This document shows, one piece after another, positions 1 to 42,393 of a stretch of DNA of 42,393 nucleotides (positions are counted from its first letter, which is position 1; the number at the start of each line of letters is the position of its first letter). A program made the position numbers and the translations under genes. The notes under the pieces were generated by a model. The model ran no database searches. It saw only the letters and a list, made by a program, of their open reading frames with translations, and had not been told where the DNA came from. This DNA comes from Pseudomonadota bacterium (GTDB taxonomy: Bacteria > Pseudomonadota > Alphaproteobacteria > Puniceispirillales > Marisalimonadaceae): the NCBI GenBank assembly GCA_027625145.1, contig JAQBXK010000016.1, forward strand, positions 1 through 42,393, given 5' to 3'.

Positions 1-97
1 TTTTAACCTCTTTTGAATATGAAATATTTGGCAAAGCCATAAGACTTGAAATTATAATTAGGCTTGTAGCTAATTTATTTGTTGTTTTAATTATCAT
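1..97 (-). CDS. 5' end of a secreted or periplasmic protein gene (cut by window edge)
   Basis: Only the first 32 codons are inside the window; the gene runs off the left end. Reading the minus strand from an ATG at 95-97 gives a classic Sec signal peptide: a basic start (MIIKTTNK), a hydrophobic core (LATSLIIISSLMALP), then a polar stretch with a likely cleavage site after NISYS. A G-rich ribosome binding site (five G at 106-110) lies about 8 bases before the ATG. The mature protein is almost entirely missing, so no function can be assigned. It is divergent from the 71-residue ORF that starts at 146. Confidence 0.6.
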   Translation of the reverse strand, partial: MIIKTTNKLATSLIIISSLMALPNISYSKEVK

Positions 98-145
98 TAT
101 AAAAACCCCCATTTTTAATAATGACTTATTTTATATTGTAATTTT

Positions 146-361
146 ATGAAAAGATATAAGTTTATTAATATAGAGCGTGTGTACTTAAATAATAAAAATA
201 CATCTAGACCTACAGTTGATAAAATAATAAACGATGCAGTATTCAATAAGTTTTTAGAGAAAGAAGTGAATTTATTAGATAAAAGAAAAGTTAATTTATT
301 GCCTTCTCAACAAACAATTTTAGAATTTGAAATCTTGATTAAAGAATTTAATAATATTTAA
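146..361 (+). CDS. 71-residue hypothetical protein
   Basis: A short open frame of 71 residues, rich in Lys, Asn and Ile, with no signal peptide, no membrane segment and no motif I recognise. It begins MKRYKFINIERVYL and ends in a probably helical stretch (QQTILEFEILIKEF). No good Shine-Dalgarno is seen before the ATG. It fills the gap between the divergent truncated secreted-protein gene and the convergent lpxL-type gene, ending 15 bases before the latter's stop. In a genome this compact, an otherwise empty 280-base gap would be unusual, which favours a real gene. In such AT-rich DNA a chance ORF of this length is also possible. Confidence 0.45.
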   Translation: MKRYKFINIERVYLNNKNTSRPTVDKIINDAVFNKFLEKEVNLLDKRKVNLLPSQQTILEFEILIKEFNNI

Positions 362-376
362 TAATAAAAATATTAG

Positions 377-1264
377 TTATTTCCCCCAACGTCTATGAGC
401 CCATAGCCATTGTTCAGGTTTGTTTATAATCCACTTTTCAATGCGGGATGAAATTAATTTAGTAATCTCATAAACAGCTTTATCTTTAGATTGATTTTTA
501 GGAGCTTTCAGTTTGTCTTCAATGGTCATCTTAAAACGTATTCCATTGAGGCGCTCTATTCTAACCATATAAATTGGTATATTCCATTTTAAAGACATAA
601 TTGCCGCGGCTTGCGGGGTAGGGGTATCAATGCCAAAAAAAGGAACCATAATTCCTTCTCGTAAAAGTTGGTCACCTGTTAATCCAACAACTTCTCCTGC
701 TTTAAGTTTTCCAGCCATTCCTATTGCCGCTAAGCGACCTTTTCTATAAAAGTCAGCATTTGCGTCTTCGTTTCTTTTGATCTGTATTTTATTTAATATC
801 CAGTTATTTATTGGTCTAAAAACATAGCCGGCTCGTCTTCCTGCTAAATCGCCAACCCTTAAAAGAAACTCCCAATTACCCATATGAGCTCCAACTAAAA
901 TGGCAGGTCCTGTTTTAATTTTCTCTAAGCCTTCTGTTTTTAACCGGCCTAATTGGATCATTTTATTAATATGAGGCATTTCTCCAATGGTTTGGCCAAG
1001 CATAAACCAATGCTTACGAGAGAGATTATTTATCTCTGTTATAGATTTTTTTGGAAAAGCTATTTTCATATGTTTTTTTACACGATTATTATATGAAGTT
1101 AGAGGCGCAATCATTAGCATTAACGTTCCACAAAGATAAGATGATATTTTATAAGGTAAAATTTTAAGTATTAAGAAAAGTGGTATAGCTAGCAATGCCG
1201 CTATTGGGTCATGAATGTATCTGTCAAAAAGCTTTTTTAATCTAAAACTAAGAGGGTCAGCCAT
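377..1264 (-). CDS. lpxL: LpxL/HtrB-type lipid A late acyltransferase
   Basis: Member of the lysophospholipid acyltransferase family (PF03279) that adds a secondary acyl chain to Kdo-lipid A at the inner face of the cytoplasmic membrane. Visible features are an N-terminal membrane anchor (about residues 20-55), the catalytic HX4E motif in GAHMGNWE (His127, Glu132), and a C-terminal EQWLWAHRRWG block typical of the family. At 295 residues it is of normal length. The start codon overlaps the end of lpxK by 8 bases, so translation is probably coupled. It is the last gene of a minus-strand operon DUF374-waaA-lpxK-lpxL. Whether it acts as LpxL or LpxM cannot be told from motifs alone. Confidence 0.88.
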   Translation of the reverse strand: MADPLSFRLKKLFDRYIHDPIAALLAIPLFLILKILPYKISSYLCGTLMLMIAPLTSYNNRVKKHMKIAFPKKSITEINNLSRKHWFMLGQTIGEMPHINKMIQLGRLKTEGLEKIKTGPAILVGAHMGNWEFLLRVGDLAGRRAGYVFRPINNWILNKIQIKRNEDANADFYRKGRLAAIGMAGKLKAGEVVGLTGDQLLREGIMVPFFGIDTPTPQAAAIMSLKWNIPIYMVRIERLNGIRFKMTIEDKLKAPKNQSKDKAVYEITKLISSRIEKWIINKPEQWLWAHRRWGK

Positions 1265-2255
1265 TTATAAGATCCTTTAAAAAAGATTTAAACTCGGCTT
1301 CATCTTTTTTTGTTAAGCTTAGATTAATAGATAAAACATTTATTAAATTTTTATTCTTATTCTCAATCTTAACATAATCTTTTTCTGTGGTAATTAACTG
1401 TAATTTTTCTTTTTTAGCTTCTTTTTCTAAATTAGAAATATCTTCATTAGTGTATTTATGATGGTCAGGAAAAGTTCTGGTTTTAATTACATTGAATTTA
1501 TTGTCTTCTAATGTCTTATAAAATTTTAAAGGATTAGCTAAACCACAAAAAGCTAAAACATTATTTTTTTTAATTTTAGGTAAATTTTCTACAATTATTT
1601 TTGAGTTAAAAACAGGAATGTTTTTCATAACTTCATAATTTAAATTAATGTTTTCATCATTATTGCCGGTTAAAATAATAGTGTTTATTTTTTTAATTCC
1701 ATAACTAAGAGTTTCTCTTAATGGACCAGCCGGGATACAATATTCATTTCCAAAAAATCTATTTTTATCAATTAATAAAATATTTATATCCTTATGAAGT
1801 TGATTATTTTGAAGGCCGTCATCCATTATAATAATATCAAAATTACGATTATCGTTTTCAATAAATTTAGCTCCACTAGATCTATTTTTAGATACAATTG
1901 TAGTTCCTATATTACTCAATAATAAAGCTTCATCTCCAATATCAAAATGAGTATGGTTAGTTTTTACTTCTAATGGGCCATGGTTTTCCCCGCCATAGCC
2001 TCTAGTAAGAAAAACAGGATTATATCCGATATTTTTAAGTAACTTAAAAACATTAATTGCAAAAGGAGTTTTCCCAGTTCCTCCTATTGTTAAATTACCA
2101 ATACAAATCACCTTTAATTTTGATTTATAAGGATGTGAGAGAATTATTTTTATCCTAGATGTTATTATCCACATAATAGATAAAGGAATTAAAAGATAAG
2201 TTTTTAATATTGAAAAAAAACTTTTATCATACCAAAATATAGGTGTTTTTATCAT
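1257..2255 (-). CDS. lpxK: Tetraacyldisaccharide 4'-kinase
   Basis: Phosphorylates the 4' position of the tetraacyl disaccharide to make lipid IVA, an essential step of lipid A synthesis at the cytoplasmic membrane. An N-terminal hydrophobic segment (about residues 15-32) precedes an LpxK-type P-loop, IGNLTIGGTGKTP at about residues 52-64, followed by LTRGYGG and an IIMDDGLQN block, all family hallmarks. The length of 332 residues is normal. Its ATG overlaps the waaA stop in an ATGA arrangement (4 bases) and its own stop overlaps the lpxL-type start by 8 bases, so three genes are translationally chained. The context (Kdo transferase before, acyltransferase after) supports the call. Confidence 0.95.
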   Translation of the reverse strand: MIKTPIFWYDKSFFSILKTYLLIPLSIMWIITSRIKIILSHPYKSKLKVICIGNLTIGGTGKTPFAINVFKLLKNIGYNPVFLTRGYGGENHGPLEVKTNHTHFDIGDEALLLSNIGTTIVSKNRSSGAKFIENDNRNFDIIIMDDGLQNNQLHKDINILLIDKNRFFGNEYCIPAGPLRETLSYGIKKINTIILTGNNDENINLNYEVMKNIPVFNSKIIVENLPKIKKNNVLAFCGLANPLKFYKTLEDNKFNVIKTRTFPDHHKYTNEDISNLEKEAKKEKLQLITTEKDYVKIENKNKNLINVLSINLSLTKKDEAEFKSFLKDLING

Positions 2256-3577
2256 TTTACATTTTCGTGTTTATTAGGTTTTATCTTTAATAAATCTAGT
2301 AAATATAAACTTGCTTCATCAGCTCTTTGTTGGGCATATCCAGATGCTATTAAACTATTTTTACCCATATCTTCTAATTTTTGTGGGTTATTTAACAGTA
2401 CATTAATTTCTTGAATAAAATTTGAATTTAAATCCTGGCTTTTTTCAATTTGAATAGCTCCACCTGACCAAACTAGATCTTTGATCTGAGCATCACATTT
2501 TTCCGAATGAGGTCCCATAATTACAGGCTTTCCAAATTGAGCTGCTTCGGATGGACTATGGCCTCCAGCAGGAACCATTGAACCAGCGACAAAAATTAAA
2601 TCGGATACTTCTATTAAAGATCCCATTTCACCCATTGTATCTGATAAATAAAATTGATCTGATTTAGATGGAAATTCACCTTTACTTCTACACATTATAT
2701 CAAAGCCAGCTGATTTAACTAAGTTTTGAATAGCTAAACTTCTTTTAATATGTCTAGGGGCAATTATAATTAACACTTTGTCATTGCTGTTTTGTCTTAA
2801 TAAAAAGGCTAACTTGATCATCAACTCTTCTTCACCTTGATGAGTTGATGCAGCTAGTAATATTTTTTTCTTAAATAAATTCTTTTTTAAGTTGTAAATA
2901 TAATTTTGATTAATAACAGGTTTTTCAGCGATTGATTTAAGGCTAGTTAAGCTCTTAATATTTTTAGCACCTAATTTTTTAAAGAGATTAGCTTGTTTCG
3001 GATCAACTGCTAAAACTTGGGTTACATTACTAAATATTTTTTTTGCTAAAAATATTCCAAGGCTACCCCAAAATCGAGCTGATTTTTCTGACATTTGAGA
3101 TGAAGCTAAGATAGTAGGAATTTTTGTCTTGGTTGTTAAATATATTAAATTAGGCCAAAAATCAGATTCAAGAAATACAGCCATATTAGGTTGCCAATGA
3201 TCAAGAAATTTAGATACAAATTTAGGATGATCATAAGGATGATATTGATGTATTGCAGGCAAGCCTTTTTTTATTTTATCTTTTATTAATTTAGCAGCAG
3301 TTATTGTGTTTGTGGTTAAAAGAAAATACTCATTTCCATTATTTCCATAACCATTTTTTCTCATGGAATTAGCTAACGCTAAAGCGGCGACAGATTCCCC
3401 GACGCTAGTTCCATGTAACCAAACTAATGTTCCAGCGGGTCTATTTTTTTTTGAAATTCCGTATCTTTCATGTATTCTATGAATATCTTCTTTACCACTT
3501 TTTTTTCTACGTTCTAAATAATTAGGAAGAATTAATTCTAGAAAATTCCAAATAAGATTATATGTAGTTAGTGACAT
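2252..3577 (-). CDS. waaA: 3-deoxy-D-manno-octulosonic acid (Kdo) transferase
   Basis: GT30-family glycosyltransferase that adds Kdo sugars from CMP-Kdo to lipid IVA. An N-terminal hydrophobic segment is followed by the acceptor-side motif WLHGTSVGESVA, whose Glu61 corresponds to the catalytic base (the usual form is HAASVGE, so Gly-Thr replaces Ala-Ala). Further blocks are LTTNTITAA, FLESDFWPN, ASTHQGEE, APRH and GGHSPSEAAQFGKPVI, the last being the sugar-nucleotide site. It is 441 residues long, near the family norm. It sits between a DUF374 acyltransferase and lpxK in the lipid A operon. Mono- versus bifunctional activity cannot be read from the sequence. Confidence 0.95.
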   Translation of the reverse strand: MSLTTYNLIWNFLELILPNYLERRKKSGKEDIHRIHERYGISKKNRPAGTLVWLHGTSVGESVAALALANSMRKNGYGNNGNEYFLLTTNTITAAKLIKDKIKKGLPAIHQYHPYDHPKFVSKFLDHWQPNMAVFLESDFWPNLIYLTTKTKIPTILASSQMSEKSARFWGSLGIFLAKKIFSNVTQVLAVDPKQANLFKKLGAKNIKSLTSLKSIAEKPVINQNYIYNLKKNLFKKKILLAASTHQGEEELMIKLAFLLRQNSNDKVLIIIAPRHIKRSLAIQNLVKSAGFDIMCRSKGEFPSKSDQFYLSDTMGEMGSLIEVSDLIFVAGSMVPAGGHSPSEAAQFGKPVIMGPHSEKCDAQIKDLVWSGGAIQIEKSQDLNSNFIQEINVLLNNPQKLEDMGKNSLIASGYAQQRADEASLYLLDLLKIKPNKHENVK

Positions 3578-3609
3578 AGGAATTCCTATATAAATATTTA
3601 AATATGCTT

Positions 3610-4281
3610 TTAACTGACTTCATTATTAACGATTTTGGTAAGACGTTTGATTTCATTTTCTAATTTTAATCTCGATGCCTCAAAATCTTTTTCATTTATT
3701 TTTTTTTTAACATATATAGGTTTTCCAAAACTATATACCCCCCTTGAAAATGGAAATGGTATTACAAAACCATCCCATGAATTAACTTGTTTAAATTTTT
3801 CTGTTGACCAAACAAGAGGGATTATAGGTGTTCCTGTTATTTGAGCTAATTTTATTACACCTTCTTTAACCATTTCATTAGGACCTTTTGGGCCATCTGG
3901 AGTTATTGCTATGCTTTCTCCATTGTTAACGCATTTAACCATTTTTCTAAAAGCTTGCATGCCACCTTTTAGAGTTGATCCAAGTATAACTTTCATTCCA
4001 AGATACTTAAATGCAATTGAAGTTATCATCCCATCGGAATGGCTTGATTGAAGGGCGTTAATAATTCTATTTCTTGGTAATAGATGAGGGCCTAAGAATA
4101 ACCTATTATGCCAGCAGCAAAAAATATATTGATTTTTATTATTAAAAATATTTGATTTTTGATCTTCATCATAACATTTCCATCTTATGGAAAAACAGAT
4201 AAATTTTGTTATTAAATAAAATAAAAAACCAATAGATTTTTGGCCATATTTTGTTTTACTAAAACGTTTTAAAATACGCAT
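3610..4281 (-). CDS. DUF374 lysophospholipid acyltransferase family protein
   Basis: A 223-residue member of the DUF374 branch of the lysophospholipid acyltransferase superfamily, common beside waaA/lpxK in Alphaproteobacteria. Blocks seen: an N-terminal hydrophobic stretch (about 17-35), CCWHNRLF (about 55-62), SHSDG (80-84) as the catalytic His-Asp-like motif, GSTLKGGMQAFRKM, and the signature TPDGPKGP (127-134). The exact acyl acceptor is not established for the family; the position at the head of a lipid A operon suggests lipid A or an envelope lipid. It starts with ATG facing msbA across about 130 bases that must hold both promoters. Confidence 0.85.
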   Translation of the reverse strand: MRILKRFSKTKYGQKSIGFLFYLITKFICFSIRWKCYDEDQKSNIFNNKNQYIFCCWHNRLFLGPHLLPRNRIINALQSSHSDGMITSIAFKYLGMKVILGSTLKGGMQAFRKMVKCVNNGESIAITPDGPKGPNEMVKEGVIKLAQITGTPIIPLVWSTEKFKQVNSWDGFVIPFPFSRGVYSFGKPIYVKKKINEKDFEASRLKLENEIKRLTKIVNNEVS

Positions 4282-4411
4282 TATTCAATCCAAAAGTTAT
4301 CATCAAAATCTAAAGTATATTTATAATCAAAATTAGATAAAACAACATAACAATTTATACACTTTATTTTTATTATGAGTTAATATTAAATTAATTGTAT
4401 TATGGAATAAA

Positions 4412-6178
4412 ATGAAAAAAAATAATGAAATATTAACAAGTACTAACAAACATTTAATAAAGCGTTTCTGGTTTGACTTTATTTCCAGATATAAAATTGA
4501 TATTTTTATAGCTTTTTTATTATTAATAATAGTTGCTGTTACGGCTTCAATATACCCTTACCTCATACAACTTGTATTTGATGGATTGTTAGATAGTAAC
4601 AAAACAGAGTGGATTACTATTCCAGCAATTATTGCATTTATTGCAATAATTAGAGGTATTTCAATGTATTTCCAAATAAAGCAAGTATCAAAAATATCAT
4701 TATCTTTAGCGGTAGATATTCAAAAAAAATTAACTAAACATTTAATTAATTCTGATCTTGCAGAGTTAAATAAGCTTTCTTCTGGCAATCACGTATCCAG
4801 AATAATGAATGACGTAGTTTTAATAAAAGATGGAATTGAAAGATCAATCAATAATTTAATTAGAGATACTCTTACGATATTAGTTTTAATGGGTTACTTA
4901 TTTTGGATAGATTGGCTTTTATCTATTTTAGTTTTTGTCATTTATCCTATAGCACTTAAACCTATTTTAAAAATAGGAAAAAAACAAAATATTATAGCTA
5001 CTTCACTGCAACAACAAATGGAAATGGTGACGTCTACTTTAACTGAAATGTTGCAGGGCATAAGAATGATTAGAGCTTATAATTTAGAAAAAATAGAATT
5101 TAAAAGATCTGAAGGTGTTTTTAATTCACTGTTTCAAAAAATGTTTTCTCTTGTAATGGGTAGGGCAAAAGTTTTGCCTATCCTAGAAGTTTTAGGAGGA
5201 GTTGCGGCTGCTTGTGTAATTGGTTTAGCTAGTTACAGAGTGTCACTAGGGCAGTTGTCGCCTGGAAGTGTTGTTGGTTTTGTTACTGCTTTATTAATGC
5301 TTGCTCAACCTGCAAGAGCTTTAGGCACATTTAATACAGTTGCACAAGAAGGATTGTCAGCTTTAAGAAGAATATATTCACAATTAGATATATTGCCTAA
5401 AGTTATAAGTATTAGCACTGCTCCAGATCTTATAATAACAACTCAAAAGCCACCCAGTATTTCGTTTGAAAATGTATCTTATTCTTATAATAATAAATCT
5501 AAAACGCTTAGTAATATTAATTTTTTTGTAAAGGGAGGATCTAAAGTTGCTCTTGTTGGACAAAGCGGAGCGGGCAAATCAACTATTATTAATTTAATTC
5601 CTAGGTTTTATGATCCAACGTTAGGTCAAATCAATATTGATAATCAAAATATTAAAGAAATTAATGTGCTTTCATTAAGAAATAAAATTGCTTTAGTTAG
5701 TCAAGAAACAATTATTTATAATAAAAGTTTTATTGAAAATATAAGGTTTGGAAAGCTGGAAGCGGAAGAAAAAGAAATTATACAAGCGGCTAAGAGCGCA
5801 GGTATTGATAAATTTATTATGAGCACTTCAGATGGTTATAATACCATTTTAGGAGAAAGCGGAAACAAACTTTCTGGTGGGCAGAGGCAACGCATATCAA
5901 TTGCTAGAGCTATTTTAAAAAATGCACCAATTCTTTTATTAGACGAGGCGACGAGTTCTCTAGATGCTGAAACAGAAAAAGAGATTAATATATCTTTACA
6001 AAAACTAACAAAAAATAAAACGACAATCACAGTAGCTCATAAATTATCAACAGTAGTGAAGGCAGATCAAATAATTCTATTTGATAAAGGCAAAGTTGTG
6101 GGATCAGGCACTCATTTGGAACTTATAGAAAAATCAAGTTTGTATAAAAAATTGTATAACTTAAATAAGCTTAATTAA
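4412..6178 (+). CDS. msbA: MsbA-like ABC exporter, probable lipid A flippase
   Basis: A 588-residue half-transporter with an N-terminal membrane domain (about residues 30-310, roughly six helices) and a C-terminal ATPase domain. Walker A is GQSGAGKST (383-391), the Q-loop is at about 430-431 (VSQE), the signature LSGGQ is at 487-491, and Walker B with catalytic Glu is LLLDE (508-512), followed by a switch His in VAHKLS. This is the homodimeric MsbA-type layout. Divergent pairing with the lipid A operon supports a lipid A or lipooligosaccharide flippase, although motifs alone do not exclude a general multidrug or lipid exporter. Its stop is 10 bases from the convergent phosphatase gene. Confidence 0.85.
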   Translation: MKKNNEILTSTNKHLIKRFWFDFISRYKIDIFIAFLLLIIVAVTASIYPYLIQLVFDGLLDSNKTEWITIPAIIAFIAIIRGISMYFQIKQVSKISLSLAVDIQKKLTKHLINSDLAELNKLSSGNHVSRIMNDVVLIKDGIERSINNLIRDTLTILVLMGYLFWIDWLLSILVFVIYPIALKPILKIGKKQNIIATSLQQQMEMVTSTLTEMLQGIRMIRAYNLEKIEFKRSEGVFNSLFQKMFSLVMGRAKVLPILEVLGGVAAACVIGLASYRVSLGQLSPGSVVGFVTALLMLAQPARALGTFNTVAQEGLSALRRIYSQLDILPKVISISTAPDLIITTQKPPSISFENVSYSYNNKSKTLSNINFFVKGGSKVALVGQSGAGKSTIINLIPRFYDPTLGQINIDNQNIKEINVLSLRNKIALVSQETIIYNKSFIENIRFGKLEAEEKEIIQAAKSAGIDKFIMSTSDGYNTILGESGNKLSGGQRQRISIARAILKNAPILLLDEATSSLDAETEKEINISLQKLTKNKTTITVAHKLSTVVKADQIILFDKGKVVGSGTHLELIEKSSLYKKLYNLNKLN

Positions 6179-6188
6179 ATAATTTTTT

Positions 6189-6851
6189 TTATTCTCTTTT
6201 TAAAACATCATCAAGTAATCTATTTGCCCACCATACAGATCTAAAGTTGGTTTCTAACTTGTTGGGGTCATATTGTTTTTTAACCCATTCCATAAATTTT
6301 ATTTTATTTTTTTTATATTCTTTTCCATACTCTTCTACAAATGCATCTAATACACCTGGTTTTGCCCATTTAACATGTAGAAACTTCCATGATAGCTGTT
6401 CTTTAGCTATAGAAGGCAAAGCTTTAGCATAAGTAAGCATGTAGATGGCGCACATTATACCCGCTCTGTCTGCTCCTGATTTACAATGGATTAAGACTGG
6501 ATATTCTATTGATTGAAATAATTTATCTGCTTTAGTAATCATTTCTTTTTCTGGTGCAGCTCTAGACCTTGCTCTAAAATCTATTAATTTAATATTATGT
6601 TTTTGACATGCTTGATTTTCTAAAAGCCATCCACCATCTTTGCGAACTCCTCTTAAGTTTATTATAGTTCTGATTCCAAGTTTACTGTATTTTTTTATTC
6701 TTTGGGGGGTTGGCATATTACTTCTATATACATTGTCATCAATTTTATGAAAGTTATGATAGCAAAGCCTCAAGAAGCCGTGATCTTTAATCATCATATC
6801 ATACCATGCATAGAAGCGATTAAAATCATTTTTAACGGTGGTTTTTTTCAA
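6189..6851 (-). CDS. Dual-specificity/tyrosine phosphatase-like protein
   Basis: A 220-residue cytosolic protein with the cysteine-phosphatase CX5R loop HCKSGADR (Cys123, Arg129) and an upstream GIRTIINLRG strand-turn (about 59-68), as in the dual-specificity and PTP-like families. An Asp that could act as general acid is not obvious; candidates lie in LIDFRARSR (about 89-97). Such proteins remove phosphate from phosphotyrosine or, in some relatives, phosphoinositide-like substrates; the real substrate is unknown. Its start is 4 bases after the pmbA stop on the same strand, so the two are probably cotranscribed. No signal peptide is seen. Confidence 0.75.
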   Translation of the reverse strand: MKKTTVKNDFNRFYAWYDMMIKDHGFLRLCYHNFHKIDDNVYRSNMPTPQRIKKYSKLGIRTIINLRGVRKDGGWLLENQACQKHNIKLIDFRARSRAAPEKEMITKADKLFQSIEYPVLIHCKSGADRAGIMCAIYMLTYAKALPSIAKEQLSWKFLHVKWAKPGVLDAFVEEYGKEYKKNKIKFMEWVKKQYDPNKLETNFRSVWWANRLLDDVLKRE

Positions 6852-6855
6852 TTAT

Positions 6856-8187
6856 CTAATTCCCAGCTATAGTCATTCCATCAATTAACAAAGTTGGACT
6901 TGTTACAGAATAAGATAAATCTACATCATTAGCTGGCTTAAGGGTCATAAACATTTCTTTTAAATTACCAGCAATGGTTGCTTCACTAATAGGGTGAGAT
7001 AATTGACCATCTTTAATCCAAAACCCACTTGCACCCCTGCTATAGTCACCTGTTACCATTGAGACGCTGCTACCAATCATATCTGTAACGTAGAACCCAT
7101 CGCTAATTTCTTTAATAAGATTTTCAGGTGTTATCTCTCCAGGCATAATCATAAAATTACTTGTGCCATTAGCGTTGCCAGTTGGTTGCATATTTAATTG
7201 TTTTGCAGAAGCTAGATCTAAAAACCATCCTTGCAAAATACCGTCTTTAATCATTAAACGCTTTGAACAACCCAAACCTTCTCTATCAAACAATCTTGAA
7301 CCTAATCCACGTTTTAGAAATGGATCATCAATCATATTGATAGATGAATTGGCTATCTGTTTATTCATCATATCTTTTAAAAAGCTAGTTTTTCTTGCTA
7401 TCGCAGACCCGTGTATAGCAGAAGAAATATGACCTGAAATTGATCTGGCGACACGCGGGCCAAATACTACAGGATACTTTCCTGTAACGGGCTTTATAGC
7501 TCCTATTCTAGCCAGAGTGTTTTCTGCTGCCTTTAGACCAATTAATTCTGGTTTTTTAAGATCTTCTCCATATACTTTTGATGAATAATCATAGTCTCTT
7601 TCCATTTTTCCATCTTTTTCAGCTATGACAACAACTGAAACACTATGATTAGATCTTTTGCTATGTCCAAAAAATCCATTAGAAGTCATCAAAAGAGTAT
7701 CGCCTTCTCCCCAAGATGCATCTGCGCCATCACTGTTTGTTATTCCTTTTACACTTAAAGCCGCATCTTCAACTTCTGACGCTCTACTTCTGATTAAATC
7801 GATATCAGGTTCATTTTGATCGTAACTATCAATGGAAACAGAATTATTTAAAGGAAATAACTCAAGAGTTTTGCGGTCGGCAATCATTCCAAATTCATCT
7901 TTTGGAGTTATTTTAGCCATTTCAATGGCTCTTGTTGCAACTTCTTTTAGAGCGGCTTCTGAGTTTTCATTAGTTGATACAGATGCAATTTTATTACCAA
8001 TGAATACTCTTAAACCAGTATCAAAATCTTCATATCTTTCTATAGTTTCATCTTTACCTAATCTTCTAGTAAGAGATACTCCTCTGCTTCTAGATAAAAT
8101 ACAGTCAGCATCTGTCGCTCCTTGAGATATAGCTGTATCTATAAGAAGGTTCATAATGTCTTTATCATTAAGCTTTGAAGTTGCCAT
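6856..8187 (-). CDS. pmbA: PmbA/TldE, subunit of TldD/TldE metalloprotease
   Basis: The 443-residue TldE/PmbA partner of the TldD protease, a cytosolic peptide-trimming complex known in E. coli for microcin B17 maturation and CcdA turnover. Family features are the N-terminal GVSLTRRLGKDETIE block, RVFIGNKIASVSTNE, a central VVFGPRVARSISGHIS stretch, and the C-terminal GDYSRGASGFWI and LLIDGMTIAGN blocks. The HExxxH metal site of TldD is absent, as expected for this subunit. A good AGGAG ribosome site precedes the ATG. The catalytic partner tldD lies about 11 kb away at 18901-20349. It is divergent from argC. Confidence 0.93.
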   Translation of the reverse strand: MATSKLNDKDIMNLLIDTAISQGATDADCILSRSRGVSLTRRLGKDETIERYEDFDTGLRVFIGNKIASVSTNENSEAALKEVATRAIEMAKITPKDEFGMIADRKTLELFPLNNSVSIDSYDQNEPDIDLIRSRASEVEDAALSVKGITNSDGADASWGEGDTLLMTSNGFFGHSKRSNHSVSVVVIAEKDGKMERDYDYSSKVYGEDLKKPELIGLKAAENTLARIGAIKPVTGKYPVVFGPRVARSISGHISSAIHGSAIARKTSFLKDMMNKQIANSSINMIDDPFLKRGLGSRLFDREGLGCSKRLMIKDGILQGWFLDLASAKQLNMQPTGNANGTSNFMIMPGEITPENLIKEISDGFYVTDMIGSSVSMVTGDYSRGASGFWIKDGQLSHPISEATIAGNLKEMFMTLKPANDVDLSYSVTSPTLLIDGMTIAGN

Positions 8188-8299
8188 AAGAATAACTCCT
8201 AATGAAAAAAAAGAAAAATTGATTACAAAATAATGTTACATGCTTTATTAATATACTGTTTAGTGACTTGCAATGATTAAGAAAAATTAAAGGGCTTAA

Positions 8300-9247
8300 A
8301 TGAAAAAAAATGTTTTTATAGATGGTGAAGTCGGAACAACAGGACTTCAAGTTTATGATAGGTTATCTAAACATCCAAATGTAAATATTCTAAAGATTGA
8401 TCAATCTAGAAGAAAAGAAACCTCATATAAAAAAGAGATGTTAAAGGCATCAGATGTGACTTTTCTTTGTTTGCCAGACAATATTGCTATTGAGACGGTT
8501 GCAATTGCCGACGAGCTAGGAGAAAACTCTCCTCTAATTATTGATGCATCAACGGCTCATCGAACTAATGATGGTTGGTCTTATGGTTTGCCTGAATTAG
8601 GAGATAATTATAAAAAAAGTATTATAGGTTCCAAAAGAATTGCAGTTCCAGGATGCTTTGCCACTGGATCAAACGTAATTTTAAAACCACTTATTGAAAA
8701 TAAAATACTTCCTAAAAACACTCCTTTAGTCATTAATGCAGTTAGTGGTTACTCTGGAGGAGGAAAAGATTTAATCGGCTATTTTAATAATGAATTACAT
8801 GAACCTTTTTTTAATTATGGGCTTCAATTAAATCATAAACATTTGCCAGAAATTATATTTCATAACGGATTGGACGTAACCCCAATATTTAATCCATCAG
8901 TTGGTGATTTTATCCAAGGAATGTCGGTTTGTATTCCAATTCATTTTCAATGGTTATCACAATCAATTAAGACTTCTGATATTCAAATGTTAATAAAAGA
9001 TTTTTATCTTAATTCTGAATTTATTAAAGTTCTGGAAAAAAATGAGGCTTTATCTGAAAAAGGATATCTAAGGCCTGATAATCTAATAGACACTAATTTT
9101 TTAGATATTAGTGTTTTTGGTAACGATCAAAATAATCAAGCGGTTATAATTGCCAGATTAGATAATTTGGGTAAGGGGGCTTCAGGTGCTGCGATACAAT
9201 GTATGAATATTGCATTAGGATATGATGAATCATTAGGTTTAAAATAA
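8300..9247 (+). CDS. argC: N-acetyl-gamma-glutamyl-phosphate reductase, short (type 2) form
   Basis: NADPH-dependent reductase of arginine synthesis, converting N-acetyl-glutamyl phosphate to the semialdehyde. The N-terminal cofactor loop is FIDGEVGTTGLQ (6-17) and the catalytic Cys119 lies in VPGCFATG; LNHKHLPEI carries the likely catalytic His. GKGASGAAIQCMNIALG at the C-terminus is characteristic. At 315 residues and with the GEVGTTG loop it belongs to the shorter type 2 branch seen in many Alphaproteobacteria. It starts about 110 bases from divergent pmbA and is followed 13 bases later by an unfamiliar gene, probably in the same transcript. No other arg genes are in the window. Confidence 0.93.
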   Translation: MKKNVFIDGEVGTTGLQVYDRLSKHPNVNILKIDQSRRKETSYKKEMLKASDVTFLCLPDNIAIETVAIADELGENSPLIIDASTAHRTNDGWSYGLPELGDNYKKSIIGSKRIAVPGCFATGSNVILKPLIENKILPKNTPLVINAVSGYSGGGKDLIGYFNNELHEPFFNYGLQLNHKHLPEIIFHNGLDVTPIFNPSVGDFIQGMSVCIPIHFQWLSQSIKTSDIQMLIKDFYLNSEFIKVLEKNEALSEKGYLRPDNLIDTNFLDISVFGNDQNNQAVIIARLDNLGKGASGAAIQCMNIALGYDESLGLK

Positions 9248-9260
9248 ATTTGATTTGATA

Positions 9261-10037
9261 ATGAAAAAAGATAAAAAAATAACTAAATCAAATTTTTTCC
9301 CTGATTATTCCTATTTTGAAAGAGCAATTAATTATCCATATCCAACTCCAGATTATGCCTATTCTTTTTTTAAAGGTAAATTCATTCAAGGTATTCATCT
9401 AGATCTAGAAAAGAGAATTCCTATTTTATCAGTTGGTTCAAATAGAGCGCCAATGCAGCTTGAAAGAAAGTTTTCTATTAATCAGGATCTCTGTGTTACC
9501 CCTGCAATTTTATATAACTCAGATATTGTTTATGCAGCATCAATTTCAGCTTATGGTTCAATTCCAGCAACTCAATGGCCAAGCATAAATACGGAGGTTG
9601 AATTGAATGTCTTATGGTTAACGCAAGAACAATTAAATGTAATGCATTTAACTGAAGCTGTAGGAATTGCATATAATTTTGTTAAAATGAACTCAGGGAC
9701 AGTCAAAATTAAAGACTTTCAATTTAATGGAGATGTTTATGGTTATGTTGCCCTAGCAGGATCATTTCCTTTTAAGGCAAACAAGCCATATAGATTATCA
9801 GAAATTAATGGAATAAATGTTAATCTAAAATCAATTAATGAGGAAGCGGCTTTGGTCTTCTTAATGAATTTTTTAGAGCCTAAACAAAGTAATTTGTCTA
9901 AATGGATTAAAAAAGTCATTGACGATAAAGATTATCGTTTAAATTTACATACACTATTGAAATCACAAGCTATTAAACCAAATAACCCTAATTGGGAAAA
10001 CATAGAGGTTGTTATGAATGGTGCAATGATTTTATAA
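9261..10037 (+). CDS. Uncharacterised protein with gamma-glutamylcyclotransferase-like features
   Basis: A 258-residue soluble protein that I cannot assign with confidence. It has a loop VGSNRAPMQLERKF (58-71) resembling the YGSN...QM..R loop of gamma-glutamylcyclotransferase (GGCT/AIG2-like) proteins, then YGSIPAT (98-104), a hydrophobic strand, and WLTQEQLNVMHLTEA (119-133), resembling the GGCT region that ends in the catalytic Glu (here Glu132). The order and spacing match that fold, but the match is by eye. It follows argC by 13 bases, so a link to glutamate or glutathione chemistry is possible but inferred. An in-frame TTG at 9255 is an alternative start; the ATG at 9261 is preferred although no strong ribosome site is visible. 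Confidence 0.7.
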   Translation: MKKDKKITKSNFFPDYSYFERAINYPYPTPDYAYSFFKGKFIQGIHLDLEKRIPILSVGSNRAPMQLERKFSINQDLCVTPAILYNSDIVYAASISAYGSIPATQWPSINTEVELNVLWLTQEQLNVMHLTEAVGIAYNFVKMNSGTVKIKDFQFNGDVYGYVALAGSFPFKANKPYRLSEINGINVNLKSINEEAALVFLMNFLEPKQSNLSKWIKKVIDDKDYRLNLHTLLKSQAIKPNNPNWENIEVVMNGAMIL

Positions 10038-10044
10038 AATATGA

Positions 10045-10245
10045 TTACATCACTTTATTTAAATATGTATCGCTGTGCCATTGAAAGATTAAAATAGTTA
10101 TAATTATTAATAAACTAAGGACGAGATAATTAAGTAATCTTTTATTACGCTCATTCAAAGAAGATTTATCTATAAATCTAATCAATAAAAAACAAATTCC
10201 CGCTGAAACGAAGAATGCTAAGCCACCAAATAGTACTGTATCCAT
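10045..10245 (-). CDS. 66-residue two-helix membrane protein next to proteorhodopsin
   Basis: A very small protein with two clear membrane segments: about residues 5-24 (LFGGLAFFVSAGICFLLI) and about 40-57 (YLVLSLLIIITILIF), joined by a charged loop (DKSSLNERNKR) that would be cytoplasmic by the positive-inside rule. It has a reasonable purine-rich ribosome site (AAGAGA) before its ATG. It is divergent from the rhodopsin gene and shares its 190-base upstream region, while its end abuts the cyclotransferase-like gene. I do not recognise a family. A chance ORF would rarely show two clean helices plus a plausible ribosome site, so I think it is real. Confidence 0.65.
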   Translation of the reverse strand: MDTVLFGGLAFFVSAGICFLLIRFIDKSSLNERNKRLLNYLVLSLLIIITILIFQWHSDTYLNKVM

Positions 10246-10437
10246 AAAAAATCTCTTTTTTAGTTAACATATTAAATTAATTTATGTAGTAAAATCAATA
10301 AGATAATAATTTTATATATAAAAAATATAAAAAATATTAACTATAGCTATTGATTAACTTCAATTTCCATTTTAATCTCCTAAAAAAGTACTAATAAAAT
10401 CTAGAAAACATGACAAGTATAAGGGGAGTTATTTATA
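10246..10437 (+). promoter_or_regulatory. Divergent control region of proteorhodopsin and small membrane protein
   Basis: About 190 bases with no ORF, one of the longest gaps in the window. It is very AT-rich with runs such as TATATATAAAAAATATAAAAAATATT. A weak sigma-70-like pair may be TTGATT at 10350-10355 and TTTAAT at 10371-10376, with a short spacer of 15, so this promoter call is tentative. Just before the rhodopsin ATG is an unusually strong Shine-Dalgarno for this genome, AAGGGGAG at 10421-10428, about 9 bases from the start, which fits high expression. I see no long operator palindrome. Confidence 0.4.
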
Positions 10438-11214
10438 ATGTCTTTAAATATAATATTAAAATATGCTATACCGGCAACGATAATTTCGTCATTACCACTA
10501 ATAGCTAATGCGGCTGACCATGCTGGAAGTAATTTAAAAGCAGATGATTTCGTTGGAATTAGTTTTTGGTTTATTTCAATGGCATTAGTTGCTGCTACTG
10601 CTTTTTTCTTTTTAGAAACACAAAGAGTATCAGCTAAATGGAAAACATCACTAACAGTTTCTGGTTTAGTTACTTTGGTGGCTGCAGTTCATTACTTTTA
10701 CATGAGAGATGTATGGGTAGAAACCGGAACATCACCGACAGTATTTAGATATATTGATTGGTTAATTACAGTTCCATTATTAATGATTGAATTTTATATC
10801 ATTTTAAGAGCGTGTACTAAGGTTTCTGGTGGAGTTTTCTGGAAATTAATGATTGGTTCTTTAGTAATGTTGGTAGGTGGATATCTTGGAGAAGCAGGAT
10901 ACATCAACACAACATTAGGTTTTGTAATCGGAATGGTTGGTTGGATCTATATCTTATATGAAATCTTTGCTGGTGAAGCAAGTAAGGCTAGTGAAGAAGC
11001 TCCAGAATCAGTTCGTTCAGCATTTAATACAATGCGATGGATTGTAACTATTGGTTGGGCTATATACCCGATTGGATACTTTATGGGTTATATGACAGAT
11101 GGAGTAGATGCAGCTTCATTGAACATAATTTATAACTTAGCTGACGTTTTAAATAAAATTGCCTTTGGTGTAATTATTTGGAATGTTGCAGTAACAGAAT
11201 CTGAAGCTAAATAA
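10438..11214 (+). CDS. Proteorhodopsin, predicted green-tuned light-driven proton pump
   Basis: A 258-residue seven-helix retinal protein. After a signal peptide likely cut after SLPLIANA (about residue 25), key residues match proteorhodopsin: RYIDWLITVPLL contains Asp107 (Schiff-base counterion and proton acceptor) and Thr111; Glu118 is the cytoplasmic proton donor; His85 is the conserved His paired with the counterion; Lys240 in ADVLNKIAFG binds retinal. The D-T-E triad indicates outward proton pumping. The spectral switch position (105 in the reference protein) is Leu115, predicting green rather than blue absorption. A strong Shine-Dalgarno precedes the ATG and an intrinsic terminator follows. 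The protein would sit in the cytoplasmic membrane and add to the proton gradient used by ATP synthase. Confidence 0.97.
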   Translation: MSLNIILKYAIPATIISSLPLIANAADHAGSNLKADDFVGISFWFISMALVAATAFFFLETQRVSAKWKTSLTVSGLVTLVAAVHYFYMRDVWVETGTSPTVFRYIDWLITVPLLMIEFYIILRACTKVSGGVFWKLMIGSLVMLVGGYLGEAGYINTTLGFVIGMVGWIYILYEIFAGEASKASEEAPESVRSAFNTMRWIVTIGWAIYPIGYFMGYMTDGVDAASLNIIYNLADVLNKIAFGVIIWNVAVTESEAK

Positions 11215-11233
11215 TTAAATAAAATTTATTCTT

Positions 11234-11270
11234 AAAGCCTGCAGGTAAGTCTGCAGGCTTTTTTTATTTT
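11234..11270 (+). terminator. Strong intrinsic terminator after proteorhodopsin
   Basis: A perfect 11-base stem, AAAGCCTGCAG (11234-11244) against CTGCAGGCTTT (11251-11261), with a 6-base loop GTAAGT, runs into seven T (11259-11265), then A and TTTT. It starts about 20 bases after the rhodopsin stop and is the only GC-containing classic terminator I see in the window. It lies between the rhodopsin and crtI on the same strand, so it should insulate the retinal genes from, or ration their share of, rhodopsin transcription. Confidence 0.93.
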
Positions 11271-11286
11271 AAAATTAATTCTAAAT

Positions 11287-12807
11287 ATGGTTTATATTGG
11301 ATTACAAATGGAAAACTTATCTAAAAATAAAAAAGATAATGTAAATAGTTTAGTAATAGGTGGTGGTTTTGGAGGTATAGCCTCAGCACTTAGGCTTAAA
11401 GCATTAGGTCATGATGTGACTTTAATAGAGCGATTAGAAGCTCTAGGAGGTAGAGCTCAAGTTTTTAATAGAAACGGGTTTAAACATGATGCTGGACCTA
11501 CAGTCATTACTGCCCCTTTTCTGTTTGATGAGCTTTTCGAGCTTTTTAATGAAAAAAGAGAAGATTTTGTTCAGTTTAAGACATTAGAACCTTGGTATAG
11601 ATTTCATTTTCATAATGGTGAGACTTTTGATTATTCATCAACAGTAGAAAAAACAAAGAAAGAAATGGAAAAATTTTCCAGAGAAGATGCAAAGAATTAT
11701 GATAATTTTCTAAAAGCTTCAAAAGATATATTTGATATAGGTTTTACTAAATTAGCTGACAAACCATTCGTATCTTTCTTATTTATGTTAAAACAAATCC
11801 CAGCTTTATTAAAATTAAAAAGTTATCTGACTGTTGCTCAATTAGTTAATAAACACATAAAAAATACTAATTTAAGAGCGGCATTTTCAATCCATCCTTT
11901 ATTGGTTGGAGGTAACCCATTTTCTACAACTTCCATTTATGCTTTAATTCATTTTCTTGAAAGAAACTGGGGTGTTTATTTTAGTATGGGTGGAACAGGT
12001 AAATTAGTTCAAGAGTTAACAAAATTATTAGAGCGTTCTGGAGTAAATATTATATACAATACTGATATTGTGTCATGTTATGAAAAGAATAACAAAATTC
12101 AAAAAATTGAAAGCTCAAATGGCCAATTTTTCTATCCAGATAACGTTATTTTTAATGGTGATCCACCTACGTTTTATAATGAAATACTTAAGTCTAAAAA
12201 CAGAATTAAAAAAAGAAAAAAATTTCTTCCAGAGAAATTAACAACCTATTCAATGGGTATGTTTGTATTGTTTTTTGGAACAAAAAAAACTTATCCAAAA
12301 ATTGCTCATCATTCTATTTGGTTAGGAAAGAGATTTAAAAGTTTGTTGAAAGATATTTTTGATAACAAAATTTTAAGTGATGATTTCTCTTTATATATAC
12401 ATAGGCCAACAGCTACTGACCAAAGTTTTGCTCCAAAAGGTTGTGATAGTTTTTATGTTCTTTGTCCTGTTCCAAATCTTTTAGGTAAAGTTGATTGGGA
12501 TGTAGAATCTATTCCATTAAAAAATAGAATAATAGAAGCATTGGATAAATCAATATTACCTAAGTTAAAAGAAACTATCTGTGAAGAATTTTGGATGTCT
12601 CCTGTAGACTTTAAAAATAATTATCGTTCTACTCATGGAGCAGGTTTCTCTATAGCTCCAATTTTTTCTCAATCAGCTTGGTTTAGATATCATAATAAAG
12701 ATCCTCATATTGATAATTTATATTTTGCAGCAGCTGGAGCGCATCCAGGCGCCGGAGTTCCTGGTGTATTATCTTCTGCAAAAATAGTTGAAAGTTTGAT
12801 TAAATAA
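11287..12807 (+). CDS. crtI: Phytoene desaturase
   Basis: FAD-dependent carotenoid desaturase that turns phytoene into lycopene. The N-terminal dinucleotide motif VIGGGFGGIASALRL (about 23-37) is followed by LIERLEALGGRA and DAGPTVITAP; the C-terminal block YFAAAGAHPGAGVPGVLSSAK is diagnostic of CrtI. It is 506 residues from the first ATG. A second in-frame ATG at 11308 (MENLSKNK) gives a length closer to the family norm; neither has a clear Shine-Dalgarno. The first ATG lies only about 17 bases after the terminator T-tract, leaving little room for a promoter. It is the first gene of crtI-crtB-crtY-blh. Confidence 0.95.
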   Translation: MVYIGLQMENLSKNKKDNVNSLVIGGGFGGIASALRLKALGHDVTLIERLEALGGRAQVFNRNGFKHDAGPTVITAPFLFDELFELFNEKREDFVQFKTLEPWYRFHFHNGETFDYSSTVEKTKKEMEKFSREDAKNYDNFLKASKDIFDIGFTKLADKPFVSFLFMLKQIPALLKLKSYLTVAQLVNKHIKNTNLRAAFSIHPLLVGGNPFSTTSIYALIHFLERNWGVYFSMGGTGKLVQELTKLLERSGVNIIYNTDIVSCYEKNNKIQKIESSNGQFFYPDNVIFNGDPPTFYNEILKSKNRIKKRKKFLPEKLTTYSMGMFVLFFGTKKTYPKIAHHSIWLGKRFKSLLKDIFDNKILSDDFSLYIHRPTATDQSFAPKGCDSFYVLCPVPNLLGKVDWDVESIPLKNRIIEALDKSILPKLKETICEEFWMSPVDFKNNYRSTHGAGFSIAPIFSQSAWFRYHNKDPHIDNLYFAAAGAHPGAGVPGVLSSAKIVESLIK

Positions 12808-12819
12808 AAGTATTAGCAT

Positions 12820-13731
12820 ATGAACAATCAAATAGATGATGCCAAATTAATTTTAAAAAAAAATGGTAGAAGTTTTTTTTGGGCAAGTAAATTTTTACCT
12901 TCTTTGTATGTTGAGAGAGCTTCAGAGCTTTATAAATTTTGTAGAATTTTAGACGATATAGCTGATAACGGTAAAAAATCTTCAATAGACCTTTTAAATA
13001 AATATAGAAATAACCTTTTAAAAAACAATATTAAAGACTTGATTAAAGAAGATAATAAATCATTTAGTTATCCTGAATATTTTAATTCTCACTCAAAAAA
13101 AGCTACTTTAAGCCTTCTTGACGGCTTAATTTCGGATCAAAATATTGTTTTACTGGAAAAAGAAATAGATTTAATTCGTTATTCTTATCAAGTAGCTGGC
13201 ACAGTAGGTGTTATGATGTGTGATGCATTAGAATGTCATAATGAAAAAGCTAAATTGTTTGCTGTTGATTTAGGTATAGCTATGCAATTAACAAATATTG
13301 CCAGAGATGTTTTAGAGGATGCTAAAATGGGTAGAAGATATTTGCCTAGTTCTTGGGTAAACGGAATTTCTCCAAAAGAAATAGTAATGGCATCAAAATC
13401 TAAAAATAAGAAAGTTATTAATGAAATATCTTTGGGAATAGAGAAGTTACTTTTAATCGCTGAAAGATACTATATTAGCGGATCTAGTGGATTTGTATAT
13501 TTACCCATTAAAACTCGTTTTTCAATTTCAATCGCCTCTAGTGTTTACAGAGAAATTGGAGAGCAATTAAAAAGAAAAAACTTTAACTGGTATGATGGTA
13601 GACAAATAACAACTTCAGCCACTAAATTTAAAGTTAGTATAAAAAAGATAATCATAGAATTACTTTCTATTCAAAAAATAGAAACAAAACATAAATCTGA
13701 ATTACATAGATTTATCAAGGATATGCTTTAA
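12820..13731 (+). CDS. crtB: Phytoene synthase
   Basis: Condenses two GGPP to phytoene, the first committed carotenoid step. The two Asp-rich substrate-binding motifs of trans-isoprenyl synthases are present: DDIAD (45-49) and NIARDVLEDAKMGRRYLP (159-176, Asp163 and Asp167). The length of 303 residues is normal. It starts 12 bases after the crtI stop. Its TAA stop is directly followed by the GTG start of crtY with no gap, so translation is probably coupled. Its GGPP supply must come from a crtE/ispA-type gene outside the window. Confidence 0.95.
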   Translation: MNNQIDDAKLILKKNGRSFFWASKFLPSLYVERASELYKFCRILDDIADNGKKSSIDLLNKYRNNLLKNNIKDLIKEDNKSFSYPEYFNSHSKKATLSLLDGLISDQNIVLLEKEIDLIRYSYQVAGTVGVMMCDALECHNEKAKLFAVDLGIAMQLTNIARDVLEDAKMGRRYLPSSWVNGISPKEIVMASKSKNKKVINEISLGIEKLLLIAERYYISGSSGFVYLPIKTRFSISIASSVYREIGEQLKRKNFNWYDGRQITTSATKFKVSIKKIIIELLSIQKIETKHKSELHRFIKDML

Positions 13732-14832
13732 GTGAAAAAAAAACAGATTAATATTATAGGAGCAGGGTGTGCTGGATTATCTTTAGCAAGATTTAGTAAT
13801 GAACTAAAGGAATACCAATTTAATGTTTTTTCAGAAAAAAAAATAGAAAAAACTAAAGATCATTACTGGGGTTTTTGGAAAAATTCATTTACAGAAGATG
13901 CATATAATAATGCAAATTGCACTTGGTCTAAATGGTCTATAATAACTAATGAAGCTCATGAAGTGTTGACGGCTAAAAAACATCCTTATTGTATAATTAA
14001 AAGAAAAAAATGGCTATCTTATTGTCAAAAAAAAGCTATCAAAGGGAAAACAAATTTTTTTGATGAAAATATATCAGAGGTTAATAATCTACTTTTAACA
14101 TCGAATAAAAAACATATTGCTGGCCATCATACTTTTGATAGCAGACCTCCTCCAATCCCATCAAATACTTTATTGCAACACTTTGAAGGTTACGTTATTA
14201 CGTCTAAAAATAATATTTTTAATCCTGAAATTGTTAGATTAATGGATTTTAGATGTGATCAATCAAAAGGTATTCACTTTATTTATTTACTACCTTTGAG
14301 TAAAAAATCTGCTTTAGTTGAGTCTACTCTATTTTCTAAAAATATAGAAAGTTCAGATTTTTACTTTAATTCAATAAAAATTTATCTAAAAAAATATTAT
14401 GATCTAACTAAATTTTCAATGAAAGATTTTGAAAAAGGAATTATTCCTATGAATGATCTGTCTATGAAGTCTATAGGTAGATATAATATTGGAATGAGGG
14501 GTGGAGCGATTAGACCATCTTCAGGATATGCATTCATTTATATTCAGAAACAAATTAATAAAATTATAAAAAATTTAATTTTTAAAGAGAAGATTAATAC
14601 AAAAGTTCATAAAAATTTTGATTTATTTATGGATAGAATTTTTTTAATGGTTTTAGATTTATATCCTGAGAAAGCTCCTAAAATTTTTCTTAAATTAGCT
14701 CAAGCAATTAACGGAGATGAAATGGCTATGTTTATGTCTGGAGAGTTCAAAGCATCCATATGGTTTAAAATCATAATGTCTATGCCAAAAATATGTTTTA
14801 TTAAAGCTTTTTACAAAGTTATTATACGGTAA
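13732..14832 (+). CDS. crtY: Lycopene beta-cyclase
   Basis: Flavoprotein that forms the two beta-ionone rings of beta-carotene. The N-terminal FAD loop NIIGAGCAGLSLA (about 8-20) is followed by family blocks FDSRPP (about 135-140), LLQHFEGYVI, MDFR, IYLLPLS, EKGIIPM and GMRGGAIRPSSGYAF. The start is GTG, immediately after the crtB stop, and the first codons contain a run of nine A. The end overlaps the blh start (TAATG, one base). At 366 residues it is within the CrtY range. It is strikingly AT- and Lys/Asn/Ile-rich: in the 60 bases at 14581-14640 I count 10 G+C. Confidence 0.92.
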   Translation: MKKKQINIIGAGCAGLSLARFSNELKEYQFNVFSEKKIEKTKDHYWGFWKNSFTEDAYNNANCTWSKWSIITNEAHEVLTAKKHPYCIIKRKKWLSYCQKKAIKGKTNFFDENISEVNNLLLTSNKKHIAGHHTFDSRPPPIPSNTLLQHFEGYVITSKNNIFNPEIVRLMDFRCDQSKGIHFIYLLPLSKKSALVESTLFSKNIESSDFYFNSIKIYLKKYYDLTKFSMKDFEKGIIPMNDLSMKSIGRYNIGMRGGAIRPSSGYAFIYIQKQINKIIKNLIFKEKINTKVHKNFDLFMDRIFLMVLDLYPEKAPKIFLKLAQAINGDEMAMFMSGEFKASIWFKIIMSMPKICFIKAFYKVIIR

Positions 14833-15653
14833 TGGAAATGTCAGTTTTAAAGTTGTGGGATTATTGGGCTTTAATATCAATTATATTTATTGGAATTCCT
14901 CATGGAGCACTTGATGGAGCAATTTCTATTACATTAGGGTATTCAAAAAAACTAAAACTTCAGTTAGCTTTTATTTCAATTTATATTTTTATTGCCTTTG
15001 TTATAATAATGTTTTGGATATATTTCCCTGTTATTGCATTAACACTTTTCTTGTTTTTAAGTGTTTTTCATTTTGGACTAGGTGACTTAGTTTGGAAAAA
15101 TAGTAAATTTTATTTATTAAAAGGATACTTTCATGGAGGTTTATTTGTATTCGGAATAATATTTCTTAATACTTCTGAAGTAGATATTATTTTTAAAATA
15201 TTATCAGGAGAAAACCTATCATTATTATGGTATGCTTTAGGTATAGGTGCTTTTATTTGGGTTCTCTCATGTTTTTTAATTGTTTTTTTTCAAAAAAGTA
15301 TAGTTTTAACTAAACAATATATTGGGCTAATTTGTATAATTTTATCAATAATTATTTTGCTTCCGCCATTGCCAGCTTTTGCTTTATATTTTTGTTTAAT
15401 TCACAGTTGGAATCATGTCTCTCGAATATATCCAACCTTAATTAGTTATATGAAAAAAAGAAAAGCAATTTTATTAATGATTAGTTTTTCAATTACTAGT
15501 TGGATCATGGGTTTAATTGGTTATTACTTTATATTAGAAACAGATGGGTTTTCAAATTCAATTTTAAAGATAACTTTTATTGGCATTGCATCTTTGACTG
15601 TGCCACATATGATTTTAGTAGATGGATTTTTTAGGCCAAAATTTAAAATTTAA
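14832..15653 (+). CDS. blh: Beta-carotene 15,15'-dioxygenase, Blh family
   Basis: Membrane-embedded iron oxygenase that splits beta-carotene into two retinal molecules, giving the rhodopsin its chromophore. It is a 273-residue protein with multiple hydrophobic helices. The iron-binding histidines of the family are matched by His24 (IPHGALDGA), His80 (VFHFGLGD), His191 and His195 (IHSWNHVSR); a further VPHMILVDGFF block at the C-terminus is typical. It starts by a one-base overlap with crtY and is the last gene of the retinal operon. It ends 13 bases from the convergent ubiA gene. Confidence 0.94.
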   Translation: MEMSVLKLWDYWALISIIFIGIPHGALDGAISITLGYSKKLKLQLAFISIYIFIAFVIIMFWIYFPVIALTLFLFLSVFHFGLGDLVWKNSKFYLLKGYFHGGLFVFGIIFLNTSEVDIIFKILSGENLSLLWYALGIGAFIWVLSCFLIVFFQKSIVLTKQYIGLICIILSIIILLPPLPAFALYFCLIHSWNHVSRIYPTLISYMKKRKAILLMISFSITSWIMGLIGYYFILETDGFSNSILKITFIGIASLTVPHMILVDGFFRPKFKI

Positions 15654-15666
15654 TCGATTAGTCTTA

Positions 15667-16587
15667 TTATCCTAAATTAATAAAATTGCCCATAGCACCT
15701 AATGTTAATATTAAACCAACTGTTCTGTTCGATTTAAAAATATTTAATGGAATATTTTTACTTAAATCCCTTAATTTATATATTTGAAATATGAAATGAA
15801 AACTTACTATTAATACACTTAAATACCAGAAAAAATTAGCATTTAATCCTATGCCACTAAGGATAAATAAAGCAGTTGCAAAAAAATATATTGATGCAAT
15901 AAAACGTATTAAAAATGTTTTTGCAGATACGGCAGAGTTTTTTATTCCGTAAATTTCATCTTCATTTCGATCTTGACAACCATATATTGTATCGTAACCA
16001 ATTATCCAAAAAACAGTAGCTAAATACATTGTTAACACACCCCATTCCCAAGATGATCCAGAAGCAGACCAAGCAGTAGGGATTGCCCAACTAAATGTTA
16101 GTCCTAAAAATACCTGAGGCCATTTGGTAAATCTTTTTGCAAGTGGGTAAACTATAATTAAAGGAATAGAGGCTAATGCAATTAACCAAGTGTTAATATT
16201 TAGTTGAATTAAACAAGTTAAGCCAATTAAAAGCATTATTGATAAAAATATAAATGCTCCCAAAAATGAAATATCACCATTAGCTATAGGTCTATTTTTA
16301 GTTCTGGAAATTTTTTTATCGATATTTCTGTCCCAAAGATCATTAATGGTACAGCCCGCTGCACGCATAACAATCGATCCTATCCAAAAAATGCACATTA
16401 GCTCTAAACAGCTTATTAAATTTAAATTAGATAAAGGTAAAATCCACCAGCCAGGAAGTAAAAGTAACCAAAAGCCAATTGGCCTATCAAATCTTCCTAA
16501 TCTAATCCAAGGCAATATTTTTTTAGGTAAAAAAGTCCACCAACCAATTTCTGGCATGTCTGAATTATTTGATTTTAGTTTACTCAT
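15667..16587 (-). CDS. ubiA: 4-hydroxybenzoate polyprenyltransferase
   Basis: Membrane prenyltransferase of ubiquinone synthesis, attaching the polyprenyl tail to 4-hydroxybenzoate. The first Asp-rich motif is NDLWDRNID (82-90), followed by SRTKNRP; the second is in YDTIYGCQDRNEDEIYGIKN. About eight hydrophobic helices and 306 residues fit the family. It is divergent from rsmE across 84 bases. Ubiquinone links dehydrogenases to the respiratory chain that feeds the cytochrome oxidase encoded further on. The same superfamily includes heme O synthase (ctaB, also in this window); the motif RPIGFWLLLLPGWW identifies this one as UbiA. Confidence 0.93.
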   Translation of the reverse strand: MSKLKSNNSDMPEIGWWTFLPKKILPWIRLGRFDRPIGFWLLLLPGWWILPLSNLNLISCLELMCIFWIGSIVMRAAGCTINDLWDRNIDKKISRTKNRPIANGDISFLGAFIFLSIMLLIGLTCLIQLNINTWLIALASIPLIIVYPLAKRFTKWPQVFLGLTFSWAIPTAWSASGSSWEWGVLTMYLATVFWIIGYDTIYGCQDRNEDEIYGIKNSAVSAKTFLIRFIASIYFFATALFILSGIGLNANFFWYLSVLIVSFHFIFQIYKLRDLSKNIPLNIFKSNRTVGLILTLGAMGNFINLG

Positions 16588-16671
16588 AAATAATGCAATA
16601 TCATTTTAGTTTGTTGTATTCAATAAAGTGTTAAAATAAGCTTTAACTTTAAATATTAGGTTTTATCTAAA

Positions 16672-17445
16672 ATGGTAGATTTTTCATATAGTCCCAAGAT
16701 ACGTTTATATGTAAAAAATAAACTTGAATGCGATCAAATATTGTTAATTGAGAATAAACAATTTCATTATTTAATTAACGTAATGAGGAAAAAAAATGAT
16801 GATTGTTTTTTTATTTTCAATGAACTTGATGGTGAATTTATTGCTAAAATAATATCTGTTAATAAAAAAAAATTAACTATTAATATTTTACAAAAATTAA
16901 AGATACCAGAAAAACTATCTGATATTTGGGTTATATTTGCTCCTGTTAAAAAAAATGCAACTGATATCATTATTCAAAAATCAACTGAATTAGGAGTGTC
17001 GCGTATAATTCCAGTTTTAACTGAAAGAACGATTACTAGAAAAATTAATTTAAAACGAATGGAAGATATTGCAATTGAATCATCCGAGCAATCAGAAAGA
17101 GTTACAATTCCTGAGATTATGCCAATACAAGATATGACTAAAGTTATGTCCGAATGGGATATGAATAGAAAAATTTATTATGGAGATGAAACTATAAGAC
17201 ATAATAAAGATAATGCTAAAGATGTGCCACAACAAATAACTCATACTTCTGGCGCTATTTTGATTGGCCCAGAGGGAGGATTTTCTATGAAAGAAATTGA
17301 TTTTTTAAAGTCAAAAAGTTTTGTTATTCCTATTAATTTTGGACCTAGGGTATTGAGATCAGATACAGCGGTAATTAGTGGGTTAGTATTTTGGCATATG
17401 GTTAATGGTGATATGAAGAATTATTCCCAAAATAACATTCTTTAG
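16672..17445 (+). CDS. rsmE: 16S rRNA m3U1498 methyltransferase
   Basis: SPOUT-class methyltransferase that methylates N3 of U1498 in 16S rRNA. The N-terminal PUA-like part contains FHYLINVMRKKNDD (about 31-44). The C-terminal knot shows the S-adenosylmethionine-binding blocks LIGPEGGFS (197-205) and FGPRVLRSDTA (223-233), and QKSTELGV at 102-109. The length of 257 residues is normal. It is followed by gshA on the same strand after about 85 bases. Confidence 0.94.
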   Translation: MVDFSYSPKIRLYVKNKLECDQILLIENKQFHYLINVMRKKNDDCFFIFNELDGEFIAKIISVNKKKLTINILQKLKIPEKLSDIWVIFAPVKKNATDIIIQKSTELGVSRIIPVLTERTITRKINLKRMEDIAIESSEQSERVTIPEIMPIQDMTKVMSEWDMNRKIYYGDETIRHNKDNAKDVPQQITHTSGAILIGPEGGFSMKEIDFLKSKSFVIPINFGPRVLRSDTAVISGLVFWHMVNGDMKNYSQNNIL

Positions 17446-17531
17446 TTTGAAATAATTATTATGTTAAATATTATGTTGTGTTTTACATTTAATGTTCTTA
17501 ATAATTATATCTTAAATCTATGAGGAAAATA

Positions 17532-18878
17532 ATGCCAAAATTAGAATATTCAGATCTTTTAAAATGGTTTAATCAAGGTGAAAAGCCAAGTAAAAACTGG
17601 AAAATTGGAACTGAACATGAAAAATTTGTTTTTTATACTAATAATTTTAAAAGGGTAAGTTATTTAGGAGCCTCTGGTATCAGTGAACTTCTTAATGCTT
17701 TGGCTATTAAAAATAATTGGGTTAAAATCATAGAAAATAATAATACGATAGGGCTTAAAGATGATACAGGCGCGTCCATTTCCCTTGAACCTGGAGGTCA
17801 GCTTGAATTATCAGGCACTCCTCTAGAGAACCTTCACCAAACATGTAAAGAAACAGGTCAACACCTAAAAATTATGAAAGAAGTAATGAGTGGTCTTGGG
17901 TTGTCGATGGTCGGAGTTGGTTATGACCCTAAGTGGGCTAGGTCTGATATTAGCTTTATGCCAAAGGGTCGTTACGAAATTATGAAAAACTATATGCCTA
18001 AAGTTGGACAACTTGGTTTGGATATGATGTTAAGAACTTGTACTATCCAAGTTAACTTAGATTTTTCTAGTGAAAAAGATATGGTTGAAAAGTTTCAAAT
18101 TTCAATGGCTCTTCAATCAGTAGCTACAGCTCTTTTTGCTAATTCCCCTTTTATTGAAGGTAAACCAAGCGGCTACTTGTCTTCAAGAGCTATGGTGTGG
18201 ACTGATACAGATCCATATAGAACTGGAGTACCAGAGATTGTTTTTGATTCTAACTTTGGTTATGAATCATGGTTAAACTACGTTTTAGAAGTTCCTATGT
18301 ATTTTGTTTATAGAGATGGTAAATATATAGATGTTGCAGGAAATTCTTTTGTAGATTTTATGGAAGGAAAATTAAAAGGTTTTGAAGGTCAATACCCAAC
18401 AATAAAAGACTGGGAAGATCATATAACCGTTGCTTTTCCAGAAGTAAGGTTAAAGCAATATCTTGAAATGAGAGGAGCCGATGGTGGCCCATGGAATATA
18501 ATTTGTGCTCTACCTGCTCTATGGGTTGGGTTGCTTTATGATTCTCAATCGCAATCTGACGCATTAAGTTTAGCAAAGCCACTTATGGATGCTAATATTC
18601 TTGAAGAAGGAAGAGTTTCAGCAGCAACATTTGCATTAAACGGTAAGATTGGAAATGTATCTATAGATAAGCTTGCTTCAGACATGCTTGATATTTCTAG
18701 AGATGGTTTAAAAAGGCGAAATAAAATAGACGCAAGAGGGCTTGATGAAAGCCAATTTCTAGATCCTTTATTTTATATTTTAGATAATAAACAAACTGGC
18801 GCTGAAAAATTACTTCAAAAATTTAACGGTTCATGGAACAAAAACATAGACAAAATCTTTATTGAAAACTCTTTTTAA
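17532..18878 (+). CDS. gshA: Glutamate-cysteine ligase, plant/alphaproteobacterial type
   Basis: ATP-dependent ligase joining glutamate and cysteine, the first step of glutathione synthesis. The signature GTEHEKF lies at 26-32, followed by SLEPGGQLELSGTP and RYEIMKNYMP, all characteristic of the class shared by plants and Alphaproteobacteria. An ATG at 17520 is also open, but the sequence ATGAGGAAAATAATG puts an AGGA ribosome site about 5 bases before the ATG at 17532, so I take the latter (MPKLEYSD). This gives 448 residues, normal for the family. It ends convergently with tldD. Confidence 0.94.
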   Translation: MPKLEYSDLLKWFNQGEKPSKNWKIGTEHEKFVFYTNNFKRVSYLGASGISELLNALAIKNNWVKIIENNNTIGLKDDTGASISLEPGGQLELSGTPLENLHQTCKETGQHLKIMKEVMSGLGLSMVGVGYDPKWARSDISFMPKGRYEIMKNYMPKVGQLGLDMMLRTCTIQVNLDFSSEKDMVEKFQISMALQSVATALFANSPFIEGKPSGYLSSRAMVWTDTDPYRTGVPEIVFDSNFGYESWLNYVLEVPMYFVYRDGKYIDVAGNSFVDFMEGKLKGFEGQYPTIKDWEDHITVAFPEVRLKQYLEMRGADGGPWNIICALPALWVGLLYDSQSQSDALSLAKPLMDANILEEGRVSAATFALNGKIGNVSIDKLASDMLDISRDGLKRRNKIDARGLDESQFLDPLFYILDNKQTGAEKLLQKFNGSWNKNIDKIFIENSF

Positions 18879-18879
18879 T

Positions 18880-18906
18880 AATTAGTTAAAAATTTTTTAA
18901 TTAATT
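18880..18906. terminator. AT-only hairpin between convergent gshA and tldD, possible bidirectional terminator
   Basis: An 11-pair stem with one G-T pair (18880-18890 against 18896-18906) and a 5-base loop lies in the 22-base gap between the two stop codons and reaches into the tldD stop. The arms are AT-only except for one G, so the hairpin is weak; the A/T runs on both sides could act as U-tracts in either direction. Position is the main argument. Confidence 0.3.
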
Positions 18907-20349
18907 CATCTCTGTGCCACCAATAGTTATTCCTCCCATTAATAAAGTAGGTTGTCCAACTCCAACAGGAACGCCTTGTCCATCTTTGCCGCATGTTCCA
19001 ATTCCATCATCTAAAGCTAAATCATTTCCAATAAGAGAAATTTTTGACATTGCATCAGGACCATTGCCTATTAAAGTTGCTCCCTTAAGTGGTTGTTTTA
19101 TTTTTCCATCCTCAACTAAATATGCTTCTGAAGCAGAAAAAACAAATTTTCCATTAGTTATGTCAACTTGGCCGCCAGAAAAATTTACAGCATAAATCCC
19201 TTTTTTTAATGACTGTATAATCTCTTGTGGGTCAATATTTCCATTATCCATATAGGTGTTTGTCATTCTTGGCATAGGGTAATGAGCATAAGATTGTCTT
19301 CGACCATTTCCTGTAGGCTTCATATTCATCAGTCGGGCATTTTGTCTATCTTGCATGTAGTTTTTCAATATACCATCCTCAATCAGAATATTTTTTGATG
19401 ATTTAGTCCCTTCATCATCAATTGTAATTGATCCTCTCTTATTTTCTATCGTTCCGTCGTCTATTACAGTAACTCCTTTTGCTGTAACTTGTTCTCCAAT
19501 TCGGCCAGAGAAAATTGAGGTGCCTTTTCTATTAAAGTCACCTTCTAGGCCATGACCAACAGCTTCATGGAGCATAACGCCTGGCCAACCAGGACCAAGT
19601 ATGACAGGCATTTCTCCAGCAGGAGTTGGAATTGATTCTAAATTTGTTGAGGCAATTCTTAAGGCTTCGTTAACCTGACTTTGCCACTTTTCTTTATTGA
19701 TCCATTCCTCGTACTTGCCTCTTCCACCGCATCCAGAACTTCCTGTTTCTCTTCTTCCACTTTGTTCTACTACCAGTGAAACATTTAACCTAACTAATGG
19801 CCTGATATCTGCTGATCTTTCACCGTTTGCTCTCAATATTTGTATAGCTTGATAAGATGCTGACAAAGATGCTGAAACTTGAACAACTCTTGTATCAAGA
19901 GATCTTGCATAAGCATCGATTTCTTCCAAAAGATTTGTCTTAACTTGAAATGAAGTTCCTTCAATTGGATTGATTGAAGTATAAAGCGGTTTGTTTACTC
20001 CGTGAGATGGTGCTTCTGACATTATTCCTGAATAATTTTTAGACACAGACTTTACTGTTTCAGAAGCTCTATTAAGAGCCTCCTCTGAGAGTTCGCCTGA
20101 ATGAGCAAATCCTTTAGCTTCATCAGCGATAGCTCTTAATCCAAAGCCTTGAGTAGTATCATATGCAACATTTTTCATTCTTCCATCATCAAATGAAAAA
20201 GACTCTGACTTAGTAGATTCTAAATATAACTCTCCATCATCAGCGGTTTCTAGTGCATTAGAAACTATGGATTGAACCTTATTAAGATCAAAGTCATTAT
20301 CTTCAAAAAAAATTTTGTCTGTAATTTCTAATGATGATTTATTTTGCAT
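18901..20349 (-). CDS. tldD: TldD metalloprotease subunit
   Basis: The catalytic half of the TldD/TldE protease, which trims unfolded or modified peptides in the cytosol. The metal-binding motif HEAVGHGLEGDF starts at His261 (His261, Glu262, His266). Further TldD blocks are RRETGSSGCGGRG, SITIDDEGT, NARLMNMKPTGNGRRQ and the C-terminal GTCGKDGQGVPVGVGQPTLLMGG. The length of 482 residues is typical. A GAGG ribosome site precedes the ATG. Its partner pmbA is at 6856-8187, on the same strand but not adjacent. It is divergent from the cytochrome oxidase operon. Confidence 0.95.
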   Translation of the reverse strand: MQNKSSLEITDKIFFEDNDFDLNKVQSIVSNALETADDGELYLESTKSESFSFDDGRMKNVAYDTTQGFGLRAIADEAKGFAHSGELSEEALNRASETVKSVSKNYSGIMSEAPSHGVNKPLYTSINPIEGTSFQVKTNLLEEIDAYARSLDTRVVQVSASLSASYQAIQILRANGERSADIRPLVRLNVSLVVEQSGRRETGSSGCGGRGKYEEWINKEKWQSQVNEALRIASTNLESIPTPAGEMPVILGPGWPGVMLHEAVGHGLEGDFNRKGTSIFSGRIGEQVTAKGVTVIDDGTIENKRGSITIDDEGTKSSKNILIEDGILKNYMQDRQNARLMNMKPTGNGRRQSYAHYPMPRMTNTYMDNGNIDPQEIIQSLKKGIYAVNFSGGQVDITNGKFVFSASEAYLVEDGKIKQPLKGATLIGNGPDAMSKISLIGNDLALDDGIGTCGKDGQGVPVGVGQPTLLMGGITIGGTEMN

Positions 20350-20642
20350 ATTATTAGTACCTCAATTATTTTAAAATATGTTAATATTATAGGTATTAAA
20401 GTGACAGTTTGATCTATTTTTCGCAAGATCAATTATAAAAATTTTTTTTTTAAACAAGCTTGTTTAATTAATATACAAAATATTAAATTATTTTGCTATT
20501 TGACCTAGTATTTTAGTAAAAAAAGTTTTAAGTAATACCATATAATTATATATTAGAATCATTATAAATTTTTATTTAAAAATTAGTAACTTTTTTAATA
20601 TAAATTCTATTAGTTTAAAGGATGATTTGAGGAGCAAGCATA
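20350..20642. promoter_or_regulatory. Divergent control region between tldD and the cytochrome oxidase operon
   Basis: The largest gap in the window (293 bases), without a credible ORF. It contains an interrupted inverted repeat (TTGATCT at 20409-20415 and AGATCAA at 20426-20432), a run of nine T (20442-20450) and an 18-base perfect palindrome at 20450-20467. Towards coxB there is a possible -35 (TTGACC, 20500-20505) and, separately, a TATAAT at 20541-20546; they are not properly spaced with each other, so the promoter is not fixed. A GAGGAG ribosome site before coxB lies at 20629-20634. Confidence 0.45.
20450..20467. repeat. 18-base perfect palindrome upstream of coxB
   Basis: TTAAACAAGCTTGTTTAA reads the same on both strands. 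It is preceded by a T-run on the plus strand, so it does not have the stem-then-T order of a terminator in either direction. It could be an operator. By rough reasoning a perfect 18-base palindrome may occur about once by chance in 40 kb of DNA this AT-rich; its place in the main control region is what makes it worth listing. Confidence 0.5.
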
Positions 20643-21512
20643 ATGAGACAAGATTTCCCAACTTTTTTAAGATGTTGGTTTAAAAATATTCATTGTATGT
20701 CATTGGGAGTGTTTATTTCTTTAATTTCTTTTCCAAATTTAACTTTTGCATCAGAGCCTAAGCCATGGCAGATGGATCTTCAAGAACCAGCGGGCATAAT
20801 TGCAAGTAAAGCAACAGACCTTCATAACTTTTTATTAATTGTTATCACATTGATTTCAGTTTTTGTCCTTGGTTTGCTAATTTATGTATGTATTAAATTC
20901 CGTGAAAAACCAGGTGTCAAGCCTTCTAAAACATCTCATAACACTATAATAGAAATTATATGGACAGTAGTCCCAGTGCTTATTTTGGTTGTTATAGCAG
21001 TTCCATCATTTAAACTTTTATATCTTACTGAAGCCGACAAGCCTGTTGATATGGTTATAAAAGTTACGGGTAATCAATGGTATTGGAACTATGAATACCC
21101 TGATCAAGATATATCTTTTGATTCTTATATGATTGCAGAGGCTGATTTAAAAGAAAATCAAAAACGGATGTTAGATGTAGACAATCCTCTTGTTGTTCCT
21201 GAGGGAACCCGGATTAAATTTCTTATTACTGGCAATGATGTAATGCATTCATTTTTTGTTCCTTCTCTAGCGTTGCAAGTATATTCAATCGCTGGACGAA
21301 TAAATGAATTGTGGACTGAAGTTCCTGTAGGTAAGAAAAAATATTATGGACAATGTAATCAGATATGTGGAGTTAATCATGCATACATGCCAATTGTCAT
21401 TCAAGCTCTTCCTAAAGATGAGTATGATAAGTGGTTAAGTGAGGCAAAAGTTAAGTTTGCTAATAATACAAATTTAGAGCCAAATAAAGTTGCACTTTTA
21501 GATAAAGAATAA
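20643..21512 (+). CDS. coxB: Cytochrome c oxidase subunit II
   Basis: The CuA-bearing subunit that takes electrons from cytochrome c. It has a signal peptide (cut likely after NLTFA), two membrane helices (about 61-84 and 103-122), the aromatic electron-entry motif QWYWNYEY (145-152), and a periplasmic CuA domain. CuA ligands seen are His202 (VMHSFF), Cys238 and Cys242 (QCNQICG), His246 and Met249 (NHAYMP). The residue between the cysteines that is normally Glu (CSEICG/CSELCG) is Gln240; see findings. The length of 289 residues is typical. A strong GAGGAG ribosome site precedes the ATG. It is the first gene of the oxidase operon. Confidence 0.96.
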   Translation: MRQDFPTFLRCWFKNIHCMSLGVFISLISFPNLTFASEPKPWQMDLQEPAGIIASKATDLHNFLLIVITLISVFVLGLLIYVCIKFREKPGVKPSKTSHNTIIEIIWTVVPVLILVVIAVPSFKLLYLTEADKPVDMVIKVTGNQWYWNYEYPDQDISFDSYMIAEADLKENQKRMLDVDNPLVVPEGTRIKFLITGNDVMHSFFVPSLALQVYSIAGRINELWTEVPVGKKKYYGQCNQICGVNHAYMPIVIQALPKDEYDKWLSEAKVKFANNTNLEPNKVALLDKE

Positions 21513-23135
<1,623 letters not shown>

Positions 23136-23160
23136 TAAATTCATTTTAAGGTAGTGTAAT

Positions 23161-24072
23161 TTGGTTATTAAAACAGAAGTTAATAACACGGCTGTAAATA
23201 TAGATCTTGTTGGATCTCCAAAAGATTTTTTTGAATTAATGAAGCCTCGTGTTATGTCACTTGTAGTATTTACTGCTTTTGTAGGTTATTATGCCGCTGC
23301 TTCAAGTGATTCACATGACTTGCATCCAATTTTAGCATCTATAGGCATCCTTGCAGTAGCAATAGGCGCCGGTGCTTCAGGTGTTCTAAATCAATGGTAT
23401 GATAGGGATATTGATAGTATCATGGATAGAACGAAGGATAGACCAATACCATCTGGTAGAATAGATCCTTCAGAAGCATTGGCTTTCGGAATTATTACTT
23501 CGATACTTTCTATCATAATATTAGGACTTTCTATAAATTGGCTTGCTGCTGGTTTGTTAGGTTTTACAATATTATTTTATGCAATTTTTTATACAGTTTT
23601 TCTTAAAAGATCTACAGTACAGAATATTGTCATAGGAGGAGCAGCGGGAGCATTTCCACCTGTTATTGGTTTTTCATTTGTTACAGGAGGAGTATCATTA
23701 GAACCTATATTACTATTTGGCATTATATTTTTTTGGACTCCCCCTCATTTCTGGGCATTAGCATTAATAAAACAAGATGATTATAAGTTAGCTAAGATAC
23801 CAATGCTTCCAATTGTACATGGAGAAAAAATTACTAAAAAATATATATTATATTATATTTTAATATTAATACCATTTTCATTTTTACCATTTTTCTTTAA
23901 TTTTTCTGGCTACATATATCTGACTATTTCAGCACTTTTAGGAATTGAACTTTTAAGACGTTCATATAAACTAATAAAAGGGCATATAGATTCTGAAAAA
24001 AAAATGTTTTTTTACTCAATTTTTTATCTCTTTTTTCTATTCCTTGGAATATGTTTAGATAAATTTTTATAG
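23161..24072 (+). CDS. ctaB: Protoheme IX farnesyltransferase (heme O synthase)
   Basis: Membrane enzyme that adds a farnesyl group to heme B, on the way to heme A for the oxidase. The substrate motif NQWYDRDIDSIMDRTKDRP (77-95) is diagnostic, and about eight helices fit the UbiA superfamily. The start is TTG at 23161 with AAGG about 9 bases upstream; the next in-frame ATG would cut into the family's conserved N-terminal LMKPRVMSLVVFTAF block, so TTG is preferred. The length is 303 residues. It sits between coxA and the assembly genes. Heme A synthase (ctaA) is not in the window. Confidence 0.95.
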   Translation: MVIKTEVNNTAVNIDLVGSPKDFFELMKPRVMSLVVFTAFVGYYAAASSDSHDLHPILASIGILAVAIGAGASGVLNQWYDRDIDSIMDRTKDRPIPSGRIDPSEALAFGIITSILSIIILGLSINWLAAGLLGFTILFYAIFYTVFLKRSTVQNIVIGGAAGAFPPVIGFSFVTGGVSLEPILLFGIIFFWTPPHFWALALIKQDDYKLAKIPMLPIVHGEKITKKYILYYILILIPFSFLPFFFNFSGYIYLTISALLGIELLRRSYKLIKGHIDSEKKMFFYSIFYLFFLFLGICLDKFL

Positions 24073-24088
24073 AAAGCATACAAAAAAT

Positions 24089-24232
24089 ATGAAGAATAAA
24101 AATGATCCTGATTATATCAAATTTTTTTATAAAAATAGAAAATCAAAAAACCTAATTACCCTCCTTATTATAGTAAGCTTAGTTGTTTTATTCTTTTTAA
24201 TAACTATTATAAGAATGGATATAACTGCGTAG
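24089..24232 (+). CDS. Small single-helix oxidase-operon protein (CoxF-like)
   Basis: A 47-residue protein, easily missed because of its size. It has a charged N-terminus (MKNKNDPDYIKFFYKNRKSKN) and one membrane helix (about 22-42, LITLLIIVSLVVLFFLITII). A small protein of this shape, with a DPxY-type start, is commonly found between ctaB and ctaG in alphaproteobacterial oxidase operons and is sometimes named CoxF; its role is not well defined. It begins 16 bases after ctaB, and its TAG is followed at once by the ATG of ctaG, so translation is likely coupled. Confidence 0.8.
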   Translation: MKNKNDPDYIKFFYKNRKSKNLITLLIIVSLVVLFFLITIIRMDITA

Positions 24233-24775
24233 ATGGTTACTTGGTTAATTAATAAAAATAATCGGCTTTTATTTTATATAGCTATACTAGTATTTACTAT
24301 GATTGGTTTGGCTTTTGCATCAGTCCCTTTGTATGATTTGTTTTGTAGGGTAACTGGCTATGGAGGAACTACACAAAAATCGACATTAGCACCTGGTTCT
24401 AATGGAAATTACAGGGATATACAAATAAGGTTTGATGCTAACATATCGAGTGAACTGAATTGGCAATTCTCGGCTCCGCAGAAAGAATTAATAGTTCAGC
24501 CAGGCATTCAACAAATAGTATACTATACAGCAAAAAATTTATCAAACAAACCAACTACTGGAAGTGCAACATATAATGTTTCTCCTCCTAAAGCGGGAAG
24601 CGTTTTTATGAAAGTAGATTGTTTTTGTTTTGTAGAGCAAACTATTCAGCCAGGAGAAGAAATAAAAATGCCTGTATCATTTTATGTTGATCCAAGTATT
24701 GAAGATGATAAAAATTTTCAAAATCTAAGTGAAATTACATTATCATACACATTTTTTAAAATAGATGATAAATAG
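24233..24775 (+). CDS. ctaG: Cytochrome c oxidase copper-assembly protein CtaG/Cox11
   Basis: Membrane-anchored copper chaperone that delivers copper to the CuB site of subunit I. One N-terminal helix (about 11-31) is followed by SVPLYDLFCRVTGYGG with conserved Cys38, and the copper-binding CFCF motif (Cys130, Cys132) in KVDCFCFVEQ. The C-terminal beta domain faces the periplasm. The length of 180 residues is typical. It is directly joined to the small CoxF-like gene upstream; coxC follows after about 105 bases. Confidence 0.96.
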   Translation: MVTWLINKNNRLLFYIAILVFTMIGLAFASVPLYDLFCRVTGYGGTTQKSTLAPGSNGNYRDIQIRFDANISSELNWQFSAPQKELIVQPGIQQIVYYTAKNLSNKPTTGSATYNVSPPKAGSVFMKVDCFCFVEQTIQPGEEIKMPVSFYVDPSIEDDKNFQNLSEITLSYTFFKIDDK

Positions 24776-24880
24776 AAATAAATATAAAATTAACTTTCAC
24801 ATATTATAATTTTTGTACTATATAATAATGATTTATAGTTACTTATATTGTATTAAAAAAATGTTAAAATGGAGTAGCAA

Positions 24881-25666
24881 ATGAGCGTTGAACAAAAACA
24901 TCAATATCATCTAGTTGAACCTAGCCCATGGCCTGCAGTAGGCGCTGCTTCAGCATTTACATTGGTATTGGGTCTTACACTTTTTATGCATGAATATCCA
25001 TATAGCATTTATTTTTTAACAGCCGGTTTTGTAATGGTTTTAGCTACTATGTTCTTCTGGTGGAGAGATGTGGTAAGAGAAGCGGAATATCAAGGTCATC
25101 ATACTCCAATAGTTCAAATAGGTATGAGATATGGAATGATATTTTTCATTTGCTCAGAAGTAATGTTTTTTGTAGCTTTTTTTTGGGCCTTTTTTGACTC
25201 TAGTTTATATCCTGATACTGGTGTTTGGCCTCCTGAAGGAATAGTTGCATTCGACCCTTTTGATCTCCCACTTATTAATACCATGATATTATTATTATCA
25301 GGTTGCACTGTTACTTGGTCACATCATGCTTTGCTAAATAATAACAGAAAAGACTTTATTAGAGGTTTAATACTAACGGTAATATTAGGGGCATGTTTTA
25401 CAATTTTACAAGCATATGAATATAGTCATGCTGCATTTGGTTTTACAGATGGTATATATGCATCTACTTTTTATATGGCAACAGGTTTTCACGGTTTTCA
25501 TGTTTTGGTAGGAACAATATTCTTAGCAGTTTGTTTGTTTAGAGGTATTAAAGGACACTTTACACCTGAACATCATTTTGGCTTTGAAGCCGCTGCATGG
25601 TATTGGCATTTTGTTGATGTGGTTTGGTTGTTTTTATTTGTATGTATATATTGGTGGGGTGCTTAA
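24881..25666 (+). CDS. coxC: Cytochrome c oxidase subunit III
   Basis: The non-catalytic seven-helix subunit that stabilises the oxidase core and proton uptake. Conserved blocks are [12 protein letters not shown] at the start, [35 protein letters not shown] (Glu93), and the C-terminal [19 protein letters not shown]. The length of 261 residues is normal. GGAG occurs before the ATG. The 105-base gap from ctaG could hold a separate promoter, although I cannot point to one. Confidence 0.97.
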
Positions 25667-25738
25667 TAATTTTTAATGTAATCAAAAATTAACTTCAATG
25701 TATAAATTTTATAGGAGATAAATATAGTATTTAGGCCA

Positions 25739-26461
25739 ATGCTATGGCCAACCTTTTTTTCAGTAATAGTTTTTATAACATTATTAGTTTTTGGAACATG
25801 GCAAATTAAAAGATTATTCTGGAAAGAAGCCTTAATAGATAGATATATATCTCAAAGCCAATCTAATCCTATTCGAAATCCTCAAGATATTAAGAATTCT
25901 CAAATAGAAGAATTCAAATCTATTGTGATTGAAGGTTCTTTTTTACACAAGAATGAAATATATATAACTGGAAAAACTTTTGAAGGGAATGCTGGATTTC
26001 AAGTTATTACACCATTCAAAATGATAGATAATTCTGTAATTCTTATCAATAGAGGTTGGGTTTCAGAAGGATATAGAGACCCTTTAAAAAGAGCTTTTAG
26101 CCTTGTTTCAGGAAACACAACTATTAAAGGAATTATTAGATATCCTCAGGTAAAAGGTTATTTTGTTCCAGAGAATGATGGTGAAAATGGATTTTGGTTT
26201 TCAGTTATACCTATACAAATTCTTAATTTTTTAAAGTTTGATCAAAGTCTAACAATTAAAAAATATTATATAGATGCACTTCGTAAAGAAGGAAAATTAA
26301 CCTTACCAATAGGGGTTACAGGAAAACCAAATTTACGAAATCAACATTTATCGTATGCTGTAACATGGTATGGATTAGCCTTAGCACTCTTGTTTGTTTA
26401 TTTCTCATATCATTCTTCAGTAGGAAGATTAAATCTTAGAAAAAAAAGTAATAATGAATAA
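25739..26461 (+). CDS. SURF1 family oxidase assembly protein
   Basis: Assembly factor for heme insertion into the oxidase, with N- and C-terminal membrane helices (about 3-20 and 211-227) around a periplasmic domain. Family blocks are FGTWQIKRL, INRGWV, and the C-terminal LRNQHLSYAVTWYGLALALL. The listed start is the first ATG, giving 240 residues. However, the family usually begins with xFRPxLWPT, and the codons just upstream here read V-F-R-P. An AGGAG at 25713-25717 is 21 bases from this ATG but 6 bases from an in-frame ATA at 25724; see findings. The 3' end overlaps thrC by 8 bases. Confidence 0.92.
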   Translation: MLWPTFFSVIVFITLLVFGTWQIKRLFWKEALIDRYISQSQSNPIRNPQDIKNSQIEEFKSIVIEGSFLHKNEIYITGKTFEGNAGFQVITPFKMIDNSVILINRGWVSEGYRDPLKRAFSLVSGNTTIKGIIRYPQVKGYFVPENDGENGFWFSVIPIQILNFLKFDQSLTIKKYYIDALRKEGKLTLPIGVTGKPNLRNQHLSYAVTWYGLALALLFVYFSYHSSVGRLNLRKKSNNE

Positions 26462-27872
26462 AGGTATTAATTATTTAAGTACTAGAGGTGGAGAATCTTC
26501 ACTTCAATATGAAGATGTTCTTCTTTCTGGTTTAGCAAGAGACGGAGGTTTATTTATGCCTGAAGAATGGCCTAATTTTAGCCATTCAGAATTGAATGAA
26601 ATGAAGAAGTTAAGTTACTCTGAGTTAGCGGCTACAATTATGACTCCTTTCATTCAACCAAGCTTAAATTATAATGAAGTTTTAAAAATTTGTAATGAAA
26701 TTTATTCTAAATTTACTAATGATGAAGTTGCACCTTTAAAGAAAATGGAAGATAATTTATTTGTACTTGAACTCTTTCATGGCCCCACTTTGGCGTTCAA
26801 AGATTATGCGATGCAATTTTTATCTAAAGCTTTTAATGTTGCCTTAACTAAAAATAAAAAAAGAGCTGTTATCTTAGGTGCAACGAGTGGAGATACTGGT
26901 TCAGCTGCACTTGAAGCTTTTAAGGGAAAAGATAACGTAGATATTTTTATACTTTTTCCTGATGGTAAAGTGTCGCCTGTGCAACAAAAACAAATGACGT
27001 GGATTAATGATTCTGGCGCACACGCATTATCAGTGAAAACTGATTTTGATGGTTGCCAACAAATAGTAAAAGATTGTTTTGAAGATTTAAAATTTAAAGA
27101 TCAAATATCATTGTCAGCGATTAATTCTATTAACTGGGTTAGGCTTTTGCCACAAATTGTATACTATTTTTATTCTGCATTGAAAGTAGGTGCTCCTGAT
27201 AAAGAGGTGGCTTTTTCAGTGCCCGCAGGTAACTTTGGTAATATTTTAGCTGGTTGGATGGCTAAAAAAATAGGTTTGCCAATATCAAATTTAATATGTG
27301 GTTCCAATCAAAATGATATACTAACAAGATTTTTTAATACTGGTGTAATGGAAAGAAAAAATGTCAAACCTTCTTTTAGTCCAAGTATGGATATACAAGT
27401 TTCAAGTAATTTTGAAAGATTGTTGTTTGAAATTTTAGACAGAGATCCGATTAAAGTTAAACAAGAAATGTATAACTTTAAAAAAAATGGTATTTTTTCA
27501 ATTCCTAAAGAAATAATGCTTAAAGTAAACAATTTATTTTCAGCATATACGATTTCTAATAATGAAACTTTAAACATTATAAAAAACACTTTTGAGGATT
27601 ATAATTATATTCTTGATCCTCATAGTGCAATCGGTTTTGGTTCAGCCAGAAAAGCATTAGATGAAAAAATTATCTCTAGTAACACGCCAATTATTTCTCT
27701 TGCCTGCGCTCATCCCTCTAAGTTTCCTGATATTATAAAAAAGGCAATAAATATAGAGCCACAACTACCTGACCATTTAAAAGAATTAATGGTTAGTAAA
27801 GAATATTTTAAAGTTATAGATGACGATACAAATTTTATTAAAAATTATCTTAAACAAAAAATGAGACGTTAA
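26454..27872 (+). CDS. thrC: Threonine synthase
   Basis: PLP enzyme converting O-phosphohomoserine to threonine. The N-terminal YLSTRGG and the PLP-lysine motif HGPTLAFKDYAMQFL (Lys116) are present, as are GATSGDTGSAA, PAGNFGN and a C-terminal ACAHPSKFP block. At 472 residues it is the longer form of threonine synthase found in Proteobacteria. It overlaps the surf1 end by 8 bases and its TAA shares one base with the ATG of the M16 peptidase gene, so the three form one translational chain. The homoserine kinase for the previous step is at 32733-33707. Confidence 0.96.
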   Translation: MNKGINYLSTRGGESSLQYEDVLLSGLARDGGLFMPEEWPNFSHSELNEMKKLSYSELAATIMTPFIQPSLNYNEVLKICNEIYSKFTNDEVAPLKKMEDNLFVLELFHGPTLAFKDYAMQFLSKAFNVALTKNKKRAVILGATSGDTGSAALEAFKGKDNVDIFILFPDGKVSPVQQKQMTWINDSGAHALSVKTDFDGCQQIVKDCFEDLKFKDQISLSAINSINWVRLLPQIVYYFYSALKVGAPDKEVAFSVPAGNFGNILAGWMAKKIGLPISNLICGSNQNDILTRFFNTGVMERKNVKPSFSPSMDIQVSSNFERLLFEILDRDPIKVKQEMYNFKKNGIFSIPKEIMLKVNNLFSAYTISNNETLNIIKNTFEDYNYILDPHSAIGFGSARKALDEKIISSNTPIISLACAHPSKFPDIIKKAINIEPQLPDHLKELMVSKEYFKVIDDDTNFIKNYLKQKMRR

Positions 27873-29128
27873 TGGACGTGAAATGTAAAGTATTTAATTC
27901 AGGACTAACCGTTATAGTAGACAAAATGGATGTCCAATCTAGCTCAATTGGTGTTTGGATTAATGCTGGAAGTGCTAAAGAAGAATTAAACGAATGTGGC
28001 ATTGCCCATATGTTAGAACACATGGCTTTTAAAGGTACTTTAAATAGGAATGCAGAGCAAATTGCCAGAGAAATAGAAGATGTCGGAGGTGATATAAATG
28101 CTTACACAGGTAAAGAAGTAACAGCCTACTATTTGAAAGTTATGCATGAAGATTCAGATTTAGGAATTGATATTTTATCAGATATTATAAAAAACTCTGT
28201 GTTACCTGAAGAAGAAATCGAAAGAGAGAGAGGTGTTATAATTTCAGAAATTGGTCAATCATACGACACTCCAGATGACAGAGTTTTTGAAAACTTTACT
28301 TCTACTGCTTTTATAGATCAATCAATAGGTAGACCTATTTTAGGAACAAAAGAGACTGTCGGTAATTTTAATAAAGTAGATTTACAGACATTTATGAATT
28401 CCCATTACGGACTTAAAAATATGGTGGTTTCTGCTTCCGGCAACATAGATTCAGATTGGTTTTTTCATACAGTTAATGAAAGGTTCTCAAATATTAAACA
28501 TAAAGTTAAATCTAGTAATCTAGATGTTAAATGGAATTCAGGATTTTACGGAGAAGATAGAGAGTTAGAACAAATACAATTAGTATTCGGAATTGAAGGG
28601 TTATCTAATATAGATATAGATAGGTATTCCCTTAGAGCTTTAGCAACTATTCTTGGTGGAGGAATGTCTTCAAGGTTATTTCAAGAATTAAGAGAAAAAA
28701 GAGGTTTATGTTATTCTATTTTTTCATTTACTCAAATGCAACCTTCATCAGGAGTTTTGGGATTCTATGCAGGAACATCTCCAAAAAATGGAAATGAATT
28801 GCTGGAAGCTAGTGTGAATGAGTGGAATAAATTAAGAGGCTCTATCACTGAAGAAGAGGTTTCAAGAGCTAAAGCTCAAATGAGATCAGGTTTTATTATG
28901 GGACAAGAAAGTACAAGCTCAAGAGCTGAATATTTAGCTAAGAATATACTAACTTTTGGGAAATTAATTTCAAATGATGCCGTTCTAAAAGAAATTGAGA
29001 GCATAACTATTAATTCTATTGAAGAAGTGCTTACAAGAATTTTTACATCCGCTCAGCCTGTTTTATCTATTATAGGTCCTGATGCATCATTTTATAAAAA
29101 AATTAATCTAAATACATTATTAAATTAA
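27872..29128 (+). CDS. M16 family zinc peptidase (processing-peptidase-like)
   Basis: A 418-residue peptidase of the pitrilysin/MPP family. The inverted zinc motif is HMLEH (46-50) in GIAHMLEHMAFKGT, with a third-ligand region at IISEIGQSYD (about 121-130). The C-terminal half holds the usual GGGMSSRLFQELREKRGL block. This is the bacterial relative of the mitochondrial processing peptidase beta subunit and is often found next to thrC in Alphaproteobacteria. No signal peptide is visible; the substrate is not known. It overlaps the thrC stop by one base and converges with algH 10 bases further on. Confidence 0.93.
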   Translation: MDVKCKVFNSGLTVIVDKMDVQSSSIGVWINAGSAKEELNECGIAHMLEHMAFKGTLNRNAEQIAREIEDVGGDINAYTGKEVTAYYLKVMHEDSDLGIDILSDIIKNSVLPEEEIERERGVIISEIGQSYDTPDDRVFENFTSTAFIDQSIGRPILGTKETVGNFNKVDLQTFMNSHYGLKNMVVSASGNIDSDWFFHTVNERFSNIKHKVKSSNLDVKWNSGFYGEDRELEQIQLVFGIEGLSNIDIDRYSLRALATILGGGMSSRLFQELREKRGLCYSIFSFTQMQPSSGVLGFYAGTSPKNGNELLEASVNEWNKLRGSITEEEVSRAKAQMRSGFIMGQESTSSRAEYLAKNILTFGKLISNDAVLKEIESITINSIEEVLTRIFTSAQPVLSIIGPDASFYKKINLNTLLN

Positions 29129-29138
29129 ACATCAATTT

Positions 29139-29702
29139 TTAAGCGTTACCTGAGTAAGTTATTAACTTAAGAGGATCAACCCCTATATCTATTAGAGATT
29201 TGTCCCATAATGATAATTTCTTATTATTATTATAAAAGATTAAATCTTTTTTACTATCGGTTATTATCCATGAGTTTTGTATAATTTCATTATTTAATTG
29301 ATTTTTGTCCCAGACAGCGCATCCAAGAAAAACCTTAGTATTTATAGGAGCTTTGCCATTAGAAATATCAATTAATATGTCTTCTGAAGTTGTAATTATT
29401 GTTTTCTCTAAAATACATTCTGAACTTGAATATTTTTTTTCATCAGAATGAATTATAAAACCTTGGTTCAGATGGACAGGTCCTCCATAAAATGTATTAT
29501 CTATATTAAGTGATGAATTTGCTTCTATCTTCATTTGTTTTAACAACTTATTTGTCTTAAAATTAAAAAGTGGTTTATTTAAAATAAGACCCATCGTGGC
29601 TTGATCAGAATGTTCGCAAATTAAAATAACAGTCTTATAAAATCTTGTGTCTTCTAATCCCGGTGTTGCAATTAAAAGTTTACCTAACAAAACTTGATCC
29701 AT
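29139..29702 (-). CDS. YqgE/AlgH family protein (DUF179)
   Basis: A 187-residue cytosolic protein of the UPF0301/YqgE/AlgH family. Hallmarks are LIATPGLEDTRFYKTVILICEHSDQ at the start (11-35), MGLILNKPL, and FYGGPVHLNQGFIIHS (about 72-87), followed by AVWDKNQLNNEI near the C-terminus. The biochemical role is not settled; the name AlgH comes from alginate regulation in Pseudomonas and should not be taken as a function here. It is divergent from the DsbD-like gene across about 58 bases. Confidence 0.9.
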   Translation of the reverse strand: MDQVLLGKLLIATPGLEDTRFYKTVILICEHSDQATMGLILNKPLFNFKTNKLLKQMKIEANSSLNIDNTFYGGPVHLNQGFIIHSDEKKYSSSECILEKTIITTSEDILIDISNGKAPINTKVFLGCAVWDKNQLNNEIIQNSWIITDSKKDLIFYNNNKKLSLWDKSLIDIGVDPLKLITYSGNA

Positions 29703-29760
29703 TTCTATTTTTTACATATATCTTAACTATATTAATATTTAAATAGTGTAAAATCATAAA

Positions 29761-31731
29761 ATGAAAATAAAAAAATACAATTTAGTTAATAACTTAAAAT
29801 TTATATTATTTATTTTGTTAAATATTATTTTTATAAGCAATAATTGTTTTTCAAATACATTGTTTGAAAAAGATCGACCCCTAACAAATGAGAAATATGA
29901 CTTTGTAAAAATAAATCTTTTAAGTGGAAATAAATATCTTAGTAATCAAAGTACCTTATTAGCAGGGATACAAGTTAAGTTGTCGCCTGGTTGGAAAATA
30001 TATTGGAGAAACCCAGGCGATGCAGGTTTGCCCCCTGAAGTAGATTGGAAGAATTCTAATAATATAAAATCTTTTAAATTATTGTTTCCTACTCCTAAAC
30101 GATTTAGTTTTTATGAAATTGAAACACTTGGTTATGAAAAGGAAGTAATTTTTCCGTTAGAAATAGAAATGGTGGATAAGGATAAAAATTTATCTGGGAT
30201 TCTTGAATTTAATGCACAAATTTGTTCAAAGATATGCGTTCCAGTAAAAAAAGTATTTAATTTATCTAATTTAGAAACTAATAGCTTATCTAATTCTTTT
30301 TTTAAAAAAATTGAACGTTTTAAATCAACCGTTCCAGTTATAGTTAAAGATGATAAATTAAAATTATTATCATTTAATTATAAAGATAAAAAATTGCACT
30401 TAGTTTTATCACAGCAATTTGATTTAAAGCCAATCGATATAATTATTGAAGATGAGAAAGGCGTAATTTATTCAAAGCCTGACTTTTATTCAAATCAAGA
30501 CTTGATGTATATATCAATAAATATAAAGAACACAAAACTAGATAATAAAAATTTTCATTTAACCTTTTTAGGAAAAGATTCTAGTTTTGAAAAATCAATA
30601 ATTATTAAAAATATAATAAAATCTGATTTAGTTTTAGATACAAAAATTAATTATGAAAATAGTGTATTTGGATTTAAAATACTAATAATAGCTTTCTTAG
30701 GTGGAATTATCTTAAATTTCATGCCGTGCGTTTTGCCTGTTCTTTCATTAAAAATGATACAATTAGTAAATTATAGAAACGTTAATAAATCTAACTTTAG
30801 ATATAAAATATTTTTTAATATTCTTGGTATTTTAACCACATTTATGGCTTTGGGTCTTAGTGTCTTCTTAATTAAACTTACTGGCAATATAGTAGGTTGG
30901 GGTATTCAATTTCAAAATCAGTATTTTTTAATATTTATGATTTTATTAACTTTAATGTTTTCATTAAATCTTTTTGGTGTATTTCAATTTTATCTTCCAT
31001 CAAATTTTTTGGCCATTCTTTCATTCAGAGGCAAAGGATTAATTGGAGATTTCATGAATGGTATGTTTATGACTTTATTAGCCACACCTTGCTCGGCTCC
31101 TCTTGTTGGAACAGCTGTTGGTTTTGCATTGGCAGGAAGTAATATTGATGTTTTTACTATTTTTATAATAATGGGTTTAGGACTATCTTTTCCATTGATT
31201 GTTTTTTATATATTTCCTAGTTTCATCTCTTTTATTCCTAAACCAGGGAATTGGTTAAATACTTTTAAAAAAATAATGGCTTTAATGTTATTAGGAACAT
31301 CAGTTTGGCTAATAAGTATTCTTTTTAAATTAAATAGTCATGTTTATGATACTTCAGGAAACTTAAATAATTCTCAAACAACATTAAATTGGAATATGGA
31401 AGAAGATCCTTTTTTACCCACTAAATTAGCAAGCGATGGTAAAATAGTATTTTTAGATATAACTGCGGATTGGTGTATTACTTGTAAAGTAAATAAATTG
31501 TTAGCTATCGATACAAAGGATATGAATAATTTTTTTAAAAAAAATAACGTTGTGATTATAAAGTTGGATTGGACGAAACCAAATATAAAAATAAGTGAAT
31601 TTTTATCTAGTAAAAATCGTTATGGGATACCTTTTAACGAAGTGTATGGCCCATCTAAATTATATGGTCTTTTATTACCAGAATTGCTTAGCAAAAAAAT
31701 AATTAAAAAATATATAAATTTAGCTAAATAA
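29761..31731 (+). CDS. DsbD/ScsB-like thiol:disulfide interchange protein
   Basis: A 656-residue membrane reductase that carries electrons from cytosolic thioredoxin to the periplasm. Order: signal peptide (about 1-31); periplasmic domain with a redox pair Cys155/Cys159 in QICSKICVPVKK; a membrane domain (about 303-525) with Cys323 (NFMPCVLPVLSLK) and Cys444 (ATPCSAPLVG); and a C-terminal thioredoxin-like domain with Cys572/Cys575 (ADWCITCKVNK). The large N-terminal domain is closer to the ScsB-like type than to E. coli DsbD. Likely clients are periplasmic isomerases or cytochrome/oxidase assembly factors. The peroxiredoxin gene follows after about 70 bases. Confidence 0.88.
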   Translation: MKIKKYNLVNNLKFILFILLNIIFISNNCFSNTLFEKDRPLTNEKYDFVKINLLSGNKYLSNQSTLLAGIQVKLSPGWKIYWRNPGDAGLPPEVDWKNSNNIKSFKLLFPTPKRFSFYEIETLGYEKEVIFPLEIEMVDKDKNLSGILEFNAQICSKICVPVKKVFNLSNLETNSLSNSFFKKIERFKSTVPVIVKDDKLKLLSFNYKDKKLHLVLSQQFDLKPIDIIIEDEKGVIYSKPDFYSNQDLMYISINIKNTKLDNKNFHLTFLGKDSSFEKSIIIKNIIKSDLVLDTKINYENSVFGFKILIIAFLGGIILNFMPCVLPVLSLKMIQLVNYRNVNKSNFRYKIFFNILGILTTFMALGLSVFLIKLTGNIVGWGIQFQNQYFLIFMILLTLMFSLNLFGVFQFYLPSNFLAILSFRGKGLIGDFMNGMFMTLLATPCSAPLVGTAVGFALAGSNIDVFTIFIIMGLGLSFPLIVFYIFPSFISFIPKPGNWLNTFKKIMALMLLGTSVWLISILFKLNSHVYDTSGNLNNSQTTLNWNMEEDPFLPTKLASDGKIVFLDITADWCITCKVNKLLAIDTKDMNNFFKKNNVVIIKLDWTKPNIKISEFLSSKNRYGIPFNEVYGPSKLYGLLLPELLSKKIIKKYINLAK

Positions 31732-31804
31732 AAATATTTTATGGTTACAAAATTAAATAGAAATATGATATTAATTTAAACAATTTATAATTTAGGAGTT
31801 AACC

Positions 31805-32284
31805 ATGACGATTAAAGTAAATGACACCTTCCCTTCTGGGATATTAAGATTTAAAGATGATGAAGGTGTTAAAGAAGTTAAAACTGAAGAGTATTTTTAT
31901 AATAAAATAGTAGTTTTATTCGCTTTGCCTGGAGCTTTCACTCCTACTTGTTCCGCTAAGCATTTGCCAGGCTATATTAAATTATATGATCAAATTATAG
32001 CTAAAGGCGTTTCATCTATAGGCTGTATGGCTGTAAATGACCCTCACGTTATGAAGGCTTGGGGTGATGTATCTGGAGTTGATGGTAAAATTGATATGTT
32101 ATCTGATTCAGATTGCTCAATCTCTAAGTCTCTAGGGTTAGATATGAATTTTGGTAAGGTTTTAGGTCATCGTTCAAAGCGTTTTGCTATGATTGTTGAC
32201 AACAAAGTTATAACTCATTTATTTATCGAAGAAGTTGGAGCCTTTGAGGTGTCTACCGCAGAAAATATTTTGAAAAGCTTATAA
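31805..32284 (+). CDS. Peroxiredoxin, Prx5/AhpE-like redoxin
   Basis: A 159-residue thiol peroxidase that reduces peroxides. The peroxidatic Cys49 lies in PGAFTPTCSAKHLPGY, the Prx5-type active site; Cys74 (SIGCMAVND) and Cys104 (SDSDCSIS) are other cysteines, and the resolving one is uncertain. Length and motif fit the Prx5 subfamily, which often uses glutathione or glutaredoxin, consistent with gshA in the window. A good AGGAG ribosome site lies at 31794-31798. It converges with rnhA: the stop codons are separated by two bases within a palindrome. Confidence 0.93.
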   Translation: MTIKVNDTFPSGILRFKDDEGVKEVKTEEYFYNKIVVLFALPGAFTPTCSAKHLPGYIKLYDQIIAKGVSSIGCMAVNDPHVMKAWGDVSGVDGKIDMLSDSDCSISKSLGLDMNFGKVLGHRSKRFAMIVDNKVITHLFIEEVGAFEVSTAENILKSL

Positions 32285-32298
32285 AGTTATAACTTTAT
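32281..32298. terminator. Palindrome holding the stop codons of convergent peroxiredoxin and rnhA genes
   Basis: ATAAAGTTATAACTTTAT is an 18-base perfect palindrome containing the TAA of the peroxiredoxin gene (32282-32284) and, on the minus strand, the TAA of rnhA (32287-32289). It would fold into a short, weak, nearly all-AT hairpin, followed by a T-rich stretch on the plus strand. A bidirectional terminator is plausible from position, but the weak stem leaves doubt. Confidence 0.35.
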
Positions 32299-32727
32299 TT
32301 CTTTCATTGCCTGAACAGCTAAATTATCAGCTATTTCATTATAATGGTTACCTGAATGTCCTTTTACCCAAAAAAATGTGATATTTTGATTTGATAAGCA
32401 TTGATCAAGTTCTATCCACATTTCTTTATTAGCGACGGGTTTTTTTGCAGCAGTTTTCCAACCATTTCTTTTCCAATTATGTATCCATAAATTAATCCCA
32501 TTTTTAACATATTGAGAATCAGTGTATAATTCAACTTCACTATTTGGTTCAATTGCTTTTAAAGCATTGATTGCTGCAAGTAGTTCCATTTTATTATTAG
32601 TGGTCATCTTATCTGAACCTGACAAATGTTTTTCATTGTCGATATAAATTAAAATGGCACCCCACCCACCTGGCCCTGGATTGCCAGAACATGCTCCATC
32701 TGTATATATAATGATTTTATTTTTCAT
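32287..32727 (-). CDS. rnhA: Ribonuclease HI
   Basis: Cuts the RNA strand of RNA-DNA hybrids in the cytosol. All catalytic residues line up with E. coli RNase HI numbering: Asp10 ([16 protein letters not shown]), Glu48 (NNKMELLAA), Asp70 (YTDSQYV), His124 (VKGHSG) and Asp134 (EIADNLA). The length of 146 residues is normal. It is the last gene of ispH-thrB-rnhA, starting 5 bases after the thrB stop. Confidence 0.97.
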
Positions 32728-32732
32728 TTTAT

Positions 32733-33707
32733 TTAAATACCATAATCACTAGTTGTTTCTATGGTTTTATGGAACCTTAATTTTTTAAGATATTCATCTG
32801 GTTTCTTAGGTATTACCATAGCATCTTGAGGTGTATGTGCCCAATCATACATTCTTGTAAGTAGAAACCTGAGGGCAGAAGCTTGACATAAAATTGGTAA
32901 ACAAATAATTTCTTTTTCAGATAAATTTCTAACAGATCGATATCCATCAATTAGAGAATTAAATTTTTCTTTATCGAAAATATGATTTTGATCAAAACAC
33001 CATGCGTTTATTGCTATAGCTAAATCATATACTAGTATATCTGTACATGAGAAATAAAAATCTATTAGACCTGAGATTGTATTTTTAATAAAAAAAACGT
33101 TATCAGGAAACATGTCAGCGTGAATGAAACCTACAGGAAGATTGTTAGGCCAATGATCTCTACAGAAATTATATGATTTTTGAACTTCATTTAAAATATT
33201 TAGATCTATAGATTCTAAAGTTTTTTTGGAAATAGAAGTTTTGCATTCATTAATTAATATCTGCCAACCAGAAAATGATAAAGAGTTTTTACGTATTAAT
33301 TTAAAATCCTTACTAGATATGTGCATTGTACTCATAGTAGATCCAACTAAAAAACAATCATCATTTGTGAATTTAGTTTTTGATTTACCTTCAAGAAAAT
33401 TTACAATTATGGCTGATTTTTGGGATAAATTCTGAACTGATTTTCCGGTTTTATCAATTATAGGTTTGGGGCATATAAAATTTTTATTATTTAGATGTGT
33501 CATTATGTTTGTAAAAAAAGGTAAGTCTTTTTTATTTACTCTCTTTTCAAAAATTGTTAAAATGAATTTACCAGTTGTGGTTATTAGAAAAAAATTACTG
33601 TTTTCTATTCCTTCTGTTATACCAGAAAAAGATATCAACGTACCAATGTCGTATAAAGATAAGAACTTTATAAGCTCATTTTGCTTTAATTCAGTGTATA
33701 CAGCCAA
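32733..33707 (-). CDS. thrB: Homoserine kinase, aminoglycoside-phosphotransferase-like type
   Basis: Phosphorylates homoserine for threonine synthesis. It is of the APH/choline-kinase fold (HSK type II), not the GHMP kinase fold. The catalytic loop [11 protein letters not shown] starts at His196, and the metal-binding IDFYFSCTD (about 215-223) stands for the DFG-like segment. The N-terminal [20 protein letters not shown] is typical of ThrB in Alphaproteobacteria, as is the setting ispH-thrB-rnhA. The length of 324 residues is normal. Threonine synthase is in the same window at 26454-27872. Confidence 0.93.
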
Positions 33708-33725
33708 ATTTAATCCTAGGGAATC

Positions 33726-34679
33726 TTAACGTAATATTTTAGGTAAATTAAATATAATATTTTCTTTAATCACTTCATTGTTAATTTCATTCACGTTGAA
33801 ATTTGTTTTAAGTTTTTCTATCAAAGCTTGAACTAATATCTCAGGAGCAGATGCTCCGGCAGTTAAACCTATATTAGGAAATTGAATTGGATCATATGTA
33901 TTTAAAAAATCATCTAAGGCCCTTTCATGTGGAATTAAAAAAGAATTTTTAACTCCATTTGATAAAGCAACTTCAACTAGCCGTAATGAATTAGATGAGT
34001 TTTCAGCTCCTATTACTAAAATACAATCACAAATCTTAGCCAATGATTTCACAGCTTCTTGTCTATTAGTTGTAGCATAACAAATATCTTCTGCAGTAGG
34101 TCCTTTGATGTTAGGAAATCTATTTTTTAAGATAGTAAGAATTGCATTTGTATCGTCTACTGAAAGCGTAGTTTGTGTTGCAAAAGCTAGTTGATTTGGA
34201 TTTGTTACTTCTACAGTTTGAGCGTCTTCTTCAGTTTCAATAAGAGTAACATTTTCTTTTGGTACTTGTCCCATTGTACCTATGACTTCTGGGTGGTTAT
34301 TATGTCCTACTAACAAAACATGTCTTCCAAGTTCATAATGACGAATTGTTTCATTATGAACTTTTGTAACAAGTGGGCAGGTTGCATCTATGGAGATCAT
34401 TTTCCTACTATTAGCTTCTTTAACGACTGTTTTAGCAACCCCGTGAGCAGAAAATATAATTGGTCTATCAATAGGAGCTTCAATTACTTCATCAACAAAA
34501 ACTGCTCCTATGTTAGCCAGTGAATTAACTACATCTTTATTATGTACAATTTCATGGCGCACATATACTGGAGCACCAAATTTTTTAATTGATTCTTCAA
34601 CAATTTTTACAGCTCTTTCCACACCGGCACAAAATCCTCTAGGCGAAGCTACATATAAATTAATATTTTGTTTCTTCAT
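33726..34679 (-). CDS. ispH: 4-hydroxy-3-methylbut-2-enyl diphosphate reductase
   Basis: The [4Fe-4S] enzyme for the last step of the MEP isoprenoid pathway, making IPP and DMAPP. The three cluster cysteines are Cys17 (RGFCAGVERAV), Cys101 (DATCPLVTKVH) and Cys200 (EDICYATTNRQ); substrate-binding histidines are His42, His79 and His129. The length of 317 residues is normal. It feeds the carotenoid/retinal pathway and ubiquinone synthesis seen elsewhere in the window. It heads the ispH-thrB-rnhA operon and is divergent from a small lipoprotein gene across about 84 bases. Confidence 0.97.
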   Translation of the reverse strand: MKKQNINLYVASPRGFCAGVERAVKIVEESIKKFGAPVYVRHEIVHNKDVVNSLANIGAVFVDEVIEAPIDRPIIFSAHGVAKTVVKEANSRKMISIDATCPLVTKVHNETIRHYELGRHVLLVGHNNHPEVIGTMGQVPKENVTLIETEEDAQTVEVTNPNQLAFATQTTLSVDDTNAILTILKNRFPNIKGPTAEDICYATTNRQEAVKSLAKICDCILVIGAENSSNSLRLVEVALSNGVKNSFLIPHERALDDFLNTYDPIQFPNIGLTAGASAPEILVQALIEKLKTNFNVNEINNEVIKENIIFNLPKILR

Positions 34680-34763
34680 AATTAAGTTTTGATGTATTAC
34701 TTTGTTTACGTCAATAAAGATTTTTGATGAAATGTTTTTTTTTATATTTTTGAGAGGAAAATA

Positions 34764-35198
34764 ATGATTAAGTCTATTTTAGGGGTTAGTTTATTATTAG
34801 TAAGTAGTTGTTCAACATTTAAAAAAGAAATTGTAAAATGTCCTCCTATAACTTCTCCAAAAGGTTCAGAAGAAATTATAGCTAAATCTGAAAATGGAAT
34901 TTCCACATACATGGGGCTTAGAGATGTTGAATTTACTTGTGCTAGTAATGGAGTAGACATAGATATGACTGTATCTGTAAACATAAGATCTATAAGAAAC
35001 AATATAAAAGATGATGACTTTGTTCCGATTACTATATCTTTAGTATCAATTGATAAAGAAAATAAGGAATATGATCGTGATCAATTATCTTACTCTCAAT
35101 TTTTATTAAAAAATAATAAGACAATTGATAGAAAAACAAAAATGGACGTAGATGTTCCTTTTAATGGGAAGGTATATATTGGATTAAGACAAAATTAA
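34764..35198 (+). CDS. Small putative lipoprotein of unknown function
   Basis: A 144-residue protein with a lipoprotein signal: MIKSILGVSLLLVSSC, where V-S-S-Cys16 fits the lipobox, so Cys16 would be lipid-modified. The mature part has no motif I recognise; it alternates hydrophobic and polar residues as in a beta-rich domain (for example DVEFTCASNGVDIDMTVSVNI), and contains two further cysteines (26 and 55). A clear GAGAGGAAA ribosome site precedes the ATG. It is divergent from ispH, and its TAA interlocks with the TAA of atpF on the other strand (shared TTAA at 35195-35198). Ser17 after the lipid Cys would favour outer-membrane sorting, which is inference. Confidence 0.8.
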   Translation: MIKSILGVSLLLVSSCSTFKKEIVKCPPITSPKGSEEIIAKSENGISTYMGLRDVEFTCASNGVDIDMTVSVNIRSIRNNIKDDDFVPITISLVSIDKENKEYDRDQLSYSQFLLKNNKTIDRKTKMDVDVPFNGKVYIGLRQN

Positions 35199-35680
35199 TT
35201 TATAAGTTTAGATTTAATTTCATTTGCTGCATTTTTAATTAAACTAATATTTTGTTTTTTATCTAAATTAGTTTGAAGAAATATTCTAGCTGATTCAATA
35301 GCTACTGTTGTACTAATTTTTTTAATATCATTAATTGCTTCAGTCTCATAGGTTGATATTTTTTGTTTTGCTTGCTCTTCTCTTCTTTTAATAATTTCTG
35401 AAGACTTTTGCTCTGCATCTTTTATGATTTTGTTAGCAGTATCTTTCGCTTCATTAATTATTTTTTCAAATTCATCGGAACTGTTTTGTTGTATTTGTAA
35501 AGATTTTCTGAGTTCTTCTAGCGCTTCTTCTTTAAGTGATTTGGCTTCATCAAGTTCTTTTTGAATTAATAAAGATCTATCATCTAGAGTAGAAGTTATT
35601 GCTTTGCTACCTTTTTTCCAAACTAATGCAATGAAAAGAATAAAAGCTATTGCAACCCATGCTGTTTCATCAAAGTACAT
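35195..35680 (-). CDS. atpF: F0F1 ATP synthase subunit b
   Basis: Peripheral stalk subunit: one N-terminal membrane helix (about 5-23, ETAWVAIAFILFIALVW) followed by a long charged coiled coil to residue 161, with no catalytic motif, as expected. It is the second of two b-type genes; the upstream one is b'. The ATG shares one base with the stop of b'. It is the last gene of the F0 operon, as is usual in Alphaproteobacteria, where the F1 genes lie elsewhere. The stop interlocks with that of the lipoprotein gene. Confidence 0.92.
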   Translation of the reverse strand: MYFDETAWVAIAFILFIALVWKKGSKAITSTLDDRSLLIQKELDEAKSLKEEALEELRKSLQIQQNSSDEFEKIINEAKDTANKIIKDAEQKSSEIIKRREEQAKQKISTYETEAINDIKKISTTVAIESARIFLQTNLDKKQNISLIKNAANEIKSKLIN

Positions 35681-36261
35681 TATTGTTTCTCCATTAATAT
35701 ATTTTTTGAAACTGTTTTTACAGTTTGTTTAATATCTTTGCTTAATGGCTTAATTGTTGTGAACTTTTGAATTATATCTCTTGTTATGTCTTCAACATTA
35801 TTTAATAATTCAGAAATTACTTCATTTTTTAATTTATGAATTTGTTGTTCAGCTTCTATTATTTTTACATTCATTTTGTCTGATATTTTTTTTTCAGAGT
35901 TATCTAAAAGATTTTTAGCCTCTGATATAGCTTTATTGATTAAATTTTGTGAATTTAATTTAATTTCTTCTTGTTTATTAGATAGGGTATTTTTTATTAT
36001 TTCAGCTTCTTCATTTGAAGTCTTAGCTTTTATTAGATCATTTTGTATATTTGTTTCTCTTAGATTTATTATAGATTGTATGCTTGGCGTAACTATGAAG
36101 GCCATTAAAATATAACCAATTAACAAAGATATTATAGACCAAAATATTAATGACGGATATGTCTCTAAATCTAGTTGAGGCAAACCTTTTTGACTTGCAT
36201 AAGCAAATCCTGAAATACTTGATAAAATAAACAAGACTAAGATATTTTTTAAAAAATACAT
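35680..36261 (-). CDS. atpG: F0F1 ATP synthase subunit b'
   Basis: The second stalk subunit found in phototrophs and Alphaproteobacteria, which pairs with b as a heterodimer. It has an N-terminal hydrophobic, signal-like stretch (about 4-22), the b'-typical GLPQLDLETYPSLIFWSIISLLIGYIL (26-52, a membrane helix), then a long coiled coil. The length of 193 residues is typical. It lies between atpE (69 bases upstream) and atpF (one-base overlap downstream). The symbol atpG is used for b' in many annotations but also denotes gamma in others; here b' is meant. Confidence 0.92.
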   Translation of the reverse strand: MYFLKNILVLFILSSISGFAYASQKGLPQLDLETYPSLIFWSIISLLIGYILMAFIVTPSIQSIINLRETNIQNDLIKAKTSNEEAEIIKNTLSNKQEEIKLNSQNLINKAISEAKNLLDNSEKKISDKMNVKIIEAEQQIHKLKNEVISELLNNVEDITRDIIQKFTTIKPLSKDIKQTVKTVSKNILMEKQ

Positions 36262-36330
36262 TTAAAGATCTTCTTTGATGTTTGATCCACCTATAAGATT
36301 ATAACCTACAGGTGGATTCATTATTTTTAA

Positions 36331-36558
36331 TTATAATGCAAAAAGTAAAAGTAGTGCAATAACAAGAGCAAAAAGTGCTACAGCTTCAGTTAAAGCAAAC
36401 CCAAGAATAGCTATCCCAAAAACTTCATTTTTGGCAGCGGGATTTCTTCCTACAGCAGTAACTAAAGAAGCAAAAATATTTCCAATTCCTACTCCTACTC
36501 CAGCTAATGCAATAACAGCTAATCCTGCTCCTATAAATTTTGCGGCTTCCATTTCCAT
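36331..36558 (-). CDS. atpE: F0F1 ATP synthase subunit c
   Basis: The 75-residue two-helix proteolipid that forms the rotor ring. Helix 1 (about 8-34) carries the GxGxGxG-like tract AGVGVGIGN, the polar loop is RNPAAKNE (38-45), and helix 2 (about 47-75) contains the ion-binding Glu58 in [11 protein letters not shown]. The residues around Glu58 (Ala after Glu, no paired Ser/Thr and Gln) indicate a proton rather than a sodium ring, which fits proton pumping by the rhodopsin and oxidase. It lies between atpB and b'. Confidence 0.97.
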
Positions 36559-36599
36559 TTTATTGTCCTTTCGTTGATTAAATTAAGTTAGATTGATAA

Positions 36600-37343
36600 T
36601 TAATGTAAGTGAAGAGCATCATGTAAGTACATACATGTTAAAATACTAAACACATAAGCTTGAAGTACTGCTACTAAAAACTCTAGGCCTGTTAGTCCTA
36701 TGACGGCCATTAAAGGTAAAACAGCGCCAGCTGTTAACAAACCTCCTGCTGACCCCATCATAATGATTAATCCAGCAAAAACTTTCATCATTGTGTGCCC
36801 AGCAAGCATATTAGCAAACAGTCTTACTGATAAACTAATTGGCCTAATAAAGTATGAAATTATTTCAATTGGGATTAATAAAGGCGCTAGTGCAATAGGT
36901 ACACCTGAAGGAAAAAAATATGTTAAAAATTTAAACCCATGTTTAAATATTGCTATTATAGTTACACCTACAAACACGATAGCTGCTAGTGTAAAAGTTA
37001 CTGCAATCTGTGAAGTGAAAGTATAACTATAAGGTATCATTCCTAATAGGTTTCCAAATAAAATAAACATAAAGAGTGTAAATATAAATGGAAAATATAT
37101 TTGACTTCCTTTGCCAGCATTTTCTTTAACCATGTTTGCTACAAACTCATAAGACATTTCAACAAACGATTGAAATCTATTTGGAACTAAAGTTTGCTTT
37201 CGTGCACCTAAGTACAAGATACTTGCTGATCCCAACACTGATATAATCATAAATAAAGAAGCATTGGTAAAAGATATATCAAATCCAAATAAGTTTAATG
37301 CGAATAATATTTTAATTGTAAATTGTTCTACTGGTGAGTGCAT
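36600..37343 (-). CDS. atpB: F0F1 ATP synthase subunit a
   Basis: The stator channel subunit next to the c-ring. The essential arginine is Arg174 in RPISLSVRLFANMLAGH, and about five or six helices fit in 247 residues; the N-terminal HSPVEQFTIK start is typical of alphaproteobacterial AtpB. The C-terminal GLEFLVAVLQAYVFSILTCMYLHDALHLH is also conserved. It follows atpI by about 30 bases and precedes atpE. Confidence 0.96.
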   Translation of the reverse strand: MHSPVEQFTIKILFALNLFGFDISFTNASLFMIISVLGSASILYLGARKQTLVPNRFQSFVEMSYEFVANMVKENAGKGSQIYFPFIFTLFMFILFGNLLGMIPYSYTFTSQIAVTFTLAAIVFVGVTIIAIFKHGFKFLTYFFPSGVPIALAPLLIPIEIISYFIRPISLSVRLFANMLAGHTMMKVFAGLIIMMGSAGGLLTAGAVLPLMAVIGLTGLEFLVAVLQAYVFSILTCMYLHDALHLH

Positions 37344-37373
37344 TGTTTTATAATTCTATAGTTATTGATTAAA

Positions 37374-37670
37374 TTATCCAATTTTAAGTCCTTTGCCTGT
37401 TATCATTCTCCATAAATTAAGAATTCCTGCAGCTCCTCCAAGTAAGAAAAATAGGATCATAAACCAGGGTGATGAATTTAACCATTTATCTATAGTCCAT
37501 CCAATTCCTGCTCCAATTAATAAACCAGCAAGCAACTCATTTGCCACTCTTGAAAAAGTGTTAACTAATGATTGATTGCTATTTCCATTAACTATTTTCT
37601 TTGCTTCCTCTTTAGCTAAAGCTTTATTTATTCTATTTGACAAATTAACGTCATTTTTTATAGAGCTCAT
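37374..37670 (-). CDS. atpI: ATP synthase assembly protein AtpI
   Basis: A 98-residue AtpI/gene 1-type membrane protein with two helices (about 44-61 and 69-88) and the conserved LLIGAGIGWTIDKWLNSSPWFMI and GGAAGILNLWR stretches. It is thought to help assemble the c-ring or handle magnesium. It is the first gene of the F0 operon and has a plausible promoter just upstream. Confidence 0.93.
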   Translation of the reverse strand: MSSIKNDVNLSNRINKALAKEEAKKIVNGNSNQSLVNTFSRVANELLAGLLIGAGIGWTIDKWLNSSPWFMILFFLLGGAAGILNLWRMITGKGLKIG

Positions 37671-37704
37671 TTTAAACTTTCATCCAATAGTAACAAGCGA
37701 GCAT

Positions 37705-37733
37705 AAACTATTTTGAGATAGCATATAAGTCAA
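37705..37733 (-). promoter_or_regulatory. Possible sigma-70 promoter of the F0 operon
   Basis: On the minus strand, TTGACT (37728-37733) is followed 17 bases later by TAGTTT (37705-37710) in the 90-base gap between smc and atpI. The -35 is close to consensus and the spacing ideal; the -10 is weak. The gene order smc then atpI on one strand would also allow read-through from smc. Confidence 0.4.
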
Positions 37734-37760
37734 GAAGTTACTTAAAAAATAAATAAATTT

Positions 37761-40700
37761 TTAAGCCGTATCTCTAATCCTACTAGCCTGTTCTATATTA
37801 ACTGTAACTAATTTGCTAATTCCCTTTTGTTCCATTGTTACACCAAATAATCTATCCATTTTAGCCATTGTCAATCTATGGTGAGTAATAACCATAAAAT
37901 AAGTATTTGTTTCATTAGAAATTTTATTAAGTAAATCACAAAATCTTCCTACGTTTGTATCATCTAATGGGGCATCAACTTCATCTAAAATACAAATTGG
38001 TGAAGGATTACATAAGAAGACAGAAAATATTAAAGATAATGCTGTTAAAGCTTGTTCTCCTCCAGAAAGTAATGACAAAAGTTGCATTTTTTTACCTGGA
38101 GGACTTGCTAAAACTTCTAACCCTGATTGAAGTGGATCATCACTACCCACTAATTTTAATTCAGCACTTCCTCCTCCAAAAAGTTTAGTAAATAAGTTTT
38201 TAAAATTTGTATTAACATCTTCAAAGCTTTGTTTTAATCTTTCTCTTCCTTCTTTGTTTAGTTCAAATATTCCATTTCTTAATTTCTCAATTGCGCCTTG
38301 TAAATCATTGCGTTCTGAATACATTGTTTCAACTTTAATATTCATTTCATTCATTTCTTCTTCAGCTCTAAGGTTTACCGCACCTAAAGATTCTCTCTCT
38401 CTAAGAAGTCTTTCTACTGTTTTTTCTAAATTCTCTATCGTATGAAAGACTTCTTCGTTTTCTTTAAGTTCTGTTAAGCTAAACAGTTGATTAGATTGAA
38501 TTCTTAATTTCTCAAAAATTCTTTTTTCAATGTTTAATATTTTTGTATTTGCTAAATCTAACAAAGCTTCGACTCTAATCATGTTCTCACGAAGAATGTT
38601 AACTTGTTTTGCGGATTCATTTTCTAATTTTTCTGCTTGATTTAAATTTGTTTCAGTTAGTACAAGATTATCGGACGCGATATCTCTATTTTTAATAGCG
38701 TCTTCAATTTTTGTTATAATTTGTTCTTCTTTTTTATTAAAATCATTTGGTACATTTGATAGTTTTTTCTTTTCATCCTGGCTTAAATTTAATCTTTCTT
38801 TTAAAGATATTAATCTTAATTGAGCTTCATTTTTTCTTTTTTCCCAGCTTTCTTTTTGATTTTTAATCTGAGAGATATTTCGTAGTTGAAAGCTTTCTTG
38901 ATTTTTAATTTGTTGTTCTGCAGCCATTGCTTCCGTTAAATTGTTTCTAAATTGTTCAGCATTATGACGTATAGTAAGTTCATCAGCAAGTAGGGAAGGA
39001 AGGTTAACTATATAGCTTATTTGTTTTTCAAGTTCTTTTAATTCGTTTTTACTCGTGTATTCAGTGTTTTCAAGTTCTTTAATTAGTAACTCAGTTGATG
39101 TTAGTTTTGCTTCTAATTTAGAATTTTCTAATTCTAATTTATTAGAATCACTTGTTATTTCTAATAATAATGCTTGTGTTTCACTAAGATCAATTCTAAT
39201 TTTTTTTATATTTTCTATACAGTTAATTAATTTTTTATCAATTGATAAAACTTTTTCTTTTTGGGCAGGAAGGTCGTTTTGTAAAACATTGAATCTGGCA
39301 ATTTGTTGCAACCTTTCAGAGTAGCTGTTTTTTACGCCTTTGGGCTGAACAAATCCATCCCATCTCCATAATCCACCCTCGGAAGTAGTTAGAGCTTGTC
39401 CATAAGTTAGTTCTTTTTGAAGATCGAAAGCTTGGGATTCATTTTCTACTATGCCAATCCCAAGTAAAGCAATGTCTAAAATAGAGGAGCTTTTAATTTT
39501 GCTGATTAAGGGTGTAGCTCCAGTAGGTAAAGATGACGTGTTTTCTATCTCAAACCCATCTCTCCAATAAGTTGTATTATTTATAATTTCATTATTTGAG
39601 TATATAGGAGCTAATAATGTCTCTCCAAGAACTGATCCAATAGCTTTTTCAAGATTATCAGTGCTAGTAATATTTTTTTCTAAAGTGTTCTTATTTAATG
39701 AATTATCACCTAATAAAGAAGATAAAGTATTTATCTCTGCATTAGTATGATTCATAAAGTTAGTTTCTATATATTGCTCTTTTTTAAAGTCAGTTTCTAA
39801 AGATTCCAGCTTTTCTAATTTTTCCTTGAGAGCATTTATTAAGTTATGGTTATTAGCAGTAAGTTTCTTTAATTCATTAATTTTATTTTTGTTTAGGTTT
39901 ATATTTGTTCTATCATTTTCTAGATCAAAATTTGTAATTTGATTTTGAGATTTTTCTAATTTTTCTTTTAAAATTTGAATTCTTTTTTCTAAGTCGGATT
40001 TATTGGATTTTATTGTGTATATTTCAGAAGTTATAGATGATAATTTTTTATCAGCATCATCTGATATAATTTTATGCATTGTTACATTCTGTGTTGCTTT
40101 AAAAATAGAAGAAGAAAAATTTTTACTCTCTTCATGCAATTTTTCTTCTTCTATTGTTAGACTTGAGATCGTTTTTTCAGCATCTTCTAAAATTTGTTTC
40201 TCTCTATTAATATCATTTTCTAATTGAGATATTTGATTTACAATGTTTACTAAAGCTGTTTTTGCAGAATTTTGTTCTTCTTCTAATCTAATTTTTGCTA
40301 TTTTAAAGGACTGCAAAATTGCATTTTTTTCAGCTTCAATATTTCTTAATTCAGGAATTTTTTCTAATATTTTTATTTTAGATTGATTATTCTTTGAAGC
40401 TTCTGTCTGAGCTTCTGTCACATTATTCATAATAATTTGTAATTGATTTTTAAACTTACTGTGTTCTTTTTTTTCGTTATTTAAAAGCGTAAAAAATAAT
40501 GTAGCTTCTGCTTTTCTTAACCTGTCACCTATTGATCTATATCTTGCTGCTTGTCTTCCTTGTTTTTCTAATTCAATAAGTTGTTCTCTATAAGTTTTTT
40601 CAATATCAAGTAATCTTTCTAGATTATCACTCGCGGCATTTAGTTTCAGTTCTGCCTCATGTCTTCTGCTATGTAATCCTTTGATATTTGCAGCTTCTTC

Positions 40701-41192
40701 TAAAATCACTCTTCTATTTTCAGGGCTAGAATCAATTATTTGTGCTATTTTTCCTTGGCTTACAATACCTGATGATCTTGCCCCAGTCCCACTGTCGGCA
40801 AAAATTAACTGAACATCTCTAGCCCTGACTTGTTTGCCATTTATCCTATAGGTAGAGCCTTTTTCTCGTTCAATTTTTCTAGATATTTCTATTTCATTTA
40901 AATGATTATATGCTGAAGGAGCTTTTCTTTCTGAATTATCTAATTTTATAGTAACTTCAGCAAAATTTCTGGAAGGACGATCATCTGTTCCTGCAAAGAT
41001 AATATCATCCATTCCATCACCGCGCATTTGGCGAGCTGAGTTTTCGCCCATAATCCATTTTATTGCTTCTACTATATTAGACTTACCACATCCATTAGGT
41101 CCAACAATTCCAGTCAAACCTTCCGTGATTTGTATTTCAGTAGGTTCTAAAAATGACTTAAACCCGGAAATTCTAACGGATTGAAATTTCAA
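37761..41192 (-). CDS. smc: Chromosome segregation protein SMC
   Basis: A 1143-residue condensin ATPase that organises and segregates the chromosome. The N-terminal Walker A is GPNGCGKSN (31-39). Two long Lys/Glu-rich coiled coils flank a hinge domain in about residues 490-640, near YGQALTTSEGGLWRWDG. The C-terminal head holds the ABC signature LLSGGEQAL and Walker B ILDEVDAPLDD. This is the full SMC layout of normal length. It starts about 20 bases after the stop of a DsbA-like gene, as is common in Alphaproteobacteria. The kleisin partners scpA/scpB are not in the window. Confidence 0.97.
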   Translation of the reverse strand: MKFQSVRISGFKSFLEPTEIQITEGLTGIVGPNGCGKSNIVEAIKWIMGENSARQMRGDGMDDIIFAGTDDRPSRNFAEVTIKLDNSERKAPSAYNHLNEIEISRKIEREKGSTYRINGKQVRARDVQLIFADSGTGARSSGIVSQGKIAQIIDSSPENRRVILEEAANIKGLHSRRHEAELKLNAASDNLERLLDIEKTYREQLIELEKQGRQAARYRSIGDRLRKAEATLFFTLLNNEKKEHSKFKNQLQIIMNNVTEAQTEASKNNQSKIKILEKIPELRNIEAEKNAILQSFKIAKIRLEEEQNSAKTALVNIVNQISQLENDINREKQILEDAEKTISSLTIEEEKLHEESKNFSSSIFKATQNVTMHKIISDDADKKLSSITSEIYTIKSNKSDLEKRIQILKEKLEKSQNQITNFDLENDRTNINLNKNKINELKKLTANNHNLINALKEKLEKLESLETDFKKEQYIETNFMNHTNAEINTLSSLLGDNSLNKNTLEKNITSTDNLEKAIGSVLGETLLAPIYSNNEIINNTTYWRDGFEIENTSSLPTGATPLISKIKSSSILDIALLGIGIVENESQAFDLQKELTYGQALTTSEGGLWRWDGFVQPKGVKNSYSERLQQIARFNVLQNDLPAQKEKVLSIDKKLINCIENIKKIRIDLSETQALLLEITSDSNKLELENSKLEAKLTSTELLIKELENTEYTSKNELKELEKQISYIVNLPSLLADELTIRHNAEQFRNNLTEAMAAEQQIKNQESFQLRNISQIKNQKESWEKRKNEAQLRLISLKERLNLSQDEKKKLSNVPNDFNKKEEQIITKIEDAIKNRDIASDNLVLTETNLNQAEKLENESAKQVNILRENMIRVEALLDLANTKILNIEKRIFEKLRIQSNQLFSLTELKENEEVFHTIENLEKTVERLLRERESLGAVNLRAEEEMNEMNIKVETMYSERNDLQGAIEKLRNGIFELNKEGRERLKQSFEDVNTNFKNLFTKLFGGGSAELKLVGSDDPLQSGLEVLASPPGKKMQLLSLLSGGEQALTALSLIFSVFLCNPSPICILDEVDAPLDDTNVGRFCDLLNKISNETNTYFMVITHHRLTMAKMDRLFGVTMEQKGISKLVTVNIEQASRIRDTA

Positions 41193-41213
41193 TTTCTTAT
41201 ACCTTTTAAATAA

Positions 41214-41852
41214 TTAAGAATTTTGTGATTTTACAAAAGTTAGAAGTTTTTCTTCAAAATCTTTAAATGATAAGGCACCTGTAATTTTATGTTCATTATT
41301 TATAATAAACGTAGGTGTAGATTCAATGTTAAATTGTTTTGATTCTTTTTCCATTTTATTAATGATTTCTTGCATCAGTGGAACGTTTTCCATAATTTCT
41401 TCAAAATCTTTAGAAGATATTCCAAATAGCCTTGAAATAGATATGAGCTCATCAATGGGTTTGTTAGAGTAAGCCCATTGTTTTTGTTTATTTAATAAAA
41501 TACTGATTGCTTCAATGTAGCTGTCATTAGGCAAAGTACGAGCAAGTGCAGCAGCTAGTATAGCTAGCCTGTCAAGAGGATAGTCTATAAATTCTAATTG
41601 AACTTTGCCTACATCAATATATTTTTCTTTAAGTTTAGGTAGAGTTAATTGATGAAAAGTTGCGCAATGACCACAAGTTAAAGAGAAATATTCTTTGATC
41701 TTTATAGGTGCATTTTTTGACCCAATAAAATGACTGCGCATCATATGATTGATATTGTTTTTTTCATCTGAGAAAGCAAAATTAGGAAAAAAACTAAATG
41801 AAAGAAAGCTTAATAATGCTGTTCTTCTCTTAATAAAAAAATTTTTTTCCAA
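41214..41852 (-). CDS. DsbA-like periplasmic thioredoxin-fold protein
   Basis: A 212-residue exported oxidoreductase. The leader MEKNFFIKRRTALLSFLSFSFF has paired arginines (9-10) and a hydrophobic core with a probable cut after FAFS; it may be a Sec or a weak Tat signal. The active site is Cys60-Gly-His-Cys63 (SLTCGHCATFHQ), a PDI-like CGHC rather than the CPHC of E. coli DsbA. The cis-Pro loop is STPTFIINNE near the C-terminus. It forms or reshuffles disulfides in the periplasm. It lies between the DUF721 gene and smc, a familiar alphaproteobacterial order. Confidence 0.9.
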   Translation of the reverse strand: MEKNFFIKRRTALLSFLSFSFFPNFAFSDEKNNINHMMRSHFIGSKNAPIKIKEYFSLTCGHCATFHQLTLPKLKEKYIDVGKVQLEFIDYPLDRLAILAAALARTLPNDSYIEAISILLNKQKQWAYSNKPIDELISISRLFGISSKDFEEIMENVPLMQEIINKMEKESKQFNIESTPTFIINNEHKITGALSFKDFEEKLLTFVKSQNS

Positions 41853-41930
41853 GATATTAACTTTCTAAATATAAATATTAAGTTTTAATTAATTATATAC
41901 ATTATTTTAAATAATTAAATATACAATTTA

Positions 41931-42383
41931 TCAACTCAACCCTTTTCTTTTGTTTCTAGATATTTCAAATTTTTGCATAGCTAATTTAATTTCTCCATCA
42001 GGCAAAATGTTAGAAATTAAATTTTCTGTGTTATCAATAACATCATTTTTACTAAAATCTTGCTGGATAGTTTGATTGTATCCAATGTCAGTTTGTATTA
42101 TTTTTACTTTAGTAATAGCTTTAAAGCCATATCTAGCATTAATTTGATTTAATAAAAAAGGAATAGCATGTTGTATTTCTGGCCCATAACCATTTTGAAC
42201 TTTAATAATTATAATTCCATCGGAGTTTTTGACTTTACTTAACTTAATTTTCTCAGGAAATGTTATATTTGAATATTGTCCAGCAATGTCATGCCAGTTT
42301 AAAAAAATATGAGTTTGAATAGCACCTAGTCTACTAATATTTTTTTCAACAATATTTTCAGTAATTTTAGATAATGATTTCAT
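41931..42383 (-). CDS. DUF721 (DciA-like) protein
   Basis: A 150-residue protein of the DUF721 family, whose members include DciA, the replicative helicase loader. The N-terminal KSLSKITENIVEKNISRLGAIQTHIFLNWHDIAG (2-35) and the following VQNGYGPEIQHAIPFLLNQINARYG match the family's conserved core; the C-terminal part is variable. The window's right end lies only 10 bases before its start, so the upstream gene (often mutY in this order) is not visible. A DciA role is inference from family membership. Confidence 0.82.
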   Translation of the reverse strand: MKSLSKITENIVEKNISRLGAIQTHIFLNWHDIAGQYSNITFPEKIKLSKVKNSDGIIIIKVQNGYGPEIQHAIPFLLNQINARYGFKAITKVKIIQTDIGYNQTIQQDFSKNDVIDNTENLISNILPDGEIKLAMQKFEISRNKRKGLS

Positions 42384-42393
42384 AATAAAATAT

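Follow-up and report, generated by a model that had tools for sequence, protein, structure and literature searches.

The window, a stretch of 42,393 nucleotides, makes up contig 34 in a draft genome of 2.27 Mb; related genomes carry the label SAR116-cluster alphaproteobacteria. The window holds, on the same strand and in this order, a proteorhodopsin (PR) gene, a hairpin, and the genes crtI, crtB, crtY, and blh (Table 1). The common orientation of PR and the crtI–crtB–crtY–blh genes had already been described in the initial annotation, and profile matches uphold the gene identities assigned there. PR, crtI, crtB, crtY, and blh form a PR photosystem gene cluster from which crtE, a usual but not required member, is missing. 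No crtE match was obtained in the fetched loci of the window's family, where the gene is also absent from the PR–crtI junction (11214–11308), while in most other SAR116 families (L049–L143) it sits between PR and crtI. Two polyprenyl synthase genes, one octaprenyl-diphosphate-synthase-like and one farnesyl-diphosphate-synthase-like, are located on other contigs (G000:C47 and G000:C29).

Table 1. Features of the PR/retinal gene cluster, in window coordinates.
Feature	Position	Strand	Basis
Putative PR promoter TTGATT-N17-TAATCT	10350–10378	+	Consensus and conservation
Leader with PR ribosome-binding site TAAGGGGAG	10422–10437	+	Sequence
Proteorhodopsin (PR) gene	10438–11214	+	PF01036, E = 3.8e-50; best solved-structure matches are proteorhodopsins
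Terminator stem-loop	11234–11261	+	Sequence, fold, covariation
T-tract TTTTTTTATTTT	11259–11270	+	Sequence; T-rich tail in 45/45 family loci
Spacer before crtI, with upstream ATG 11287	11271–11307	+	Comparison with relatives
crtI, phytoene desaturase	11308–12807 (ORF opens at 11287)	+	TIGR02734, E = 3.6e-153; start by comparison
crtB, phytoene synthase	12820–13731	+	Profile match
crtY, lycopene cyclase	13732–14832	+	PF05834
blh	14832–15653	+	TIGR03753 above cut-off; PF15461

Across the family, the putative PR promoter element aligns in a TTGNNT-N17-TATTNT-like form, the −10 of the window being a weak match. In genus g2, identity upstream of PR, leader included, reaches 94%, compared with 72% at four-fold sites, and an SD match lies ahead of PR in 95 of 101 loci. 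Judged by this conservation, PR has a putative promoter-like element and leader of its own. Another promoter candidate for PR, ATGACA-N18-TATAAT at 10410–10439, shares bases with the start codon of the gene and was discarded on that ground.

A strong hairpin separates PR from the retinal genes

The stem begins 19 nt downstream of the PR stop codon, which ends at 11214. Its 5′ arm AAAGCCTGCAG (11234–11244) and 3′ arm CTGCAGGCTTT (11251–11261) pair perfectly over 11 bp, or 12 bp if one G-U pair is counted, include six GC pairs, and enclose the 6-nt loop GTAAGT (11245–11250). The T-run comprises seven T (11259–11265), three of which are paired, with ATTTT following next. The 11-base perfect stem and seven-T tract that had been proposed between PR and the crt genes are confirmed. 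RNA folding of 11214–11308 yields −22.1 kcal/mol compared with −11.9 ± 2.8 kcal/mol for shuffled sequences (z = −3.6), with 0 of 200 shuffles folding as well; the stem-loop by itself reaches −18.0 kcal/mol. The hairpin is a real structure, beyond chance. No Rfam family was matched between positions 10000 and 16000 of the window. As a GC-containing stem-loop placed after a gene, with an adjoining T-tract and compensatory changes among relatives, the element has the properties of an intrinsic (Rho-independent) terminator.

The genome background for terminators comprised 20 stretches and the window, 348 kb in all. A strong intrinsic terminator occurs there in 3 of 192 same-strand gene pairs (gap ≤250 nt), and the one between PR and crtI ranks fifth among 17 strong terminators. 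With a fold far better than that of shuffles and so few gene pairs holding a comparable terminator, the hairpin is both real in structure and unusual in position. Two further strong terminators between same-strand neighbours were seen in L183 (~8424–8557) and L189 (~8089–8155); the genome is terminator-poor.

The hairpin is conserved by compensatory change

Of 151 related genomes, 109 contain PR, and the comparison drew on 100 loci taken from SAR116 relatives. In the window's family, the hairpin with its T-tract occurs in 45 of 45 PR–crtI loci (the window counted), the stem starting 13–25 nt past the PR stop. The stem sequence varies (GCCTGCAG, GCCTACAG, GCCTGTAG, AACCAGCCTG, and GGCCAGCCC) and the pairing is kept. 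Both sides have changed in 7 of 12 pairs, 98% of cells in the stem alignment are paired (0 of 500 shuffles), and 30 cells show a change on both sides versus 7 in shuffles; these covariation and conservation counts come from related genomes, some of them near duplicates, and do not equal independent events. The check proposed in the initial annotation, a hairpin retained in homologous loci while its sequence drifts, is clearly borne out. On the evidence of these alignments, the hairpin is kept by selection inside the same-strand PR/retinal cluster. It lies between the functionally linked genes PR and crtI and at none of the other three junctions, as hairpin terminators were found at 0 of 125 crtI–crtB, crtB–crtY, and crtY–blh junctions of the family.

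Outside the family, where the order is mostly PR–hairpin–crtE, 55 of 56 loci carry the hairpin, L138 being the sole exception. Nine of the 56 were missed by the script on account of larger loops or interrupted stems, and their hairpins were recognised by eye. The hairpin stays with PR in front of crtI, in front of crtE, and where neither of them follows. Most PR loci sampled from other Alphaproteobacteria have the same kind of hairpin whatever the neighbour, as do several Gammaproteobacteria, and a similar layout extends to distant Proteobacteria, for example TTTTTAGGAGG ahead of crtE in L210. In many higher-GC relatives from several genera, the stem is kept with little or no T-tract. One SAR116 family (L133, L134, L137, L141, and L142) has PR and the terminator without crt genes downstream; in the two loci read, L133 and L142, opposite-strand genes follow PR, in agreement with the published absence of the retinal cluster from one low-GC group.

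A leaky terminator as the probable source of unequal transcript levels

The upstream ATG 11287 was rejected as the crtI start because most relatives have no in-frame ATG at this position and their starts match ATG 11308. By this comparison, crtI probably starts at ATG 11308, which lies ~42 nt from the seven-T run instead of the ~17 bases given previously. An SD precedes crtI in 5 of 45 family loci, an absence that is weak as special evidence because only ~40% of the genes in this genome have an SD and ~60% do not.

On balance, we favour the reading that the PR/retinal operon contains a conserved internal terminator and that opsin transcripts far outnumber retinal-gene transcripts by way of leaky read-through. 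PR would be transcribed from its own promoter (~10350–10378), and most polymerases would stop at ~11259–11270, yielding an abundant, 3′-protected, one-gene PR mRNA. A minority would read through and feed crtI–crtB–crtY–blh, such that one promoter would govern both parts, yet opsin transcripts would greatly exceed those of the retinal enzymes. The purpose may be stoichiometric, PR being needed in bulk and the catalytic enzymes supplying retinal for many opsins. What can be read from the DNA is the hairpin, its compensatory conservation, its confinement to the PR end, and a spacer that in many relatives is unconstrained or too short.

The spacer between hairpin and crtI bears most directly on the source of crt transcripts. 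In genus g2, its identity is 0.68, compared with 0.72 at four-fold sites and 0.94 upstream of PR (189 pairs), and no conserved promoter was found in it. The distance from stem to ATG is at most 36 nt in 27 of 45 family loci, and in L048, where it is 7 nt, the crtI ATG abuts the T-tract. In genus g17, the SD and ATG of crtE follow directly after the T-tract (stem-to-ATG 17–20 nt), and in the distant L210 an SD lies immediately past it; consequently, a transcript that includes this SD could start no later than within the T-tract. A spacer that drifts like four-fold sites and is often too short for a promoter and leader makes a leaky terminator with read-through more likely than a promoter dedicated to crtI. 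Since the g2 spacer is nearly neutral and often short, and since a promoter upstream of the stem must still pass it, read-through would account for crt mRNA most economically. Between the options raised in the initial annotation, the leaky valve is preferred, given the lack of a conserved promoter in the g2 spacer and of room in some relatives; transcripts from a promoter inside the opsin gene would likewise need to cross the hairpin. A promoter just past the T-tract is less likely, and the g3 spacer shows some conservation.

A hairpin that fully ends the PR mRNA, with crtI–crtB–crtY–blh expressed from their own promoter as a near-leaderless crtI mRNA, is the main rival and in our estimate rather unlikely. 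For such a promoter, the −35 region would fall within the hairpin or close to it, and the AT-rich spacer would supply a −10-like element. A long stem with 7–9 T could terminate so efficiently that read-through becomes negligible, and the 37 nt past the T-tract in the window could fit a short, weak promoter. They hold the −10-like words TATGGT (11286–11291) and TATATT (11293–11298), and a 9-of-12 consensus match spans 11269–11298, but promoter-like matches in the region are not above shuffles (60 vs 63). Similarly, a TATGGTTA box stands ahead of crtI in many g2 genomes, yet g2 spacers drift like four-fold sites. Spacer conservation exceeds that of four-fold sites in genus g3 (0.87 vs 0.76) and between the window and one close relative (97% vs 92%, a single pair that cannot decide), and it is mixed, mostly near neutral, in higher-GC genera. 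The few SDs before crtI are what a leaderless gene could show, but the majority of genes in this genome lack one regardless, and both the short stem-to-ATG distances (L048 above all) and the SDs directly past the T-tract in g17 and L210 argue against a promoter at this place. Right after the T-tract, a weak, weakly conserved, near-leaderless promoter is possible.

We regard it as improbable that PR and crt genes are joined on a single mRNA in which the hairpin mainly blocks 3′–5′ decay of the PR part after the crt part has been cleaved or decayed. Segmental mRNA stability of this type has a precedent in the Rhodobacter puf operon, among genes for light harvesting and the reaction centre (PMC7509114, PMC11354728), and a stem without T-tract exists in several higher-GC genera and in L200 and L201 of another class. 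However, the T-tract found throughout the window's family goes beyond what a pure decay block needs, and stem and T-tract are also kept where crt genes are missing. A puf-type arrangement, with the hairpin inside one message and no T-tract terminator, was found neither in the window nor in its family and occurs only in some other relatives. That hairpins stand behind PR without crt neighbours, and in most other Alphaproteobacteria sampled next to any neighbour, might also point to inherited baggage, a PR gene that travelled together with its terminator, the hairpin having no role in the PR/crt ratio; the compensatory changes indicate ongoing selection within the PR–crtI cluster, and we consider this reading very improbable.

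The leaky terminator need not apply in every lineage. In several higher-GC relatives the T-tract is missing, and termination cannot be the full explanation for them; by analogy with puf, the hairpin may terminate weakly at most in these relatives and instead protect the 3′ end of the PR mRNA. Either route, termination or 3′-end protection, would leave PR mRNA in excess over crt mRNA.

Relation to known operons and to expression in the ocean

The rplL–rpoB attenuator of E. coli is an internal operon terminator that sets unequal gene levels. In Methanococcus maripaludis, internal-operon termination sites likewise place a stop signal between same-strand, linked genes with the upstream product in excess (PMC10450193). 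In contrast to both, the SAR116 element, a bacterial hairpin with T-tract between opsin and chromophore genes, is known from sequence alone. The hairpin of the Rhodobacter capsulatus puf operon resembles it in lying between the gene of an abundant light-energy protein and partners in lower demand, but acts via mRNA decay, whereas in the window's family the PR hairpin is followed by a complete T-tract (Klug et al, 1987, 1990, via PMC11354728 and PMC7509114). The PR–crtE–crtI–crtB–crtY–blh cluster described for SAR116 (PMC8547437) and Vibrio campbellii (PMC3380642) has the same genes on one strand, the window's family differing by the absence of crtE from the junction. The literature searched for a PR-operon terminator does not mention the hairpin, and a search by term in the V. 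campbellii PR and Puniceispirillum literature returned no mapping of the PR–crt junction. As a device, an internal terminator or intercistronic hairpin is already familiar; its near-universal placement at the boundary of opsin and retinal genes seems not to have been reported in the literature searched.

Few genes of surface-ocean bacteria, SAR116 included, are transcribed as highly as PR (PMC5120137). The OM43 isolate NB0046 carries PR, crtE, crtI, crtB, crtY, and blh as NB46_00176 to 00171, and in replete medium their transcripts number 16,208, 522, 304, 106, 139, and 72 per 1,000 cells, respectively; the PR:crtE ratio ranges from 10 to 58 across regimes (PMC5120137 and its Table 1). These counts illustrate an imbalance in a member of a different class whose genes are ordered alike, do not tell its cause, and are compared here by gene order alone. 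Among nine candidate genomes screened for an OM43 locus at which to compare the hairpin, none exceeded the TIGR03128 (methylotrophy marker) cut-off. Tentatively, and with somewhat less than even confidence, we suggest that this "opsin hairpin" may be a general element of proteobacterial rhodopsin photosystem operons that sets the opsin/retinal-enzyme ratio, acting as a terminator in low-GC lineages and as a decay-blocking hairpin in others, its strength tuned by gain or loss of the T-tract with the gene order unchanged. As to how cells balance opsin against chromophore, a conserved cis element at this boundary offers a simple, testable answer. The hairpin probably allows this SAR116 bacterium to produce its light pump in large excess over the enzymes that make the pigment, and marine opsin transcript counts need not mirror the capacity for retinal synthesis.

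Variation upstream of PR

In relatives L045–L105, an inverted repeat, for example TCTAGCAgttGCTAGA, precedes AACATGACAAGTATAAGGGGAG in the region upstream of PR. The window (10385–10437) has this repeat reduced to TCTAGA, with apparently ~10 nt lost relative to L044. The PR of L048 (G016) is 85% identical to that of the window, compared with ~69% for other PR of that genus, and its leader is of the local type, a pattern that suggests recombination inside the PR gene.
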